Part shown: positions 1 through 64,000 of the stretch, in pieces
How positions within the stretch are numbered: the first letter of the stretch is position 1
Layout: every line of letters begins with the position of its first letter
Assembly (NCBI RefSeq): GCF_030503435.1
Contig: NZ_JAUKPO010000002.1
Location: forward strand, 186,001-250,000
From: Rhodocytophaga aerolata
GTDB taxonomy: Bacteria > Bacteroidota > Bacteroidia > Cytophagales > 172606-1
DNA: 64,000 nt
Direction of reading: 5' to 3'
Program-made: the position numbers and the translations under genes
The notes under the pieces: model-generated
Database searches by the model: none
The model's input: only the letters and a program-made list of their open reading frames with translations
What the model was told of the DNA's origin: nothing

Positions 1-726
1 TTTTGGTCAGGCAAGCATCACAAAGCCGTTAAAGGAATTAATCTGATTGTGCTCCTTTATACCACCGTGAGTGGCTACAGTGTACCGGTGAATTTTCGTG
101 TGTACCGCTCAAGTGAGGGCAAAACTAAAAACGATTATTTTCAAGCGATGCTTCAACAAGTATGGCAGTGGGGACTACGACCTGCATGGATTACGGCTGA
201 CAGTTGGTACAGTTCATTAGAGAATTTAAAATTCTTGAGAAACCTGGAAGTAAATTTTATGGTGGGCCTGGAGAAAAACCGCATTATTTCTACTCAACCT
301 TCCCTTTATGAGCAGGTAGGCCAAGTAGCCATCCCCCAAGAAGGACTGTATACTCACTTAAAAGGATTTGATTTTATAACAGTGTTTCGGACGGTTTGCC
401 AAGAAGGAGACGAGAGGCACTACGCTTTATATGAGAGCGGCCATGATAGGGCTTTACCTGGTTTGCCGGCCAGGGCAGAGTTTGAAGCCCTTCGCCTCAG
501 ACACTGGCAAGTGGAGGCTTTCTTTCGCTGTATCAAACAATGTTGTCAAGCTGAAAAATTCTTTGTGCGTAATACCACGGCTATTCACACCCATTTATTT
601 TGTGTGATGAGAGCTTTCCAGAAGCTAGCTGCTTTAACACTAAATAACTTGATTGATTCTATGTATGCTTTGCATAAAATGATCTTTCTGCAAGCTCAAC
701 GACTATTCATTGCAAACTTTGCGTAA
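1..726 (+). mobile_element. IS4-type DDE transposase, 5' end cut by window edge
   Basis: The reading frame is open from base 1, so the N-terminus lies outside the window; about 241 codons are visible. The visible part is the C-terminal half of an RNase H-like DDE transposase. It has the second catalytic Asp context 'ITADSWYSS' and, near the end, 'WQVEAFFRCIKQ', which supplies the catalytic Glu followed by the Lys/Gln-rich helix of IS4/IS701-like enzymes. It should excise and integrate its own IS element. The stop at 724-726 is only 3 bp from the stop of the convergent gene at 730, leaving almost no room for a right inverted repeat unless it overlaps the transposase 3' end. An internal GTG at 49 would give 225 codons, but the homologous sequence clearly continues upstream of it. 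Confidence 0.85.
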
Positions 727-729
727 CTC

Positions 730-2004
730 CTATAAATAATCTTTACCAAACTCAGTTGCCAGCCTGTGCATCAGAAAAATAACAGCTAGCTCTGCCTGGC
801 TTTCCTGGGATACGTCTTTTGGGATATACAGAGTATATTCTTGTGTAGCCGTATCGCCAGCTTTTCCATTGCCTGCCTTCTGAATAAGGGCCAGCAGTTT
901 ATTATTGGCTAGCAGTTCATAGGTATTTTTTGGATTTACCGGATTCAGCGTATATACCTGATACCCAATCATCCCTTCTAGATTTCTGGCATTTAGCACA
1001 AAATCACCTGCCAGTAATCCTTGCGACATACACCTGATCTGTACGTGGGCTTTTGGCACTTGCATAGCACCTGCAGCAGCAGCAGGAGCACTTTGCCAGT
1101 TGAACTGCATCCAAAGCTGGTAATCCGTCTGACTTACTGTTTCTGCAATATCTACTCTGGAAGAATAATTATTATCCGGGCTCTGTAAACTGCCAGTATA
1201 TACCTGCATCAGATCAATGGGATAGGTTTTTCCGGATTTAGTATCCGTATAAATATATTTACTTGCATGTGGCTGCCCTTTTTGTGCCGGAATATTGGAT
1301 TGCAATGCTTGAAGCGTATATCGATTGGCTTTTTCCAGAAATGCTTGATAGTCCGGATTAGTCAGGACAGGCCTATAAAAAGTACGCAACGGGAGCCGCT
1401 TAGTCTCAGCTTTAAAAACCGCCGCTAATGATTCAAGAAAGAGGTCTTTCCAGTCCTTTTCGCTCAGCTCTGTTTCGCCATACAAACCCTTCTCCGGATT
1501 TACAGTGGTCCGGAAAGGAAGAGTTACTCTGTGCGTATATACCGATTTGCGGTCTTGATCTTCTATTTTTACTTCGGCTACTGCCTGATAATGCCGGATG
1601 GGCAGCCCACTTGTTTCTATCGCTGTGGTAGTAAAAGCAATGGTATGAGTAAAAGCCACAAAATAAGCAGCGGTAGTACGATCAGTAGTAACAAGCTTCA
1701 GCTTCGCAGGCAGGGGTGTAGCTGAGTAAGCAAATGTTAGCCAGGCAGCTGAATCCTGCGGGTAGACATGGGTAACTTCCAGTTTTTTACGTACCTGCGT
1801 TTGTAGTTCCTGCCATACAGTTTGTTGCCAGCTGGTATCCTGGGTAAAATAATCCGGAAAACTTTGTTCACTGAGCAAACTTCTCAACGACGGATACAAC
1901 TTTACTTCCTGCTTCACATCGGTAATAACGGCTACTTTTTCCTGCCCATAACTTCTGTAGATGAAACCCAAAAACAAAATTCCTATCCAGAAAAATTTAT
2001 TCAT
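730..2004 (-). CDS. Conserved hypothetical secreted/envelope protein
   Basis: A protein of 424 residues beginning MNKFFWIGILFLGFIYRSYG, which is a good signal peptide with a cleavage site after the Tyr-Gly. A start 8 codons further upstream (2028) is possible, but would put charged and polar residues ahead of the signal. After the signal the protein is soluble and Gln/Thr/Tyr-rich, with no further membrane segment and no motif I recognise. It is likely periplasmic or outer-membrane associated. The 3' end touches the IS transposase (stops 3 bp apart), so the C-terminus, ending LATEFGKDYL, may have been altered by the insertion. No operon partner is visible: the next gene (2207) is divergent. 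Function unknown. Confidence 0.7.
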   Translation of the reverse strand: MNKFFWIGILFLGFIYRSYGQEKVAVITDVKQEVKLYPSLRSLLSEQSFPDYFTQDTSWQQTVWQELQTQVRKKLEVTHVYPQDSAAWLTFAYSATPLPAKLKLVTTDRTTAAYFVAFTHTIAFTTTAIETSGLPIRHYQAVAEVKIEDQDRKSVYTHRVTLPFRTTVNPEKGLYGETELSEKDWKDLFLESLAAVFKAETKRLPLRTFYRPVLTNPDYQAFLEKANRYTLQALQSNIPAQKGQPHASKYIYTDTKSGKTYPIDLMQVYTGSLQSPDNNYSSRVDIAETVSQTDYQLWMQFNWQSAPAAAAGAMQVPKAHVQIRCMSQGLLAGDFVLNARNLEGMIGYQVYTLNPVNPKNTYELLANNKLLALIQKAGNGKAGDTATQEYTLYIPKDVSQESQAELAVIFLMHRLATEFGKDYL

Positions 2005-2206
2005 ACGTGTATAGCATTCAGCGGGCAAATATACCGGTTTATTTCTGCTTTACAGGTAGCTTCGCCCACTAACTTGCCCTGGTATAGAACCTCAAAAACA
2101 GATTTCTACGGCCTAAAAACACTCATCAAATAATAGCTATAACAGAGCAAAGTACATTATGGTTAAGAATATTATGTATATTTAAGCCCAAAACCACTTT
2201 TTTATC

Positions 2207-3337
2207 TTGGAGATACTTGCCCTGATTACATACAGCTTTTTACTGTTACGTTTCGGTATCACTCTCATTAATTTTTTATCCAGGCCGCTTCTGCCTGTAA
2301 AACAACAAACTAGTTATTCTGATAAAGTCTCTATTCTGGTACCTGCCCGTAACGAAGCTGCTACGTTGCCACTGTTGCTGGCAAGCATAGACAAGCAAAT
2401 GCATAGCAATTATGAGCTGCTTATTCTGAATGATTTTTCTACAGATAGCACCGCCGATATAGTTTCAGCTTATGCAGCAGTAAATGACAGGTGCCGTTTA
2501 CTTACGGGAGAAGAATTACCCGAGGGATGGCTGGGCAAAAACTGGGCTTGCCATCAACTGGCCAGCCGGGCCAGCGGCCAGTATCTGTTGTTTATAGATG
2601 CCGATGTACAGCTTCAGCCAGACTTTATTGCTTCTGCTTTATATCAGATGAAAAGTAAAAATCTGGCACTGCTTTCCGTATTCAACGACCAGATTATGCA
2701 TTCATTGGGAGAAAAACTGGTAGTGCCGCTGATGCACTATCTGTTGCTTACCCTGCTTCCCTTACGGCTGGTCTACGGCACTAAAGATGCCCGGGTAGCC
2801 GCCGCTTCTGGCCAATGTATGCTTTTTGATGCAGCACAATACCAGACCTATCTTTTTCACCAGGAGCAAAGAGACGAGGTAGCTGAAGACATACAAATTA
2901 TGTGTAGTGTAAAAAGTAAAGGTTTAAAAGGAAATGCCTTACTGGCCAATGGGCTCATCCGATGCCGGATGTACCAGTCATACACCGAAAGTATAGCGGG
3001 TTTTAGTAAAAACCTGATTGCCGGCTTTAATAAAAGTGCTTTATTGTGTACGCTGGTGATCTTTTTATGTACAGCTAGTTTTGGAGCTTTTCTCTATCCT
3101 TTATCATTTGTTGAAGTTTTATCGCAAACCGGTAAACAATTATTCTTTTTGTCGGTCATTGTATACAGTATAGGTATCCGCATTATGGTTTCTGTTTTAA
3201 GCAACCAGCCCATCGTAGCCAATGTGGTGCTGCATCCGTTACAAATGCTTTCATTCTTTATTTTGTTATGTACCGCTTTATACAAACACCTCACCAACAC
3301 CAACCGATGGAAAGGAAGAGTAGTGCTTACAAGATAG
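2207..3337 (+). CDS. Family 2 glycosyltransferase, probable carotenoid (CruC-like) or HpnB-like
   Basis: A 376-residue membrane-bound GT-A glycosyltransferase. An N-terminal helix (about 3-23) is followed by the catalytic domain, which has VSILVPARNE near 41-50, the metal-binding DAD at 131-133, and an ED pair in 'DEVAEDIQI'. Two or three membrane helices form the C-terminus. The signature LPEGWLGKNWAC (about 104-115) is typical of the HpnB/CruC branch of GT2. The gene overlaps a CruF-type carotenoid hydratase, so I infer that it glycosylates a hydroxylated carotenoid made in the same pathway. The start is TTG: the frame closes at TAA 2183-2185 and no ATG occurs before residue 65. The alternative is a glycosyltransferase acting on another polyprenoid lipid. 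Confidence 0.82.
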   Translation: MEILALITYSFLLLRFGITLINFLSRPLLPVKQQTSYSDKVSILVPARNEAATLPLLLASIDKQMHSNYELLILNDFSTDSTADIVSAYAAVNDRCRLLTGEELPEGWLGKNWACHQLASRASGQYLLFIDADVQLQPDFIASALYQMKSKNLALLSVFNDQIMHSLGEKLVVPLMHYLLLTLLPLRLVYGTKDARVAAASGQCMLFDAAQYQTYLFHQEQRDEVAEDIQIMCSVKSKGLKGNALLANGLIRCRMYQSYTESIAGFSKNLIAGFNKSALLCTLVIFLCTASFGAFLYPLSFVEVLSQTGKQLFFLSVIVYSIGIRIMVSVLSNQPIVANVVLHPLQMLSFFILLCTALYKHLTNTNRWKGRVVLTR

Positions 3338-3966
3338 CGCTGGCTTTACTCATTGCCATGCATCTGGCGGGTCTTATGGGGCTACAACATCCGGTGAGCC
3401 GCCCTTTTTTTGAGCAGTTGATTGCCTTTAACTTAGTTGTAACTGCAGCCATTGTATTTTATTTTCATAACGATTTCAACCCAAGCTTCATACTGTTTGC
3501 GGTAATTACTTTTCTGGCAGGTTATTTTGTAGAAGTGGCTGGCGTACACACAGGGGCCATTTTTGGCCACTACCAATATGGCCAAGCACTAGGAATTAAA
3601 CTATGGGATGTGCCCTTGCTTATCGGCTTGAACTGGCTGGTTTTGGTGTATTGCACTGGCGTAATCACTCATAAACTACCTGTGCCAGTAGCCGTAAAAA
3701 TTATTGTGGGGGCTTTATTAATGGTAGCAATGGATTACCTCATCGAGCCTGTGGCCATCCGGCATACCTGGTGGACCTGGCAGGGAGAAAGTGTTCCCTT
3801 ACAAAACTTTTCCGGATGGTTTATTTCAGCGTTGGTGCTACTAACTTTTTTTCATATACTGCGCTTTGGCAAAAACAATTCTTTGGCTCCTCTGGTATAT
3901 GTTATACAATTTTTGTTTTTCTTATTTCAATTTTTTTTAAACAAAACTTCCTTTTACGGGTTTTAA
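3307..3966 (+). CDS. cruF: Carotenoid 1',2'-hydratase family protein (CruF/DUF422)
   Basis: A polytopic membrane protein of 219 residues with about six or seven helices. It carries the family signature around residues 73-110: FVEVAGVHTGAIFGHYQYG, then LGIKLWDVPLLIGLNW. CruF adds water across the 1',2' double bond of an acyclic carotenoid end, giving the tertiary hydroxyl used in flexixanthin, saproxanthin and myxol-type pigments. The ATG at 3307 lies just before the first hydrophobic helix and overlaps the upstream glycosyltransferase by 31 nt. An alternative ATG at 3268 would add 13 polar residues. Overlap with the glycosyltransferase and a 25-nt gap to the regulator at 3992 indicate one operon. 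No crtB or crtI gene lies in the window, so the rest of the pathway must be elsewhere. Confidence 0.85.
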   Translation: MERKSSAYKIALALLIAMHLAGLMGLQHPVSRPFFEQLIAFNLVVTAAIVFYFHNDFNPSFILFAVITFLAGYFVEVAGVHTGAIFGHYQYGQALGIKLWDVPLLIGLNWLVLVYCTGVITHKLPVPVAVKIIVGALLMVAMDYLIEPVAIRHTWWTWQGESVPLQNFSGWFISALVLLTFFHILRFGKNNSLAPLVYVIQFLFFLFQFFLNKTSFYGF

Positions 3967-3991
3967 TGGCTGGAGGTTATTATATAAATTT

Positions 3992-4876
3992 ATGAGCGTT
4001 TATTCTATCAAAGATCTTGAACATTTATCTGGGATCAAGGCTCATACATTGCGCATATGGGAGCAACGATACAACATTATCTCTCCTAAGCGTACAGACA
4101 CAAACATCCGCCTGTACGACGATGTGGATTTGAAACTTGTCTTGAATATATCGCTGCTGAAAGATCATGGATTTAAAATATCTGAGATCGCTAAAATGAC
4201 AGCGGATGATATGACCGAAGAGGTACGTACTATTACGGAGAAGCAGTTACTATACCCCGACCAGATACAGGCACTCACCCTGGCTATGATTGATCTGGAT
4301 GAGGATAGATTTGAGAAGATAATGTCTGTGAACATACTGCAGCAAGGTTTTGAGCAGACGATGATTAATATTATCTTCCCTTTTCTGAATAAAATAGGTA
4401 TGCTCTGGCAGACAGGGGCCATTAGCCCAGCTCAGGAGCATTTTATTACCTACCTTATCCGGCAAAAACTGATGGTAGCCATAGACGGGCAAATCCCTAG
4501 CAAGAAGGTTCATCCAAAAAAATATATGCTCTTTCTGCCGGATGGCGAACTACACGAAATAAGTTTATTATTTGCTAATTTCCTGTTACGCTCCAGGCAG
4601 AACAAAGTGGTATACCTGGGACAGAGCTTGCCTTTTCAGGATCTGTGCGGGGCCTATGATATTCATAAGCCACACTATATCTTTTCTATTATTACCTCTA
4701 CGCCTAGCCATCATGAGGTACAACCCTATGTAGACAAGTTAGCCGCCAGGTTTCCACAAGCACAAATTTTGCTGACCGGCTATCAGGTAGTAGCTCAGGA
4801 TATAACCATTCCAGATAATGTAACCATCCTGAAGTCTATTGGAGACATGATTGATTTTATAGAAATAAATGAATAA
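3992..4876 (+). CDS. MerR-family regulator with cobalamin-binding domain (CarH/LitR-like)
   Basis: 294 residues. Residues 1-70 form a MerR winged helix (YSIKDLEHLSGIKAHTLRIWEQRYN). Residues about 85-165 form a helical cap with the W-x9-EH motif (W139, E149, H150) that covers the upper face of adenosylcobalamin in CarH. Residues about 176-294 form a Rossmann B12-binding domain in which the lower-ligand motif reads GELHEIS, with His188. The usual Gly three residues after that His is Ser191. CarH proteins repress carotenoid genes in the dark and release DNA when light breaks the Co-C bond. Position directly after cruF fits that role, though here the regulator is the last gene rather than the first. 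B12 binding is supported by the motifs; light response is inference. Confidence 0.83.
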   Translation: MSVYSIKDLEHLSGIKAHTLRIWEQRYNIISPKRTDTNIRLYDDVDLKLVLNISLLKDHGFKISEIAKMTADDMTEEVRTITEKQLLYPDQIQALTLAMIDLDEDRFEKIMSVNILQQGFEQTMINIIFPFLNKIGMLWQTGAISPAQEHFITYLIRQKLMVAIDGQIPSKKVHPKKYMLFLPDGELHEISLLFANFLLRSRQNKVVYLGQSLPFQDLCGAYDIHKPHYIFSIITSTPSHHEVQPYVDKLAARFPQAQILLTGYQVVAQDITIPDNVTILKSIGDMIDFIEINE

Positions 4877-5279
4877 CCCCGTTGTCTACAACTCAGCTTT
4901 GCTGCACGATACCTGTTGGGCTTACCTTTGTCAGGCTTTCAGAAAGCTACTAACCGTTGCCCCATAGTATCTTGCATATATACTTTTTTTGTATGGGTTA
5001 AAGCGATACCTGTATAAAGAAAAAGCCCCTCCGGAATCCCAGAGGGGCTTTTTCTTTATAGAATGAGTATATCTACATCGTATATACTAATTCTTGTACA
5101 CTTATTTAACCTAAACCTTTTAACCAGTATGATCCGATTTTGACCTTTATGAAACAATCGTTGGGAAGTAACCCTGTTTTAAAAAAATGTTTAAAAAAAT
5201 TTTTAAGCCTGATAGTAAAAAATTTGTACCTTAGAGGGTTACCCTGAGGTAATTTGACCATAAAGATTCGAAATTGATT
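4877..5279. other. Intergenic region: terminator and sigma-factor leader
   Basis: 403 bp without a gene, between the CarH-like regulator and the sigma factor gene. It contains the strong hairpin terminator listed separately (5013-5060). About 40 bp before the sigma gene lies the small palindrome AGGGTTACCCT (5235-5245), which could be an operator; nothing else in the window supports that. The stretch 5180-5225 is very A/T-rich, as promoter regions in this phylum often are. Confidence 0.5.
5013..5060. terminator. Strong bidirectional intrinsic terminator
   Basis: A perfect 19-bp inverted repeat, with arms TATAAAGAAAAAGCCCCTC (5013-5031) and its complement (5042-5060), around a 10-nt loop. The GC-rich core is flanked by an A-run and a T-run, so it can terminate in both directions. 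It should end the carotenoid operon and insulate the sigma factor gene. Confidence 0.85.
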
Positions 5280-5834
5280 ATGTTTGACGCCAGTGTTATA
5301 CAAGAAATTAAGAACGGCAACGAAAGTAAGCTGACTAGTGTATACCGGGCCTATCGTGATGAGTTCATCAGTTGGGCGATTAGGAATTACCAGTGCCCGG
5401 AAGAGCATGCCAAAGATGTATATCAGGTAACTATCGTCATATTCTATGAAAATATAATGTCGGGCAAACTGGTAAGTCTGCAAAGTTCGGTGAAGACCTA
5501 TATTTTTGGCATAGGAAAAAATAAGTTGCTTGAATACCAGGCTTCCCTGCGGAAGCAGCAAAACTTCCAGGAAGCGTTTATCCGGGAGCCCATGGAGGAA
5601 GAAATTCCGGAGGAGAAAGAAGAAGTATATGCTATGTTGGAAGCAGCCATGCAAGAGTTAGGGGAACCTTGCAAAACATTACTGCAATTATCGTATTACA
5701 AAAATTACAGTACCGATGAAATAGCTTCTGCCTTAAATTATAAAAGCACAGATTCAGCCAAAACCCAAAAATATAAATGTCTGGTGAGGCTCAAAAAAAT
5801 AGTACAGCAACAAGCTTCTCCGTTTAGGGAATAG
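5280..5834 (+). CDS. RNA polymerase sigma-70 family factor (ECF type)
   Basis: 184 residues from the ATG at 5280; in-frame TTG ATT codons just upstream are a less likely start. Region 2 (about 1-85) includes YRAYRDEFISWAIRNY and the DVYQVTIVIFYENI segment that contacts the -10 element and core enzyme. Region 4 (about 125-180) contains LLQLSYYKNYSTDEIASALN and a second helix rich in Lys. The acidic linker between them (EPMEEEIPEEKEE) is characteristic of a Bacteroidetes ECF subgroup that sits beside membrane TPR genes. The gene at 5905 follows after 70 bp on the same strand and is the likely partner. What it senses is unknown. Confidence 0.88.
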   Translation: MFDASVIQEIKNGNESKLTSVYRAYRDEFISWAIRNYQCPEEHAKDVYQVTIVIFYENIMSGKLVSLQSSVKTYIFGIGKNKLLEYQASLRKQQNFQEAFIREPMEEEIPEEKEEVYAMLEAAMQELGEPCKTLLQLSYYKNYSTDEIASALNYKSTDSAKTQKYKCLVRLKKIVQQQASPFRE

Positions 5835-5904
5835 AAATAAAAAATAATAAGACATACAAACCATTGGTATATAAATGAAGTTGTACAGGTATTTATAAAA
5901 CGTT

Positions 5905-6678
5905 ATGATAGAGAACATTGCCCTTACCGAACTAATAGACAAATATTTAGGCGGTGAACTTAAGCCAGAAGAGAAAGCAGCCTTTGAGAAAAGACTGGCT
6001 ACCGAGACAGCCCTTTCCGAACAGGTAACTCTTCACAGGCAAATTACAGCCAGCTTTAAATCTTCCGGCAGAGCAAGTTTGCTTGCCATGTTAGAAGAGG
6101 AAGATGCCAAGATGCCAGCATACCAGGAAGTAACAGAAGAAGAAAATAAACCAGAGGCAAAAGTAATTGCTTTCAATAACAGAAGCAGGCAAATGTATTA
6201 CTGGGCGGCAGCCGTTATACTTCTATTGCTGGTACCTTTCATTTTCATTATCCGGAATAACACTGCTCCAGACCGCCTGGCTGGCAAATATTTCAAACCC
6301 TATGGAAATGAGTGGGTGCCTGCTAACGGGGACACAGCCGATTTGTCTACCAAAGCGATGAAGCACTATGAGGAAAAGAACTATGCTATGGCATTGAGTG
6401 CCTTAGAAAAGATGCTGGGAAGCGATGAAGCAGAAGTGCAGTTTTATAAAGGTAACTCTCACTTAGCATTAAATCATCCTCAAGATGCCATTACTTGTTT
6501 TGCAGCCGTATTAAATATGCCTGCAAATAAATATACTGAAGAAGCACAGTGGTACCTGGCCTTAAGCTATATCAAAGCAGAAGATAAAGCCAAAGCCAAA
6601 GATTTGCTTAATACTATTGTAGAAGTTGAAAATCATCCTTTCCATAAAGATGCCACAGAACTTCTGAAAAAACTCTAA
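5905..6678 (+). CDS. Single-pass membrane protein with C-terminal TPR repeats, probable sigma partner
   Basis: 257 residues. The N-terminus (about 1-85) is helical and acidic; its opening ALTELIDKYLGGELKPEEKAAFEKRL resembles the cytoplasmic part of anti-sigma-like proteins but lacks a zinc-binding HxxxCxxC motif. One membrane helix lies at about 98-117 (YYWAAAVILLLLVPFIFII). The remainder is a TPR-like solenoid (about 150-257) with repeats such as YEEKNYAMALSALEKML and AQWYLALSYIKAEDKAKAKDLL. The topology would place the N-terminus in the cytoplasm and the TPRs in the periplasm. Pairing with the upstream sigma factor suggests that it sequesters or tunes that factor; this is inferred from context. 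Confidence 0.75.
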   Translation: MIENIALTELIDKYLGGELKPEEKAAFEKRLATETALSEQVTLHRQITASFKSSGRASLLAMLEEEDAKMPAYQEVTEEENKPEAKVIAFNNRSRQMYYWAAAVILLLLVPFIFIIRNNTAPDRLAGKYFKPYGNEWVPANGDTADLSTKAMKHYEEKNYAMALSALEKMLGSDEAEVQFYKGNSHLALNHPQDAITCFAAVLNMPANKYTEEAQWYLALSYIKAEDKAKAKDLLNTIVEVENHPFHKDATELLKKL

Positions 6679-6700
6679 TTCCCTATACAACTTTCAACAA

Positions 6701-6726
6701 AAAAGGCTGCCCGTAAGCAGCCTTTT
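6701..6726. terminator. Bidirectional intrinsic terminator between convergent genes
   Basis: A 10-bp stem, AAAAGGCTGC paired with GCAGCCTTTT, around the 6-nt loop CCGTAA, followed by further T residues on the + strand and preceded by A residues. It lies between the TPR gene (ends 6678) and the convergent esterase gene (ends 6732) and can serve both. Confidence 0.85.
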
Positions 6727-6731
6727 TATTT

Positions 6732-7634
6732 TTACCAATTCGCCAGCCAGCTAAGCAGGTTCTGCGACCAAATTTTCAGTTTTGGATCATCAGGTGCCAG
6801 GCCTACCCCATGCCGGCCTTTCGGAAATACATGCAACTCTACTGGTACCTTATGTTCTACACAAGCCTGGACAAAAAACAAACTATTTTGTACAGGCACC
6901 GCACTATCGTCAGCTGTGTGAAACAGGAATGCAGGCGGTGTATTGGCGGTTACCTGTTTATGGTTGGAAAGCTGCTCCACCAAGGTAGGATCAGCCTCTT
7001 TCCCTAGTAAATTATCTTTTGAGCCCATATGCCCATATTCGCCAAAGGTAATAACCGGATACCCTAGTATCACTCTGTCTGGGCGGGCAGAGGTAGAAGA
7101 AGCCAGGTCATCCAGGGGGTCTTTGTACAATTCTGGCTGGGTAGCTACAGTAGAAGCCAGATGCCCACCGGCGCTGAACCCCATAATACCCAGTTTTGTT
7201 GTGTCAATTCCATACTTTGCAGCATTTTTACGCAGTAAGCGCATAGCCCGGCAAGCATCCGCATAAGGTGCCGGATGCTGGTGGGTGCGGTGACGGTAAA
7301 AGAGTACGGCACTTACTATACCCTGGCTGGCGAATAACTCGGCAACTTGTTTGCCTTCATGGTCTTCGGCAATGGCATAGTACCCGCCACCTGGGCAAAC
7401 CAAAATAGCCGGGCGGCTGGTTTTAGCATTCTGCGGCAGATATACTTCGATTTTAGGACGTTCACTTTCCTCAGTAGGAAGATCATTTTTAGATCCTTTT
7501 TCCCACAAATAAATAGTTTCTTTTTTCACAGCAAGAGGTTTAACAGCCGGTTTTCCGGAACCTAAAAAGTTCCAGCCCAGCAGGCCGGAGAACAGAGAGG
7601 TTTTGGCAATAAAATTTCTTCTGGTGGTGTGCAT
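6732..7634 (-). CDS. Exported alpha/beta hydrolase (esterase/lipase, BD-FAE-like)
   Basis: 300 residues. The N-terminus TTRRNFIAKTSLFSGLLGW is a twin-arginine signal, so the enzyme is exported folded. The alpha/beta hydrolase core has the oxyanion motif CPGGGYYAIAEDHEG (about 80-94), the nucleophile elbow GFSAGG with Ser154, an acid in HTADDSAVP (Asp242 or Asp243) and the catalytic His275 in GRHGVGL. This architecture is that of carbohydrate or xylan acetyl esterases and feruloyl esterase-like enzymes in Bacteroidetes, so removal of acyl groups from plant polysaccharide is the likely role. The substrate cannot be read from the sequence. It is transcribed alone, with a terminator just downstream. 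Confidence 0.85.
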   Translation of the reverse strand: MHTTRRNFIAKTSLFSGLLGWNFLGSGKPAVKPLAVKKETIYLWEKGSKNDLPTEESERPKIEVYLPQNAKTSRPAILVCPGGGYYAIAEDHEGKQVAELFASQGIVSAVLFYRHRTHQHPAPYADACRAMRLLRKNAAKYGIDTTKLGIMGFSAGGHLASTVATQPELYKDPLDDLASSTSARPDRVILGYPVITFGEYGHMGSKDNLLGKEADPTLVEQLSNHKQVTANTPPAFLFHTADDSAVPVQNSLFFVQACVEHKVPVELHVFPKGRHGVGLAPDDPKLKIWSQNLLSWLANW

Positions 7635-7771
7635 AGGTATTGGCTTTCAATAATGGGATTGCCGGTGAGTTTACTGGTTATTTCAGAAGAATCCAAATGC
7701 ACAAGTTTTTTTCTTTAACCGGGAGAATAACTTTCGGTTCATCAGTAAGTGCTTGCTTAATCAGCTACCTG

Positions 7772-8371
7772 TCAATAATAGCAGTTTTTTTGCTCCGGCC
7801 TAAATTCAGACCAAACCCGGATAAGCTGATCGACAATGGGTTCTTTGTCTTTCCTGAATTGCTTCCAAAAGCCCAGATTAGTTACTATGGCATATTCCGC
7901 TTCTTCAAACACAGCTTTTACTTTCTCTGAATCCGCAAGAATAGAGGTTAGATACACCAGTTGCTCATCTATACTTTTATTAGCCAACGGCCCTTCCCCA
8001 ATAGCAGGGCCACTGTATTGGTTGGAGTAACGGGAGGCAACCACACGAATGTGCCCTACAATATTAGCATTAAATGCGTCTAGCTCTTCTGCCGGAATCC
8101 AGTATTCGGTATGTATCTGGCCTCCTACAATTTGTTCCTGGTATTTCGATAAGTGCTCCTGGCTGATATCAAACTCGGTAACAAAGCCGCAATAATCTCC
8201 ATTAGACACAACATTCCATTCTCTGGTAATTTGCTCGGCGTAGGCGAAGTTGGTAACCGGATAGAAAATTGGCTGCCAGTACAGCCGGGGAGGATACGTC
8301 CTATATCCTGAATCAACAATCAGTTTTAATTCTTTGAGACCCAGTGGCCTCCAGAGTCTTACAGTAGTCAT
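7772..8371 (-). CDS. ADP-ribosylation/crystallin J1-like small protein
   Basis: 199 residues, cytoplasmic, with no signal peptide or membrane segment. The N-terminal half (VRLWRPLGLKELKLIVDSGYRTYPPRL, then QPIFYPVTNFAYAEQITREWN) matches my memory of a small family labelled ADP-ribosylation/crystallin J1 in many annotations. Despite the label, it lacks the Asp-rich metal sites of ADP-ribosylglycohydrolases. The C-terminal 70 residues (about 125-199) look like an added helical region. It lies between the esterase and tamB with no tight linkage. A function in nucleotide or ADP-ribose chemistry is suggested only by the family label. Confidence 0.6.
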   Translation of the reverse strand: MTTVRLWRPLGLKELKLIVDSGYRTYPPRLYWQPIFYPVTNFAYAEQITREWNVVSNGDYCGFVTEFDISQEHLSKYQEQIVGGQIHTEYWIPAEELDAFNANIVGHIRVVASRYSNQYSGPAIGEGPLANKSIDEQLVYLTSILADSEKVKAVFEEAEYAIVTNLGFWKQFRKDKEPIVDQLIRVWSEFRPEQKNCYY

Positions 8372-8417
8372 TGCAATTTATCTATGTAACCTGCAATATA
8401 TTAATAAAACCTGGATG

Positions 8418-11400
8418 CTACTTTTTCTTTTGTTCTGTTGAGGAATTCTGATTAGTGGTGCCAGTAGTGCTGTTGGTGGGAATCGATTGGGTAGTAATAT
8501 CTTCTTCTTCAGCATCTACTACCGGAGCTTGTTTTTTCTTCTTTCTCTTGAAAGAAAAGATATCCTTGAGGTTATTAAAGTTTTGCGAATGCAATAAACT
8601 AACCCCTGTAACCATATTGGTGTTACTCATATCAGAGATCACTACATTCTGATTATAGCGGTTAAACATTTTTAACTTCAGCCGGCCATCTTTACTTAAA
8701 ATGTACTCTACTGTCCAGTCGCCCAGCATAGAGCGGCTATCCGACTGGCCGGTTACCCGAAGCCTTCCATCAAACATCGAGTAAGACAACCGCAATTGAA
8801 GGGTATTTAAGGCATTTTGGTCCATGGTGTTGAGGTTCATGTCTATTTCCAGGTTTTCGTCAATAGCCTGAGATACCCAGTAACTCAACTGGTTGGATAA
8901 TAACTCACTTAAACTACTTCCCACCGAGCCTTCCACCCCACTGAATGCCCCCTCTTCAGACAATCGCCGCAAAACAAGCAGACTAAATACCTGTTTGTTC
9001 AACTCCTGTTCATCAGTCATCAGGCGTGATTTATAACTCAGGATAGACGCCATAAAAATAGGATCATTCTGCGGATAATCGTCAAAGTTTACGCCCAGGT
9101 CGATATCTGGCGATAGTAGGTCTCCTGTAAGCTTCATCAGCACAGTAACCGGATAGCGTCTGGTGTATTGCGGTGCTGGGTTTTCTCTATCTCCGGTTAG
9201 CGCATTTTTTATGATGGGAAACAGCGAAGCCGTTTGTTCATAGGTGGCGTTAATATCCAGTATACCTCCGTAGGGATCGCCCGACCAACTAATGCGGCTG
9301 CCTTCCTTAATCTTAAATTCTTTGTTAATGGCATTCAACAGCGTGAAATTATACGCCCCTTTACTGATTTCATAATCACCGAACATGGTAAAGTCACCTT
9401 CTGTATCTATCTGCATCTTGATTTTCCCATTGCCATTACCCCGGATAATGTCTCCGGATTTAATGTCAAAAATAATTTCACAATAGGCATCCGGGGTTAT
9501 TTCAAAATTGAAATCAAGCTTGATGCCTGATAAATTCACGGATGCTTTGTTTTCTGTTACCACCGTATCCCCTATTTGTGACTTACTGATAAAGGTGATA
9601 AAATCCTGTTTTTGCTCTACTGTTTTGGAGGTACCGCCAATGGGTATATAAATTTTTGTGCCTTTATTACTTAAGGCATTGGCCGTAATAGTTAAGTTGC
9701 TGATAGAACCCAAAATAGAAAGGTTGCCTGTTGCATAGGCTGTTCCATAAAACAGATCATTGTCTTTGGCTGTGGTATTAAGCACCTGGAAGCTCTGCAT
9801 GGTAGCACTCAGGTCTATTACAAAATCTCTGAACCCATCATGAAAGACCCCCCCTTTCAGGTAGGCCAGGTTATTATCCTGATCATACAGTTGCAGTTGC
9901 CTTACCCCTATTTCATTTTCACTGAAGTAAACTTTGTCGTTAAAGTGGTAGGTAGTATTCAGGTAATTGTATTTAAATCTACCTCCATTTACCGTTAATG
10001 CGCCCTTCAACATGGGTGCAGTAAGCATACCAGTAATTTGCAAACGGCCACTGGCGGTACCTCCTATGTTGGAAACATGTTCTTTAAAGAATGGCTCTAA
10101 TATCTCCAGGTCGGTTTTATTCAACGAAGCTTGCATAGCCAGGGCATTTTCTTCCGCCTGTGGATCGTAAAAGCCAGACAAGGAGAGAATCCGGTTTCGC
10201 ATCCGGTAAACCTGGTAATTTACACCAATCCGTTTGTTAATTACATCCCAGGTAGTTTGCCCGCTGATATCACCAATCAAGAAATTATCTATTACCAGTT
10301 CCCCTACTTCCAGTTCACTTTGCACATTTACATCTTTGTAAAAATCTTTAACTTTTACAAATACATTTGCTGTGCCCAGCAATTGACGGCCAATTATCGG
10401 GTTAAGCGTCTGCATTTTAAATTCCTTCACTAAAAGCTCCACTTCTTTTTCCGGATTATCGGAAATGGTGCCGTTAACAGAAATGACCTGGAAACGGTTA
10501 GAAATGGTCAGGTTATTGAAATTGATGTCTTTCTTCTGGAAAGAGATTTTGTTTTCTTTGGCAATGTGCCACTCCTGATCGAGTACCTGAAAATGTGACG
10601 GCTTGAAAACCAGTTCTATTACCTCGGGTAAGATCTGTACATTCCCCTTCAGGCTGGCATAATTAGAACTGGCTGTTTGCCTGATGGTGCTATTGAAGTC
10701 AATCTGTTTGTTGCCCCAGATAGCCTCTACGGTTAGTCCTTCGGTGGCTGGTGCCGAGCCTAGTTGTTGCCTGTCGGAATGAATATACGCCTGGGCCAGT
10801 ACATTGGCACTATCTGCCAGCTTGGAAGTAGTAATATCAACAACCGAGTTATAAAACTTATATTCTTTAAAATGCAGGGAATCTACCTGTGTATTAAAAG
10901 AAACAATAGAGGCAGCCCCGTTGGAAAATACCCCTTCGGCTTTTGTCCCTTTCGATACATACAAGGAGGGATAGAACATAACCAGCAGGGGATTTATATC
11001 TTTAAGTTCGGTAGTTATATCTATTTTATAATTTTTAGCTGTGCCAAGCCGGGTTTTATTCTTTTTCTGGTAATAGCTTTCTGCAGCGGCGGCATCAGCA
11101 AAACTTAGTTTATATTCTTGCAACAACTGGGCTCCATCTTCCAAAACTCTGGAAAATTCAAAATTTCCCTGCAAACCGGCGGAAGCAAAATCGGAATCCA
11201 GATAAACGGTTCGGCTAGTTTCATCTTTGGAGGCAAACAGGTATACCGAATCTATGATTAAATCGCGGTTGTTATAGAGAACATAGGAATCTGTGAAAAG
11301 AGCTTCACCTACCATATCATCCAGCTTTATGCCCTGGAAGTTCACATTTAGCTTAGTGCGGATAATGGCTTCCTTATCAACAAATTTTAGTGCATACAGG

Positions 11401-13007
11401 TTGGCATTTTGCAGGTCTGCTTTTATGTCAAACAGTTTTTTGCCATCTCTCAGATCCACTTCGCCATCGGCTGTTAATACAAGATTTGTATCTCTGACGG
11501 CAATGTTTCCTTTAAATTGCTGGCGGCTAAAATGCCCTTTCACCCGCATATTTTTATAATCGTACTGCTTCAGCCCAAGCCGCCTGACGGTGGCATTCAA
11601 ATCCAGGGAGGCATCTTTGATGGAAAGACCTTTGCCTTTTACTTCGCCACTCATATCCAGTAACTGGAGTAACCCGGGTTCGCCGGATAGATAGCCGATG
11701 TTTAAGCCATAGGTACTCAACTTGCCAGAATAAGTAGATTGTGCACTTTTTTCCTTCAGCTTCAGGTTTACGTCCGATACGATCCGGCCTATTTCGGTAG
11801 AGAAGTTGCCATTCGCCACAAAGTCGTTGGTAAAGCCCAGGAATTTCGCCTTCAGTGCAATTCGCCCAAACTTCTGGAAGGTAGCATATGCACTGGCATC
11901 TGGAATGTACTGTTTCAGATCTACAGGCTCTACCGAAGAGGGCTGCAAATCCATATCAATAAAGGTTTCTTGAATGTTGGGTAAGCCTGTAAAGCTAATA
12001 TCTCCATTGATAGAGCTGTATTTTCCAAAATGTACCCGGGCATCTTTTAAACGGAAGCGGGTAACTTTGCCGTTAAACTCTCCACTTACAATCCATCGTT
12101 CCTCATAGCGGTTCAGGTAGGGAGCAAACAAACCCAGATCCTTTGAATAAATACTGGTGCTGTCCATGTGAGCTACCATGGTAATTTTATCATTAAAGTC
12201 ACTCAAATGGGACGGGCTCTCATAGTTGAATTCAACATAATTCCCTATAATGCTATTTCCAACGTGTGCAGAAAAGCCGGACAGGTACATGGCCCTTTTG
12301 GTATACCTGTAAAAACCGGTGAGTTCTTTTACATCCAGGTGAGTTTGTCCGCTGGCATCACGGCCCCGCATCTGATCTATATCTACTTCTATTGTATCGG
12401 CGGCCACCCGGAAGTTAAAGGTGTTGGCATAAATACTATCGATGGCAATATGCTGGTAATCGAAGCCATCGGTAATGGAGTCTTTCCGCTCGTCGTTGTA
12501 GGAGAAGTAAACATTGGCTAGTTGTACCCGGTCAATAGAAAATACAGGCACTTTGCCGCCTGTCTTGGTGGTATCTTTCGGGCGGGTTAGTTCATTAATA
12601 GCAATAATAAACTCATCAATATTCAGGTTATTATCTTTTTTGCTTTTGATCAGGCGTACTTTGCCATCCGTTAGTATTACTTCATCTATATTGATGTGGC
12701 CTTTGGTAAGCAAGGAAGGCAGGTCAAAATCTACAGCCAGCTCAGGTACGTCTATCATGCGATTCTCTTCCCTGTCAGCAATCAGCACCTCTTCAAACAG
12801 CGCATTGTCAAACCAGCGAATATGCACCTGGCCAATGCTAACGGGAAAACCTAAGGCTGTTGAAATTTCTTTGGCGGCTTTTTGTGCCAGTATGGTTTGA
12901 ACAGCAGGAATTTGCAAGGCAGTTACCAGACCTACTATCAGCACCAGTGCAAATACTAGTGTGAACAGCAATGTTCTGATAATTGTTTTTGTGATAACTT
13001 GCACCAT
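8418..13007 (-). CDS. tamB: TamB-like translocation and assembly module protein
   Basis: 1529 residues, one of the largest proteins here. An N-terminal membrane anchor (about 10-32, IIRTLLFTLVFALVLIVGLV) is followed by a very long series of beta-rich repeats typical of AsmA/TamB bridge proteins. The C-terminal TamB (DUF490) domain occupies about 1060-1470, with segments such as GNGKIKMQIDTEGDFTMFG and PVTVLMKLTGDLLSPDIDLG. The tail is Lys-rich, then Gln/Thr/Ser-rich. TamB-type proteins span the periplasm and are implicated in outer-membrane protein assembly and in phospholipid transport to the outer membrane. It is divergent from tsaD, an arrangement common in this phylum as I recall it. Confidence 0.92.
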   Translation of the reverse strand: MVQVITKTIIRTLLFTLVFALVLIVGLVTALQIPAVQTILAQKAAKEISTALGFPVSIGQVHIRWFDNALFEEVLIADREENRMIDVPELAVDFDLPSLLTKGHINIDEVILTDGKVRLIKSKKDNNLNIDEFIIAINELTRPKDTTKTGGKVPVFSIDRVQLANVYFSYNDERKDSITDGFDYQHIAIDSIYANTFNFRVAADTIEVDIDQMRGRDASGQTHLDVKELTGFYRYTKRAMYLSGFSAHVGNSIIGNYVEFNYESPSHLSDFNDKITMVAHMDSTSIYSKDLGLFAPYLNRYEERWIVSGEFNGKVTRFRLKDARVHFGKYSSINGDISFTGLPNIQETFIDMDLQPSSVEPVDLKQYIPDASAYATFQKFGRIALKAKFLGFTNDFVANGNFSTEIGRIVSDVNLKLKEKSAQSTYSGKLSTYGLNIGYLSGEPGLLQLLDMSGEVKGKGLSIKDASLDLNATVRRLGLKQYDYKNMRVKGHFSRQQFKGNIAVRDTNLVLTADGEVDLRDGKKLFDIKADLQNANLYALKFVDKEAIIRTKLNVNFQGIKLDDMVGEALFTDSYVLYNNRDLIIDSVYLFASKDETSRTVYLDSDFASAGLQGNFEFSRVLEDGAQLLQEYKLSFADAAAAESYYQKKNKTRLGTAKNYKIDITTELKDINPLLVMFYPSLYVSKGTKAEGVFSNGAASIVSFNTQVDSLHFKEYKFYNSVVDITTSKLADSANVLAQAYIHSDRQQLGSAPATEGLTVEAIWGNKQIDFNSTIRQTASSNYASLKGNVQILPEVIELVFKPSHFQVLDQEWHIAKENKISFQKKDINFNNLTISNRFQVISVNGTISDNPEKEVELLVKEFKMQTLNPIIGRQLLGTANVFVKVKDFYKDVNVQSELEVGELVIDNFLIGDISGQTTWDVINKRIGVNYQVYRMRNRILSLSGFYDPQAEENALAMQASLNKTDLEILEPFFKEHVSNIGGTASGRLQITGMLTAPMLKGALTVNGGRFKYNYLNTTYHFNDKVYFSENEIGVRQLQLYDQDNNLAYLKGGVFHDGFRDFVIDLSATMQSFQVLNTTAKDNDLFYGTAYATGNLSILGSISNLTITANALSNKGTKIYIPIGGTSKTVEQKQDFITFISKSQIGDTVVTENKASVNLSGIKLDFNFEITPDAYCEIIFDIKSGDIIRGNGNGKIKMQIDTEGDFTMFGDYEISKGAYNFTLLNAINKEFKIKEGSRISWSGDPYGGILDINATYEQTASLFPIIKNALTGDRENPAPQYTRRYPVTVLMKLTGDLLSPDIDLGVNFDDYPQNDPIFMASILSYKSRLMTDEQELNKQVFSLLVLRRLSEEGAFSGVEGSVGSSLSELLSNQLSYWVSQAIDENLEIDMNLNTMDQNALNTLQLRLSYSMFDGRLRVTGQSDSRSMLGDWTVEYILSKDGRLKLKMFNRYNQNVVISDMSNTNMVTGVSLLHSQNFNNLKDIFSFKRKKKKQAPVVDAEEEDITTQSIPTNSTTGTTNQNSSTEQKKK

Positions 13008-13198
13008 TTACCTGTTATTCTGATTATTCAAGAAGCGGCTTGCCTATGCATGACCGGATTTAGTTTATTAATAAATACAAAGGTGGTAACCCTGGTTAAC
13101 TAGTGTAAAACAACAAAAACAGGGCTATGATTCAGCAAGGTACACTTGTTTTATTATAAACTTACTCCCGTTTCTTCTTGTTAACGACTACAAAGCGT

Positions 13199-14203
13199 AT
13201 GAATTATACAATTTTAGCAATAGAATCTTCCTGCGATGAAACGTCAGCTGCCGTTTGCATAAATGGCAAAATTCAGTCCAATATCATTGCCACACAAACC
13301 GTTCATCAAAAATATGGAGGCGTGGTGCCGGAACTTGCTTCCAGGGCACACCAGCAACATATCATTCCTGTTGTAAATCAAGCAATAACGGAAGCAAAGA
13401 TAACGAAAAATGACTTACATGCTGTAGCTTTTACACGTGGTCCGGGATTATTAGGGGCCTTACTTGTCGGGAGTTCATTTGCCAAGGCGCTGGCACTTGG
13501 ATTAAAAATTCCGCTAATCGGCGTAAATCATATGCAGGCGCATATTCTGGCCCATTTTATAGATGATCCTGCTCCACGGTTCCCCTTCCTTTGCCTGACA
13601 GTAAGTGGCGGCCATACCCAGATTGTAAAAGTGAACGATTACCTGGATATGCAGATCATCGGTGAAACACAAGACGATGCTGTAGGAGAAGCCTTTGATA
13701 AAACGGCTAAGCTTCTGGATCTGCCTTATCCGGGTGGCCCGTTGATAGACAAATATGCGCAAAGCGGTGATCCTAAGGCTTTTACTTTTCCTAATGTAGA
13801 CATGCCCGGCTTGAGTTTTTCATTCAGTGGCATTAAAACCTCTTTTATGTATTTTTTGCGCGATAAAACCCTACAAAGGTCAGATTTTATCCAAAATAAC
13901 CTCCCCGACATCTGTGCCAGTATCCAACATACCCTCATACAAATTTTAATGAAAAAGCTGGTAAAGGCTTCTAAAGAAACTGGTATCCAGGAAATAGCCA
14001 TTGCCGGTGGCGTATCGGCGAATTCAGGCTTACGCAAACAACTTACCGAAACCGGAGCCCTGTATAACTGGAAGGTATATATCCCAAAATTTGAATACTG
14101 CACTGATAATGCTGCCATGATTGCTATGGCTGCTCATTACAAAGCATTGGCCGGACAGTTTGCCTCACAGGATGTAACCCCTTTACCCAGGATGGATTTT
14201 TAA
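13199..14203 (+). CDS. tsaD: tRNA N6-adenosine threonylcarbamoyltransferase
   Basis: 334 residues, full length. TsaD transfers the threonylcarbamoyl group from TC-AMP to A37 of tRNAs that read ANN codons, working with TsaB and TsaE. Visible motifs are the N-terminal ILAIESSCDETSAA, the metal-binding HMQAH (His111 and His115), SGGHTQIV, the nucleotide-binding GEAFDKTAKLL segment and the C-terminal ATPase motifs AGGVSANSGLR and YCTDNAAMIA. The ATG at 13199 gives the canonical N-terminus; an in-frame ATG 7 codons upstream adds a non-homologous MLTTTKR. The gene is divergent from tamB. Confidence 0.97.
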   Translation: MNYTILAIESSCDETSAAVCINGKIQSNIIATQTVHQKYGGVVPELASRAHQQHIIPVVNQAITEAKITKNDLHAVAFTRGPGLLGALLVGSSFAKALALGLKIPLIGVNHMQAHILAHFIDDPAPRFPFLCLTVSGGHTQIVKVNDYLDMQIIGETQDDAVGEAFDKTAKLLDLPYPGGPLIDKYAQSGDPKAFTFPNVDMPGLSFSFSGIKTSFMYFLRDKTLQRSDFIQNNLPDICASIQHTLIQILMKKLVKASKETGIQEIAIAGGVSANSGLRKQLTETGALYNWKVYIPKFEYCTDNAAMIAMAAHYKALAGQFASQDVTPLPRMDF

Positions 14204-14256
14204 TTCTCTTGCTCATTTGTGATGTTTTGTGTGTATTTTTGAACAAATATAACCTT

Positions 14257-15009
14257 ATGACCTTTCAAGTCCGCAAGCAACTTATTTTATCTTCTCTGGA
14301 GCAGAATGGCAGTGTGGAAGTAAAAGAACTGGCTCAAAAGCTGAACACCTCTGAAATTACTGTGCGGCGGGATCTGACTTTATTAGCTGAAAAAGGCTTG
14401 CTGGTACGTACACATGGGGGAGCCGTAACGCTAAGTTTAGCTAAAGATCCGGTGCATTTCAGCAATAAAGTAGCTACTAGGCAAGAGCAAAAAGAATATA
14501 TCGGCCGGCTGGCTGCTGAACAGATCAACGAAGGAGATACCGTGTTTATCGATTGCGGCAGTACTACTTTTCAGCTTTGTCCATTTATTCGCCACTTGAA
14601 AATCCGGGTTATTACTAATTCATTGCCTGTGGTAGAGGAACTAATGGGCTCTTTGGTTGGGGTAAATATTATGGGTGGTGAAATTGATGCAGACAGGCAG
14701 GCCGTACATGGGTTTATGGCCATTGAACACCTGAAACGCTACAGGGTAGACAAAGCATTTATTGGCGTAGATGGCCTTTCGTTGCAATATGGATTAAGCG
14801 CCAACAGTGAAAAAGAAGCTTCTATTACGCTGGCTGCTGCAGCCAATGCCGGTCATGTATATTTGCTCTGCGATTCCAGTAAACTAGAGAAAGATAAATA
14901 TTTCCGTTTTGCTCCGCTCTCCATAGTTCACACATTAATTACCGACCAACAAGCCCCCGCAGATTTAGTAGAACAGTATACGCGGAGAAATTTACAGGTA
15001 TTAAATTAA
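14257..15009 (+). CDS. DeoR/GlpR-family transcriptional regulator
   Basis: 250 residues from the ATG at 14257; the frame is open 48 nt further upstream, but that extension has no family similarity. Residues 5-55 form the DeoR helix-turn-helix, with the signature LNTSEITVRRDLTLLAEKGLLVRTHGGAV. The rest is the DeoR C-terminal sensor fold, with DCGSTTFQL near 96, IMGGEIDADRQAVHG and the sugar-phosphate-binding FIGVDGLS. Members repress sugar or nucleoside catabolism until a phosphorylated sugar binds. No catabolic gene is adjacent, so the target is not apparent. It follows tsaD by 53 bp on the same strand and could be co-transcribed. Confidence 0.9.
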   Translation: MTFQVRKQLILSSLEQNGSVEVKELAQKLNTSEITVRRDLTLLAEKGLLVRTHGGAVTLSLAKDPVHFSNKVATRQEQKEYIGRLAAEQINEGDTVFIDCGSTTFQLCPFIRHLKIRVITNSLPVVEELMGSLVGVNIMGGEIDADRQAVHGFMAIEHLKRYRVDKAFIGVDGLSLQYGLSANSEKEASITLAAAANAGHVYLLCDSSKLEKDKYFRFAPLSIVHTLITDQQAPADLVEQYTRRNLQVLN

Positions 15010-15052
15010 AACCGTTTTGTTCAAAATTGCAGGTAGTTTATACCTTGTCGGC

Positions 15053-15415
15053 TCAAAAGCTTATTTCTTCTACTGAAGTAAATACCTTTTTGCTTAACCT
15101 TTTTGCTGTAATCACCATCTGATCGGCTCCCTGCGATGGGCCGCCGGTCCGCAGTACACCGTCGCAATGATGGATAAGATCAACGGCTATAGGATGAAAT
15201 ATCTCATTAAATATTTTGTCTCCTATCTGTTTGGAACCCGCCTGTTCAATAAGTGGCAAGGCAAACCACTCGCCAAGCAGAGGGATAAATCCTTTATTGA
15301 ACACGTGCAGCGCTGCTTCATTCATCACCTCCATATTGGCGGCAATTTTAGCCGGATCATCGCCGGTACCGGAGCGGTAAGGGCCTGCAATCAGGATCAT
15401 TTCTTTCTTTGGCAT
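15053..15415 (-). CDS. DUF4406 protein, nucleoside 2-deoxyribosyltransferase-like fold
   Basis: 120 residues, a complete small cytoplasmic protein. It opens with MILIAGPYRSGTGDDPAKIAANM, where the G-P-Y-R/T motif and the following helix match DUF4406 and the wider nucleoside 2-deoxyribosyltransferase-like fold. Later segments are FNKGFIPLLGEWFALP and HHCDGVLRTGGPSQGADQM, matching the fold's substrate-binding loop and the 'D...L..GG.S.GAD' signature. It is 6 nt downstream of nudK on the same strand, so the pair is probably one operon dealing with nucleotides or nucleotide sugars. The reaction catalysed is unknown. Confidence 0.82.
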   Translation of the reverse strand: MPKKEMILIAGPYRSGTGDDPAKIAANMEVMNEAALHVFNKGFIPLLGEWFALPLIEQAGSKQIGDKIFNEIFHPIAVDLIHHCDGVLRTGGPSQGADQMVITAKRLSKKVFTSVEEISF

Positions 15416-15421
15416 ACTACA

Positions 15422-16015
15422 TTAACTTTCGAGAATTTTATGCAACTGCAGGTATTGAATCAGCATAATGGTTTTACCATCTATAATTTCGCCACCGGCT
15501 ACCATCTGCACGGCTTCTGAAAAGGGTATTTCCAGTACTTCAATATCTTCGTCTTCTACTCCCCCGCCACTGGTAATTCTATCCGACTCCTCATATTGGG
15601 CAATGTAGAAAAACAACCTTTCTGTTACCGATCCCGGACTCATGTAGGCTTCAAACACTTTCTGCACCTCTCTTACCTTGAACCCGGTTTCCTCCTCTGC
15701 TTCCCGGCGGATAGCCACCTCCGGCTGGTCCTGGTCCAGCAAGCCGGCGCAGGCCTCTATAAGCATCCCTGTAGGATTACCATTTATATAGGTAGGCATT
15801 CTGAACTGGCGGGTAAGAATAATTGTCTGTTTCTGCAGGTTGTACAGAAGAATGGTGGCTCCATTTCCCCGGTCATACGCTTCACGGGACTGTGTTTCCC
15901 TTTTGCCATTTTTGTGCTGGTAAGCGAAGGTTATTTTTTTGAGTGTATACCAATTATCTGATAATACTTTCTCTTCCTGAATGGTAATAACAGGGTTTCT
16001 TACTTCTTTGATCAT
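15422..16015 (-). CDS. nudK: Nudix hydrolase, GDP-mannose pyrophosphatase type
   Basis: 197 residues from the ATG at 16015; an ATG 10 codons upstream is an alternative, but the extra residues are non-homologous. The Nudix box lies in [23 protein letters not shown], where REAEEETG holds the metal-binding Glu residues. Family-specific NudK features are [36 protein letters not shown], an EDIEVLE stretch, and the C-terminal [15 protein letters not shown]. NudK hydrolyses GDP-mannose and related nucleotide sugars to NMP and sugar phosphate. It is followed after 6 nt by the DUF4406 gene. Exact substrate specificity is not certain from sequence. Confidence 0.88.
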
Positions 16016-16102
16016 TTTATTGTCTTTATGATTATTTATGATCAAAATAAAACAAACTGTTTCTCATTTCCAACTATCACAGAAACTATTTTCTTGCGGA
16101 AC

Positions 16103-16729
16103 TCACTCCTGGTTTAGCAGTTCCTCAAATAAACTGATATACTGCCCCACATGGAAGCCATCCATTAACGCATGATGCACATGAATAGAAACAGGCATCT
16201 GCTTTTTACCCTGCTGCTCTGTTACCTTTCCGAAGGAGATTTTTGGAATACTGTCTTTATAAGAAAAGCTCCGGGCATGCGATAAGCTGGTAAAATTGAT
16301 CCAGGGAATAGACGAATAATGAATTACATTTTCGCTTTGCATGGCAGGTACCAGGCCTTTCTCCTGTTGAACCTTCTCTATCTCTTTTTTGGCAGCTAGC
16401 ATGAATTCTTCCAGAGTAATTTTGTAATCCATATAGGCAAATCCAAACGTTCCGTCGGGGCGGTTGATGGTAGGTGAGGCATGTACTGCATCGTATATCA
16501 CTACTTCATCTGCAAGAATTCTGTAGCGGAAAGGCTCTATGGCATTGGCTGCTTTCAGGGATTGGTAGAGATAATACAGGAAAAAGGAATAGCCCTTGGC
16601 TTTGGCTACTTCATAAGCCCGGGTACAATCTATATTGATACAAACACCGAAAAATGGCTCTTCAAATTGTTTAAAGAAATGAAAATGGTCTTTTCTGGCC
16701 CAGGTAGTTAGGTCTAGTGGCTTTTTCAT
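16103..16729 (-). CDS. Chloramphenicol acetyltransferase-like protein (CAT family)
   Basis: 208 residues from the ATG at 16729; the frame extends 87 nt upstream without family similarity. This is the size of a classical CAT subunit. The acetyl-CoA-dependent catalytic motif is HVHHALMDGFHVGQY, with the general base His186 and structural Asp190 of the HxxxD motif. Other CAT-type segments are the N-terminal TTWARKDHFHFF and IPWINFTSLSH. Genuine resistance enzymes usually read HHAVCDG; here it is HHALMDG. Chromosomal CAT-like proteins in Bacteroidetes often have unproven substrates. It stands alone, so I call it CAT-like rather than a resistance gene. Confidence 0.83.
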   Translation of the reverse strand: MKKPLDLTTWARKDHFHFFKQFEEPFFGVCINIDCTRAYEVAKAKGYSFFLYYLYQSLKAANAIEPFRYRILADEVVIYDAVHASPTINRPDGTFGFAYMDYKITLEEFMLAAKKEIEKVQQEKGLVPAMQSENVIHYSSIPWINFTSLSHARSFSYKDSIPKISFGKVTEQQGKKQMPVSIHVHHALMDGFHVGQYISLFEELLNQE

Positions 16730-16916
16730 AAGAAAGAGGTTTGAAATTGAAGAGTAAATGTTTAGATAAATAAGATTGATGAGGAGTTCAGGACAGCAAT
16801 AATGAATCCCGAACAAGGAATAATGAATACATACATGCTATTTTCTTCATCATTCGATATTTATTCCAAGTAGCTAGTATTTTACCAACATACAATTTAT
16901 CCTATACCTGATGCTC

Positions 16917-16948
16917 AACCCTGTTAGGTTTTGAAACCTAATAGGGTT
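16917..16948. repeat. 32-bp palindrome, copy 1 of a short dispersed repeat
   Basis: AACCCTGTTAGGTTT followed by TG and AAACCTAATAGGGTT, a near-perfect inverted repeat with one G-T mismatch. A related palindrome lies at 24759-24792. It sits in the 297-bp gap between the CAT-like and HAD genes, where I see nothing else. Confidence 0.7.
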
Positions 16949-17026
16949 ACTTCTATCGATTATATGGGAATATGCACTAATAGAAATTAATCCTGAAATG
17001 ATCCTTTTCCACCTTCCAATCTCTAT

Positions 17027-17716
17027 TTATGCCAGCACAAAAGGCAATATTTCTGAGAGAGTCTTTACCTGCCTGAAATTCTGATGCTCTATGTGATGAT
17101 CAATATGCTCGTGTGCCCAGGTGATATGATACGGCACGTGCACCCCATGGCCGCCAATAGCCAATACCGGCAATACATCAGATTTTAAGGAATTTCCAAT
17201 CATCATAAATTCATCTGGCTGTATATCCAGGCGCTTAATTAATTTTTCATAATCTATTTCTTTTTTGTCACTCATAATCTCAATGTGGTGGAAATAATGC
17301 CCTAAGCCAGATTTTCTCAGTTTGCGTTGCTGATCAAGCAGATCTCCTTTGGTGGCTACTACCAGGCGGTAATGTTTCTGCAAAGCTTGCAACACTTCTT
17401 CTACACCTTCCAGCAGTTCTATGGGTTTTTCCAGCAATTCTTTTCCATAATGGATGGCTTTTTCTATCACTTCTACATTTAAAGTTTTTTCGGACACACG
17501 CAGGGCAGTTTCCACCATGGAAAGCATAAATCCTTTTACCCCGTACCCATACAGCGGCAGATTATCTATTTCTGTCTTAAAAAGTTCCTGGGCTACGGTA
17601 TGCTGCGGCAGGTAATCTTCCAGCAACTGGCAAAATTTAATTTCTATCTCCCGGAAATAGGGTTCGTTCACCCATAAGGTATCGTCGGCATCAAAAGCAA
17701 TTACTTTTATAGTCAT
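17027..17716 (-). CDS. HAD-superfamily hydrolase
   Basis: 229 residues from the ATG at 17716; a frame extension of 13 codons upstream is not homologous. Motif I is FDADDTLW with the nucleophile Asp9 and acid/base Asp11. Motif II is the Thr in VVATKGD, motif III is the Lys of SDKKEIDYEKL, and motif IV is the MIGNSLKSDV loop carrying the Mg-binding Asp. A helical cap (about 17-95) lies between motifs I and II, as in subfamily I phosphatases such as phosphoglycolate phosphatase or pyrimidine nucleotidases. The substrate is unknown. It lies downstream of the aldo/keto reductase on the same strand, separated by a terminator, so it is probably transcribed independently. Confidence 0.87.
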   Translation of the reverse strand: MTIKVIAFDADDTLWVNEPYFREIEIKFCQLLEDYLPQHTVAQELFKTEIDNLPLYGYGVKGFMLSMVETALRVSEKTLNVEVIEKAIHYGKELLEKPIELLEGVEEVLQALQKHYRLVVATKGDLLDQQRKLRKSGLGHYFHHIEIMSDKKEIDYEKLIKRLDIQPDEFMMIGNSLKSDVLPVLAIGGHGVHVPYHITWAHEHIDHHIEHQNFRQVKTLSEILPFVLA

Positions 17717-17799
17717 CAGGTGGTATGGATTATATATAGGTAAATAAAGGATCAATTACGGATGCAATATGTGCGGAACAAATTTTAATGTCAACACAG

Positions 17800-17840
17800 A
17801 AAAATAAAAGGGCAGATATATATCTGCCCTTTTATTTTTC
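17800..17840. terminator. Bidirectional intrinsic terminator
   Basis: A long palindrome centred at 17820/17821: AAAATAAAAGGGCAGATATA (17801-17820) followed by its complement. It lies 12 bp beyond the stop of the aldo/keto reductase gene and should end that transcript. Confidence 0.85.
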
Positions 17841-17851
17841 TGTTGCTAAGG

Positions 17852-18703
17852 TTAGAGGTTATTTAGTGCCTGCATATCTTCGGCAGAGAGCTGAATTTCG
17901 GCGGCTTTATAGTTTTCTTCTAGATGTTTCACTTTAGACGTACCAGGAATCAGCAGGATATTCGGTGAATGATGCAGCAGCCAGCTCAGGGCAATCTGAT
18001 GGGCTGATGCATTATATTTCTGCCCAATCTGGGTAAGTTTATTTACGGCCTGCACATTGCCTGCATTCAGTGGATACCATGGAATAAAAGCAATATTTTT
18101 CTGCTGGCAATACTCTAGTTCAGCTTCCCACTTACGGTTATCTACACTATACATATTTTGCACCGACACTACTTTTATATAGTCTTGTGCCTGCTTAATT
18201 TGCTCTACACTTACCTCAGAGAGGCCAATATGTTTTACCAGGCCCTGTTCCTGAATTTTCTGCAAAAACTTAAAAGTCTGATCGAATGGCACATTCGGAT
18301 CTACGCGGTGCAATTGATAAAGGTCAATTTTATCTAATTTCAGCCGTTTTAAGCTTCCTTCCAGGGCTTCCTGCAGGTGATCGGGGTGGGCATTTACCGG
18401 CCACTGGTTCGGACCTGTACGTAATAAGCCCCCTTTTGTAGCAATTACTACTCCTTTAGGATACGGGTACAAAGCCTCGGCAATTAACTCTTCTGAAATA
18501 TACGGGCCATAACTATCGGCCGTGTCAATAAAGTTAACCCCCAGTTCTACAGCTTTTTTCAGTACCTGGATAGATTCGTCATGGTCTTTGGGAGGTCCCC
18601 AGATGCCTTCTCCGGTGATACGCATAGCTCCATAGCCCATGCGGTTTACTTCCAGGTCGCCGCCAATGGTAAATGTTTGGTTAAACGTGCTTGTGTTTGC
18701 CAT
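17852..18703 (-). CDS. Aldo/keto reductase
   Basis: 283 residues, a complete (beta/alpha)8 NAD(P)H-dependent oxidoreductase. The catalytic tetrad is visible: Asp60 in VNFIDTADSYG, Tyr65, Lys90 in VIATKGG and His132 in YQLHRVDP. The cofactor-binding C-terminal motif is seen in LLIPGTSKVKHLEENYKAAE. The family reduces aldehydes and ketones; the closest group by eye is the YdbC-like or general bacterial AKR branch with the KGGLLRTGPNQW insertion. It is a single gene bounded by terminators on both sides. The substrate cannot be told from the sequence. Confidence 0.92.
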   Translation of the reverse strand: MANTSTFNQTFTIGGDLEVNRMGYGAMRITGEGIWGPPKDHDESIQVLKKAVELGVNFIDTADSYGPYISEELIAEALYPYPKGVVIATKGGLLRTGPNQWPVNAHPDHLQEALEGSLKRLKLDKIDLYQLHRVDPNVPFDQTFKFLQKIQEQGLVKHIGLSEVSVEQIKQAQDYIKVVSVQNMYSVDNRKWEAELEYCQQKNIAFIPWYPLNAGNVQAVNKLTQIGQKYNASAHQIALSWLLHHSPNILLIPGTSKVKHLEENYKAAEIQLSAEDMQALNNL

Positions 18704-18723
18704 TTTTTATAGTTGATTTAGGT

Positions 18724-18762
18724 GGATAAAAAGAGATGCCCCAGACTATTTCTAAGGGGCAT
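18724..18762 (-). terminator. Probable intrinsic terminator of the di-iron protein gene
   Basis: ATGCCCC (18736-18742) pairs with GGGGCAT (18756-18762), and on the minus strand the hairpin is followed by CTCTTTTTATCC. It lies downstream of the minus-strand gene that ends at 18950 and upstream of the aldo/keto reductase start. Confidence 0.5.
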
Positions 18763-18949
18763 ACTATCTATTTATTCCATAAACTATTTGCGTACTAGAT
18801 AGTTCATGTGTGATGATTTTTTTAGAACTACCAGGTTATATCCCCTAAGAAATCGATAAAACTAAAAACCACTCAGTTGTATAGTCTGAATGGTTGATTA
18901 ACAAATAGCCGGGATGAAATAGCCTGTAAACCTGATGCAAAACAGAACA

Positions 18950-19552
18950 CTATAGATTCTTTGCTTTTTCTAAAGCAAGCGCCTTTGGAAATAACAGGTT
19001 GTTTTCCAGATATTCATGCTGATAAATATCCTTTTCAAACGTCGATAGCCACTGGAACAGCAACTCATAGGAATGGCAAACCTGTGGAGGAAGTGTAAAA
19101 TTTTGTGTTAACCGGCGAATTTCTACCAGTCCCTGTTCAATGCTATGATGCTCTGCTTCCAGTTCCTGCAATAAAATGGATAAGGAGGTAGTAGCACAAC
19201 AATCGTCTTTGGCTTTATCTTTCGGTTTAGCCAGGATGGTGATGTAGGGAAACAACATCATTTCTTCCTTCCGCATCTGGGAGATCAGTTGCATGGATAC
19301 CGAACGGAAGGTTTGATATACCTGCTCCAGCTGAGGATGAATTAAGCCATATTCCGTTACTACTTTCTCCAGCAAACCCATTATTCTGGGCAGTGCATCG
19401 GTTACATAAAAATGATGGTTCTGCAAAATATAATCTACCAGATAGGGCAACGGCCACTTCCCGGCTGATAGATATAGTAGAGTGTCTGCTTCTGTAACAG
19501 GGGGTAAAGTAGGATTTTGCAAAGCTGATTCTGATGATATATTCGTTGCCAT
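18950..19552 (-). CDS. Hemerythrin-like di-iron protein of the RIC/ScdA (YtfE) group
   Basis: 200 residues, all-helical. After a short N-terminal tail the RIC-type helices begin with PLPYLVDYILQNHHFYVTDALPRI. Iron ligands are supplied by the His residues in NHHFY, the Glu in MRKEEMMLFPYI, the LEAEHHSIEQGL segment and the last helix, YQHEYLENNLLFP. Such proteins repair iron-sulfur clusters damaged by nitric oxide or oxidative stress. The N-terminal ScdA domain (DUF542) of longer family members is absent; a CCATTS loop (about 117-123) separates the two helical pairs. It is divergently arranged to nothing and appears monocistronic. Confidence 0.82.
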   Translation of the reverse strand: MATNISSESALQNPTLPPVTEADTLLYLSAGKWPLPYLVDYILQNHHFYVTDALPRIMGLLEKVVTEYGLIHPQLEQVYQTFRSVSMQLISQMRKEEMMLFPYITILAKPKDKAKDDCCATTSLSILLQELEAEHHSIEQGLVEIRRLTQNFTLPPQVCHSYELLFQWLSTFEKDIYQHEYLENNLLFPKALALEKAKNL

Positions 19553-19660
19553 TTTATGTCTGATTATACTAAGCCGTAAAAGTATAGGCTAAGTGTATGC
19601 TCAGAAATGACAAAAATCATCTTTTGCTATGATATTCACTCCTTGCGGTTAATAGCCTAT

Positions 19661-20959
19661 TTAGGCAGAGTGCAGCATTTTGTCATTTCTACGGTCTATG
19701 AGGTAGATAACAGCTCCCAAACCAATAATTCCCATGCCGGCCAGGCTTTCAAAAGGCCTGTCGTACAGCATATAGAGAATCACCCACAGGCTGAACAGTA
19801 CATAGATAAGCTGCAGATACGGTGAAAAAGGACTTTTAAAAGCTGTGGGTTTTTCCTTTACAAATAAGGAGGATAAAATAGTAAGCGTACCCATTAGCTG
19901 CAATACAAAGCCTGCATACAACAGCACCTGTTCAAATGAATTGGTAAGGGTAAGCAAAATGCTGATAGCTGAATTGAACCACAATGCCCTTACTGGCACA
20001 CCAGTCCGGCTGAGGACAGCTAATGGACGCCATAATTTATAATCTTTTGCCATAGCATAGGTTATCCGTGGCCCAATCCATATATAGCCGCTAATGGTGG
20101 CAATGAGCTGAATGGATATAAACAAACTGACCCAGGGGATAGCGGCTCCAGAAAACAGATTCCCAAACGAAATAGTAGCTACTTCTACCTTGCCGGCTAA
20201 CTGCTCATAAGAAGCATGTTTGAGAAAAACCACCTGCAACAACACATATAAGACGGTTACCAGTACGGTTCCACTAATCAGGGCTTTGGGCAGGCTTTTT
20301 ACCGGCGATTCTATTTCTTCAATAATGTAAGCAGCTGAATTCCACCCGGTATACGCATAAGACACATAAATAAGCGATACTGCAAATCCGGGAAGCAATA
20401 ATTCTCTTTTCCAGCTGGCATCAAAATTCAGGCTTGTGCTTACCTGTGGCGCATACGCAACGCCCAGTATGATCAGCGCCAGTACAAATAACACTTTAAC
20501 TGCGGTAAACAGGTTATGAAACAATCCGCTGTGCCGGATACTTACGGAATGAAAAATGCTTACGATAACAATGGTGGAAATAGCCAGCACATTTCCGTAC
20601 CTTGTCTCAATAAACGGACTCAGGTAGTACACCATAGCCATGGCAGCTATGGCAATAGGGGCTGAAAACCCAACCGTCAAGGAAGTCCAGGCATAAAGGT
20701 AGCCCAGGGAGGGGTGAAACGTATGCGAAAGAAAAACATAATCGCCACCTGAATTTTTGAAATGGGTACCCAGCTGGGCATAGACAAAAGCCCCAATTAA
20801 TGCCAGAAATCCCCCGATCAGCCATAAAGCTATAATAGACCAAGTGTTTTGTACATCTACCAGCTGAAATCCCAGACTGGTAAATACACCCGTTCCGATC
20901 ATATTGGCTACCACCAGACTGGCAGCCGTTTTCCAGCCTATTTTCGCTTTATGCAGCAT
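19661..20959 (-). CDS. APC-superfamily amino acid permease
   Basis: 432 residues with about 12 membrane helices. The N-terminal signature IGWKTAASLVVANMIGTGVFTSLGF carries the GxG unwound helix of the APC fold that binds the amino acid backbone; TWSIIALWLIGGFLALIGAFVYAQLG follows. The NSAAYIIEEIESPVKSLPKAL segment is the conserved cytoplasmic loop of the L-type/cationic amino acid transporter branch. It would import or exchange an amino acid across the inner membrane. It stands alone on the minus strand; the substrate is not predictable from sequence. Confidence 0.9.
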   Translation of the reverse strand: MLHKAKIGWKTAASLVVANMIGTGVFTSLGFQLVDVQNTWSIIALWLIGGFLALIGAFVYAQLGTHFKNSGGDYVFLSHTFHPSLGYLYAWTSLTVGFSAPIAIAAMAMVYYLSPFIETRYGNVLAISTIVIVSIFHSVSIRHSGLFHNLFTAVKVLFVLALIILGVAYAPQVSTSLNFDASWKRELLLPGFAVSLIYVSYAYTGWNSAAYIIEEIESPVKSLPKALISGTVLVTVLYVLLQVVFLKHASYEQLAGKVEVATISFGNLFSGAAIPWVSLFISIQLIATISGYIWIGPRITYAMAKDYKLWRPLAVLSRTGVPVRALWFNSAISILLTLTNSFEQVLLYAGFVLQLMGTLTILSSLFVKEKPTAFKSPFSPYLQLIYVLFSLWVILYMLYDRPFESLAGMGIIGLGAVIYLIDRRNDKMLHSA

Positions 20960-21033
20960 TACCTGAGAAGAATCAGAGATTTGAGTTATAAAGGAATGAA
21001 TCTAACTACTGTAAATACCTTTTATATTTTTAT

Positions 21034-21468
21034 TTAGAAAACATGAATTTCAGCCAGTTCCAGAGTTAAATGAGTGTTCTTTCTTACAATTTTGAAAGTA
21101 GCTGTTAGATCACTCCATTTGCCATTCAAAGGCAAGTCATACCAAATCTGTCCAATAATTTCAGCTTCTTTCTCCTCATAGGGCAGTGGTTCCTCAAGAT
21201 AATTAATTTCATGTTGTGGTCTTCTACCATCTTCAGTAGCTGTATCACTACAGGTGATTCTATAAACTTCTCCATTTGCATGAAGTACTGGTAAGCCATA
21301 GCCATAAATCACTGCTTGGATTAACTTAGGAGACCATTTATAGTATGTATTTTGTTCTGTATATTCATAGGCAGATTGATAATCTTCCTGTTCTAATAAC
21401 TTTACCCATCCATCAACCGCCTTTAGTATTTCTATTGGAGCAGGATTCAAAGCTAGTATAATTGCCAT
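21034..21468 (-). CDS. Hypothetical AT-rich protein, immunity-like size
   Basis: 144 residues, cytoplasmic, acidic, without signal peptide or membrane helices. It opens with a helical stretch (PIEILKAVDGWVKLLEQEDYQSAYEY) followed by beta-rich sequence with aromatic residues and ends TLELAEIHVF. I do not recognise the family. Lower G+C content than the flanking genes, small size and proximity to a second small unknown gene (21537) on the same strand, 68 bp upstream, recall accessory or toxin-immunity genes. No toxin gene is adjacent. Confidence 0.6.
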   Translation of the reverse strand: MAIILALNPAPIEILKAVDGWVKLLEQEDYQSAYEYTEQNTYYKWSPKLIQAVIYGYGLPVLHANGEVYRITCSDTATEDGRRPQHEINYLEEPLPYEEKEAEIIGQIWYDLPLNGKWSDLTATFKIVRKNTHLTLELAEIHVF

Positions 21469-21536
21469 TCAATTTATTGATTCAACTTTTATCCAATGGC
21501 CGGTTTTAACGCAAACGGGTGTTTTTTATAACATAC

Positions 21537-21989
21537 TTAAATAGGCAACTCAACAAATCTACCAATCTTGCATAATATTAAATTTTCTTGTGGCACAGTA
21601 TCACGATAGAACCAAAAATCAATACCGCTATTTGTTTTGATAGTAGCATCATTTGTAATTTGATAGTCTATAGCTGACTCATTTAATTTATTAGTCACTT
21701 CAATAAAGGCCATATTTCCCTTAACCCAACCATACATATAGCTTATTTTTCCGCTTGGTGCAGGAGAAATATTTGGTTGAATTATTATTCCATTCAATCT
21801 ATTATCTTCTGTACTGATAAAATAGAATTCAACTTTATCATATTTTAAAACCGTGGGATACTTATCCTTTTTTCTGCTCTTACCTTTAAACGTAGTCTCT
21901 CCCAAGAGCGCAATGAGTTTTTCTCTTGTTATAGAAAAATCAATACCTTCCATTTTCCCACTCCTAATAAAATCGACAATGCTGATCAC
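21537..21989 (-). CDS. Hypothetical AT-rich protein
   Basis: 150 residues, cytoplasmic. It opens MISIVDFIRSGKMEGIDFSI, then ITREKLIALLGET, and continues with predicted beta strands (KVEFYFISTEDNRLNGIIIQP). The pattern resembles small immunity-type proteins found scattered in Bacteroidetes genomes, but I cannot name the family. It is 42 bp downstream of the malate synthase gene and on the same strand, so read-through transcription is possible, although its base composition differs. Function unknown. Confidence 0.6.
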   Translation of the reverse strand: MISIVDFIRSGKMEGIDFSITREKLIALLGETTFKGKSRKKDKYPTVLKYDKVEFYFISTEDNRLNGIIIQPNISPAPSGKISYMYGWVKGNMAFIEVTNKLNESAIDYQITNDATIKTNSGIDFWFYRDTVPQENLILCKIGRFVELPI

Positions 21990-22031
21990 TTATACTCTTT
22001 CTATTAAAGAATTACAGACATATTTATTGAC

Positions 22032-23918
22032 TCACACCACAAAGTCTAAATTTTCAGTTATCCGGCTGCCTTTACTTTGTAAAGTATCTATATATAATTT
22101 AATGCGTTGAGCTGCTACATCGGCATTCATATTATTAAGGTTAATGTTGAGCAGGTCAATAAACCAGGGTGGCTTGGTCTCATGTAGCACATAGGTATTT
22201 GCTATCTGGCGGGCAATGGGTAAGGTGGTTCGCTTGGAGTCGTCGTGTACATCTTTGTTACCGGCCTTAAGTAGCTTTTCATATTCTTCTTGCATCAGCC
22301 GAGTATACAGCTCTTGCGAAAATACGTCTCCGGCTTTTACACCTGTTTCCGGATCATCCTCTGTTAACCTGGCTTCTTTGTGCAGCCATTCCCATAGAAT
22401 ACTCAGGCGGATTTCACCGGTAGCCATGTCTTCCATCAGGTAGAGTATGTCGTCATTGCCAAAGAAATCGGCGGGTTTCAGCGCTGCTGCCTGCATGCCT
22501 TGCCCAAAGGCATTTCCATACTGCAAAGCCACACTCAGCAAGTTACGGGCACCGCGGATAGTTCCGGGAGCTTCCTCTAATTGAATCAAGCCATCGGCAT
22601 CTTGCTGTGTATAGGTAAGGGGTGGAAACTTTCTGCCTAATCCATTTACTTCGCCTATTTTCTCCCACACCGGCCGTACAATATGCACCATTTTCCAGTG
22701 AGCCACCCATTTGCCACTGGCTCCTTCCCGCTGTTCCCGCTCGGCTCCGGCTACGGCTTTCTGCATGCTGGCCGAAACACCGGCTTGTGAACCTACCGGT
22801 ATATTGGGTTCCATGCCTCCCTGCCACAAGGCAAAATGACCATGCTTATCAGGCGTATTTACGGCCCGGCGGACCCGGTCTTCATAGTTGCGCATGTAGC
22901 CATAGGTCATGGTAATGGCTTCTATGTTGGGATTAATAAAGGTTTTGTCCCAAGCCATGGCATCAGATACACTATTGATATAGTCCCAGCGGCCGGTGTT
23001 GTATCCTACAAAATGTTTCCCTAAAGCTGCCCGGATCTCCATTAACTGGTAGGTGGCTTCCAGTTGCTCGACCAGTACATATACTTTAATAGTACCTACT
23101 GAAAGACCCAAATGCATTTCCAAAGCAGAGAGCATATCGTTCCATAAGGCAGCTTCTCCGGCTGTCTGGATTTTGGGCAGGTATAGTACAATGGAGGAAT
23201 TGGCTTGTTGTAGTTGCTGGTAATTGTTTACCACATACAAGATCATATCTACCAGAGAGGCAGCCATCGCCACGCCATTGGCATCGCGAATATGGCGGTC
23301 GTCCAGATGCAGGCCCCGGGCACGAAAGATTTTGGTAGTAAAGTTGAGTTGCTGCTGCCAGTCGCTGATGATATTCCGGCCAAAGAAATCCATGGACCAG
23401 CGGTTCATTTCACCGGCTACCTTTTCGGCTGCTTGCATAAATACCGGATCTTTGCCGATAGCCAGCTTCAGGTTCCGCTGATTATCTAGTGACATGGCAT
23501 TGGTCTGCCCCAGGGCATCTTCTCCATCGAACATCCAGCCATCGGCACCAGAAAGTAACGCATAGGCCACATTGCGGATGCTGCTTTCCAGGGGAGCATT
23601 GGGTTTAGCAGCAGGTCCGGTGCCTTGTATCCATTGCCGCTGTAAATCTGGCGGAATAAGTGAACCTTCAAAATTACCGACTCTGGCATCTTTTACGGTA
23701 ATACTGGTACGGGGAATAGTACTCTCCGGGTCTAAAAAAGTAATCCGCTTTTTATTTTGCTGCCGTTGTTTCCGCCTTTCCATACGGGCAGCCATCGCTT
23801 CTTTAATGTCTTTATTAAAATGAGCCAGGGCAGCAAGAGCCGAAAGGACTTCAGGCGTATATACATCACTATAGGTTTGTTGAAGGTTGTTGCGGATGAT
23901 TAGATTATGGTTTGTCAT
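22032..23918 (-). CDS. Malate synthase (AceB-like, long Bacteroidetes form)
   Basis: 628 residues, longer than classical malate synthase A (about 530). It condenses glyoxylate with acetyl-CoA to give malate. Active-site segments are all present: Arg201 in RARGLHLDDRH, Glu284 in VLVEQLEATYQ, Asp312 in GYNTGRWDYINS for Mg2+, and the catalytic base Asp497 in YLMEDMATGEIRLSILWEW. An N-terminal extension rich in Arg/Gln (about 45-57) precedes FLDPESTIPR. It starts 36 bp after lutC on the same strand, so both are likely co-transcribed. No isocitrate lyase gene is in the window, so glyoxylate may come from glycolate oxidation instead. Confidence 0.9.
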   Translation of the reverse strand: MTNHNLIIRNNLQQTYSDVYTPEVLSALAALAHFNKDIKEAMAARMERRKQRQQNKKRITFLDPESTIPRTSITVKDARVGNFEGSLIPPDLQRQWIQGTGPAAKPNAPLESSIRNVAYALLSGADGWMFDGEDALGQTNAMSLDNQRNLKLAIGKDPVFMQAAEKVAGEMNRWSMDFFGRNIISDWQQQLNFTTKIFRARGLHLDDRHIRDANGVAMAASLVDMILYVVNNYQQLQQANSSIVLYLPKIQTAGEAALWNDMLSALEMHLGLSVGTIKVYVLVEQLEATYQLMEIRAALGKHFVGYNTGRWDYINSVSDAMAWDKTFINPNIEAITMTYGYMRNYEDRVRRAVNTPDKHGHFALWQGGMEPNIPVGSQAGVSASMQKAVAGAEREQREGASGKWVAHWKMVHIVRPVWEKIGEVNGLGRKFPPLTYTQQDADGLIQLEEAPGTIRGARNLLSVALQYGNAFGQGMQAAALKPADFFGNDDILYLMEDMATGEIRLSILWEWLHKEARLTEDDPETGVKAGDVFSQELYTRLMQEEYEKLLKAGNKDVHDDSKRTTLPIARQIANTYVLHETKPPWFIDLLNINLNNMNADVAAQRIKLYIDTLQSKGSRITENLDFVV

Positions 23919-23954
23919 TCAGTATTATGGGATTAAATACTTGTTATTACTCAA

Positions 23955-24539
23955 TCATTGCATTATAAAAACCGTCATAGAGATGGGGCCGTGGGCTCCC
24001 AGGACGAGGGCTTGTTCAATATCAGCCGTTTTGGAGGGGCCGCCTATAAAAGCACCAAACCCGTATTGCCCTTCACCTATCAGCCCATAAGCCTCGTGCA
24101 GGGTGGGAACAATATCTTTTACTTCTACCACCACAGCCAGATGCTGGCATATATACGGGATAATCCGCTGCCCCATTACTTGCTCTGTCAGCCATACAGC
24201 GCCATTTTCGGCCACCGCCAGATGAGCTTTAATTACGGCCAACTCCACATCCTGAAACGTATGCGGATCAACAGTTGGGGAAAGCAGTTCTATCGGATCT
24301 GCTAGTTCCGGCAAAGTAGTAATGATACGTTTGCTGGTATCAAAATTCTCCTGAATCAGCTGTTTTATGTCATCTGCGGAAGCACCCTTAAACACACTGC
24401 CTCCAATACTAATAAAGGTTTCCATGTACTTTTCCACAATCCCTTCTGTAGCACCTTTAAATGCACTCATATCAGGTAAAGGACTTTTAGAGGGCTGATT
24501 TTCCAGGACGGCTGCCAGTATTTTTTCTCTGCTGCTCAT
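23955..24539 (-). CDS. lutC: LUD-domain protein LutC
   Basis: 194 residues from the ATG at 24539; the frame extends 9 codons upstream without support. It is a LUD (LutB/LutC) domain protein of the usual LutC length, with the conserved core ELAVIKAHLAVAENGAVWL, a VVVVEVKDIVPTL-like strand and the C-terminal GAFIGGPSKTADIEQALVLGAHGP. LutC works with LutA and LutB in the iron-sulfur route of L-lactate oxidation to pyruvate. It is encoded about 3.2 kb from lutBA, which is unusual, and is instead followed by malate synthase. Confidence 0.9.
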   Translation of the reverse strand: MSSREKILAAVLENQPSKSPLPDMSAFKGATEGIVEKYMETFISIGGSVFKGASADDIKQLIQENFDTSKRIITTLPELADPIELLSPTVDPHTFQDVELAVIKAHLAVAENGAVWLTEQVMGQRIIPYICQHLAVVVEVKDIVPTLHEAYGLIGEGQYGFGAFIGGPSKTADIEQALVLGAHGPISMTVFIMQ

Positions 24540-24999
24540 GTATAGAACAAGATTTTCTTCTTTCAACAGAATTTTCTGCTATACCAAATGACATAAAAAA
24601 ATAGAACATATACAATATATAGTAGTACAATAGTTTGCTGCTTACTGGCTAGCTACTACTAAGCATTTCCCTTCGCCTGCTGGCAGGTAGATTTAAGCAA
24701 ATAATACTTAGATAAAAAGCCTGTTCTCAAAACACCTATAGCTTTTACAGTGAACTAGAAACCTGTTAAGTTTTCAAAACCTAACAGGGTTTAGCGTAAA
24801 GCTCAAGTAATTATTTGCTAAAAAACTATAATTGAAAGACCTGTATAACTTATTACTTTTCAACATTTACTTTTTACACTTCAAACAGGCTATTTAGCAT
24901 TTGAAAACTGCTTCCATTTTATAGGCCAGACGAATGCTATATTTTTGTAAGGCATTCTTAGATAAACTATAGCCACTCCAATCAATCCTATTTTCTCTT
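24540..24999. other. Intergenic region between divergent lutC and membrane-protein genes
   Basis: 460 bp, AT-rich, no gene seen. It should contain the promoters for lutC (leftward) and for the gene at 25000 (rightward). The only distinct structure is the palindrome at 24759-24792, listed separately. Confidence 0.5.
24759..24792. repeat. 34-bp palindrome, copy 2 of a short dispersed repeat
   Basis: AAACCTGTTAAGTTTT followed by CAAAACCTAACAGGGTTT: an imperfect inverted repeat sharing CCTGTTA, GTTTT and AAACCTAA.AGGGTT blocks with the palindrome at 16917-16948. It lies in the divergent lutC/25000 intergenic region. Confidence 0.65.
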
Positions 25000-25524
25000 A
25001 TGAATACTCTTAGTACTGATCTTCTGATTCTGGCAATAACCATTGTTTGCTGCTTTCTTTACAACTTTGTTTTGTACCGGCATCCGGAATATGCTTCTAA
25101 AAAGGGCTTTACGTATTTTCTGGTATTTCTGGCAATGTACCCCCTGCTGAACATGATGGCTCACCTGATTGCCATCACTACGTTTGCCGTTATCCGCATA
25201 CAGGCAGGCGTGTTCCAGTACGATATGAAATTCTATACACTTATTCAGTTTGGGGTGCTGTTAGTCCTGATCAATGGCTATTTACTGCATGCCATTCAAC
25301 AGCTGAGCCGCGGAAACAAAACAGTTTACCGGTCTGTTGTGCTAGCCTGTGTGTTGCAAAGTGCCATTATTCTGCCTCTGTTTCCGTTTAATCCGATTAG
25401 TCTGCTACCAGTGATCACCTCAGGATTATTACTCCTGACGCTGACTTTTACATTGAAAGGTAGGAGAGTTACTCCAGGCAATTCGGTGTTAATGGAAGCA
25501 AATAAGCCGGCTACGTATGCTTAA
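25000..25524 (+). CDS. Hypothetical polytopic membrane protein
   Basis: 174 residues with five predicted helices (about 8-27, 39-64, 75-98, 110-128, 132-152) and a polar C-terminal tail. I recognise no family motif. It precedes the histidine kinase gene by 93 bp on the same strand and may belong to the same transcript, for example as an accessory membrane component, but this is only a positional argument. Confidence 0.65.
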   Translation: MNTLSTDLLILAITIVCCFLYNFVLYRHPEYASKKGFTYFLVFLAMYPLLNMMAHLIAITTFAVIRIQAGVFQYDMKFYTLIQFGVLLVLINGYLLHAIQQLSRGNKTVYRSVVLACVLQSAIILPLFPFNPISLLPVITSGLLLLTLTFTLKGRRVTPGNSVLMEANKPATYA

Positions 25525-25617
25525 ATTGGGAATCCGTTAGATAGTCTACCTGGTATTTCGTGAATAAATGGTAATTTACATAAGCAATAGTGTTACGTAC
25601 GCACCCCTGGTATATAC

Positions 25618-26673
25618 ATGGAGAAACTGAATGATAGCAGACTTTGGGCCTGGGGCATGCTCATCCAGAATATTATTTTCTTCTTGTTTTTCTATCTGCA
25701 ACGCATTCTGGTGGATCAGCAGCCGGCAATGTTAGTGATAGGCTGGCAACTGCTTTTTACCTGGGTGATGTGGATGGCTACCCGGCTGGCCATACGGTTC
25801 AGCAGGTCCCTATATCCTGGACTGAAGCGGATACGGGCACGTTTGCTATGCCTGGGGGCTGCACTCGTATTATCGGCTATAGTAATTGGCTCCTGGCATG
25901 TGTGGGTGGAAATATGGATAAAATTCTGGCAGCCGGAAGAAATAACTCTTTTCAGTTATCTCTACAGCATTGGCATGACCTTGTTTTTTTGCCAGTTAAT
26001 TGCCGGGATCTATGAAGCGCTGTACTATCTGGAGCATTGGAAAAAATCAGTAAGTGAACGGGAAGCACTGGAAAAAAAGAACTTACAAAGCCAGCTGGAG
26101 TCGCTCAAAAACCAGGTGAGTCCGCATTTTTTGTTTAATAGCCTTAATTCTCTTTCGGGCTTAGTGGAAGAAGACCCCAAACGGGCCGTACGCTTTATCG
26201 AAGAACTGTCTACCATCTACCGCTATCTTCTACAAAGCAATGAGAAACAACTAACCTCCTTAAGAAAGGAGCTGGAGTTTATAGAGGCTTACTTTTATCT
26301 GCTACAAACGCGGTTTGAAGAAGGGCTTTCGCTGGAGACAGACACAGCCCCTGGCCTGAACGATTATTTGTTGCCTCCGCTCACCTTACAGATATTGATA
26401 GAAAATGCCGTAAAGCACAACATGATTTCGGAAGCTATGCCCCTACATATCCGGATTTACACAGACGAAGCAGGCAACCTGATTGTATCGAACAACCTGC
26501 AGAAGCGGAAGCATTCTGTTCCCTCTAATAAAATGGGATTAGTGAATATTTCGGCTAAGTACCAGCTGTTAAATCAGCCAGATATTATCATCAATAAAAC
26601 CAGCACACATTTTCAGGTAATTGTACCGCTCATTAGTCATAAACAGGATGAACTTAGTTATAGTAGAAGATGA
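25618..26673 (+). CDS. Sensor histidine kinase, LytS/YehU type
   Basis: 351 residues. Four membrane helices (about 10-28, 38-57, 76-97, 112-134) form the input region without a recognisable periplasmic sensor domain. A short coiled coil (about 142-166) leads to the His_kinase box SPHFLFNSLNSLSGLV, with phosphoacceptor His170. The ATP-binding N-box follows in LTLQILIENAVKHN (Asn263). A GLVNI motif near 316 closes the ATPase lid. It phosphorylates the LytTR regulator, whose gene overlaps by 26 nt. The E. coli relatives BtsS and YpdA respond to pyruvate, which makes the position next to the lut genes suggestive but not proof. Confidence 0.92.
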   Translation: MEKLNDSRLWAWGMLIQNIIFFLFFYLQRILVDQQPAMLVIGWQLLFTWVMWMATRLAIRFSRSLYPGLKRIRARLLCLGAALVLSAIVIGSWHVWVEIWIKFWQPEEITLFSYLYSIGMTLFFCQLIAGIYEALYYLEHWKKSVSEREALEKKNLQSQLESLKNQVSPHFLFNSLNSLSGLVEEDPKRAVRFIEELSTIYRYLLQSNEKQLTSLRKELEFIEAYFYLLQTRFEEGLSLETDTAPGLNDYLLPPLTLQILIENAVKHNMISEAMPLHIRIYTDEAGNLIVSNNLQKRKHSVPSNKMGLVNISAKYQLLNQPDIIINKTSTHFQVIVPLISHKQDELSYSRR

Positions 26674-27430
26674 ATCGATAGCCGCCCGCCGGATTAGTAA
26701 AATGGTGCAGGAACTAGCTCCCGGCACACAGGTGCAGGCTGTGCTTACGAGTGTGGCTGACTCCGTACACTGGCTGCGGCAAAACCCGCCTCCGGATCTG
26801 ATGCTACTGGATATAGAACTGGTAGACGGACAAAGTTTTGAAATTTTTGAACAAGTAGAGGTGCTGTGCCCGGTAATTTTTACCACGGCGTATGATGAAT
26901 ATGCGATCCGGGCATTCAAAGTCAACAGTATTGATTATCTGCTCAAGCCTATCCAAGAAAAAGAACTACAGCAAAGCCTGCAAAAGTTGCAGAGTCTTAA
27001 GAAAGTATATGGCGATAATAATCCGTCTTCTGTCAATATGGACATTCTGTTACAGGAGTTGCGGACTCAGCGGAAGGCCCCCATTCAGGAAAGCCGCGAC
27101 AGAATTTTAGTGAAACAAGGGCAGCGAATGTTCCCGGTTGCCACTACAGAGGTGGCCTGTTTTTTCACCAAGGACAAGCTAAATTATGTGCGTACTAAAA
27201 GCGACAAGCAGTATTTAATTGATTACACCCTGGATGAATTAGAAAAATCGCTGAACCCCAAAAACTTCTTCCGGGCAAACCGGCAATACATTATTGAATT
27301 TCATGCGGTAACCCGGGTGCATCACTATTTCCAGAGCAAATTAAAAGTAGAGATTACGCCAAAACCGGATGAAGATATTATTATCAGCCGGGAGAAAGCC
27401 GCAGAACTCCGGCTGTGGCTGGGAGAGTAA
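26648..27430 (+). CDS. LytTR-family response regulator
   Basis: 260 residues from the ATG at 26648; the frame extends 27 nt further upstream inside the kinase gene. The receiver domain (1-120) contains the acidic pocket VEDES, phosphoacceptor Asp55 in LMLLDIELVDG, TTAYDEYAIRAF and Lys100 in DYLLKPI. A linker leads to the LytTR DNA-binding domain (about 155-258), with ILVKQGQRMFPV, CFFTKDKLNYVRT and FFRANRQYIIEFHAV. It would bind direct repeats upstream of its targets when phosphorylated by the overlapping kinase gene product. Targets are unknown; the flanking lut genes are candidates. Confidence 0.93.
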   Translation: MNLVIVEDESIAARRISKMVQELAPGTQVQAVLTSVADSVHWLRQNPPPDLMLLDIELVDGQSFEIFEQVEVLCPVIFTTAYDEYAIRAFKVNSIDYLLKPIQEKELQQSLQKLQSLKKVYGDNNPSSVNMDILLQELRTQRKAPIQESRDRILVKQGQRMFPVATTEVACFFTKDKLNYVRTKSDKQYLIDYTLDELEKSLNPKNFFRANRQYIIEFHAVTRVHHYFQSKLKVEITPKPDEDIIISREKAAELRLWLGE

Positions 27431-27745
27431 AGCAGAGGCTATCGGTGATACAAATAATATATGTGTAAAAACCTGATAACAGCCTTCGCATAAGCCACCT
27501 TATATAATCTTTGGCATAGGGAGCAGGTTGTGCGGATTGTATAAAGAGGCGTTGCAAAGGCGAGGCCCGCCCGGCCTTGAGGGCAAAAGCTTTCTATTCC
27601 GTATGTAGTCAATGATTAAAATACAATGTGAATTATATAATAGATACACGTATTTCTCTCCTGCTTAAACAGAGAAATAGCAGTTACTCCCCATCCCTAT
27701 ACCTATTGTTATAGAATAGAATGCCTATGTTGCCGGGAGATTACC
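27431..27745. other. Intergenic region between convergent genes, holding repeat copy A
   Basis: 315 bp between the response regulator and lutB, which converge. Repeat element copy A fills 27473-27590, and weak similarity to copy C continues to about 27640 (shared GTCAAT and GATTAAAAT). The rest shows no gene. Confidence 0.6.
27473..27590 (+). repeat. Dispersed structured element, copy A
   Basis: About 118 bp sharing a backbone with copies B (33767-33898) and C (57562-57678). Shared blocks are GATAACAGC, CACCT, TTTGGCATAG, GTTGTGCGGATT, GTTGCAAA and GGCGAGGC, then GAGGGCAAAA. The outer inverted repeat pairs 27482-27490 with 27553-27561; the inner one pairs 27502-27509 with 27535-27542. Relative to copy C, one outer pair is C-G (27484/27559) instead of T-A, and one inner pair is T-G instead of G-C, so pairing is kept. 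It follows the response regulator gene in the sense orientation. Confidence 0.8.
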
Positions 27746-29140
27746 CTATCCTTCCTTTTTGCCGTTCTTTTTGTTTTTAACAAACCATTCTGAAAACGAC
27801 TCTTTCGGGCTATCAGGCATATCCCGTTGTTTGTACCAGGGATTCAGTTTGTTATTAATAGCTAGTGGTATATTAGCTAACACCCACCGCCCGGCTTTGC
27901 CTGCCGTAATGTAAGACCCCGGAGAAGATAGTGTCCAGGCGATTGCCTTCATCCCCAGGGCTTTGGTGTTAGCGGCATAGCCTTCTTTTACTACTACCTG
28001 CCGCCACTTATATAATTGCTCATGAATATTGATTTTTACCGGGCAAACATTGGAACAGGAACCACACAGTGTAGAAGCAAAGGGAAGGTCGGCATGCCGT
28101 TTCATATCCAGGTTAGGAGCCAGTATAGCACCTATGGGGCCTGCAATGGTATTATGGTAGCTATGTCCGCCACTTTTCCGGTAAACCGGGCAGGTATTCA
28201 TGCACGCACCACATTTAATGCATTTCAAAGAATTCCGGAAATCTTCGCGGCCCAGCTGCCGGGTCCGTCCGCAATCCACCAGAACAATATGCATCTCCTG
28301 ACCCGGACGCGGCTTCTTAAAATGACTGGAATAAATAGTAATGGGTTGGCCGGTGGCACTTCTGGCGAGTAAGCGTAAAAATACGCCCAGGTGCTTCTTT
28401 TGTGGAATAATCTTTTCCAGGCCCATAGAAGCAATATGTACCTCCGACAAATGGGCACCCATATCGGCATTGCCTTCGTTGGTACATACCACAAATTCGC
28501 CTGTTTCGGCCACGGCAAAGTTAACGCCTGTTAAGGCTCCACGCCTGGTCATAAATACATTCCGCAAATGTTTCCGGGCAATCCGGGTAAGGGTAGTAGG
28601 GTCTGATTCTCCTTTTTGTGAGCCTAAGTGTTCATGAAATAATTCGCCAATTTCTTCTTTCCGTTTATGGATACAAGGCAATACAATGTGACTTGGCGGC
28701 TCTTTGGCCAGTTGCTGAATGTATTCACCCAGGTCAGAGTTGATTACATCTATGCCCCGTTCCTGCAAGTATTCATTCAGATGACATTCCTCCGTTAGCA
28801 TGGATTTACTCTTCACCAACTGGTTTATTTCTTTGGCTTTCAAGATAGAATACACAATAGCATTGTGTTCTTCGGCATCGGCTGCCCAGTGTACGGTTAT
28901 TCCATTCTTTTTGGCATTGGCTTCAAACTGCAACAGGTATTCGTGCAAATTTGAAATTACATTGCTTTTGATACCAGAGGCAACTTCCCGTAGACTTTCC
29001 CATTCTGGAATCTGTTTAGCTACCTTATCCCGTTTCTGCCTGATCCACCACAAGGAGCCATCATGCCAGTTTACCCGTTCTTCGTCTTTAATAAATATCT
29101 CTGATAAGGCCGCATGGTCTTTTGTTGCAGGTTGCATCAT
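27746..29140 (-). CDS. lutB: Lactate utilization iron-sulfur protein LutB
   Basis: 464 residues. The N-terminal LUD domain (about 60-290) includes RRGALTGVNFAVAETGEFVV and NEGNADMGAHLSEVHIA. Two [4Fe-4S] ferredoxin-like motifs follow: CIKCGACMNTCP (Cys307, 310, 313, 317) and CGSCSNVCP (Cys359, 362, 366). The C-terminal segment (about 370-464) is the usual LutB tail. LutB passes electrons in the LutABC complex, which oxidises L-lactate to pyruvate without a flavin subunit. Its ATG overlaps the lutA stop by 4 nt, so the two are translationally coupled. lutC lies separately at 23955. Confidence 0.95.
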   Translation of the reverse strand: MMQPATKDHAALSEIFIKDEERVNWHDGSLWWIRQKRDKVAKQIPEWESLREVASGIKSNVISNLHEYLLQFEANAKKNGITVHWAADAEEHNAIVYSILKAKEINQLVKSKSMLTEECHLNEYLQERGIDVINSDLGEYIQQLAKEPPSHIVLPCIHKRKEEIGELFHEHLGSQKGESDPTTLTRIARKHLRNVFMTRRGALTGVNFAVAETGEFVVCTNEGNADMGAHLSEVHIASMGLEKIIPQKKHLGVFLRLLARSATGQPITIYSSHFKKPRPGQEMHIVLVDCGRTRQLGREDFRNSLKCIKCGACMNTCPVYRKSGGHSYHNTIAGPIGAILAPNLDMKRHADLPFASTLCGSCSNVCPVKINIHEQLYKWRQVVVKEGYAANTKALGMKAIAWTLSSPGSYITAGKAGRWVLANIPLAINNKLNPWYKQRDMPDSPKESFSEWFVKNKKNGKKEG

Positions 29141-29874
29141 ATACGTGAGTTTAATATTTCGGCAATGTGTACCACTTTTACGTTGCTTTTATTCCGGTGA
29201 AGAATACCTTCCATATGCATGAGACAGGAAAGGTCGGAGGAGGTAATATATTCCGCGCCATTTTTCAGATGATCGGTTACCCGGTCTTTGCCCATTTTTA
29301 CAGATACGGCTTCTTCGGCAATACAGAAGGTGCCGCCAAACCCACAGCATTCATCGCCCCTGTCGAGTGTTACCAGTTCCAGGTCTTGCACTAAGTTGAG
29401 TAATTGATGAGGTTTTGAGAAGGGTGCGGCATTTAATTCACTCATTTGTGCCAGATACAATCCCCGTAACCCGTGGCAGCTATGATGTACCCCTACTTTA
29501 TGCGGAAACCGGGCATTCAGCTTTTCAACTTTTAAGACATCAGTTAAAAACTCTACCAGTTCATAGATTTTATTTCGTATGCCAGTAGCTGTTTCTTCCT
29601 GTTCAGGCGAGTGTAAATGATCTTTTATATGCAATACACAACTGGCCGAAGGAGCCACGATATAATCGAACTGGGCAAAATTCTGGATAAACAGGTCATT
29701 GCATTTTTGCGTCAGGTGTTCAAAACCAGAGTTAGCCATGGGTTGCCCGCAGCAGGTTTGTTTGAGCGGATATACTACATCTACATTCAGTTGTTGAAGC
29801 AATTCTAACGTAGCTATTGCCGCAGAAGGGTATAACTGATTTACATAACAGGGTACAAAAAGTCCGACGGTCAT
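29137..29874 (-). CDS. lutA: Lactate utilization protein LutA, CCG-domain (Fe-S) oxidoreductase
   Basis: 245 residues, typical LutA length. It has two cysteine-rich CCG domains: TVGLFVPCYVNQLYP with KQTCCGQPMANSG (first), and VGVHHSCHGLRGL with DRGDECCGFGGTF (second). These bind a non-cubane cluster in the catalytic subunit family shared with heterodisulfide reductase and glycolate oxidase subunit GlcF. It is the first gene of lutAB, with a 4-nt overlap into lutB. The upstream 375 bp carry its promoter. Confidence 0.95.
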   Translation of the reverse strand: MTVGLFVPCYVNQLYPSAAIATLELLQQLNVDVVYPLKQTCCGQPMANSGFEHLTQKCNDLFIQNFAQFDYIVAPSASCVLHIKDHLHSPEQEETATGIRNKIYELVEFLTDVLKVEKLNARFPHKVGVHHSCHGLRGLYLAQMSELNAAPFSKPHQLLNLVQDLELVTLDRGDECCGFGGTFCIAEEAVSVKMGKDRVTDHLKNGAEYITSSDLSCLMHMEGILHRNKSNVKVVHIAEILNSRI

Positions 29875-30249
29875 AGGGTACAGCTATTGTATGTCCAATA
29901 AGCAATTTTCAAAGCAGGATAAAGTACTAACTAATCTTCAAAAATGAAAAGATTTTGTAGTTATTTTAATATAAGCAAAAGCTACTATGTATCATGGAGC
30001 CTTAATTTATTAATTAAGAGGCAATTGCACTGTATATTTGCACAACAGATTAGTAGAAAAAACAGAAAGCCCGTTTAACAGATGTAGTCTGAGTATTACA
30101 GCCGGTTTACTAAGATTAATATTTTAGCGACACTACAAAAACTACGACAATTATACTACCATACTTTCTTAGAATAGCACTAAACAATACAAAACCTGCG
30201 ACGAAACTTTCGTATATTTAGAGGTTATATGGTATTTTAAGGGACAACC
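29875..30249. other. AT-rich intergenic region upstream of lutA and the unknown gene at 30250
   Basis: 375 bp between divergent genes. It is markedly AT-rich, with runs such as TTAATTTATTAATTAA near 30002-30017. I see no gene, RNA or strong hairpin. It should hold both divergent promoters, but I cannot place them. Confidence 0.45.
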
Positions 30250-30948
30250 GTGAACCTAATAGGAAAATATTTTGGCAGACACGTTTTTTGGTTAGACTAT
30301 GACAAGTTTGGCAACCAACTTCCTGATAAGGATTGGATTTGCCTTGCTATTGCCAACAATGAACCTGACATTGATAATTTTGACACATTTGTTCGAACTT
30401 CTATTTCAAAAAATATTTTAGAGTTTAAAGGACACGGGCATTTCGGAGAAAAACTTCATGACCTTTTTGACGAAACTATGGTCATTATGGAAACAATGGA
30501 AAATCATAACGAGATTGGCCTAATGACCACTTGGCATAATGACGATACATTAGCAGACACTTTTTGGCAATGCTTTTTTGCAACTTGCTTACCCGAGACA
30601 GCAGATCTTGAGAACCTAAAAATCGTATGCACAGACTTAGACGGTATTAACAGATTCGACGAACTTAAAAGTTATATTGAAGAATTTGAATTGGGTTGGT
30701 TGCCTTCTGACAATGTAAAACACGAAATTTGGGAAGACCATAAGGGTTTGACTACACTTTGTTTAGCAGATGAACGTGGTAACGATTGTAGAAAACTATT
30801 AGAGTCCGGCAGTAAATTAATTCATACTTTTTATGCGAGTAGTCATTATGACGCTATGACTATTTACTATAAGTTTATGGGTTGGGGAACATATACGACA
30901 GAATTTGAAATGGACAAAGAACCGTATGAAAAGAAAAATGCGCCATAA
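30250..30948 (+). CDS. Hypothetical AT-rich protein, GTG start
   Basis: 232 residues, soluble and acidic with many aromatic residues (MNLIGKYFGRHVFWLDYDKFG, later GLMTTWHNDDTLADTFWQCFF and YYKFMGWGTYTTEFEMD). The start is GTG: the only nearby upstream ATG (in TATATGGTATTTTAA) runs straight into a stop. Base composition is lower in G+C than that of the metabolic genes around it. It begins a small accessory block that continues with the toxin-antitoxin pair at 31127. The overall look recalls bacterial immunity-type proteins, but I cannot assign a family. Confidence 0.65.
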   Translation: MNLIGKYFGRHVFWLDYDKFGNQLPDKDWICLAIANNEPDIDNFDTFVRTSISKNILEFKGHGHFGEKLHDLFDETMVIMETMENHNEIGLMTTWHNDDTLADTFWQCFFATCLPETADLENLKIVCTDLDGINRFDELKSYIEEFELGWLPSDNVKHEIWEDHKGLTTLCLADERGNDCRKLLESGSKLIHTFYASSHYDAMTIYYKFMGWGTYTTEFEMDKEPYEKKNAP

Positions 30949-31126
30949 AAAAGTCTTGCCAAAAGCAGGGTAGACGTAACGCATTTCAGCAAAAGGGATA
31001 CTATTTAACTTTTGTAGGTTTTCCAGGCTTACGTATTCCAAATTCCCCGCATTCAGCAACACCTTCTCCATTATCGCCATTTTATTCTAAACACTACCTA
31101 TTGACAAAATACTTAAATAAGACACT

Positions 31127-31360
31127 ATGGAAATTAAAGTAGAAGTACCGTTTCAACAACTATTGTCAATGGTAAAGGCCCTGACACCGGCACAGAAAGC
31201 CAGATTGCGTAAGGAACTTGATGAAGAAAAGCCAGCTTCTGACAACAAAGAAGATGACTTCATTCACTTTTTGCTCAATGGCCCGGTATATAGCGACAAA
31301 GACATAGCCATTATTGAAGAAAACAGAAAAAGTATTGCAGCATGGCGGACAAAAAGTTAA
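31127..31360 (+). CDS. Antitoxin-like protein partnering a PIN toxin
   Basis: 77 residues, charged and helical (VKALTPAQKARLRKELDEEK), lacking a clear AbrB or ribbon-helix-helix motif. Its 3' end overlaps the PIN-domain gene by 19 nt, the classic arrangement of a type II toxin-antitoxin operon with the antitoxin first. The 'LTPAQKARLRKEL' stretch resembles helical antitoxins found next to VapC proteins in Bacteroidetes and cyanobacteria. It would neutralise the toxin by binding its active site. Confidence 0.78.
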   Translation: MEIKVEVPFQQLLSMVKALTPAQKARLRKELDEEKPASDNKEDDFIHFLLNGPVYSDKDIAIIEENRKSIAAWRTKS

Positions 31361-31746
31361 TGATTGATACAAGCATTCTTATTGACTATTTCCGCAAGAC
31401 AGACAAGGCAAATTCAAGGCTCGTTGCACATTTCAGGCAATACAACCGGCTTTATATTTCAAGTATTACCGAATTTGAAGTATATAATGGGGCCACCCAA
31501 TTACACAAGCAGTTTTGGGAAGGAATGCTGCTAAGGCTGACTGTTTTGGACTTTGACGGGAAGGCAGCCAGACAAGCAGCAGAAATTGTCGGGCAACTCA
31601 GGACCAAGCGAAAAACCATAGACAAGCCTGACCTATTTATCGCTGCTACAGCAATTGTACATGGCTTAGCCTTTGACACCCTGAACCTCAAACATTTTGT
31701 GCACATTGACAATTTAGCCTTGCTTACGACAAGAAATGACGGCTGA
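31342..31746 (+). CDS. vapC: PIN-domain ribonuclease toxin (VapC-like)
   Basis: 134 residues, standard VapC size. Acidic catalytic residues coordinating Mg2+ are visible: Asp9 in MIDTSILIDYF, Glu44 in SSITEFEVYNG and Asp97 in IDKPDLFIAATA. The fourth position falls in the DTLNLKHF segment near 112-119, where many family members have N-x-K-H-F. VapC toxins cleave tRNA or rRNA to arrest growth when the antitoxin is degraded. The gene is translationally coupled to the antitoxin upstream. Its presence in an AT-rich block points to acquired DNA. Confidence 0.88.
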   Translation: MADKKLMIDTSILIDYFRKTDKANSRLVAHFRQYNRLYISSITEFEVYNGATQLHKQFWEGMLLRLTVLDFDGKAARQAAEIVGQLRTKRKTIDKPDLFIAATAIVHGLAFDTLNLKHFVHIDNLALLTTRNDG

Positions 31747-31880
31747 CCAATAACCTTCAAATCCCGTTTATCTTTGGTAGAGCAGTATAGAGTAAATTCA
31801 TGAGCTCTAGTTACGCCATTGAATAAAGCCCCAGAACGTTACCGGCTATTTTAGGCGACAAGCAATAGTCTATAGATACT

Positions 31881-33659
31881 TTATTTAGTAATCAAATTTT
31901 CTCCCCGGTCGGCTTTGGCCTTTTTATTAGACCAGATAATGGCGGCACTAATACTAGCTAATACACCTGCCAGGGCTAGCAGATATAGATAGCCTGTGGA
32001 TACATCAGGAACAGATAACTTCCCATTAGGGTCAAGCTTCTGGTAGGCAGGAATGAGCCCGGTAAAGACATAGGCTTGCAATAACACCAACACACAGATA
32101 AATGCCAGCATAATAAAACTGTGCTTTACCGTAAAGCGGAATAGCTCCGATTCTTTGCCCACCAGATGTCCGGCAGCAGCTGCTACGGCTATAGATTGGG
32201 GAGAAATCATTTTACCCACTACGCCACCAGAAACATTGGCCGCTACGGTAACCACTGGGTCTACCCCTATGGAGGTAGCCGTAGCCGCTTGCAGTTTGCC
32301 AAATAAAGCATTGGCCGAAGTATCGGAGCCAGTAATGAATACGCCTAGCCAACCTAGTACCGGAGCAAAGAACGGAAACAACACGCCAGTATTGGCCAGT
32401 GCTTCGGCCATGGTAATGGTAATGCCAGAATCATTTACAATGTAGGCAAAACCCAAGACCGAAGCGATAGTAATAATAGGAAAGGTAAGTTGCTTCAGTG
32501 TTACGATAAACTGTTGTACACCTTCTTTAAAAGTCAGTCCCAGGATGGGTATGGCCATAATAGCTGAAAGCAAAATAGCTGTTCCAGAAGCAGAAAGGTA
32601 ATTGAATTTGTAAATATGGGGCAATGTGCTTCCATTCTTGTCTACGATTACATTGTGCAGCTGCGGCATTTCAAACTGCACCAGACCAATGGCATTCAAC
32701 ACATCTTTTACCGGTTGCAATCCCCAGGCAATAATCATAATGGTAAGAAATATAAAGGGAGACCAGGCCCGGATGATCTGCCCATTCGTATAGGTAATTT
32801 CTGTATCAATGGTGGGAGCAGGTTCATTGGCAAAACGCCAGATGTTCTTGGGTTTCCATAGCTTCAAGAACACAATCAGGCACACAATAGAACCAATCCC
32901 GGCAATAACATCTGGCAGGGCAGGACCTAAATAATTGGAAGAAAACCACTGCAAAAAGGCAAATGAAAAACCTGATACCAGGATTGCTGGCAGCACTTCC
33001 ATAGATTTTTTGAAGCCTGACATCAGCATTACCAGATAAAAGGGCAGCAAGATAGATAAGATAGGTAAGGTCCGGCCTACCATCTGGGAAATAGCCATTT
33101 CCGGGATGGAAGATACCTGGGAAGCAACCGTAATAGGAATACCTATAGCACCAAAAGCTACTGGCGCTGTATTGGCAATGAGGCATATTCCCGCGGCATA
33201 TAATGGATTAAAGCCTAAACCTACCAGCATAGCTGCTGTAATGGCTACCGGAGCCCCAAAGCCTGCCGTACCTTCTAAAAAAGACCCAAAAGAAAAAGCT
33301 ATGAGTAAGGCCTGCAACCGCCTGTCGGAGGTAATAGAAGCCATGAAGTGTTTAATAATTTCGAACTGGCCGCTTTTCACCGTAATGTTGAACAGGAACA
33401 CTGCACTGATGATGATCCAGCAGATAGGGAATAAGCCGTAGAGTATGCCATTGGCCGTAGATAGCAGGGCTAACTTTACTGGCATTCCATATACCAGTAT
33501 AGCTATCAGGATGGCAATGCCAGTAGCTAATAAACTTGCCTGGTAGCCTTTCATCTTTTTAATGATCAAGGCCCAGAAGATTACCAGTATGGGGATGATG
33601 GCCACCAAGGCCGATAAAGCCATGTTATTAAATGGGTCTATGACTTGTGTCCAGTTCAT
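31881..33659 (-). CDS. lldP: L-lactate/glycolate permease (LldP/GlcA/LctP family)
   Basis: 592 residues with about 13-14 membrane helices. Family signatures include FGSFLEGTAGFGAPVAITAA (near 125-144), LIANTAPVAFGAIGIPIT, and the C-terminal GSDTSANALFGKLQ followed by SGGVVGKMISPQSIAVAAAA. Members are proton symporters for L-lactate, D-lactate and glycolate. A central soluble loop is longer than in E. coli LldP. It is transcribed leftward, away from the lutAB pair, and is the likely uptake system for LutABC. The stretch upstream of its start, 108-239 bp away, is copy B of the dispersed element. Confidence 0.93.
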   Translation of the reverse strand: MNWTQVIDPFNNMALSALVAIIPILVIFWALIIKKMKGYQASLLATGIAILIAILVYGMPVKLALLSTANGILYGLFPICWIIISAVFLFNITVKSGQFEIIKHFMASITSDRRLQALLIAFSFGSFLEGTAGFGAPVAITAAMLVGLGFNPLYAAGICLIANTAPVAFGAIGIPITVASQVSSIPEMAISQMVGRTLPILSILLPFYLVMLMSGFKKSMEVLPAILVSGFSFAFLQWFSSNYLGPALPDVIAGIGSIVCLIVFLKLWKPKNIWRFANEPAPTIDTEITYTNGQIIRAWSPFIFLTIMIIAWGLQPVKDVLNAIGLVQFEMPQLHNVIVDKNGSTLPHIYKFNYLSASGTAILLSAIMAIPILGLTFKEGVQQFIVTLKQLTFPIITIASVLGFAYIVNDSGITITMAEALANTGVLFPFFAPVLGWLGVFITGSDTSANALFGKLQAATATSIGVDPVVTVAANVSGGVVGKMISPQSIAVAAAAGHLVGKESELFRFTVKHSFIMLAFICVLVLLQAYVFTGLIPAYQKLDPNGKLSVPDVSTGYLYLLALAGVLASISAAIIWSNKKAKADRGENLITK

Positions 33660-33766
33660 GAATGAGGCCTCCTGTAGGTTTAATGATATGGATAGAAAAT
33701 GTTAGGTTTACAGTCTTGTATTGCTATAAGAAATACAGCTAAACATTGCCCTACTCTTTATAGATA

Positions 33767-33898
33767 GCTTTTGCACTCGTAGCCGGGCAGGCCTCGCTTT
33801 TGCAACATTACTCTATAGAATCCGCACAACCTGCTTCCTATGCCAAAGACTTGTCCTGTAAGGATCGCATAAGGTGCCTTTTGCAAAAGCTGTTATCG
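33767..33898 (-). repeat. Dispersed structured element, copy B
   Basis: About 132 bp on the minus strand. Read in that direction it opens CGATAACAGCTTTTGCAAAA and ends with GAGTGCAAAAGC, matching copies A and C. The outer arm GCTTTTGCAA and its complement TTGCAAAAGC are both intact. It carries an extra 15 nt (CTTACAGGACAAGTC) in the inner loop, and its inner stem is weaker. It lies between the GHL6-like gene and lldP, both transcribed leftward, so it is in the sense orientation ahead of lldP. Confidence 0.8.
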
Positions 33899-33954
33899 TT
33901 TCCTCATCTGTAGTCTTTTACTGCACTTTGCTGTAAGTCATAGAAGTATTGCAA

Positions 33955-36174
33955 CTAAGCCAGATCCAGGGCAATTATTTCCAGGTCGTTTATTTTGGGT
34001 ACGGTAAGGGTGAGTTTGCCCGCATTAATTTTGAAGGCAGGCTTTTGTCCGCTTACCAGTAGCTGCACAGCATTTACTTTTGTATTTGCCGGAACATGGA
34101 TACTGACTTGTTGGGCATCCAGCGGAATGATCTCCCGGAATGGTCCTTTCATCATCATGGGATTGGTCAGGTTTACCAGGTGCACGGTCATGGAGTTTTT
34201 TTGCTGCCAGGCAGTTACATCTATTATTCCTTTGCCTTTTACTTCTACTACCGGGTCTTCATTTAAAGCCCAGCGGATGGTATTGCAAAGCAGTTTTCCA
34301 TGATCAGTGCTCATCAGTTGCCAGAACGTACGGTCTATATCCCCTGGAATATAAGCTATGCGTCCTTTGCCAATTTCCCGCAAATAAAGCCCCGGCGTAT
34401 TGCCTTCCGGTTCACGCATGTATACGTCTTCCATCGGCAAATCCGGATAAGTCGGGATAATGGTTACCGGGGCAGGAAAAGCCATATCTGAGACCACTTT
34501 TACCTGATGAACTGTGTTGATCATCCGGTAGGCATCTTCCAGGCCACTAAGTACGGGATGAAACTTTTTAGTTCCGGCATCACTTTTCAAACGCAGATAG
34601 CTGTTTCTCAGGGGCCCTTCTACTTCTTTATTAAAAGACACACCAAATAAATCCTTCAAGCCAAAGTCTGGCCGCTGCTTGCCTTCTTCATCGTACAAGG
34701 ATGTTTCGTAGGTAGCTACCAGGCTTCCACCCTTAGTTACAAATTCCTTTAATTGGCTGCACTGCGCATCCGACAAGGCGGCAATATTAGGTAAGATGAG
34801 TAGTTTATAGGGTTTGAGGTGTTCCGCATCTAGCAACCCATCGTTTACCATTTCAAAAGGAATCCGTTCTTCTATGAGCGCATGATACATACCATAGGCA
34901 TGATCTTCTGTTTTCTGTTGCCAGGGCTTTCCGCCATAGTTCCGGTTGGTTTGTTCTGAATATACCATTCCTACTCTGGCTATAGGCGCTGTATTCCGCA
35001 AGTACCGTTCATGCTTGTGATGTAACTGGTAAATTTCGGCTACGGTGTCCATCCAACGTTTGTCGTAAATGAACCCACCGAACTTCACAAAGCAGGGAAG
35101 CAGGCCATTGGCTGTACCTTCGGCCACCCATATCCTGATTTCCGCCTCATTTTGTACAGAATCTTTCCAACGGTATGGTTCTTCTATGCCCACACTAAAA
35201 ATACCTACTTGTGGTTTCATCCCCATGGTAGCCCGCAGTTCTTTGGCATGCTTGCCATTCGACCAGGGAGGAATAACGCCACTTCTGGCCTGCTGATCGG
35301 CAAAAAAGAAATCGGAATGTTTGCCGGTGAGGAGCTTATCGGGAAAGCCGTTGGGAATAAACCTGGCCGATGATTTTTGCTTGCGGATTTCGGCATCCCA
35401 GAGGAACCACAGTTCTTTCAGCCGTTCGGTCCGCCACTGAACGTATTTGCGGTACGCCGGGTCAGATTTATCCCCGGCAGCCATGGCCGTGCTAAGCCCG
35501 GAAGAAGTGGTAGGCGGCAATTGATACCCAGAATAGGCTTTAAAATTCCGCTTGCAGTGTTCGCAGTAACAGAGTCCATGGCCAGACCAGCGGTTAGAGA
35601 AAATGGCTTCCGGCTGGTACTGCTCCATAATTTCCCTGTTCACGTTGGTCATAAAATCAAAATTATAAGGACCTAAGGCACAGGTTACCCACAAATCCGG
35701 ATTGGCCCAGTGGCGGCGTTTTTCTCCCTCAGCGGTTGTATGAATATAATCTGGATGGGCCTCATACATATCCTGCCTGGTAGCATGCGGATCTGTCCGC
35801 AGAATTATGTTCATGTTCATTTTCCGGCATCCTTCCACCAGATAGCCCAACGGATCAGAATTACCCATCCAGGGACTTTTGTGATGCAGCGGAATATTAG
35901 TTGGATAAAAGGCCACTACCCCACCGGCACTTAACAATACTCCGTCGGCATGGATACGTTTGAAATAGCTAAGCCAGAAATCAGGATCGTAGCGGCCAGG
36001 GTCATTTTCCACAAAGGCCAGTTGGGCCCACCGCATGGAACGGTTGAACCAGAGCTGTTCATCGGATATATGAATAGTGGCTGGTACCGTTAGTCCTACC
36101 AGAGAACTGGTTCCTCCCAATAAGGCGGCTCCTCCAACTAAGGAAGTAGCTTTCATAAAATTTCTTCTGTGCAT
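33955..36174 (-). CDS. Tat-exported glycoside hydrolase-like protein with beta-galactosidase trimerisation domain
   Basis: 739 residues. The twin-arginine signal MHRRNFMKATSLVGGAALLG directs export of the folded protein. Residues about 40-390 look like a TIM-barrel of the GHL6/GH42-related type (FNRSMRWAQLAF, YFKRIHADGVLLS, WSGHGLCYCEHCKRNF). The CYCEHCKRNF stretch has the Cys/His cluster seen in many GH42-like enzymes. Residues about 395-610 resemble a beta-galactosidase trimerisation/GATase-like domain (RVGMVYSEQTNRNYGG, LILPNIAALSDAQC, GKGRIAYIPGDIDRTFW). A beta-sandwich C-terminus follows. The substrate is unknown, probably a plant or microbial glycan. It is a single gene; downstream lies repeat copy B. 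Confidence 0.78.
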   Translation of the reverse strand: MHRRNFMKATSLVGGAALLGGTSSLVGLTVPATIHISDEQLWFNRSMRWAQLAFVENDPGRYDPDFWLSYFKRIHADGVLLSAGGVVAFYPTNIPLHHKSPWMGNSDPLGYLVEGCRKMNMNIILRTDPHATRQDMYEAHPDYIHTTAEGEKRRHWANPDLWVTCALGPYNFDFMTNVNREIMEQYQPEAIFSNRWSGHGLCYCEHCKRNFKAYSGYQLPPTTSSGLSTAMAAGDKSDPAYRKYVQWRTERLKELWFLWDAEIRKQKSSARFIPNGFPDKLLTGKHSDFFFADQQARSGVIPPWSNGKHAKELRATMGMKPQVGIFSVGIEEPYRWKDSVQNEAEIRIWVAEGTANGLLPCFVKFGGFIYDKRWMDTVAEIYQLHHKHERYLRNTAPIARVGMVYSEQTNRNYGGKPWQQKTEDHAYGMYHALIEERIPFEMVNDGLLDAEHLKPYKLLILPNIAALSDAQCSQLKEFVTKGGSLVATYETSLYDEEGKQRPDFGLKDLFGVSFNKEVEGPLRNSYLRLKSDAGTKKFHPVLSGLEDAYRMINTVHQVKVVSDMAFPAPVTIIPTYPDLPMEDVYMREPEGNTPGLYLREIGKGRIAYIPGDIDRTFWQLMSTDHGKLLCNTIRWALNEDPVVEVKGKGIIDVTAWQQKNSMTVHLVNLTNPMMMKGPFREIIPLDAQQVSIHVPANTKVNAVQLLVSGQKPAFKINAGKLTLTVPKINDLEIIALDLA

Positions 36175-36518
36175 AGGTGGATTGATTAACTAAAGCAACC
36201 CTGCCCTTATCTGTAAAATGCAAAGGTTTTTCTCAAATAATTTATACATAGTATTCAATCAATCCTATTTTTAGGTAAGATAAAAAAACCGGTATGTATA
36301 CGAAGGGAGCTTCTTATATGTATAGAGATAAATCTTTCATTTTACCCTCAAAGATTTTCGTGTTTTTTACATCCGGGTAAATATTATTTCCTTAGTTGCC
36401 ACATCCTTCAGAGCGTAGAGAAGGATGTTCAAACCTGGGCTTGAGCCTCAAAGTGGGTTAGGCTAGATCATGGGTCTATTAAATAAATTGATTCTCGGTT
36501 TTTATGACCAGCATGTAA
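36175..36518. other. Intergenic region without visible feature
   Basis: 344 bp between the glycoside hydrolase gene start and the end of the unknown gene at 36519. Both are on the minus strand, so it probably carries the hydrolase promoter. I find no hairpin terminator, repeat or RNA gene. Confidence 0.4.
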
Positions 36519-36947
36519 TTATATAAATGTATCTACTTTAATTAGATACCAAGTCTCCTTTTCCCTTTGGAACTCAAAATAATAAAAAGTATTATTGTAT
36601 ATCAGTAATCTTTTACCACCGGTCATTTCCCCGTCAAAATTATCATACAATATAGTTTCAAAATCCATAGGCACGTTTACATGTTTAGGTTCTTTCCATG
36701 TTTCCTCCTTAACTAATTCATAATGTTCACCTATCCATACTTTATATGGTAATGGTAACCCTATGTGTTCTTTCTGATAAGTTGAATCCGTACTAAATAA
36801 GTGGTAGAAGGTATCAAAGCTATCATAAGAATCAAAAAAACGTGGTTTAAAAATTTCATATTTGTAATGCTCCCAAACACTATGAAAAGTCCATCCTAAT
36901 ATTAAACTTAAAGAGATTAGGGTTAATAATTTAATTTTCTCTTTCAT
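36519..36947 (-). CDS. Hypothetical membrane-anchored protein
   Basis: 142 residues from the ATG at 36947; the frame runs 26 codons further, to 37025, but that stretch is odd and overlaps the neighbouring gene. An N-terminal anchor or signal (MKEKIKLLTLISLSLILGW) is followed by a soluble, aromatic-rich domain with DSYDSFDTFYHLF and LLIYNNTFYYFEFQREKETWYLIKVDTFI. The gene is AT-rich. No family recognised. It follows the hydroxyacid dehydrogenase on the same strand after 77 bp. Confidence 0.6.
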   Translation of the reverse strand: MKEKIKLLTLISLSLILGWTFHSVWEHYKYEIFKPRFFDSYDSFDTFYHLFSTDSTYQKEHIGLPLPYKVWIGEHYELVKEETWKEPKHVNVPMDFETILYDNFDGEMTGGKRLLIYNNTFYYFEFQREKETWYLIKVDTFI

Positions 36948-37024
36948 ACTTTTGGTGTAAATAATCCGAGAATCATTAAAAATAAAATACTCATTGCTGC
37001 TCAAATACAAGAGATAGAAACACA

Positions 37025-37966
37025 TTACTTTTCCTCTTTTAGAAATGCCTGAATGTTCCGTCCGACAATGTCCATTAGCAAGGTACGGGCTTCTATGCTT
37101 GCCCAGGCAAAATGAGGGGTTAAGGCGAGTTTCTCTTTATTTTTTACCTGCAACAGCGGATTTTGCAAGGCAATAGGTTCTTTTTCATACACATCAATTC
37201 CTGCTGCGGCAATCAAATCCTCATTCAGGGCTCTGGCTAAATCGGCCTCATGAATAATGCCGCCTCTGCCTGCATTTAATAAAATGGCTGACTTCTTCAT
37301 TAGTCGCAGGCGGTCGTAGTTGATAAGGTTGGCTGTGTATTCATTTAAGGGGGCATGAATAGAAACAATATCACATGTTTGGAGAAACTCATCCAGTTCC
37401 AGGCGCAGGTAAGGCTGATCGGTATTCCTGCCGGATGCTGAATAATAGACCACTTCTGCGCCAAAGGCATCGGCAATTTTTGCCACTTGCCGGCCAATAT
37501 TGCCTAAGCCAATAATACCAAATCGTTTGCCATTAATTTCCCAAAAAGTCCGGCCAAAATGGGTGAATATATCTGTCTGGGAATAGCCGCCACTTTTTAC
37601 ATAGCCATCAAAATAATAAACTTTATTTAACAGGTGCAGCAATAAGGAAAAAGTTGCCTGGGCTACACTGTAGGTAGAATAATCGGCAGCGTTTTTTACT
37701 GGAATTCCCCTTTCCTGGGCAGCTTCTTTATCTACATTATTAGTTCCGGTGGCCGATACACAAATCAGTTTCAGATTTTTGGCTTGCTCAATAATGCGTC
37801 TGTCTACCACTACTTTGTTGGTAATAATGATATCTGCCTCCTTCACCCGTTCCAGTGTCTGATCCGGATTGGTGGTCTGGTAATAGGCAACGTCGCCGAA
37901 CTTATCTAACAGGTGCAGGTTGGGAATATCTCCCATGGTTTTGGTATCCAGAAAAACGAGTTTCAT
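37025..37966 (-). CDS. D-2-hydroxyacid dehydrogenase (NAD-dependent)
   Basis: 313 residues. The substrate domain (about 1-100 and 285-313) and Rossmann domain (about 100-285) follow family order. The NAD-binding loop is IIGLGNIGRQVA (153-162). Catalytic residues are Arg234 in LNAGRGGII, Glu263 in DVYEKEP and His285 in LTPHFAWAS. It reduces or oxidises 2-oxo acids and D-2-hydroxyacids such as D-lactate, glycerate or glyoxylate. The nearest group by eye is glycerate dehydrogenase/hydroxypyruvate reductase. Its position about 3.4 kb from lldP may be coincidental. Confidence 0.92.
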   Translation of the reverse strand: MKLVFLDTKTMGDIPNLHLLDKFGDVAYYQTTNPDQTLERVKEADIIITNKVVVDRRIIEQAKNLKLICVSATGTNNVDKEAAQERGIPVKNAADYSTYSVAQATFSLLLHLLNKVYYFDGYVKSGGYSQTDIFTHFGRTFWEINGKRFGIIGLGNIGRQVAKIADAFGAEVVYYSASGRNTDQPYLRLELDEFLQTCDIVSIHAPLNEYTANLINYDRLRLMKKSAILLNAGRGGIIHEADLARALNEDLIAAAGIDVYEKEPIALQNPLLQVKNKEKLALTPHFAWASIEARTLLMDIVGRNIQAFLKEEK

Positions 37967-38269
37967 ATAGTATAAACTTGCTTGTAACTATGTAGACTAT
38001 TGTAGCATATTCTAAAGAGGGAGATCTATATATCTGCCCTTCTTATCATCTTTTAGTTCTTTTCTAAAAGCTTTAAGATAGTAAATCCCATTTCATAAAG
38101 CCCAGATTAGATAAAGAAAGTACTAAATACTGGTTTAAACAAGAATAGAACAAATTATGCAAACTAACCCCTTTGCTAAAAACAAGACTTACCTAATTTT
38201 TGTATTATTCAAATTTTTTGTTTTACTTATCAACCAATTCAATCTTCCGTATTTCTAGCCTATCGTATA
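37967..38269. other. Intergenic region upstream of the TonB-dependent receptor
   Basis: 303 bp, AT-rich, between divergent genes. It should contain the promoters of the dehydrogenase and of the receptor operon. I see no clear terminator or operator; short runs such as ATCTATATATCT occur near 38023 but are not convincing. Confidence 0.4.
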
Positions 38270-41062
38270 GTGAACTTTTACCTACAAAGAATTTTATTCT
38301 TGCTTTTAACTATTTTCTTGCTGCAAAATGCCAATGCTCAAATTCAGAACAGCACGCCCATTTCTATTACTGCTACCTATACCAATCAACCTTTACAGGA
38401 GGTAATTACGGACCTGGAAGGAAAGTACCCCATTAGATTTTTTTACAAAAAAGAATGGATAGGCAATATGAAGATAAGCACTTCGCTATCCAATGAGCCA
38501 GTAGCCGGAGTTGTGGAAAAGATGCTCAGCGGAACCGGATTACGTTTTGTCTTATATGACGAACAAACCATTGTTCTGCTAAGAGAGGCTGCTCCAACCA
38601 ATACACCTGATAGTTCAATAGCCTCTACTCCGGCACCAAATAGTCCTTCAACTGAACAGTCCGTTACGCCAGACCCTCCTTCGGCGGCAAACACCCAAGC
38701 TACTTTCAGAAAATTCGGTCCGGATAAAAATGGGCAGAAAGTGAAAATCAGCGGCAATATCCGCGAAAAAAGTACCGGGGAGTCTATTATGGGAGCAACT
38801 ATTTATGTGGAAGAATTAAAAGCCGGCACTGTCACCAACAATACCGGATTTTATTCTTTAACCATTCCTTCCGGCACCTATACTATTACCTTCAACTATA
38901 TTGGCTATAAGCCTGAGAAAAAACAAGTCAACATTAAAAATAACCAGACGCTGAATGTAGAGCTATTTGACCAGGCCGTAGAAATGCAAGAAGTTACCGT
39001 TTTTGGAGAAGCTGCCGACCGGAATATAGCCAAACCAGAAATGAGTGTGGCCCGGCTCGATATTAAAACCATCCGCAAAATGCCTGCCTTGTTGGGTGAG
39101 GTGGATATTGTAAAAAGCTTATTGCTGCTGCCTGGCGTTACTACCGTAGGCGAAGGAGCCACCGGCTTTAATGTGCGGGGTGGTAGCACCGATCAGAACC
39201 TGATTCTACTGGACCATGCACCGGTATATAATTCCTCCCACTTATTCGGGTTGTTTTCTGTATTCAATCCAGATATTGTAAAAGATGTTACGCTGTACCG
39301 CGGAGGCATACCGGCTCAATTTGGCGGCCGTATCGCTTCTGTATTAGACATTACCTTGCGGGATGCCGCTCCTAAAAAATGGACAGGCAAGGGCGGAATT
39401 GGCCTGGTATCTAACCGTCTGGCGCTGGAAGGCCCAATCATTCCTAATAAGCTTGCGGTAATGGTAGCAGCCCGGGGTTCATATGCCGACTGGCTGCTGA
39501 AAATGGTGCCTAATGAATCGGTTAAAGGCACGCAGGCCCATTTTTATGATATTAATGGTAAAATAGACTATCTGCTGAATGATAAGAACAAACTATCTAT
39601 CTCCGGCTATCTGGGAAAAGATGTATTCAGGTTACCGGCCGACTCTATTGCTACGGTGGCAGTAAATTCTTCCAGCACCGTTTTCAATTGGGGTAATTCC
39701 AATGCTACCCTCCGCTGGACACATGCGTTCAGCAAAAAACTATTTTCCAATGCTGTAGCCGTGTATAGCAAGTATACCTCTAAAATCACCAATCCGGAAG
39801 GACCTAATGCATTTGATTTGCCTGCTAAGATTGATTACCGGAACCTGGAATATAGCCTTACGTATTTCTCCGGCGATAAACACAAAACAGATGCCGGCGC
39901 TAGTGTGATTCAATATATATTATCTCCAGGCAGCCTGGTACCCCGCACAGGCTCCCTTACCTTGCCAGTCTATCTCAATAATGAACATGCCCTGGAATCG
40001 GCTTTGTATTTAAATGATGAGTTCCGGATAAATCCGGTACTGACGCTAATGTATGGCGTGCGGTTTTCGATGTTCCAGAACAGAGGACCAGGCCAACGGT
40101 ATACCTATGAAGAAGGTGTTCCACGGGAAATTTATACCATTGTAGATACTACCACCTATAGAAACGGACAGGTAGCCCAGCAGTACCAGGGATTCGAGCC
40201 CAGAATATCAGCCAAAATCAGCCTCAACAGCAACAGTTCTATTAAACTGAGTTATAACCGGATGCGCCAGTATATTCACCTGATCTCCAATACAACCGCT
40301 GCTGCCCCTACCGACCGCTGGAAATTGAGTGACCAGTATGTACAACCCCAGATTGGCGACCAGCTAGCCCTGGGATTATTCAAGAACTTTTTCGGCAACG
40401 CCTATGAAACGTCTGTAGAGGTGTATTATAAGCAGATCAATAATATTATAGATTATAAAGATGGGGCAAGTCTGCTGCTAAACCAGGCTATTGAAGCAGA
40501 TTTACTGGCAGGCAAAGGAAAAGCCTATGGCCTGGAAGCCCAGGTGAAGAAAACTGTTGGCCGGCTTACCGGGTGGGCCAGTTATACGTATTCCCGTACC
40601 TTTATTCAGGTAGATGGCCAGTATCCGGAAGAACGCATTAACCGGGGAAAGTATTACCCGGCCAATTATGATAAGCCGCACAACTTGAATGTAGTAATGG
40701 CTTTTCAGAAAAACCGCCGCTGGAACTTATCTGCCAACTTTGTGTATAGTACTGGCCGGCCGGTAACCTATCCGGAATCTAAATATGTGGTGGGTGGCGT
40801 GTCGGTAGCCAATTATGACTTACGCAACCAGAACCGCATTCCGGATTACCACCGCCTGGATGTATCGGCAACCGTAGATGGCAACCACCGGCGTAACAAA
40901 AAATGGGATGGCAGCTGGACATTCTCCATTTACAACGTCTACAGCCGCAAAAATGCGTATTCTGTCTTTTTCCGGGCTACCAATGGAGCCACTCCCGAAG
41001 CATATAAGCTTTCCATTTTTGCTTCTATGTTCCCCTCTATTACCTATAATTTCAAGTTCTGA
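38270..41062 (+). CDS. TonB-dependent outer-membrane receptor with STN and carboxypeptidase-like domains
   Basis: 930 residues, GTG start. A signal peptide ending at ...LLQNANAQ is followed by an STN domain (about 30-105, ISITATYTNQPLQEVITDLE). A Pro/Ser/Thr-rich linker leads to a carboxypeptidase-D regulatory-like domain (about 160-245, VKISGNIREKSTGESIMGAT). The plug domain follows (GATGFNVRGGSTDQNLILLDHAPVYN), then a 22-strand-type barrel ending ...SITYNFKF. It would import a ligand with TonB energy. STN-type receptors usually signal to a FecR-like anti-sigma factor; none is adjacent. The next gene, a DUF4249 lipoprotein, overlaps by 1 nt. Confidence 0.93.
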   Translation: MNFYLQRILFLLLTIFLLQNANAQIQNSTPISITATYTNQPLQEVITDLEGKYPIRFFYKKEWIGNMKISTSLSNEPVAGVVEKMLSGTGLRFVLYDEQTIVLLREAAPTNTPDSSIASTPAPNSPSTEQSVTPDPPSAANTQATFRKFGPDKNGQKVKISGNIREKSTGESIMGATIYVEELKAGTVTNNTGFYSLTIPSGTYTITFNYIGYKPEKKQVNIKNNQTLNVELFDQAVEMQEVTVFGEAADRNIAKPEMSVARLDIKTIRKMPALLGEVDIVKSLLLLPGVTTVGEGATGFNVRGGSTDQNLILLDHAPVYNSSHLFGLFSVFNPDIVKDVTLYRGGIPAQFGGRIASVLDITLRDAAPKKWTGKGGIGLVSNRLALEGPIIPNKLAVMVAARGSYADWLLKMVPNESVKGTQAHFYDINGKIDYLLNDKNKLSISGYLGKDVFRLPADSIATVAVNSSSTVFNWGNSNATLRWTHAFSKKLFSNAVAVYSKYTSKITNPEGPNAFDLPAKIDYRNLEYSLTYFSGDKHKTDAGASVIQYILSPGSLVPRTGSLTLPVYLNNEHALESALYLNDEFRINPVLTLMYGVRFSMFQNRGPGQRYTYEEGVPREIYTIVDTTTYRNGQVAQQYQGFEPRISAKISLNSNSSIKLSYNRMRQYIHLISNTTAAAPTDRWKLSDQYVQPQIGDQLALGLFKNFFGNAYETSVEVYYKQINNIIDYKDGASLLLNQAIEADLLAGKGKAYGLEAQVKKTVGRLTGWASYTYSRTFIQVDGQYPEERINRGKYYPANYDKPHNLNVVMAFQKNRRWNLSANFVYSTGRPVTYPESKYVVGGVSVANYDLRNQNRIPDYHRLDVSATVDGNHRRNKKWDGSWTFSIYNVYSRKNAYSVFFRATNGATPEAYKLSIFASMFPSITYNFKF

Positions 41063-42126
41063 TGCCTGTTATGAAAAGATTATTTGTGTTGCTACTTCCG
41101 ATTTTACTGCTCACTACCTGTGTACAGCAGATAGGGGTAGACCTGCCAGATGCCAGCGAAAAGTTAGTGGTTGATGGATTAATCAGCACTTTACCGGGGC
41201 CGTACACCGTTAAACTTACGAAAACTGCCAAATACACTACCGGCAGCGACGGCACCAATTTTTTGGTACCAGGGGCCACGGTGCGCATCAGTGACGATGC
41301 CGGAACTAGTGAAATTTTGCAGGAAACAAGCCCGGGTATCTATAAAACTCAGGCTGGGGGTATCCAGGGACAGGTAGGCAGAAGGTATACTCTATCTATA
41401 GAAACAGCGGATGGTAAAAAATATCAGTCCCAACCAGAATTAATTAAAGCTACGCCGGCTATTGAAAACATCTATTACGAATTTGTAGAAGGGTCGCCGG
41501 GCATCGAAGAGGGTTTTTATGTATATGTGGATACCAGAGACCCAGCAGCTACAGAAGACTTCTACCGGTGGAACTGGGTGCATTATGAAAAAATTCAGTA
41601 TTGCTTCAATGAAACGGTGCCTCCGTCTACTACACCTACTATCCTGACTTGTTGCAGCGATTGCTGGGAAATAAAACGGTGTAATGGGTGTGTTAATGTA
41701 GCTTCCGACAGGCTGACAAATGGTGCGCTTATCAGCCGGCAACTGGTGGCTGTTGTGCCTTACAACTCCAGATCCAAGTATTTTCTCTACTACGAACAAC
41801 ATTCCTTAACCAGAGAAGCCTTTAAATTCTGGCAAGCCCTGGAAGATCAAAGCAAAAATGTGGGCGGCATCTTCGATAAGCCACCTGCCACCGTCCGGGG
41901 AAATATAGGTAATGTAACGGATGCAGAAGAAATTGTACTAGGCTACTTTGGCGCATCCGATATAAAAGCTAATGGGATACAGATAGACCGGTCTACAGTA
42001 GCAAAAAACCCTTCCGGCCCCCTACCTGTAGTAGCACCTCCATCAAGTGGGCCTCCGCCGCCTTGTTACCCTTGTTACGAAAGTATCCTGCGTACCCCTA
42101 TTACCCCTCCTTACTGGGTAGAATAA
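41062..42126 (+). CDS. DUF4249 outer-membrane lipoprotein
   Basis: 354 residues. The lipoprotein signal MKRLFVLLLPILLLTTCVQ places a lipid-modified Cys early; a later ATG at 41071 is an alternative start giving the same lipobox. The domain is beta-rich with DUF4249 hallmarks (LVVDGLIS, YTVKLTKTAKYTTG, PGATVRISDDAG, YTLSIETADGKKYQSQPE). A cysteine cluster occurs at about 193-215 (CCSDCWEIKRCNGC) and a CYPC pair near the C-terminus. DUF4249 proteins are encoded with TonB-dependent receptors, so it is likely the surface partner of the receptor just upstream, which it overlaps by 1 nt. Confidence 0.88.
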   Translation: MPVMKRLFVLLLPILLLTTCVQQIGVDLPDASEKLVVDGLISTLPGPYTVKLTKTAKYTTGSDGTNFLVPGATVRISDDAGTSEILQETSPGIYKTQAGGIQGQVGRRYTLSIETADGKKYQSQPELIKATPAIENIYYEFVEGSPGIEEGFYVYVDTRDPAATEDFYRWNWVHYEKIQYCFNETVPPSTTPTILTCCSDCWEIKRCNGCVNVASDRLTNGALISRQLVAVVPYNSRSKYFLYYEQHSLTREAFKFWQALEDQSKNVGGIFDKPPATVRGNIGNVTDAEEIVLGYFGASDIKANGIQIDRSTVAKNPSGPLPVVAPPSSGPPPPCYPCYESILRTPITPPYWVE

Positions 42127-42147
42127 CCTATTACTAATTCTGGCATT

Positions 42148-44574
42148 ATGTTCACTCACAGCAAATATTACTCTTTCTGCCTGGCTTTTTTGCTTCTACT
42201 AGCTACTGGGCTTGTGGCCTTTCAAGTACCTGACTCCCCGTTGATTCAAACTATTAAAGCCAGGCTAGCTACGTATACTGAACATTACCAGCCAGACAAA
42301 CTTTATCTGATGACCGACAGGCCCTATTATACATCCGGGGAAACTGTTTGGCTAAAAGCTTTTCAGGTAGATGCAAGCGAACATACCCCACATAGCAGGA
42401 GCCGGGTTATCTATGTAGATTTGCTGAATGATGCACAGAAGCTAATCCACACACTTAAATTGCGGGTAGAAAACAATGGAGCCTCTGGCGATCTAGTGCT
42501 CCCTGCCGGCTTGCCTTCCGGCAAATACACGCTTAGGGCATACACTAAATGGATGCTAAATGCAGGTACCCATTCTGTTTTTTCCAAGTCTATCCAAGTT
42601 TATCAACCCGATCAGCCCACTACATTGGTTTCCGGGGAAGCACTTCCCGTAGCCGATTTACAATTTTTCCCGGAAGGTGGCAATCTGGTGAGTGGGTTGA
42701 CAAGTACGGTGGCCTTCAAAGCTGTAAACAAGCTAGGTAAAGGAGTAGACGTACAAGGCATCATCACCAGTCAGCGTGGTGACACAGCGGCAAGTTTTCA
42801 AAGTTTCCATGCAGGAATGGGAGCTTTTCAACTGCAACCGCAAACAGGCCAGACGTATACCGCTACCCTGGTAACATCTGTGGGCGATACGCTCTGGTAC
42901 CCGCTGCCTGTTCCGCTGAGTGATGGCTGGGTTATGACAACCGATAATACTTCTTCGGACGTTATAAAAGTACAGCTTCAGTCAAAAGGAAATGGATTAT
43001 CACAGGCAAGCATCATTGCTCAAGCCAGGGGAAAAGTGCTTTTCTCGGCAACTTCTTCCTCTGCAGATGCCCTTATTTCTATTCCTAAACATACGTTGCC
43101 AGAAGGCATAGTACAGATCACCGCCTTTGATGAGCTGGGCAATGCCAGATGTGAAAGATTAGCGTTTGTAAAGCATGGAGAATATGTACGTATACAGGTA
43201 TCACCAGGAAAAAAAATATATAACCCTAGAGAAAAAGTAAGCCTGGATATTACAGCGCAGGATAAAAGCGGCAATCCGGTGGCTGCTACTATGGCAATGG
43301 TGATTACCGATGCAAGCCAGGTAACCAGGCCGGAATATACACAAACCATCCGCAGCTATCTCCTGCTAAGCTCCGATTTGAAAGGATATGTGGAGCAACC
43401 TGAATACTACTTTTCCGCAGATACCAAAGCCGATAAAGCCTTAGATTACTTACTATTGACGCAAGGATGGCGAAGGTTTTCCTGGAAAGAAGTACTACAA
43501 AGTACATTACCCGGTATCCGCTATGATATGGAAAATGGCCTCTCTCTGGCAGGCCAGTTAATAAATGCCTCTACTAAATCGCCAGTTCCTAATCAGCTGG
43601 TCACGTTGTCGGTGCCTGGGGGCAATCCCGCATTTTATCAGGAATACACAGATCAAGATGGGAAATTTGAATTTATGGATTTCAATTACTTTCAGGATAA
43701 GGATGTGTTTTTACGGCCCATCAGCCAAACTGGTTTGCAATCAATACTGGATACCAGCCTGGCTATTTCCCTGCCTCCGGTACCCTTGCAGGATTTTGCT
43801 CAGGAGAAGGTTACAAACTTTATTCATAAAACCAGCCAGTTATCAAAAATACAAGCAGCTTATAAAACAGAAGAAGATAGCCAAGAGCCACAAGCGACAG
43901 AAGATGATAAACAACCTGTGCGGATGACTGTGGCCGATGTGCCCGCCGATCACATCATTGAGCTTGACAAGTACAATCAGTTTCCCAGTATGCCCGAAAC
44001 CTTAAAAGAGATTGTACCTGGCCTAATTATTAAAGATAAGAAAGGCGTGTATAGCCTGAGAGTGCTCAACATCAAACGCAAAATGTATTTTACAGAAGAA
44101 CCTGTTTATTTTGTAGATGGCTTGTTGTTTACTACGAATGATATTCTTCTTACGCTCGACCCGGCATCCGTACAAGCGGTTGAAGTATTTGGTAGGCCCG
44201 AGAAATTAGCCCGTTTTGGCAACTTCGGGCAAAATGGAGTTATTGCTGCCTATACCCGCAGTGGAGACTTTTATCCGGCCGATCTACCGGGCCTGATGAA
44301 AATTCCTTTCAGGGGCTACTCCCAAACCAGAGAATTTTATTCACCAGTATATGACAATCCCAACGCAGAACGGCAAAAACCAGATCTCCGGCCACTTATC
44401 TACTGGAATTCTTCCATCACAACAGATGCTAATGGGAAAGCCCAGGTAACCTTTTACAATGCTGATAACATAGGCACTTATGAAGTACATGTTGAAGGAA
44501 TTTCTGCGGAAGGGCTACCAGGCTCCATGACTACCAGCTACGATGTACACTTACCAGTCCAAAGCAAAAGATGA
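42148..44574 (+). CDS. MG2-domain envelope protein with TonB plug-like segment
   Basis: 808 residues, signal peptide followed by DKLYLMTDRPYYTSGETVWLKA, an MG2-type macroglobulin-like domain. Further segments are LPSGKYTLRAYTKWMLN and a carboxypeptidase-like repeat near 465-540 (LAGQLINASTKSPVPNQLVT). A plug-like stretch follows near 640-700 (MPETLKEIVPGLIIK, EPVYFVDGLL, FGNFGQNGVIAAYT), and a final macroglobulin-like strand YWNSSITTDANGKAQVTFYN. The architecture recurs downstream of receptor genes in Bacteroidetes. It probably acts at the inner face of the outer membrane with the receptor and lipoprotein upstream; its exact role is unknown. Confidence 0.82.
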   Translation: MFTHSKYYSFCLAFLLLLATGLVAFQVPDSPLIQTIKARLATYTEHYQPDKLYLMTDRPYYTSGETVWLKAFQVDASEHTPHSRSRVIYVDLLNDAQKLIHTLKLRVENNGASGDLVLPAGLPSGKYTLRAYTKWMLNAGTHSVFSKSIQVYQPDQPTTLVSGEALPVADLQFFPEGGNLVSGLTSTVAFKAVNKLGKGVDVQGIITSQRGDTAASFQSFHAGMGAFQLQPQTGQTYTATLVTSVGDTLWYPLPVPLSDGWVMTTDNTSSDVIKVQLQSKGNGLSQASIIAQARGKVLFSATSSSADALISIPKHTLPEGIVQITAFDELGNARCERLAFVKHGEYVRIQVSPGKKIYNPREKVSLDITAQDKSGNPVAATMAMVITDASQVTRPEYTQTIRSYLLLSSDLKGYVEQPEYYFSADTKADKALDYLLLTQGWRRFSWKEVLQSTLPGIRYDMENGLSLAGQLINASTKSPVPNQLVTLSVPGGNPAFYQEYTDQDGKFEFMDFNYFQDKDVFLRPISQTGLQSILDTSLAISLPPVPLQDFAQEKVTNFIHKTSQLSKIQAAYKTEEDSQEPQATEDDKQPVRMTVADVPADHIIELDKYNQFPSMPETLKEIVPGLIIKDKKGVYSLRVLNIKRKMYFTEEPVYFVDGLLFTTNDILLTLDPASVQAVEVFGRPEKLARFGNFGQNGVIAAYTRSGDFYPADLPGLMKIPFRGYSQTREFYSPVYDNPNAERQKPDLRPLIYWNSSITTDANGKAQVTFYNADNIGTYEVHVEGISAEGLPGSMTTSYDVHLPVQSKR

Positions 44575-44672
44575 TTTCCTGACTAATACCCGGTATGAGA
44601 AAAAATTAGAGAATACAAGCAACCTTCAGCTATAGAATTACATCTGAGACATGAATCAATCACCTGAATCGC

Positions 44673-45110
44673 ATGAAAGAGCTACTTACAACCCCATTAC
44701 AGGTTAAATCGACACTGGTTGCCTTCTGTATAGGTATACTTAGTTGTTTGCTGTCAGCCAGCTTGTCTGCTCAAAACAACCCTATTACGGAACTTACTTA
44801 CTATGCAACAGAAGATGTAAAAACACAAAATCCGCCTTCCTTTCCCGGCGGTCATGAGGAACTGGAAGAGTTTATCAGAAACGAGGTAGAAAACTCCCCG
44901 AATGAAATAAAATTAGGCCGAAAAGTATACATTACAGCCAAGATAGATGAATCAGGAAAAGTTATTGAGTTAAAACCTGCTTTTAACGCAGATCCTCCAT
45001 TAGAGAAGGAATTGAAAAGAATTGCTTCCTTAATGCCTGTCTGGCAAGCAGGAACCGTAAATGGCAAAGGCGTACGTACAGACTATACCTTTGTTTTAAA
45101 ACGAAACTAA
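44673..45110 (+). CDS. Secreted TonB C-terminal-domain protein
   Basis: 145 residues. It begins with a hydrophobic signal (about 12-34) ending LSASLSAQ, then a TonB C-terminal domain from about 55: PPSFPGGHEELEEFI and VYITAKIDESGKVIELKP, closing VWQAGTVNGKGVRTDYTFVL. The membrane anchor and proline-rich linker of a true TonB are absent, so it would be periplasmic. It could modulate the receptor upstream or be a stand-alone TonB-fold protein. It lies 98 bp downstream of the MG2 gene on the same strand. Confidence 0.8.
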   Translation: MKELLTTPLQVKSTLVAFCIGILSCLLSASLSAQNNPITELTYYATEDVKTQNPPSFPGGHEELEEFIRNEVENSPNEIKLGRKVYITAKIDESGKVIELKPAFNADPPLEKELKRIASLMPVWQAGTVNGKGVRTDYTFVLKRN

Positions 45111-45228
45111 AAAAAGTTGGGATTTACCGCTGTTTATACCCATTGGCCAGGCACTAACTCCTAAGCCTCATGCAATACTCTACAGCCTTGAGTTAACTAA
45201 CCCAGTAGTTGAATGATAGAATGTATGT

Positions 45229-45272
45229 GAAGGCAAGTAGGTACACGTAACTTAGGAAAGATACTTGCCTTC
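45229..45272. repeat. Inverted repeat between convergent genes
   Basis: GAAGGCAAGTA (45229-45239) and its complement TACTTGCCTTC (45262-45272), with a 22-nt loop. It sits between the TonB-fold gene and DUF4112, which converge. No T-run follows, so a terminator role is uncertain. Confidence 0.45.
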
Positions 45273-45292
45273 TATACCTACCTTCTGTTTTG

Positions 45293-45853
45293 TTAAAACA
45301 AGCCAATAAACCAGTCGATCAGTTTCCACAGTACAAACACCACCACACCTAATAGTACCAGTAAAACCAATCCTACACCTATCAGCAAGCCGGTGCCACT
45401 TCCACTGTGTTTTCCTTCCAGCTGATGTTCTTTCAGTAATTTATAATTCCGGTAATTAGCTTTATACGCCACATCAAAAAGGTCGCCTATCAAAGGGATA
45501 CTTCCCACTGCCGCATCGATCATTACATTGCCTATCATTTTTATAATGACTTTCCGGCTTACCCCATATTTCACCATAGACAAAATAAGAATACTGGAGA
45601 TACTGAATGTAACAGCTTCTCCTACAATAGGGAATAGCCCAATAATAGGGTCTAAGCCAAAACGGATATTGGTACCTGGAATGCGGAAGCGGTTATCCAT
45701 TACGTTAATCACCCGCTCTATCCATTTCAACTCATGGATATCTCTTAGCGGTACCTGTGGTTGCATGGCGCCGGAATGGCCATATGATATACCTGGCTGT
45801 GCTGCATGCGGTACAGCCGGATTGTTTATTGAATATTTACCTGCATTTGCCAT
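45293..45853 (-). CDS. DUF4112 membrane protein
   Basis: 186 residues. After a Gln/Pro/His-rich N-terminus the DUF4112 core begins ERVINVMDNRFRIPGTNIRFGLDPIIGLFPIVGEAV, with helices around 70-95 and near 150-180 (LLIGVGLVLLVLLGVVVFVLWKLI). IPLIGDLFDVAYKANYRN is the second signature. The function is unknown. It stands alone, convergent with the TonB-fold gene. Confidence 0.88.
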   Translation of the reverse strand: MANAGKYSINNPAVPHAAQPGISYGHSGAMQPQVPLRDIHELKWIERVINVMDNRFRIPGTNIRFGLDPIIGLFPIVGEAVTFSISSILILSMVKYGVSRKVIIKMIGNVMIDAAVGSIPLIGDLFDVAYKANYRNYKLLKEHQLEGKHSGSGTGLLIGVGLVLLVLLGVVVFVLWKLIDWFIGLF

Positions 45854-45930
45854 AGTTTTTTCTCCTATATAAGGTAGTCTATGTACAGGTACGCATTTTC
45901 TAGCAGCAAGTTCTCAAGAAATACTTGACC

Positions 45931-47085
45931 CTATTTAGCTATTGCCAGTTTGTAGGTGTAGCCGAAGTGTATGCCAGTTTCTATGCGGCAATAATAGATA
46001 CCGGCCGGCCATCCACTTACTGGTAACACCATAGAAGCAGCCGATGGTTGCAGAGGATTCCGGCTTATCTCCTGGCCATACAAGTTGTAGATTAATAACT
46101 GAGCATTGTGTGAAGCATACGGTAGCTGATAATGTATAGCTACCTCTGCCAGAGCAGGATTCGGATAAATTTTCTGAATATGAAGCGAAGGATCTGGGAC
46201 AGAATGGTTTAACCCAGTGGTCGTTGTACAAATGTTTGCCTGATATAACTTACGCCCGGTACCCATAAACTCTTCATCCGTTACATAGACCGTACAATTA
46301 TCCATAAAGGCTATCCCTTCTTTTTGTGACAGCCTGCTCATGTCTAACCTGCTGACTTTTCCGCTAAAAAACCGTGATCCGCTGAATTCGCTGAAAACAT
46401 AAATCTTAGTATAAGTAAGTAATGCCAGCCGCTGCTTATCCGGACTAATGGCAGCAGCAGTAATCTGTCCACTCAGCATATCAGTGCCAGTATAAAAGCT
46501 ATCCACTAAAGCGGCTGTGTATGTACCAGCTACCGCAGGCAAGCGGTAAAGTTTGGTGTACCCATTAAAGGGTGTTGTCTGATTTTTAGAAAACAAGTAG
46601 AGTGAATCATTAAAAAAGATCATTGCCTCCATGTCAAAGTTCTTCTGGTTGTCGGCAGGCGGATAAGCTTTCTGGTCCGGGTATTTGAATTGAATGGTTG
46701 CAGCAGCTACACTATTTCCGGGAATAGAAGCCGGCGGGGGAATTTTGTAGATGTACAGACCTTTGCGGTCATTTCCGTTATTGCCAAAGTCTCCTACATA
46801 GATATTCCCAGCGGCATCTTTGGTTATATCTTCCCAATCCGTTTTGCCAGCATTGGTAACGGCAATGGTACGGGTTATATTCCCTAACGTATCAAAGGCA
46901 TACACGGCTGCTTGTCCGCCACTATCGTTGTGTGTCCAGAACTGATTAGGACCGGCCGTTTCCAGGCCTGAAGTCTCTGCTAACGAAGCAGGCAAGGTAC
47001 ATACTTCCCGCAGGGAAATTGTTTGGCCGTATAGGGTAGAAGCCATTAACAATACACAGCTGAGCAAAAAGAAAGATATTTTCAT
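45931..47085 (-). CDS. Secreted beta-propeller-like protein with T9SS type A sorting domain
   Basis: 384 residues. The signal peptide (about 1-20, ISFFLLSCVLLMASTLYGQ) precedes a repeat-rich region with phrases like FWTHNDSGGQAAVYAFD, DWEDITKDAAGNIYVGDFG and LYIYKIPPP, suggesting an NHL/SdiA-regulated-type propeller. The C-terminus (about 305-384, IQKIYPNPALAEVAIHY to GYTYKLAIAK) is the type A sorting domain recognised by the type IX secretion system. The protein is therefore exported across the outer membrane and may be surface anchored. The ligand or activity is unknown. Confidence 0.85.
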   Translation of the reverse strand: MKISFFLLSCVLLMASTLYGQTISLREVCTLPASLAETSGLETAGPNQFWTHNDSGGQAAVYAFDTLGNITRTIAVTNAGKTDWEDITKDAAGNIYVGDFGNNGNDRKGLYIYKIPPPASIPGNSVAAATIQFKYPDQKAYPPADNQKNFDMEAMIFFNDSLYLFSKNQTTPFNGYTKLYRLPAVAGTYTAALVDSFYTGTDMLSGQITAAAISPDKQRLALLTYTKIYVFSEFSGSRFFSGKVSRLDMSRLSQKEGIAFMDNCTVYVTDEEFMGTGRKLYQANICTTTTGLNHSVPDPSLHIQKIYPNPALAEVAIHYQLPYASHNAQLLIYNLYGQEISRNPLQPSAASMVLPVSGWPAGIYYCRIETGIHFGYTYKLAIAK

Positions 47086-47153
47086 ACTGTTTTATGCTGA
47101 AAATATCAACCGGGTAAACCAACGTATTATACTTATAGGGTCTGGTGGTATTA

Positions 47154-48491
47154 TCACTGTACTTTTCCATTCTTTCCCTCCATATAATCCAATGTTAGCT
47201 GGCAAAGTGTTTTTACACCCAGTTTCATGCCGCTTTCGTCAATAAAGAAGTCAGGAGTATGATGCGGAGCCGCCTCTGAGGGATTTTTTCCTTTGGGCAT
47301 ACCTCCCACGAATACAAACAAACCCGGTACTTTCTGCTGGTAAAAAGCAAAGTCTTCGGCACCGGTAACAGCTCTGGTGAGAATAACATTTTCTTTTCCG
47401 GCTACAGCTTCCAGCGTAGGCACCATCCGGGAAGTTAACGTGGGGTCATTATAGGTTACCGGGTTGCCAATGGTTATATCTACTTCGGCAGTGGCGCCAG
47501 CACTTTCGGCTATTTTAGTAGCGGTTAGCTTTATTTTTTCATGAATTTTTTTCTGCATTTCTACATTTAGGGCCCGGATGGTGCCTACCATTTCTACTTC
47601 TTCTGGTATAATGTTGCCGCGTACGCCTCCATGTATGCTGCCAATAGTAACCACGGCGGCATCCTGTATCAGTTCTGTCTGGCGGCTGACAATCGTTTGT
47701 AACCCATTAATGATCTGGGCCGATACAGCAATTGGGTCAACGCCATCCCAAGGATAGGCTCCATGCACCTGCTTTCCTTTTACTTTTATGCGCAGCCCAT
47801 CCGAACTGGCCATGGTACCTTCGGGGCGGTATTTGAGTTTCCCTACTTCAGTCAGCGAATTAATATGCAAGCCAAAAACTACGTCTACTTTGGGGTTCTC
47901 TAATACTCCTTCTTCTACCATCAGGGAAGCCCCGCCTTTTTCTCCACTGGGGGCGCCTTCTTCTGCCGGCTGAAATATAAACTTCACCGTGCCTTTTAGT
48001 TCATTGCGCATACCTGCCAGTATCTCTGCTGCTCCCATGAGCATGGCTACGTGTGTGTCGTGTCCGCAGGCATGCATAACGCCTACCGGCTGGCCATTGT
48101 ATTCGCCTTTCGCTTTTGAGGCAAATGGAAGATTAACCCGCTCGGTAACCGGCAAGCCATCCATATCGGCACGCAAGGCTATTACAGGCCCGGGTTTTCC
48201 TCCTTTCAGAATACCTACTACGCCAGTATGCGCAATACCGGTTTTTACCTCTATGCCTAGTGCCTTTAGGTGGGCGGCTACTTTTTCGGCAGTTTTGAAC
48301 TCCCGGTTGCTCAACTCCGGATGTTCGTGAAAATCCCTGCGCCATTCTATTACTTTGGGCTCCAGCTTATCTGCTTGCTTGGCTATGGCGGCTTGCCATT
48401 TACTTGACTGCCCGGCAGCTACAGAACAAGATAATACAACAATACCTACAGCAAGTAACGGTTTATAGAGAGGAAGGATAGGTTTATTCAT
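47154..48491 (-). CDS. M20D-family amidohydrolase (hippurate/IAA-amino-acid hydrolase type), exported
   Basis: 445 residues from the ATG at 48491, which gives a clean signal peptide (LLAVGIVVLSCSVAAGQ); frame extension to 48584 would bury it. The zinc peptidase core shows WRRDFHEHPELSNREF, ALRADMDGLPV, the metal ligands in HACGHDTHVAMLMGAAEIL, and FQPAEEGAPSGEKGG with the catalytic Glu pair. The C-terminal GAEDFAFYQQKVPG supplies another ligand. It removes acyl or aminoacyl groups from small amides in the periplasm. Monocistronic by appearance. Confidence 0.92.
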   Translation of the reverse strand: MNKPILPLYKPLLAVGIVVLSCSVAAGQSSKWQAAIAKQADKLEPKVIEWRRDFHEHPELSNREFKTAEKVAAHLKALGIEVKTGIAHTGVVGILKGGKPGPVIALRADMDGLPVTERVNLPFASKAKGEYNGQPVGVMHACGHDTHVAMLMGAAEILAGMRNELKGTVKFIFQPAEEGAPSGEKGGASLMVEEGVLENPKVDVVFGLHINSLTEVGKLKYRPEGTMASSDGLRIKVKGKQVHGAYPWDGVDPIAVSAQIINGLQTIVSRQTELIQDAAVVTIGSIHGGVRGNIIPEEVEMVGTIRALNVEMQKKIHEKIKLTATKIAESAGATAEVDITIGNPVTYNDPTLTSRMVPTLEAVAGKENVILTRAVTGAEDFAFYQQKVPGLFVFVGGMPKGKNPSEAAPHHTPDFFIDESGMKLGVKTLCQLTLDYMEGKNGKVQ

Positions 48492-48716
48492 ATCAGATGT
48501 GGATTGATCCGGTAAATTATGCAATACTGCGGATAAATGAAATAAAACTGGTTGCAATTTAAAAGCAAAATAACCCATAGCCATACATGGGTTTTTGTAT
48601 AGTGCCTTTCCAATGCTTGTGAATCCTGCTAAAATTTAGTAACTATCGATTACCAACCTCCACTTGCTTTACACAGTATAAGGTTATTGCTTTAAACATT
48701 TCATCTTTACATTATC

Positions 48717-49136
48717 ATGGATTCACTACAGCATATCAGCAGAAAAGGCAAAAGTTATATTAAACAGTTACTACAAGTAGCTATGGCCGATGGCCATCTG
48801 GATGCACACGAAATAAATAACCTGATGCAAATAGCCAAGCGGATGGATATTACCGAGGAAGAGGTGCAGGACATACGAAACAATATGGATAAGGTACCTT
48901 TTACTCCCCCTAAAGGCACAAAAGATACCTTCCGCCTGCTGTTTGACCTGGTATGGATGATGATGATAGATGGGAATGTAATTGGCAACGAAATGCGGGT
49001 TTGTCAGAGCCTGGCCATGCAAATGGGTTTCGCCCCTGAAACAATCACTGACCTGGCAGGTTTTATCAGGCAGCATATAGCGAAGGGCGTACCGGCGGAG
49101 GAAATTTATCAGAAACTGGAACAAATGCTTACTTAA
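48717..49136 (+). CDS. TerB-like helical protein
   Basis: 139 residues, all-helical. YIKQLLQVAMADGHLDAHEIN and LLFDLVWMMMIDGNVIGNEMR are the paired acidic-helix signatures of the TerB fold (xxADGxxxxxE). TerB proteins bind metal ions or act in stress and membrane complexes, but no other ter genes lie here. The gene is convergent with DUF3667, from which a terminator separates it. Confidence 0.82.
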   Translation: MDSLQHISRKGKSYIKQLLQVAMADGHLDAHEINNLMQIAKRMDITEEEVQDIRNNMDKVPFTPPKGTKDTFRLLFDLVWMMMIDGNVIGNEMRVCQSLAMQMGFAPETITDLAGFIRQHIAKGVPAEEIYQKLEQMLT

Positions 49137-49150
49137 TAACTTCTGATATA

Positions 49151-49195
49151 AAAAGTCAGGCATTATTTCTACAAGAAACAATGCCTGACTTTTTA
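49151..49195. terminator. Bidirectional intrinsic terminator
   Basis: AAAAGTCAGGCATT (49151-49164) pairs with AATGCCTGACTTTT (about 49180-49193), with A and T flanks. It lies between the convergent TerB-like and DUF3667 genes and can terminate both. Confidence 0.85.
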
Positions 49196-49211
49196 TGTAA
49201 ACAAAATTGCT

Positions 49212-50030
49212 TTACAACCCTACATCTGCTTTAATTTCCCCGATCGTGTAGTTCACCGAAAAGTCCAGATACGCATACAATAACAAAATCACAAGTATCC
49301 AGGTAATTCCTGCTTTGAGGCCACTTGTCAGCAAACTCTCTTCATACGCTTTTTTTAGGGCAATCCACAAATAGACAAATAGGCTGAGCAGCCCTATACT
49401 AGCCAGGTCTTCATTAAAATTGCCAGGAATCAGAATAAGAAAGAGAAAAGCAAAAAAATGATAAGAAAACGTAAGGTGGTGAACGAAATAATATTTTTTA
49501 CCGCTTCGATACAAGGCTCCCAGGAAAAGAGCCAGAATAGGCACCACCACCATTAGAAACGCAGGTAAATGATCATGCACTTTCTCCTGGAATAAAGCAT
49601 CTACTTCCGTAGCTGTCATCTTCTGTGTAGCATAGATAGCTTCCAGGTCTGCCGGATTAAGCAACTCGGCAGAATTTTCTAGGGTTAGGGGATCAAACTG
49701 AGAGGCTACAAAAAAGAAAATAATACTCATACATAAATAAATCTGGGAGGGACTTACGTAGCTGGCCCGTTTGCCCTGGATATACTGTGCATCCAGCAGC
49801 CCTGGCTTAAACACCAGCCAACGTATGCTTTTTAGCGATCTGGAATCTATGTCAATAAGCGAACGAATATAGTCTACAACAAAATCCTTAAAATGAAGTT
49901 TGCTGGGTTCATGCTCCTGCCCGCAATTCACACAAAACTTTCCGGTAGCTGGTGTTTCGCAGTTGTCACAAACGCGTAAGGTTGAATGTTCCGGAACAGG
50001 TAGGGCTCCGGATAGTTGTATGGCTTCCAT
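49212..50030 (-). CDS. DUF3667 membrane protein with N-terminal zinc ribbon
   Basis: 272 residues. A zinc-ribbon-like C-x2-C...C-x2-C set (Cys21, 24, 33, 36; CDNCETPATGKFCVNCGQEH) is followed by the DUF3667 core (KDFVVDYIRSLIDIDSRSLKSIRWL, then GLLDAQYIQGKRASYVSPSQIYL). About five membrane helices follow (near 95-115 and 150-262). The family is widespread in Bacteroidetes and uncharacterised. Single gene. Confidence 0.88.
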   Translation of the reverse strand: MEAIQLSGALPVPEHSTLRVCDNCETPATGKFCVNCGQEHEPSKLHFKDFVVDYIRSLIDIDSRSLKSIRWLVFKPGLLDAQYIQGKRASYVSPSQIYLCMSIIFFFVASQFDPLTLENSAELLNPADLEAIYATQKMTATEVDALFQEKVHDHLPAFLMVVVPILALFLGALYRSGKKYYFVHHLTFSYHFFAFLFLILIPGNFNEDLASIGLLSLFVYLWIALKKAYEESLLTSGLKAGITWILVILLLYAYLDFSVNYTIGEIKADVGL

Positions 50031-50341
50031 AGTCCTTAATCAAGAAAATATTCAGAATGTAAATTACTTTTGCTCAGCGGATAAGCGAATACATTTAGGT
50101 TCTTAAATACCTGTTGAGTGATGCATAAACAGTACCCATGAGTACGTATTCATTGAAAGAAACTGGCGCTGCAACCGAAAATAAAAAGCTGTTTATCAGG
50201 CTAAGTAAGTGTAGCTATCTATGTCTATTATATGTAAAATCGTCTTCTGCCTTATCCTTCGCACAAAAAGCACGTAAGAGAATACTATAGCAGCTGATTG
50301 GCTGAAGAAAAATTGGGTATTGACTGGCTTGTCTCATATAT
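50031..50341. other. Intergenic region upstream of the FRG-domain gene
   Basis: 311 bp between divergent genes. It holds the promoters of DUF3667 and FRG genes by position. I see no hairpin, repeat or RNA. Confidence 0.4.
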
Positions 50342-51214
50342 ATGGAAACTCCTAAAGATATTATTGTTCAAAATTGGCAAGAACTCCAGGTAGCCCTTTT
50401 TCAGGACTCCTGGGATAAAAATATTAATCGCTACCGGTCTTCCTACCTATACCGCGGATTGTGGAATAAGAACTTTGATTTAAAAACCAGCCTGATTCGC
50501 CTGGGAGGTGCTTATGACCGGTTGGAACCGCATATATTGCGCAATTTTAGAAAGTATGCACATAATAATCCTTCTCCCGGAAATTCAGTATGGAACTGGC
50601 TGGCTGTAGCACAGCATCACGGGTTACCTACCCGCCTTCTGGACTGGACATATTCGCCATATGTGGCTTTGCACTTTGCTACGGCTCATCTGGGTCATTA
50701 CGATAAAGATGCTGCTATCTGGTGTGTAAACTATGTAAAATCAACCCAGTATTTACCCAAAAAATTACAGGAAGCCATTTATAACGAAGGGTCCAATGTA
50801 TTTACACCAGATGTACTGGAACCGGTCTGTGCTTCATTAAAAGAACTAGCCTCTTTACAGGAAGAACCCTTTGTTTTATTTCTGGAGCCACCTTCGCTGG
50901 ATGCGCGAATTGTACATCAGTTTGCCTTGTTCTCTATGATGTCTACGCCACATGCCATACTTAGCCAGTGGTTGCAAAATCATTCCGAACTATATTTCCG
51001 TATAATTATTCCTGCCAGTTTAAAGTGGGAAATCAGAGATAAATTAGACCAGGCCAATATTACTGAAAGGGTGTTGTTTCCAGGTTTAGCTGGTTTAAGT
51101 CAGTGGTTAAAGCGCCATTATACCTCTGCACCTCCCCACAAGGGCGATGACGGAACGCAGTTACTGAATATTCCCTGGCACCTGGGTCCGGCAGAAATGG
51201 ATGGTATGTTGTAG
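50342..51214 (+). CDS. FRG-domain protein
   Basis: 290 residues. The FRG domain (about 10-120) shows its YRG motif (Tyr37-Gly39 in SYLYRGLWN) and the signature QHHGLPTRLLDWTYSPYVALHFA (91-113). The remaining residues are a C-terminal domain with RIIIPASLKWEIRDKLDQ and PGLAGLSQWLKRHY. FRG domains occur in many phage-defence and toxin-like loci, but their biochemical role is unsettled. An 88-bp gap separates it from the small membrane protein gene that follows on the same strand. Confidence 0.9.
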   Translation: METPKDIIVQNWQELQVALFQDSWDKNINRYRSSYLYRGLWNKNFDLKTSLIRLGGAYDRLEPHILRNFRKYAHNNPSPGNSVWNWLAVAQHHGLPTRLLDWTYSPYVALHFATAHLGHYDKDAAIWCVNYVKSTQYLPKKLQEAIYNEGSNVFTPDVLEPVCASLKELASLQEEPFVLFLEPPSLDARIVHQFALFSMMSTPHAILSQWLQNHSELYFRIIIPASLKWEIRDKLDQANITERVLFPGLAGLSQWLKRHYTSAPPHKGDDGTQLLNIPWHLGPAEMDGML

Positions 51215-51302
51215 AAGAAATACCTATTTACAACAGCCCCATACACGTATAAAAAGAGAATATATACAAAATTGAATTATTAAACCTACAGCCACATAAC
51301 CT

Positions 51303-51746
51303 ATGAATTATTTACAATCAGCCGGTGCCGGATTAGCCGGTGCTTCTGCGCTCACTCTGCTTCATGAAACAGTAAGGCAATTTAATCCGGATGCTCCCAG
51401 AATGGATTTGCTGGGAATGCGTACTATTGATAAATACCTGCGTAAGGCAGACATACAACCTCCTCAGGGGAAGCAATTGCATACGGCTGCTTTGGTAGGC
51501 GATGTCATTTCTAACACACTGTATTACAGCCTAGCTGGTATCGGAAACAAAGATACCCTCTGGCTACGGGCCGCCGGTTTAGGATTGGCAGCAGGTATCG
51601 GTGCCATTGTATTACCAAAGCCCATGGGTATTGGCGATGCTCCCAGCTCCCGTACCCCGCAGACAAAAGCAATGACCGTTGCCTGGTATTTAGTCGGCGG
51701 ATTGGCAACAGCCGCCATTTTACACCTGTTATCAAAAGATAAATAG
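51303..51746 (+). CDS. Small hypothetical membrane protein
   Basis: 147 residues. It starts with a Gly/Ala-rich helix (SAGAGLAGASALTLLHETV), contains an amphipathic middle (RMDLLGMRTIDKYLRKADI) and hydrophobic helices near 60-80, 85-102 and 122-142 (WYLVGGLATAAILHLL). I do not recognise the family. Same-strand proximity to the FRG gene suggests, but does not prove, a functional pair. Confidence 0.65.
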   Translation: MNYLQSAGAGLAGASALTLLHETVRQFNPDAPRMDLLGMRTIDKYLRKADIQPPQGKQLHTAALVGDVISNTLYYSLAGIGNKDTLWLRAAGLGLAAGIGAIVLPKPMGIGDAPSSRTPQTKAMTVAWYLVGGLATAAILHLLSKDK

Positions 51747-51751
51747 ACTAT

Positions 51752-51827
51752 TCGGCCAAGTACTCTATGGGAGGGCTTATGTACTAACTTTTCCATAGAA
51801 TACTTGAGTAGAAATCCACTGGGCCGA
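51752..51827. repeat. Nested inverted repeat (76 nt)
   Basis: Inner arms CAAGTACTCTATGG (51757-51770) and CCATAGAATACTTG (51793-51806) pair with one mismatch. Outer arms TCGGCC (51752-51757) and GGCCGA (51822-51827) extend the fold. It lies 5 bp after the stop of the 51303 gene. Confidence 0.6.
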
Positions 51828-51856
51828 TTAAGAAAAAAGAGGCAAAGTGAACTAAA

Positions 51857-51890
51857 TAAAAGCCAGATTATTTGTTCTATCTGGCTTTTA
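51857..51890. terminator. Intrinsic terminator between convergent genes
   Basis: TAAAAGCCAGAT (51857-51868) pairs perfectly with ATCTGGCTTTTA (51879-51890) around a 10-nt loop, with A/T runs on both sides. Confidence 0.75.
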
Positions 51891-52100
51891 AAAAGACATA
51901 TATAGATTTACCAGTATTCGTACGCTTATCATCCATCTGGTATTTCTTCGTTTTCCACAGTAAGCTACTGCTGTATCTGCTATTTTCGGTGAACAATGAA
52001 AACAAAGCAAAAAGATAAGCGATAGGAGGAAAAGCAGGGAAAGCAATTTTGAAAAGGCATATGGCTAGTTTTTGTCAAAAGCACTTTGCAAAGTTGCCTT

Positions 52101-53744
52101 TTACTTAACGCCCTTCCGCTCAATCTCCCGAAGGTTTTCCATTTTTTTGTTCCGCAGGAAACCATTAATATCTTCAAAATGCTCCTTAATGCGTTTGTTG
52201 CCGAATTCAAATACCTTAGTCGCCAGGCCATCCAGAAAATCTCTGTCGTGCGATACCAGAATCAGGGTTCCGTCGAAGGCTTTCAGGGCATCTTTCAAAA
52301 TGTCTTTGGTGCGGATATCCAGGTGGTTAGTAGGCTCATCCAGGATAAGCAAGTTGACTGGTTGCAAAAGTAATTTAATCATCGCCAGGCGGGTTTTTTC
52401 ACCGCCGGAAAGTACCCGTACTTTTTTCTCAATAGCATCGCCACTGAACATAAAGGCTCCCAGGATATCTTTAATCTTGGTACGTATTTCGCCAACGGCA
52501 ATATTATCTATCGTCTGAAACACGGTCAGGTCTTCGTCCAGGAGGGAAGCCTGGTTTTGGGCAAAGTAGCCGATCATAGAGTTATGGCCCATCTGAAGTC
52601 TGCCTTCATAGTCTATTTCGCCCATAATGGCTTTTACCAGCGTAGATTTACCTTCGCCATTTTTGCCCACAAAGGCTATTTTTTGTCCACGTTCAATGGT
52701 AAGAGAGGCATCTTTGAACACCGTATGGTCGCCGTATTTCTTGGTTAATCCTTCTACAATTACCGGATAGTTGCCAGAACGGGGAGCCGGCGGAAACTTC
52801 AGGTTCAGGGCCGAGGTATCTACTTCATCTACTTCCAGAATTTCCATCTTCTCCAGCATCTTCACCCGCGACTGTACCTGCAGGGTTTTGGAATAGGTAC
52901 CTTTAAAGCGGTCTATAAACTCCTGAATATCGGCAATTTGCCGTTGCTGTTCATCAAAAGCTTTCTGCTGCTGCTCCCTCCGCTCCTTGCGTAGTTGCAG
53001 GTAATGCGAATAGGTAGCTTTGTAATCGTAAATGCGGCCCATCGTTACTTCAATGGTGCGGTTGGTAATATTATCTACAAAGGTTTTATCGTGGGAAATC
53101 ACAATTACGGCCTTTGCATTGTTTACCAGAAAATCTTCCAGCCACTGAATAGACTCAATATCCAGGTGGTTGGTCGGCTCATCCAGGAGAATTAAGTCTG
53201 GTTTTTGCAGCAGAATTTTAGCCAGTTCTATCCGCATCCGCCAGCCGCCGCTGAACTCTTTGGTGGGCCTGGTAAAATCACTCCGTAGAAAACCCAAGCC
53301 TAATAAAGTTTTTTCCACCTCTGCGTCGAAATTGCTGTCTTCAATGGAATAATACTTCTCACTCAGGTCCGATACCTGTTCAATAATTTTGCTGTATTCA
53401 TCTGACTCATAATCGGTACGTGTTTCCAAGGCATGATTCAGCTCATCTATCTGCTTTTTCATGGCCAGTATTTTACCAAACGCCTTAGACGTTTCTTCAA
53501 ATACATTGCTGTCGTCTTCGATCAGTAAGTGCTGGGGCAGATAGGCAATAACGGCATCTTTGGGTGCCGATATTTTGCCGCGGGTAGGCTTGTTTACGCC
53601 GGCAATAATCTTTAATAAAGTGGATTTTCCCGCACCGTTTTTCCCCATCAGGGCTATGCGGTCATTCTCATTGATGTTGAAGGTAATATTGCTGAACAGC
53701 GCAGAGCCGTTAAACTCGACGGTGAGGGAGTCAACTGAAATCAT
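52101..53744 (-). CDS. ABC-F family ATPase
   Basis: 547 residues with two ABC domains and no membrane helices. Walker A motifs are GKNGAGKSTLLK and GKNGEGKSTLVK. Signature motifs are FSGGWRMRIELAKIL and LSGGEKTRLAMIKLL, followed by LILLDEPTNHLDIESI and LILDEPTNHLDI. A charged linker of about 80 residues (RKERREQQQKAFDEQQRQIAD) between the domains is the P-site tRNA-interaction motif of ABC-F factors. These proteins act on ribosomes in translation or antibiotic protection. By length and linker this is a housekeeping Bacteroidetes member rather than a known resistance type. Confidence 0.94.
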   Translation of the reverse strand: MISVDSLTVEFNGSALFSNITFNINENDRIALMGKNGAGKSTLLKIIAGVNKPTRGKISAPKDAVIAYLPQHLLIEDDSNVFEETSKAFGKILAMKKQIDELNHALETRTDYESDEYSKIIEQVSDLSEKYYSIEDSNFDAEVEKTLLGLGFLRSDFTRPTKEFSGGWRMRIELAKILLQKPDLILLDEPTNHLDIESIQWLEDFLVNNAKAVIVISHDKTFVDNITNRTIEVTMGRIYDYKATYSHYLQLRKERREQQQKAFDEQQRQIADIQEFIDRFKGTYSKTLQVQSRVKMLEKMEILEVDEVDTSALNLKFPPAPRSGNYPVIVEGLTKKYGDHTVFKDASLTIERGQKIAFVGKNGEGKSTLVKAIMGEIDYEGRLQMGHNSMIGYFAQNQASLLDEDLTVFQTIDNIAVGEIRTKIKDILGAFMFSGDAIEKKVRVLSGGEKTRLAMIKLLLQPVNLLILDEPTNHLDIRTKDILKDALKAFDGTLILVSHDRDFLDGLATKVFEFGNKRIKEHFEDINGFLRNKKMENLREIERKGVK

Positions 53745-54161
53745 GGTAAAATAAAATAAGCCGCAAAGATAGGGATTAATGTGGAAATGTGAAGATGAGA
53801 GAATTTGAAAATGAAAGGATTGTCAGAAATGAGCAAGCCACAACCTGTCAGGAACTTTATCACATTTGATACTATCTAAGGTTCAGTTTAGGTTCTCACC
53901 ATTTCTTCCTTAATCTCACCTGGAAATGTTCTAAAATTTCAAAATAAAATAATAGATATTGCTGGCATTATCAGATTTTTTTTTACAAATTTCTGTTCAC
54001 CACTCCTGATGAGTAAACCAGCAAAATTCATCAGGCTCTTATCTCAACCGGACTGTATCTAGGGTATCTAGGATGAAGACAACACGTTTGGTAAACTTAT
54101 ACCTAAGATAATCCGGTTCTAGTTTTGTATTTGACATAGTTTCCAATCAAAACGTACCGAT
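53745..54161. other. Intergenic region upstream of the cox operon
   Basis: 417 bp between divergent genes. Immediately before coxG lies TAGTTTTG (54120-54127), a match to the Bacteroidetes -7 box TAnnTTTG about 35 bp from the ATG. No clear TTG box lies at the expected spacing, so the promoter call is weak. I see nothing else. Confidence 0.35.
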
Positions 54162-54620
54162 ATGCAGCTAACTGGCAAACAAGTTTTGAATGCAGCCCCT
54201 TCTAAAGTCTGGGAGAAGCTGATGGATACTCCTACACTAGCCAGGATAGTTCCGGGAATTACAAAACTGGAACAAACAGGCGAAAATGCGTATACCTCTA
54301 CCATCCAGATCAAGATGGGCCCGGTAAATGGATCGTTTTCGGGTAATCTACAAATGCAAGACATTACAGAGCCAACGAATTTCACCTTGAAAGTGCAGCA
54401 GAACAGCAAGATCGGCAATGCCAATGCCGCTATTAAGGTAGACTTAATCCCTCTAAATGGGGAACAAACAGAAGTGGCTTTCGATGGCGATGCCAAACTT
54501 TCGGGATTGCTGGCGGGTATGGGGCAGCGGGTAATTAGTGGCGTAGCCAACACCTTAACCAAACAATTCTTCAGCAATCTGGAAAAAGAACTGGCTGGCT
54601 CCAACACCGAAAAAGTGTAG
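54162..54620 (+). CDS. coxG: CoxG-like SRPBCC family protein
   Basis: 152 residues, a START/SRPBCC fold of the CoxG type (MQLTGKQVLNAAPSKVWEKLMDT, then LARIVPGITKLEQTGENAY, and the C-terminal GMGQRVISGVANTLTKQFFSNL). CoxG helps attach molybdenum hydroxylases to the membrane or assists maturation in characterised cox systems. It is the first gene of the operon and is followed after 52 bp by coxS. Confidence 0.9.
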   Translation: MQLTGKQVLNAAPSKVWEKLMDTPTLARIVPGITKLEQTGENAYTSTIQIKMGPVNGSFSGNLQMQDITEPTNFTLKVQQNSKIGNANAAIKVDLIPLNGEQTEVAFDGDAKLSGLLAGMGQRVISGVANTLTKQFFSNLEKELAGSNTEKV

Positions 54621-54672
54621 CGGATAAATTATCAGACTCGTATAGATTTTTTCACCATAAACCCCTATTCCT

Positions 54673-55152
54673 ATGCAAATTCGTGTAAAGGTGAATGGCG
54701 TGGACTACACCCATGACGTAGAACCACGGTTACTGCTTGTCCATTACCTGCGGGATGTATTGCGTCTCACAGGCACCCACATAGGCTGCGATACCAGTAT
54801 CTGCGGTGCCTGCACAGTGCAGGTAGATGGCAATGCTACCAAAAGTTGCACCCTGTTTGCCGTACAGGCAGATGGCTGTGAAATTACAACGGTAGAAGGC
54901 TTGTCGACCAATGGAGAACTGCATGCGCTGCAAGAAGGATTTAAAGAGATGCATGGCCTCCAATGTGGCTTCTGCACCCCGGGCATTCTGATGACGATGG
55001 ATGAATACCTGAAAATTAATCCCAATCCTACCGAGGAAGAGATACGCCATGGTTTGAAAGGGCACCTGTGCCGCTGCACCGGTTATCAGAACATTGTAAA
55101 ATCCGTACAGTATGCTGCCAACAAACTTAAGAAAGAGGAGGTACCAGTATGA
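54673..55152 (+). CDS. coxS: (2Fe-2S) small subunit of a molybdenum hydroxylase, CoxS
   Basis: 159 residues. The plant-type cluster ligands are Cys39, Cys44, Cys47 and Cys59 in [18 protein letters not shown]... and the second cluster uses Cys98, Cys101, Cys133 and Cys135 ([15 protein letters not shown]). It passes electrons from the Mo centre to the FAD subunit. Its stop overlaps the coxL start by 4 nt, so the two are translationally coupled. Confidence 0.95.
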
Positions 55153-57533
55153 GCACAATGAATGGAATGGTCGGAAAATCCGTGAAACGGGTGGAAGACA
55201 AACGCTTCGTTACTGGTAAAGGAAAATATACCGATGATATTATATTGCCTTTACAGACCTATGCCTACTTTGTGCGGAGCCCTTACGCACACGCCCGGAT
55301 AGTGAATGTAGATACAGGAGCCGCTATAGATATGCCTGGGGTGCTTGCCATTTATACCGGAAAAGATGTGGAAGCCATTAATGGTGTACCCTGTGGCTGG
55401 CAGGTGAATTTCAAGAATGGAGATACCATGAAAGAGCCTAAACATCCTTTGCTGGTAGCCGACAAAGTTCGGCATGTAGGCGATGCGGTGGCAATGGTGG
55501 TTGCCCAAACCCGCGAACAAGCAAAAGATGCCGCACAAATGGTGATGGTCGATTATGAAGAGTTGCCGGTAGTAGTGAATGCCGCCGAGGCTGTAAAACC
55601 AGGGGCTCCCCAGGTTCATGCGGATGTACCCAACAATATCTGCTACGATTGGGAATTAGGCAATTCCAAGGCAGAAGTAGATCAGGCTATGTTGGAGGCC
55701 GCCCATATTACAAGTCTGGAGTTTGTAAATCAGCGCATGATAGCCAATGCCATTGAACCCCGCAGCTACAACGCCTTTTACGACGAGGCCAATGAAAAAT
55801 ATACGTTATATACCAGTACCCAGGACCCGCACCTGATCCGTTTGCTCATGTCGGCTTTTGTATTAGGTATTCCGGAGCATAAGGTGCGGGTAATTGGCCC
55901 GGACGTAGGGGGTGGATTTGGAAGCAAAGGCGATCATTATGCAGAAGAAGCCCTGCTTACCTGGGCATCTCAAAAAGTGGGCAGGCCCATAAAATGGACG
56001 GCAGAGCGCAGTGAGAGCTTTGTATCAGATGCGCAAGGACGCGACCATGTTACCAAAGCCGAAATGGGATTTGATAAAGAAGGTAAAATTCTGGCACTGC
56101 GGGTAAAAACCTATGCAAATCAGGGTGCTTATCTGGGCACGTTTGGCCCCGCTGTACCCACCTACCTTTACGGTACCTTAATGCAGGGGCTGTATACTAC
56201 TCCCAAAATAAATGTAGATGTAACTGGTGTGTTCACCAATACCACCGTAGTGGATGCCTACCGGGGAGCAGGCCGGCCGGAGGCTACCTACCTGCTGGAG
56301 CGCCTCATTGACCTGGCTGCGCTGGAAATGGGTATGGATCCGGCAGATATTCGCTTTAAGAACTTCGTCCCACCTTTTGATGGAACAAATCAGCCAGGCT
56401 ATCAGACACAGGTAGCCCTGCTGTACGATAGCGGAAATTATGAAGGGGTGCTCAGAAAAGGATTATCCATGCTTGGCTACGATGATTTCCGCAAAAAACA
56501 ACAGGAAGCCACCCGGAACGGAAAACTGCTCGGGGTTGGATTTTCCACCTATATAGAAGCATGTGGTCTGGCACCATCAGCAGTAGCCGGAGCGTTAGGT
56601 GCAAGAGCGGGTTTATATGAAATGGGCCAGGTGCGGGTACAGCCCACCGGCAAAGTAACGATCTACACTGGTACACATGCACACGGGCAAGGCCATGAAA
56701 CAACGTTTGCGCAGGTAGTAGCCGACAGGCTGGGTATACCCATGGCAGATATAGAAATCGTCCATGGCGACAGTGATAGCATGGCATTCGGTATGGGTAC
56801 CTATGGTTCACGGAGTCTGGCGGTAGGTGGTTCGGCTATCGTAAAAAGTATTGATAAGGTGATAGAAAAAGGCAAGAAAATAGCCGCCCATAAACTGGAA
56901 GCCAATGCCGGTGATATGGAATTTGCCAATGGCAAGTTTACCGTAAAAGGCACCGATAAATCCATCAGCTTTGGCGATGTAGCGTTAACTGCCTATGTGC
57001 CCCATGTATATCCCGCAGATCTCGAACCCGGTCTGGATTTCACCAGTTTTTATGACCCTACCAACTTTACCTATCCGTTCGGCTGCCATATTGCGGTAGT
57101 AGAGGTAGATAAAGAAACAGGTAAGGTAGAGCTAAAACGGTTTATTGCTGTAGACGATGTAGGAAATATAATAAACCCTATGATTGTGGAAGGACAAATT
57201 CATGGCGGAGTGGCGCAAGGTATAGGACAAGCCTTGTTTGAAGGAGCCGAATTCGACAGCAATGGCCAGCTTACCAACGCTTCGTATATGGACTATTGCA
57301 TGCCCAGGGCCGACGACTTACCCATGTTTGAAACTACCAATCAGGTTACGCCTTGCCCACATAATCCACTAGGAGCCAAAGGAGCCGGCGAAGCGGGAAC
57401 CATAGGTGCTACCCCTGCTGTGGTAAATGCAGTAATTGATGCCCTGTGGAGCGGCGGCCATAAAGTGAAGGATATCCGCATGCCTTTAACCTCCGAAAGA
57501 GTGTGGCGGGCCATGCAGGCCAGTGTGAATTAA
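55149..57533 (+). CDS. coxL: Molybdopterin-binding large subunit, CoxL form II type
   Basis: 794 residues, xanthine dehydrogenase/CoxL family. The N-terminal aldehyde oxidase/xanthine dehydrogenase a/b domain (about 20-135) precedes molybdopterin-binding segments such as [19 protein letters not shown] and [18 protein letters not shown], and ends with the catalytic Glu in GAKGAGEAG. The active-site loop reads AYRGAGR (370-376), the form II signature. Form I CO dehydrogenases have AYxCSFR with a Cys that binds Cu. This enzyme therefore lacks the known CO-oxidising site; it probably hydroxylates an aldehyde, purine or aromatic substrate. It overlaps coxS by 4 nt. Confidence 0.93.
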
Positions 57534-57776
57534 ATCTAAACAACAAAACTTAGATAAAGAACTGATAACAGCTTTTGCAAAAGGCACCTGATAGAATCTT
57601 TAGCATAGTCAGTGGGTTTGTGCGGATTCTATACAGGGCTGTTGCAAAAGCGAGGCCTGCCCGGCCATGAGGGCAAAACTCTCGGTAAGGTGTATGGTCA
57701 ATACTTACTTCCTGCTTGATTAAAATGGTATAAGTAGAATATATTTCTACATTCTGTAAATCTAACCACAACACAA
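57534..57776. other. Gap inside the cox operon filled by repeat copy C
   Basis: 243 bp between coxL and coxM, where this operon is otherwise tightly packed. Copy C of the dispersed element (57562-57678) occupies the centre. Weaker similarity to copy A continues to about 57755. Confidence 0.7.
57562..57678 (+). repeat. Dispersed structured element, copy C
   Basis: About 117 bp, in the coding-strand orientation of the cox operon. Outer stem: GCTTTTGCAA (57571-57580) with TTGCAAAAGC (57642-57651), perfect. Inner stem: ATAGAATC (57591-57598) with GATTCTAT (57625-57632), perfect. A third small hairpin TGCCC/GGGCA lies at 57658-57675. It sits between coxL and coxM. Confidence 0.82.
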
Positions 57777-58610
57777 ATGATTCCAGTTGAATTTGACTAT
57801 AAAAAAGCCATCTCTGTGGAAGAAGCTTTGGAAGCTTTATCCAGTGGAGATAGTAAACTTCTGGCCGGAGGCTACAGCCTGATCCCTGCCATGAAACTGC
57901 GCCTCAATCAGCCGTCCATGCTGATTGATATCGGAGGCATTGCCTCTCTCAAAGGCATAGAGGAAGAAGACGGGCAGATTATCATCAAAGCCGGCACCAC
58001 CCACAACGACATTCTGAACAATGACCTCATTAAAACGCATCTTCCGTTTTTTCATGAAGCGGCCAGTATGATTGGCGATGTACAGGTACGGAACCGGGGT
58101 ACCATTGGCGGAAGCCTGGCCCATGCCGATCCGGCTGCGGATTGGCCGGCACTGGTACTGGTAGCAGAGGCAACCATTGATGTGGTAGGCACTGGCGGTA
58201 AACGGAATATCAAAGCTGCTGATTTTTTTACCGGCTTGTTTACAACAGCCTTGGCCGAAAACGAAATTATTACCGCTATCCGCATTCCTATACCAGCTAA
58301 TGGGTCGCGTATGGTGTATCTGAAGTTCGAAAATCCGGCTTCCAGGTTTGCCGTAGTGGGCTGTGCGGTGCTCCGCTCTTCTGATAAAAAAACCACGATT
58401 GCCTTTACTGGCGTAGCCGACTATGCCTTTAGAGATACCGCTGCCGAGCAGGTGGTTTCGGGAAAAATTCTGGACACAAATACTATTGCGGATGCAATGA
58501 ATGCAGCTGTATATGGGGTGAACGTTTTAAGTGACAATTTTGCTTCTGAGGATTACCGCAGACATCTGGCAAAAGTGTATTTGAAGCGGGCATTACAAGC
58601 TATCGCATAG
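57777..58610 (+). CDS. coxM: FAD-binding medium subunit, CoxM
   Basis: 277 residues, full length. It has the FAD-binding motif AGGYSLIPAMKLRL (about 31-44) and the second FAD contact TIGGSLAHADPAADWP (about 111-126), typical of CoxM/XdhB flavoproteins. The C-terminal CO dehydrogenase flavoprotein domain runs about 175-275. It receives electrons from coxS clusters. It lies downstream of coxL but is separated by repeat copy C. Confidence 0.93.
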   Translation: MIPVEFDYKKAISVEEALEALSSGDSKLLAGGYSLIPAMKLRLNQPSMLIDIGGIASLKGIEEEDGQIIIKAGTTHNDILNNDLIKTHLPFFHEAASMIGDVQVRNRGTIGGSLAHADPAADWPALVLVAEATIDVVGTGGKRNIKAADFFTGLFTTALAENEIITAIRIPIPANGSRMVYLKFENPASRFAVVGCAVLRSSDKKTTIAFTGVADYAFRDTAAEQVVSGKILDTNTIADAMNAAVYGVNVLSDNFASEDYRRHLAKVYLKRALQAIA

Positions 58611-58767
58611 CTATACTGTGTTTACGGAGAAAGGATCGTTTGTAGAGGTGTAAACAGTGTTTCACAAAGCTCCTCTATTAAGGTTTTACTTTATGCAGCC
58701 CCCTTAAGATACTATACTAATATATATAGTTCTCTTTAGGGGGCTCTACTAATTATACTATTGTAGA

Positions 58768-59685
58768 TTGGAAGCCCACAAAAATCTTAATAACGTTACC
58801 TTAGCCGACATCCGCAGCTTACTGCTGGAGCAAGGCTACATCACCGATGAATCAGTGTCTATGTCGCTGTTTCTTTCGCTTCAGTTAAATAAGCCACTGC
58901 TGGTGGAAGGGCCGGCAGGCGTAGGTAAAACTGAAATTGCTAAAGTAATGGCCAGAGCCTTGCAAACCGACCTGATCCGTCTGCAATGTTACGAGGGCCT
59001 GGATGCCACCCATGCTTTATATGAATGGAATTACCAGCGGCAACTGCTACACCTGAAAATGGTAGAACGCGAGCAGCAATCGGTAGATGAAAAGGAGCAA
59101 ACCATTTTCAGTGACCAGTTCCTGATGAAGCGGCCATTATTGCAAGCCATTACTCATTCCCGCAAACCCGTCTTGCTGATTGATGAGGTAGACCGCTCTG
59201 ATGAAGAATTTGAAAGTTTTTTACTGGAAGTACTCAGCGAATGGCAGATCACGATACCAGAAATTGGCACCATTACCGCTACGCACATTCCGCAGGTGAT
59301 TCTTACCGGCAACCGCACCCGGGAACTTTCCGAAGCTTTGCGCCGCCGCTGCTTGTACCTGTATATTGACTATCCGGATTTTGAAAAAGAATGGCTCATT
59401 GTACGCCAGAAAGTACCACAAATAGATGCCAGACTTGGCGAGCAGATATGCCGCTTCATGCAACAACTCCGCCAGATGAAGCTGGAGAAAACACCCGGAG
59501 TGGCCGAAACCCTGGATTGGGCCATGGCTTTAACTGCGCTACACATCGACCATCTGGATAAAGCTATTATAGAGCAAACACTGGGTGTACTCATCAAAGA
59601 CTGGCACGACACCCGGCAGGTACAAATGAGCCTGAGTGAACTGCTGGAAAAAACCGGTGTATACTCCAAACTTGATAATCTTTGA
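58768..59685 (+). CDS. coxD: MoxR-family AAA ATPase, CoxD-like
   Basis: 305 residues, TTG start at 58768; the next in-frame ATG is at residue 32, beyond the conserved N-terminus. Walker A is GPAGVGKTEIAK, Walker B LLIDEVDRSDEEFESFL, and sensor and arginine-finger segments follow (ILTGNRTRELSEALRRRCLY). MoxR ATPases with VWA partners insert or mature metal centres; CoxD is needed for the Cu-S-Mo site in CO dehydrogenase. Here it overlaps the VWA gene by 4 nt. It follows coxM by 157 bp. Confidence 0.9.
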   Translation: MEAHKNLNNVTLADIRSLLLEQGYITDESVSMSLFLSLQLNKPLLVEGPAGVGKTEIAKVMARALQTDLIRLQCYEGLDATHALYEWNYQRQLLHLKMVEREQQSVDEKEQTIFSDQFLMKRPLLQAITHSRKPVLLIDEVDRSDEEFESFLLEVLSEWQITIPEIGTITATHIPQVILTGNRTRELSEALRRRCLYLYIDYPDFEKEWLIVRQKVPQIDARLGEQICRFMQQLRQMKLEKTPGVAETLDWAMALTALHIDHLDKAIIEQTLGVLIKDWHDTRQVQMSLSELLEKTGVYSKLDNL

Positions 59686-60809
59686 TTACCCGCCATACTT
59701 CCTTATCCAGAAATATAGTCCATTTCTGCCGTTTTCTGCGCCAAAAAGGCTTTGCCCTAGGTGTAGAAGAAGAAACACTTGCATTGACCAGCCTAACCTA
59801 TATAGACTATAGCAACCGGGATGTATTCCGCATAGCCCTCAAAGCTGTACTTTGTCGCAGCCAGCTTCAGTTACAAGAGTTTGACGAATTATTTACTCAC
59901 TATTGGAAAGAGATAGATAAAGCCCTGGATTCTAAAGTACAAACAAAAGCTAAACCAAGCTTAAAACCGGGTGTTAATGAGGCTTCTTTTAAAGCATTGA
60001 AATCATGGCTGAACGGAAATAAACATGAAGAAGAGGAGCAAACGGCTTCCTATAGTTTTCAGGAAAGTTTCTCGCGGCAAGATTTCTCCAAAGTGCCAGC
60101 CGATGAACTGCAGGAGATGATGCGTATTATCAAAGCTTTATCCAGAAGGCTGGCGGCACAGGCAAACAGACGGTATGAAAAAACCATCAAACAAACCCAG
60201 CCAGACCTGCGCAGAACCTTACGGAAAAATATGCGGCTAGGGGGAGAATTATTGAAAATTGCTTTTAAAAAACCAAAAAAGAACCGCATTAAACTGGTGA
60301 TATTGTGTGATGTCAGTAAGTCCATGGAGTTGTATTCGGCATTTCTGCTGCAGTTTATGTATTCCTTTAGCCAGGTGTACAGCCGCATAGAAACCTTTGC
60401 TTTCAGTACTTCCTTACAGCACCTGACTCCTCTATTAAAGAAGACAGATTTTGCTCAGGCGCTCCAAACACTCAGCGTACAACCCACAAGCTGGAGTGGT
60501 GGCACCCGTATCGGTGAAAGCCTGCATACCTTTGTTACACACTATGCCCAACGTTTGTTAAATAAACAAACTATTGTAATTATCCTCAGTGACGGATGGG
60601 ATACAGGAGATGTAAAATTAGTCCAGGAAAGCATGGAAACGATACATGCCAGAGCCCGGAAAATAATCTGGCTGAACCCTCTGGCCGGATATACTGCTTA
60701 CAAACCACAAGTAGCCGGTATGCAGGCTGCCTTACCCTATATAGATGTATTAGCCCCGGTACACAATGCCGAAAGTCTACAGAAGCTCAGTCAATGGCTT
60801 AGATTATAA
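59682..60809 (+). CDS. coxE: VWA-domain protein, CoxE-like
   Basis: 375 residues. The start is a TTG at 59682 overlapping the coxD stop (TTGA). After a helical N-terminal half (about 1-200) the VWA domain shows its MIDAS motif in ILCDVSKSMELYS and SWSGGTRIGESLHTF, and ends with ILSDGWDTGDV. CoxE works with the MoxR ATPase CoxD in maturation of the large subunit's active site. It is the last gene of the operon. Confidence 0.9.
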   Translation: MITRHTSLSRNIVHFCRFLRQKGFALGVEEETLALTSLTYIDYSNRDVFRIALKAVLCRSQLQLQEFDELFTHYWKEIDKALDSKVQTKAKPSLKPGVNEASFKALKSWLNGNKHEEEEQTASYSFQESFSRQDFSKVPADELQEMMRIIKALSRRLAAQANRRYEKTIKQTQPDLRRTLRKNMRLGGELLKIAFKKPKKNRIKLVILCDVSKSMELYSAFLLQFMYSFSQVYSRIETFAFSTSLQHLTPLLKKTDFAQALQTLSVQPTSWSGGTRIGESLHTFVTHYAQRLLNKQTIVIILSDGWDTGDVKLVQESMETIHARARKIIWLNPLAGYTAYKPQVAGMQAALPYIDVLAPVHNAESLQKLSQWLRL

Positions 60810-60943
60810 CATACGTATCCTAATTTAATTCTGTAGACTTGCTTACTATAGCTAAATTCATAGTAGTTATGCTACCTTTACAATTTGGTATCTGCTTTTT
60901 GAAATAAGCAGCCATAAAAGAAGTAGGCTAACACAATACCTGT

Positions 60944-62272
60944 ATGCTGGAAAAGTTTAAAGCGTATGTACAAGACAAGGAGCTGTTCACTCCCAACGAC
61001 AAAGTTATATTGGCTGTAAGCGGGGGGATCGATTCTGTGGTCATGTGCCACTTATTTCATCAGGCAAATTTTCCTTTTGCTATTGCCCATTGTAACTTTG
61101 GCTTACGGGGCGAAGAATCCGATGAAGATGAATTATTTGTAAAAAAGCTGGCAAAAAAGTATAAAGCCCCTTTCTATAGTGACCATTTTGAGGCGGCTGC
61201 TTTTGCAGAAAAAGAAAAAATATCTATCCAGATGGCTGCCCGTACCTTAAGGTATGAATGGTTCAACCGCTTAGCCGAATCAGAAGGGTATGCCTATATA
61301 GCCACTGCACACCACCTGAACGATAGTGTAGAAACCTTGCTATTAAATATAACCCGGGGCACTGGCATTGCCGGCTTGCATGGCATACAACCAAAAGTAA
61401 ACAGGCTCATCCGCCCCCTCTTGTTTGCCGACAAGGAAGAAATACATGCCTATGTAGTCGAAAATCAATTAGCCTGGCGGGAAGATTCCTCGAATCAATC
61501 TATAAAATACCAACGGAACCTGATTCGCCATGAGGTGATTCCCCTGCTTAAAAAGATTAATCCTTCGCTGGAAAGCACGATGGAGCAAACCATTGAACGG
61601 CTTACCGCCGTTGAACATATATTTCAGGCAGAAGTAGAACGGGTACGGCAGCAAGTAATACGGAAGCAGGGAGACGTGGAATACCTGGATTTTACCTTCC
61701 TGCAGCAGGAAACCGAACCACTAATTAAACTTTATGAATTAATTAAAGAAACCCATTTTTCTTACACCCAGGCTCAGGATATATGGCAGGTACTGGAGGC
61801 TGAGCCAGGCCGGAGGTTTGAATCACCCACCCATACATTGGTAAAAGACCGTACAGAACTTATTATCACCCCCAAGCAGGTACAGCAATTCATCAGTGCT
61901 ACTATAACAGAAAACCAAGATTTTTTTTCTAACGAAAGCCTGGAATTACGCTTTCAAGAGGTATCTGCAAAAAATTTCAGCATTCCTACTGATGCAAATA
62001 TTGCTTGTCTGGATAAACAACTTATACAATTCCCCTTAAAGCTGCGCCAGTGGAAGCAAGGCGACTGGTTTTGTCCGCTAGGGATGAATAAAAAGAAGAA
62101 ATTAAGCGATTTTCTGATAGATGTAAAAATTCCGCTTAACTTGAAAAGCAAGATTTGGGTGCTGACATCCAATGGCTCCATAGTGTGGATTATTGGACAA
62201 CGGATAGATAACCGGTTTAAGATTACGGAGAAAACCGAACATATCTTGCAGATAACTGCCCGAATCAGCTAA
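60944..62272 (+). CDS. tilS: tRNA(Ile)-lysidine synthetase
   Basis: 442 residues. The PP-loop VSGGIDS (25-31) binds ATP. TilS signatures include HCNFGLRGEESDEDE, AARTLRYEWF, TAHHLNDSVETLLLNITRGTG and RNLIRHEVIPLLKKINPSL. It modifies C34 of the CAU anticodon of tRNA-Ile to lysidine, so the tRNA reads AUA. The C-terminal substrate-binding domains follow (about 225-440). Independent single gene, 134 bp after the cox operon. Confidence 0.95.
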   Translation: MLEKFKAYVQDKELFTPNDKVILAVSGGIDSVVMCHLFHQANFPFAIAHCNFGLRGEESDEDELFVKKLAKKYKAPFYSDHFEAAAFAEKEKISIQMAARTLRYEWFNRLAESEGYAYIATAHHLNDSVETLLLNITRGTGIAGLHGIQPKVNRLIRPLLFADKEEIHAYVVENQLAWREDSSNQSIKYQRNLIRHEVIPLLKKINPSLESTMEQTIERLTAVEHIFQAEVERVRQQVIRKQGDVEYLDFTFLQQETEPLIKLYELIKETHFSYTQAQDIWQVLEAEPGRRFESPTHTLVKDRTELIITPKQVQQFISATITENQDFFSNESLELRFQEVSAKNFSIPTDANIACLDKQLIQFPLKLRQWKQGDWFCPLGMNKKKKLSDFLIDVKIPLNLKSKIWVLTSNGSIVWIIGQRIDNRFKITEKTEHILQITARIS

Positions 62273-62340
62273 AGCTTAAACCCTTTGCTGACATATAATT
62301 TTATTGGTAGATAATTAAATCTATATACGATTACTGCTGT

Positions 62341-62871
62341 ATGATTAATCCATTTAAGAAAACATACTCCATCAAAGAGATGAATTTGTTCAGGTTCTTC
62401 TCTAAAAATTATCTGTTTGAAAAGCTGACACAAGAGGAAATGGCTGTTTTTTTTCCGCACCTGCACCTGCGTAATTATACTCGTGGAGAAGCTGTTTTTT
62501 TCAGGAATGACCCGAGCAGAGCTGTGTATATAGTTAAAACCGGCCGGGTAATGATTAATATTGACGTAGCCGACAAATTTGAATTTTTGAAGTTTGCCCG
62601 CCCTTCCGAGTCTTTTGGCAACAATGCGGTGCTGGAAAATAGCCGCCGGGCATACAATGCCGTAGTCGATTCAGATTACTGCGATCTGTATGTACTTCCG
62701 CAGGTGAATATTGTGGAAATATTTGAAGCCAATGTGGTGATACGGGCCAAAATGATTACAGCTCTTTGCGAGTTGTATAACCAACGTACCCTTAACTTGT
62801 TTAAAGCCTACCAATCTACCTTTGGTTTTTTTGATCTTAGCCAGGCATACATGGACGAAATGAATATGTAA
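62341..62871 (+). CDS. Cyclic nucleotide-binding-domain protein without DNA-binding domain
   Basis: 176 residues. A Crp-like beta-barrel (about 25-130) shows LRNYTRGEAVFFRNDPSRAVYIVKTGRVMI and later SFGNNAVLENSRRAYNAVV, the phosphate-binding-cassette position. The usual C-terminal winged helix of Crp/Fnr is absent: the final 45 residues are a helical tail (LCELYNQRTLNLFKAY). The protein is therefore a sensor or adaptor rather than a DNA-binding regulator. It lies between tilS and mdh. Confidence 0.82.
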   Translation: MINPFKKTYSIKEMNLFRFFSKNYLFEKLTQEEMAVFFPHLHLRNYTRGEAVFFRNDPSRAVYIVKTGRVMINIDVADKFEFLKFARPSESFGNNAVLENSRRAYNAVVDSDYCDLYVLPQVNIVEIFEANVVIRAKMITALCELYNQRTLNLFKAYQSTFGFFDLSQAYMDEMNM

Positions 62872-62993
62872 ACTTTTGATTGAAGCAAGAAAACAAGACA
62901 GCACATATATTTTCTATCCCTTGGTTGTTGATAAAATACAACGTATTTCCTTACATAACAGGCTTGCTTAAGGGAAAAACCTTGTCAGGAAGT

Positions 62994-63005
62994 TGGATCG
63001 ATCCA
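62994..63005. promoter_or_regulatory. 12-bp palindrome upstream of mdh
   Basis: TGGATCGATCCA, a perfect palindrome, lies 105 bp before the mdh start in a 239-bp intergenic region. It could be an operator, but a chance palindrome of this size cannot be excluded. Confidence 0.3.
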
Positions 63006-63110
63006 GTAAAAAAATAGCACGATTACCTGACCAGTATTAGCAATTCCGCACGATAACTTATAAATTCGCGCGTGTAAAATGTATTTTGTTCACTAAACTC
63101 GTATACTTAT

Positions 63111-64000
63111 ATGAAAATTACAGTAGTGGGAGCAGGTAATGTGGGTGCTACATGTGCCGACGTCCTCGCTTATAAAGAAATAGGTAACCAGGTAGTATTA
63201 TTAGATATCAAAGAAGGGATTGCCGAAGGAAAAGCCCTGGATATCTGGCAGAAAGCCCCAATCGATTTGTATGATACCCGCACTATAGGCGTAACGAATG
63301 ATTATAGCCGGACAGCCGATTCGGATGTAGTAGTCATTACCTCTGGCTTACCCCGCAAACCAGGGATGAGCCGCGATGATCTTATCTCCACGAATGCTAA
63401 CATTGTGCGTTCGGTTACAGAAAATGTAGTAAAACACTCTCCTAACGCCATCATTATTGTGGTTTCCAATCCACTGGATGTAATGACGTATTGTGCGCAT
63501 ATTACTTCTAAAATGCCCCGTACCAGAGTAATGGGTATGGCAGGTATCCTGGATACAGCCCGTTACAGAGCCTTTCTGGCTGACGAAATTAATTGTTCAC
63601 CAAAAGACATACAAGCCATGCTAATGGGTGGCCATGGCGATACAATGGTACCTTTGCCGCGTTATACTACTGTTGGCGGTATTCCGGTAACTGAACTGGT
63701 TGCCAAAGACAAACTGGATGCCATTGTAAACCGTACCATTAATGGAGGAGGCGAACTGGTAAAACTAATGGGTACTTCTGCCTGGTATGCGCCTGGCTCG
63801 GCTGCCGCACAAATGGTAGAAGCCATTGTAAAAGACCAACGCAGAATATTCCCGGTTTGCTTGAAGCTGGAAGGCGAATACGACATTGATAATTGCTACC
63901 TGGGCGCGCCGGTTGTGTTGGGTAAAAATGGTATCGAAAAAATTATTGAACTTAAGCTGAACGACGAAGAAAAAGCCCTGCTGGAAGTTTCCAGACAGAA
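63111..64000 (+). CDS. mdh: Malate dehydrogenase, 3' end cut by window edge
   Basis: 296 complete codons are visible of an expected 310-312. It interconverts malate and oxaloacetate with NAD in the TCA cycle. The Rossmann motif is VVGAGNVGATCADV at the N-terminus. Substrate and catalytic residues are Arg82 and Arg88 in GLPRKPGMSRDD, Asp148 and Arg151 in GILDTARYRAF, and His175 in MGGHGDTMVPLPR. The ATG at 63111 is the only good start. It belongs to the LDH-like MDH group of Bacteroidetes. The stop lies beyond the window. Confidence 0.96.
   Translation, partial: MKITVVGAGNVGATCADVLAYKEIGNQVVLLDIKEGIAEGKALDIWQKAPIDLYDTRTIGVTNDYSRTADSDVVVITSGLPRKPGMSRDDLISTNANIVRSVTENVVKHSPNAIIIVVSNPLDVMTYCAHITSKMPRTRVMGMAGILDTARYRAFLADEINCSPKDIQAMLMGGHGDTMVPLPRYTTVGGIPVTELVAKDKLDAIVNRTINGGGELVKLMGTSAWYAPGSAAAQMVEAIVKDQRRIFPVCLKLEGEYDIDNCYLGAPVVLGKNGIEKIIELKLNDEEKALLEVSRQ

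Follow-up and report, generated by a model that had tools for sequence, protein, structure and literature searches.

A dispersed intergenic repeat with a covarying structured core, found mostly in sense orientation behind stop codons in Bacteroidota genomes

To our knowledge, selection for RNA structure has seldom been demonstrated in bacterial intergenic repeats. Among the described systems, ERIC (also IRU or RU-1) is a 127-bp enterobacterial intergenic repeat whose transcript is highly base-paired and co-transcribed with its neighbours, and whose effect on mRNA stability depends on how it is oriented (PMC2229807). The same source describes YPAL (RU-2) as a 168-bp palindromic sequence of Yersinia with empty and filled sites, which is expressed with upstream genes (“co-translated”) and has a possible effect on upstream RNA stability, and the NEMIS or Correia sequences as small repeats that have terminal inverted repeats and form an RNA hairpin on which RNase III acts. 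For the palindromic, extragenic REP/BIME sequences, mRNA stabilisation has been proposed (PMC3733652).

The element described here is short, non-coding, multi-copy and dispersed, as are MITE-type repeats of the ERIC, NEMIS and YPAL kind. It resembles ERIC in being about 120 bp long, intergenic and highly paired, and YPAL in having a variable (empty or filled) site and a proposed effect on upstream mRNA; both are likenesses of description. Unlike ERIC, it belongs to another phylum, carries crossing 3′ helices, shows a sense bias after stop codons and covaries with a large turnover of stem sequence between families. YPAL is longer, with internal inverted repeats and variable target duplications. 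The conserved structure of NEMIS-like repeats also differs, since that of the present element is an internal core and its terminal repeats are weak and putative, and REP sequences measure 20-40 bp; in stretches of 3.1-3.4 kb at the three Y1_Tnp loci of the source genome, no copy of this element was found. Short intergenic repeats with an RNA effect are known as a kind; what is new is how deeply the structure is conserved, together with the crossing 3′ unit and the position relative to genes. We recognised no published description of the element in the literature covered, from which subscription papers were mostly absent. Rfam gave no matches for the window (the whole 64-kb stretch of DNA analysed) at gathering scores or for the region of one copy (copy C) at E ≤10, and for nine loci at E ≤1 it gave one match to a miRNA family, outside the element and below that family's threshold. 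An earlier note on this DNA had likewise known of no matching family.

Within the window, the covariance model R2 places exactly three copies, at 27475-27591 (copy A, + strand), 33766-33897 (copy B, − strand) and 57564-57681 (copy C, + strand), which score 109, 80 and 112 bits; nowhere else in the window does the score exceed 7.5 bits. These are the three copies, on the same strands, that the earlier note had reported, and all three are in sense orientation as it had stated. Copy A starts 44 nt 3′ of the stop codon of a LytTR response regulator gene and is convergent with a LutB-like gene; copy B, in sense, is flanked by a glycosyl-hydrolase-like gene on one side and a gene for L-lactate permease on the other; and copy C sits within a molybdenum hydroxylase operon, 30 nt 3′ of the large-subunit gene and upstream of the FAD-subunit gene. 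No ORF of at least 80 aa extends over any of the three, which argues against fragments of a protein-coding mobile element; among the copies in the gene runs surveyed, one is overlapped by an antisense 104-aa ORF. Also in the window, a short ORF at 31342-31746 resembles a PIN-domain toxin gene by eye.

The core is 118 nt long and runs, from 5′ to 3′, through a leader, P1 (9 pairs), a spacer, P2 (3 pairs), CU, P3 (10 pairs), an apical region, the return strands and a 3′ unit. The leader reads GATAACAG in most copies of the genus and often ends in CAG elsewhere. In copy A, the 5′ strand of P1 (GCCTTCGCA, 27482-27490) pairs with TGCAAAGGC at 27553-27561, and that of P3 (27501-27510) with 27534-27543. 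In copy C, P1 joins 57571-57579 to 57643-57651, P3 joins 57590-57599 to 57624-57633, and P2, imperfect in this copy, joins 57585-57587 to 57636-57638. Copy B has a small extra hairpin inserted within the 5′ strand of P3, the inner stem. Most copies have CUUUGG at the opening of the apical region and UGUGCGG at its close; in copy C the motif after the 5′ strand of P3 is CTTTAG, and the conserved TGTGC stands just before the 3′ strand. The internal conserved motifs of the hairpin are CCU and CUUUGG with GCGG. Other small hairpins inside the element are of the CCTGCCTG..CAGGCAGG type in G025, another genome of the order (L091, L120, L121), and CCTTACAGG in the source genome (L079, L081), so some places in the element tolerate insertions.

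Directly behind the hairpin stands the 3′ unit, a part of the element that the earlier note had missed. Here P5a (of the GGGCC/GGCCC type) is crossed by P5b, whose variants among the copies include GUCC/GGAC, GCCC/GGGC, CUCC/GGAG, UGC/GCA, CGC/GCG and CAC/GUG; there is also a loop resembling UGGA or UGA and, in most copies, an A-rich tail. The 3′ unit occupies 27563-27584 in copy A (P5a 27563-27567/27573-27577, P5b 27569-27572/27581-27584) and 57653-57674 in copy C (P5a 57653-57657/57663-57667, P5b 57659-57662/57671-57674). The crossing helices are compatible with an H-type pseudoknot, in which both would form at the same time, and the loops of about 1 nt before P5b and 3-4 nt after P5a are tight for such a fold. 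In another reading, P5a and P5b are two alternative hairpins.

A BLAST search of the source genome (G000) gave 16 copies. Model R1, seeded with 22 copies taken from this genome and its same-genus sister (alignment A2, which is the 24-row alignment A1 less L014, with an insertion, and the diverged L025), found 20 copies of at least 63 bits in G000 plus one at 23 bits, and 22 of at least 56 bits in the sister genome G001 plus three at 21-22 bits. The repeat proposed from three copies is therefore dispersed genome-wide in many further copies. Four other genomes of the order (G004, G016, G025 and G116) hold 1-7 copies each; the marginal matches (21-23 bits, one own and three sister) and a seventh G025 copy (29.7 bits) stand outside the detailed analyses. 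With the source genome included, matches were found in 3 of 8 genomes of the family, 6 of 148 of the order and 8 of 395 of the phylum. These genome searches scored the best first-look candidates only, and absence from them is weak evidence: the phylum search, with 9 candidates scored per listed genome, recovered 9 of the 20 strong own-genome copies. A closer search of 17 chosen genomes, five of which had matches, gave seven copies in G025, five in G116 and one each in G016, G080 and G112, the last two being apical hairpin only. The spread is patchy, as G080 is of the same genus as G025 and six other members of that family had none.

A 21-letter pattern restricted to P5 matched 14 stretches in a named genome collection. 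Nine of them carry the whole fold (60-94 bits), so the 3′-unit pattern predicts the hairpin before it. All nine lie in Cytophagales-type assemblies: Flammeovirgaceae bacterium UBA5585 has four, probably the same copies as in G025, UBA2366 has three, and a Cyclobacteriaceae and a Cytophagales assembly have one each. The other five, one in an Acidobacteria-type and several in actinobacterial records, had no whole fold (best 12 bits), and an earlier first pattern scan of genome contigs had given zero matches. A phage or plasmid origin found no support: in BLASTN at E 0.01, none of 72,556 plasmid and 50,697 phage records matched copy A, and the nine viral contigs in which an 18-letter motif occurs exactly scored at most 8.8 bits to the model.

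From the window, the earlier note had pointed to a compensatory pair in the outer stem (27484 C/27559 G against 57573 T/57649 A) and to a pair change in the inner stem (27505 T/27539 G against 57594 G/57629 C). Both are present in the sequence; three copies alone are thin evidence, however, and support for the structure rests on 56-57 copies in six genomes. Over the 57 rows of alignment A4, which was fitted to the structure and hence leans towards it, 93.2% of 1461 cells pair, compared with 78.3% when shuffled and 33-43% when slid. Two-sided changes occur at 22 of the 26 pairs, and the covariation score is 0.410 against 0.139 shuffled (0 of 500 shuffles reached it) and at most 0.090 slid. We further applied a tree-based null, a purpose-written approximation to R-scape in which substitutions are kept on their branches and columns are redrawn, to 56 copies (A4 minus the partial row L132:651-722, with P5 of L121, split by an insertion, blanked). 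Among 6328 column pairs, the seven strongest covariations all belong to the 31 proposed pairs, and the three pairs at E <0.05 over all 6328 are all in the structure; when the 31 are tested alone, 13 pass, spread over P1, P2, P3, P5a and P5b. Support for P5 is somewhat favoured by its parsing, which used a pairing-preferring script with five rows set by hand (one letter of L083 was lost). In an earlier run on 47 copies (the 49 rows of alignment A3 less two identical ones), E had fallen below 0.05 for 2 of the 6328 pairs, and both belong to the structure.

Pairing holds in 91-95% of cells in each of the six genomes, G004 and G016 contributing one copy each. Stem letters are largely replaced in G016, G025 and G116 with pairing kept, those of G116 and G025 being largely new sequence that is still complementary. 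Compensatory change within and between genomes, together with a sharp drop in identity from core to flank, points to selection on pairing, as the earlier note had suggested, and thereby speaks against inert miniature-transposon remains kept alike by gene conversion and having no present function. The multi-copy state, weakly conserved ends and one copy apparently interrupted by an insertion sequence would fit such remains, but we regard this explanation as quite improbable.

Placement was counted for 50 copies (G116 excluded) against ORFs of at least 100 aa, which are simple ORF calls rather than curated annotation. The upstream gene is co-directional for 44 of the 50 (P = 3e-8), namely 18 of 20 in G000, 19 of 22 in G001 and 7 of 8 in G004, G016 and G025 together; at a smaller ORF cut-off it is in sense for 18 of 20, 18 of 22 and 3 of 4. 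Each of the six exceptions lies more than 190 nt from its upstream gene, and the core begins a median of 60.5 nt past the stop codon. Between tandem genes, 33 copies are in sense and 4 antisense; 10 copies lie between convergent and 2 between divergent genes. Five copies found later by pattern include 3 in sense, 1 antisense and 1 between divergent genes, although three of these are not independent because they have the same neighbours as G025 copies. The G116 copies are mixed by eye, L130 and the plus-strand copy of L131 being in sense and L129 antisense, with no clear orientation for the others.

Many copies stand between genes of apparent operons, such as between susC and susD, and some operon-like gene runs have two or three copies. 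One stretch reads TonB-dependent receptor, element, SusD, sulfatase, element, element; in other runs, PSD1/DUF1553 and DUF1501-like genes (the latter label is our presumption) have a copy in the gap. Copies also cluster: G000 has six pairs no more than 7 kb apart, against 0.3 expected (0 of 20,000 draws reached six), and G001 has four within 13 kb, including one split copy (0.7 expected, P = 0.007). Tandem duplication was rejected as the source of the clusters, as the eight pairs that lie within 31 kb of each other in G000 show no greater likeness than other pairs (0.764 vs 0.769). At L131 in G116, two oppositely oriented copies stand back to back with 16 nt between them (1370-1484, −; 1501-1624, +), and at L018 (L122 5839-6209) a single intergenic gap of a susCD-sulfatase run holds two diverged copies in tandem.

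Copies that lie mostly in sense just past stop codons are expected to be co-transcribed with the upstream gene. We consider that the element has nearly an even chance of being a mobile-type repeat whose RNA core is an intercistronic or 3′-end module for mRNA processing or stability, by analogy with ERIC, NEMIS and YPAL. On this proposal, a non-coding repeat would have spread through the genus and, in patches, across the order, with a 118-nt core conserved as RNA structure: a three-segment imperfect hairpin, a compact crossing 3′ unit and, in most copies, an A-rich tail. We infer that copies are transcribed with the upstream gene, often between two genes of one operon. The folded core, its 3′ unit facing 3′-to-5′ exonucleases, may then set the stability of the upstream relative to the downstream cistron, and alternatively or in addition could be a processing site in the mRNA, so that the element would act as a portable mRNA-end module. 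Both this effect and the means of spread are likewise inferred. The diversity of the neighbouring genes, which have no function in common, counts against the proposal.

A bolder version, which we hold to be possible but doubtful, is a new RNA class of nested hairpin and H-type pseudoknot that serves as a portable marker of cistron 3′ ends in Bacteroidota operons. By blocking exonucleases or by self-cleavage, such an RNA would determine gene ratios (as of susC to susD), several modules in an operon making one co-regulated set. The interest of the element lies in pairing that is kept across families though most stem letters change, along with its crossing helices and its strong bias towards sense placement. 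Should the RNA role be right, these bacteria would carry within operons, including those for nutrient uptake, an mRNA-end device that can be transferred, and the old question of parasite or regulator for such repeats would become testable at single sites.

The 33 sense tandem cases have the next start codon at a median of 73 nt (IQR 55-97), and with a pseudoknot-like 3′ unit so close to the downstream gene the element might instead be a cis-regulator of that gene, riboswitch-like or an attenuator. Yet 10 of the 50 copies face a convergent gene and have no downstream target, the downstream genes are mostly unrelated, likeness follows the genome and not orthologous genes (by eye), the operon of copy C has an orthologue in G001 without the element, and no U-run was seen past the helices. 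Such cis-regulation is improbable in our judgement. By eye, the sense strand likewise has no U-run after the helices for an intrinsic terminator, a candidate that we rejected. EAR (epsC) RNA mediates processive antitermination along operons, and the intercistronic position, the several copies per gene run and a complex fold with crossing helices bring that mechanism to mind; the 10 of 50 copies that stand after the last gene, between convergent genes, and the lack of an Rfam match to epsC or any other family leave it very improbable here. The attC sites of integron cassettes are imperfect hairpins of about 100 nt in fixed orientation after a gene. The copies described here lie in ordinary gene runs and not in cassette arrays, and no 3′ R box (GTTRRRY) was seen at the 3′ end of the core, so attC was rejected as well.

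The earlier note had proposed selection for RNA or cruciform structure. Selection on structure is supported by covariation; between the two forms, sense RNA is favoured over cruciform DNA as the functional molecule because of the sense bias, the crossing helices and a modest excess of G-U over A-C in the 30 best copies (24 vs 11; shuffled ratio 1.12). Against RNA, 17 lower-scoring copies show no such excess (G-U 25, A-C 26), only 3 of the 5 later copies are in sense, and weak relatives are antisense. The sense bias could also come from the mode of insertion.

This last point leads to the explanation that the hairpin is conserved for mobility only, as a single-stranded DNA (or RNA) substrate of a recombinase or transposase acting in trans, with the sense bias due to strand-specific insertion beside stop codons or to counter-selection of the other orientation. 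Dispersal and patchy distribution agree with it. The site of copy C is variable: both genes of the molybdenum hydroxylase operon are kept in its G001 orthologue, around a 106-nt gap without the element, a gap too diverged to fix the ends of the copy C insertion or a target duplication. By eye, copies are more alike within than between genomes. Pairs with core identity of at least 0.85 (mean 0.88) have flanks 0.55-0.57 alike against a background of 0.48. A weak outer sequence likeness common to the copies, a point for mobility, reaches to about −60 and +70, with background beyond. Some copies have imperfect inverted ends, but the TIR pattern is only modestly above control (2 vs 1 in G000, 8 vs 3 in G001), and pairing of the flanks within copies, above chance with all 24 (P = 0.01), loses significance without L025 (P = 0.06), for which reason we dropped an outer stem built by the flanks. 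No autonomous partner gene was recognised, the flanking genes vary from copy to copy, and in stretches of 3.1-3.4 kb at the three Y1 transposase (PF01797) loci of the source genome the model found no match at E ≤5, so a REP/RAYT link was rejected. Three G025-lineage copies have the same neighbours in other assemblies by ORF length and gap (L138 with L073, L143 with L119 and L144 with L091), which indicates that copies can be retained at one site and speaks for retention and not movement. Mobility alone also leaves the crossing P5b helix and the several copies per operon unexplained. We judge this explanation unlikely, though less so than the other rivals.

Among these loci, a copy in one of the three pairs with shared neighbours fills its intergenic gap almost wholly, with 6-7 nt left on each side. 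The presumed 5′ end of the repeat (TAATACC) overlaps or abuts the upstream TAA stop codon at L079, L082 and L097 by eye. The copy at L097 (G001 C1:5012889) begins 1 nt past that stop codon and is a 5′ half-copy, broken off and followed by ORFs that resemble an insertion-sequence transposase by eye.

Weak matches of about 20-30 bits in G112, G116, G160, G181, G356, G480 and G509 have the apical hairpin in common with the element, that of L114 being CAAUCUUUGG..UUGUGCGGAUUG. At these loci, judged partly by eye, the neighbouring genes are on the opposite strand and the transcribed strand is the reverse complement. If they are true kin, their antisense position would mean that the hairpin plays its part as DNA or in sense and antisense alike, and an apical hairpin in opposite strand orientation is a further point for conservation by mobility. 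Several of the loci have, further downstream, a putative attC-like sequence. Weak relatives of this sort form a second repeat class in other Bacteroidota, at L112-L118 (G181, G160, G509, G480, G356), L075 and L077; it carries CTTTGG..TGTGCGG and lies mostly right behind a stop codon, antisense to the neighbouring genes.
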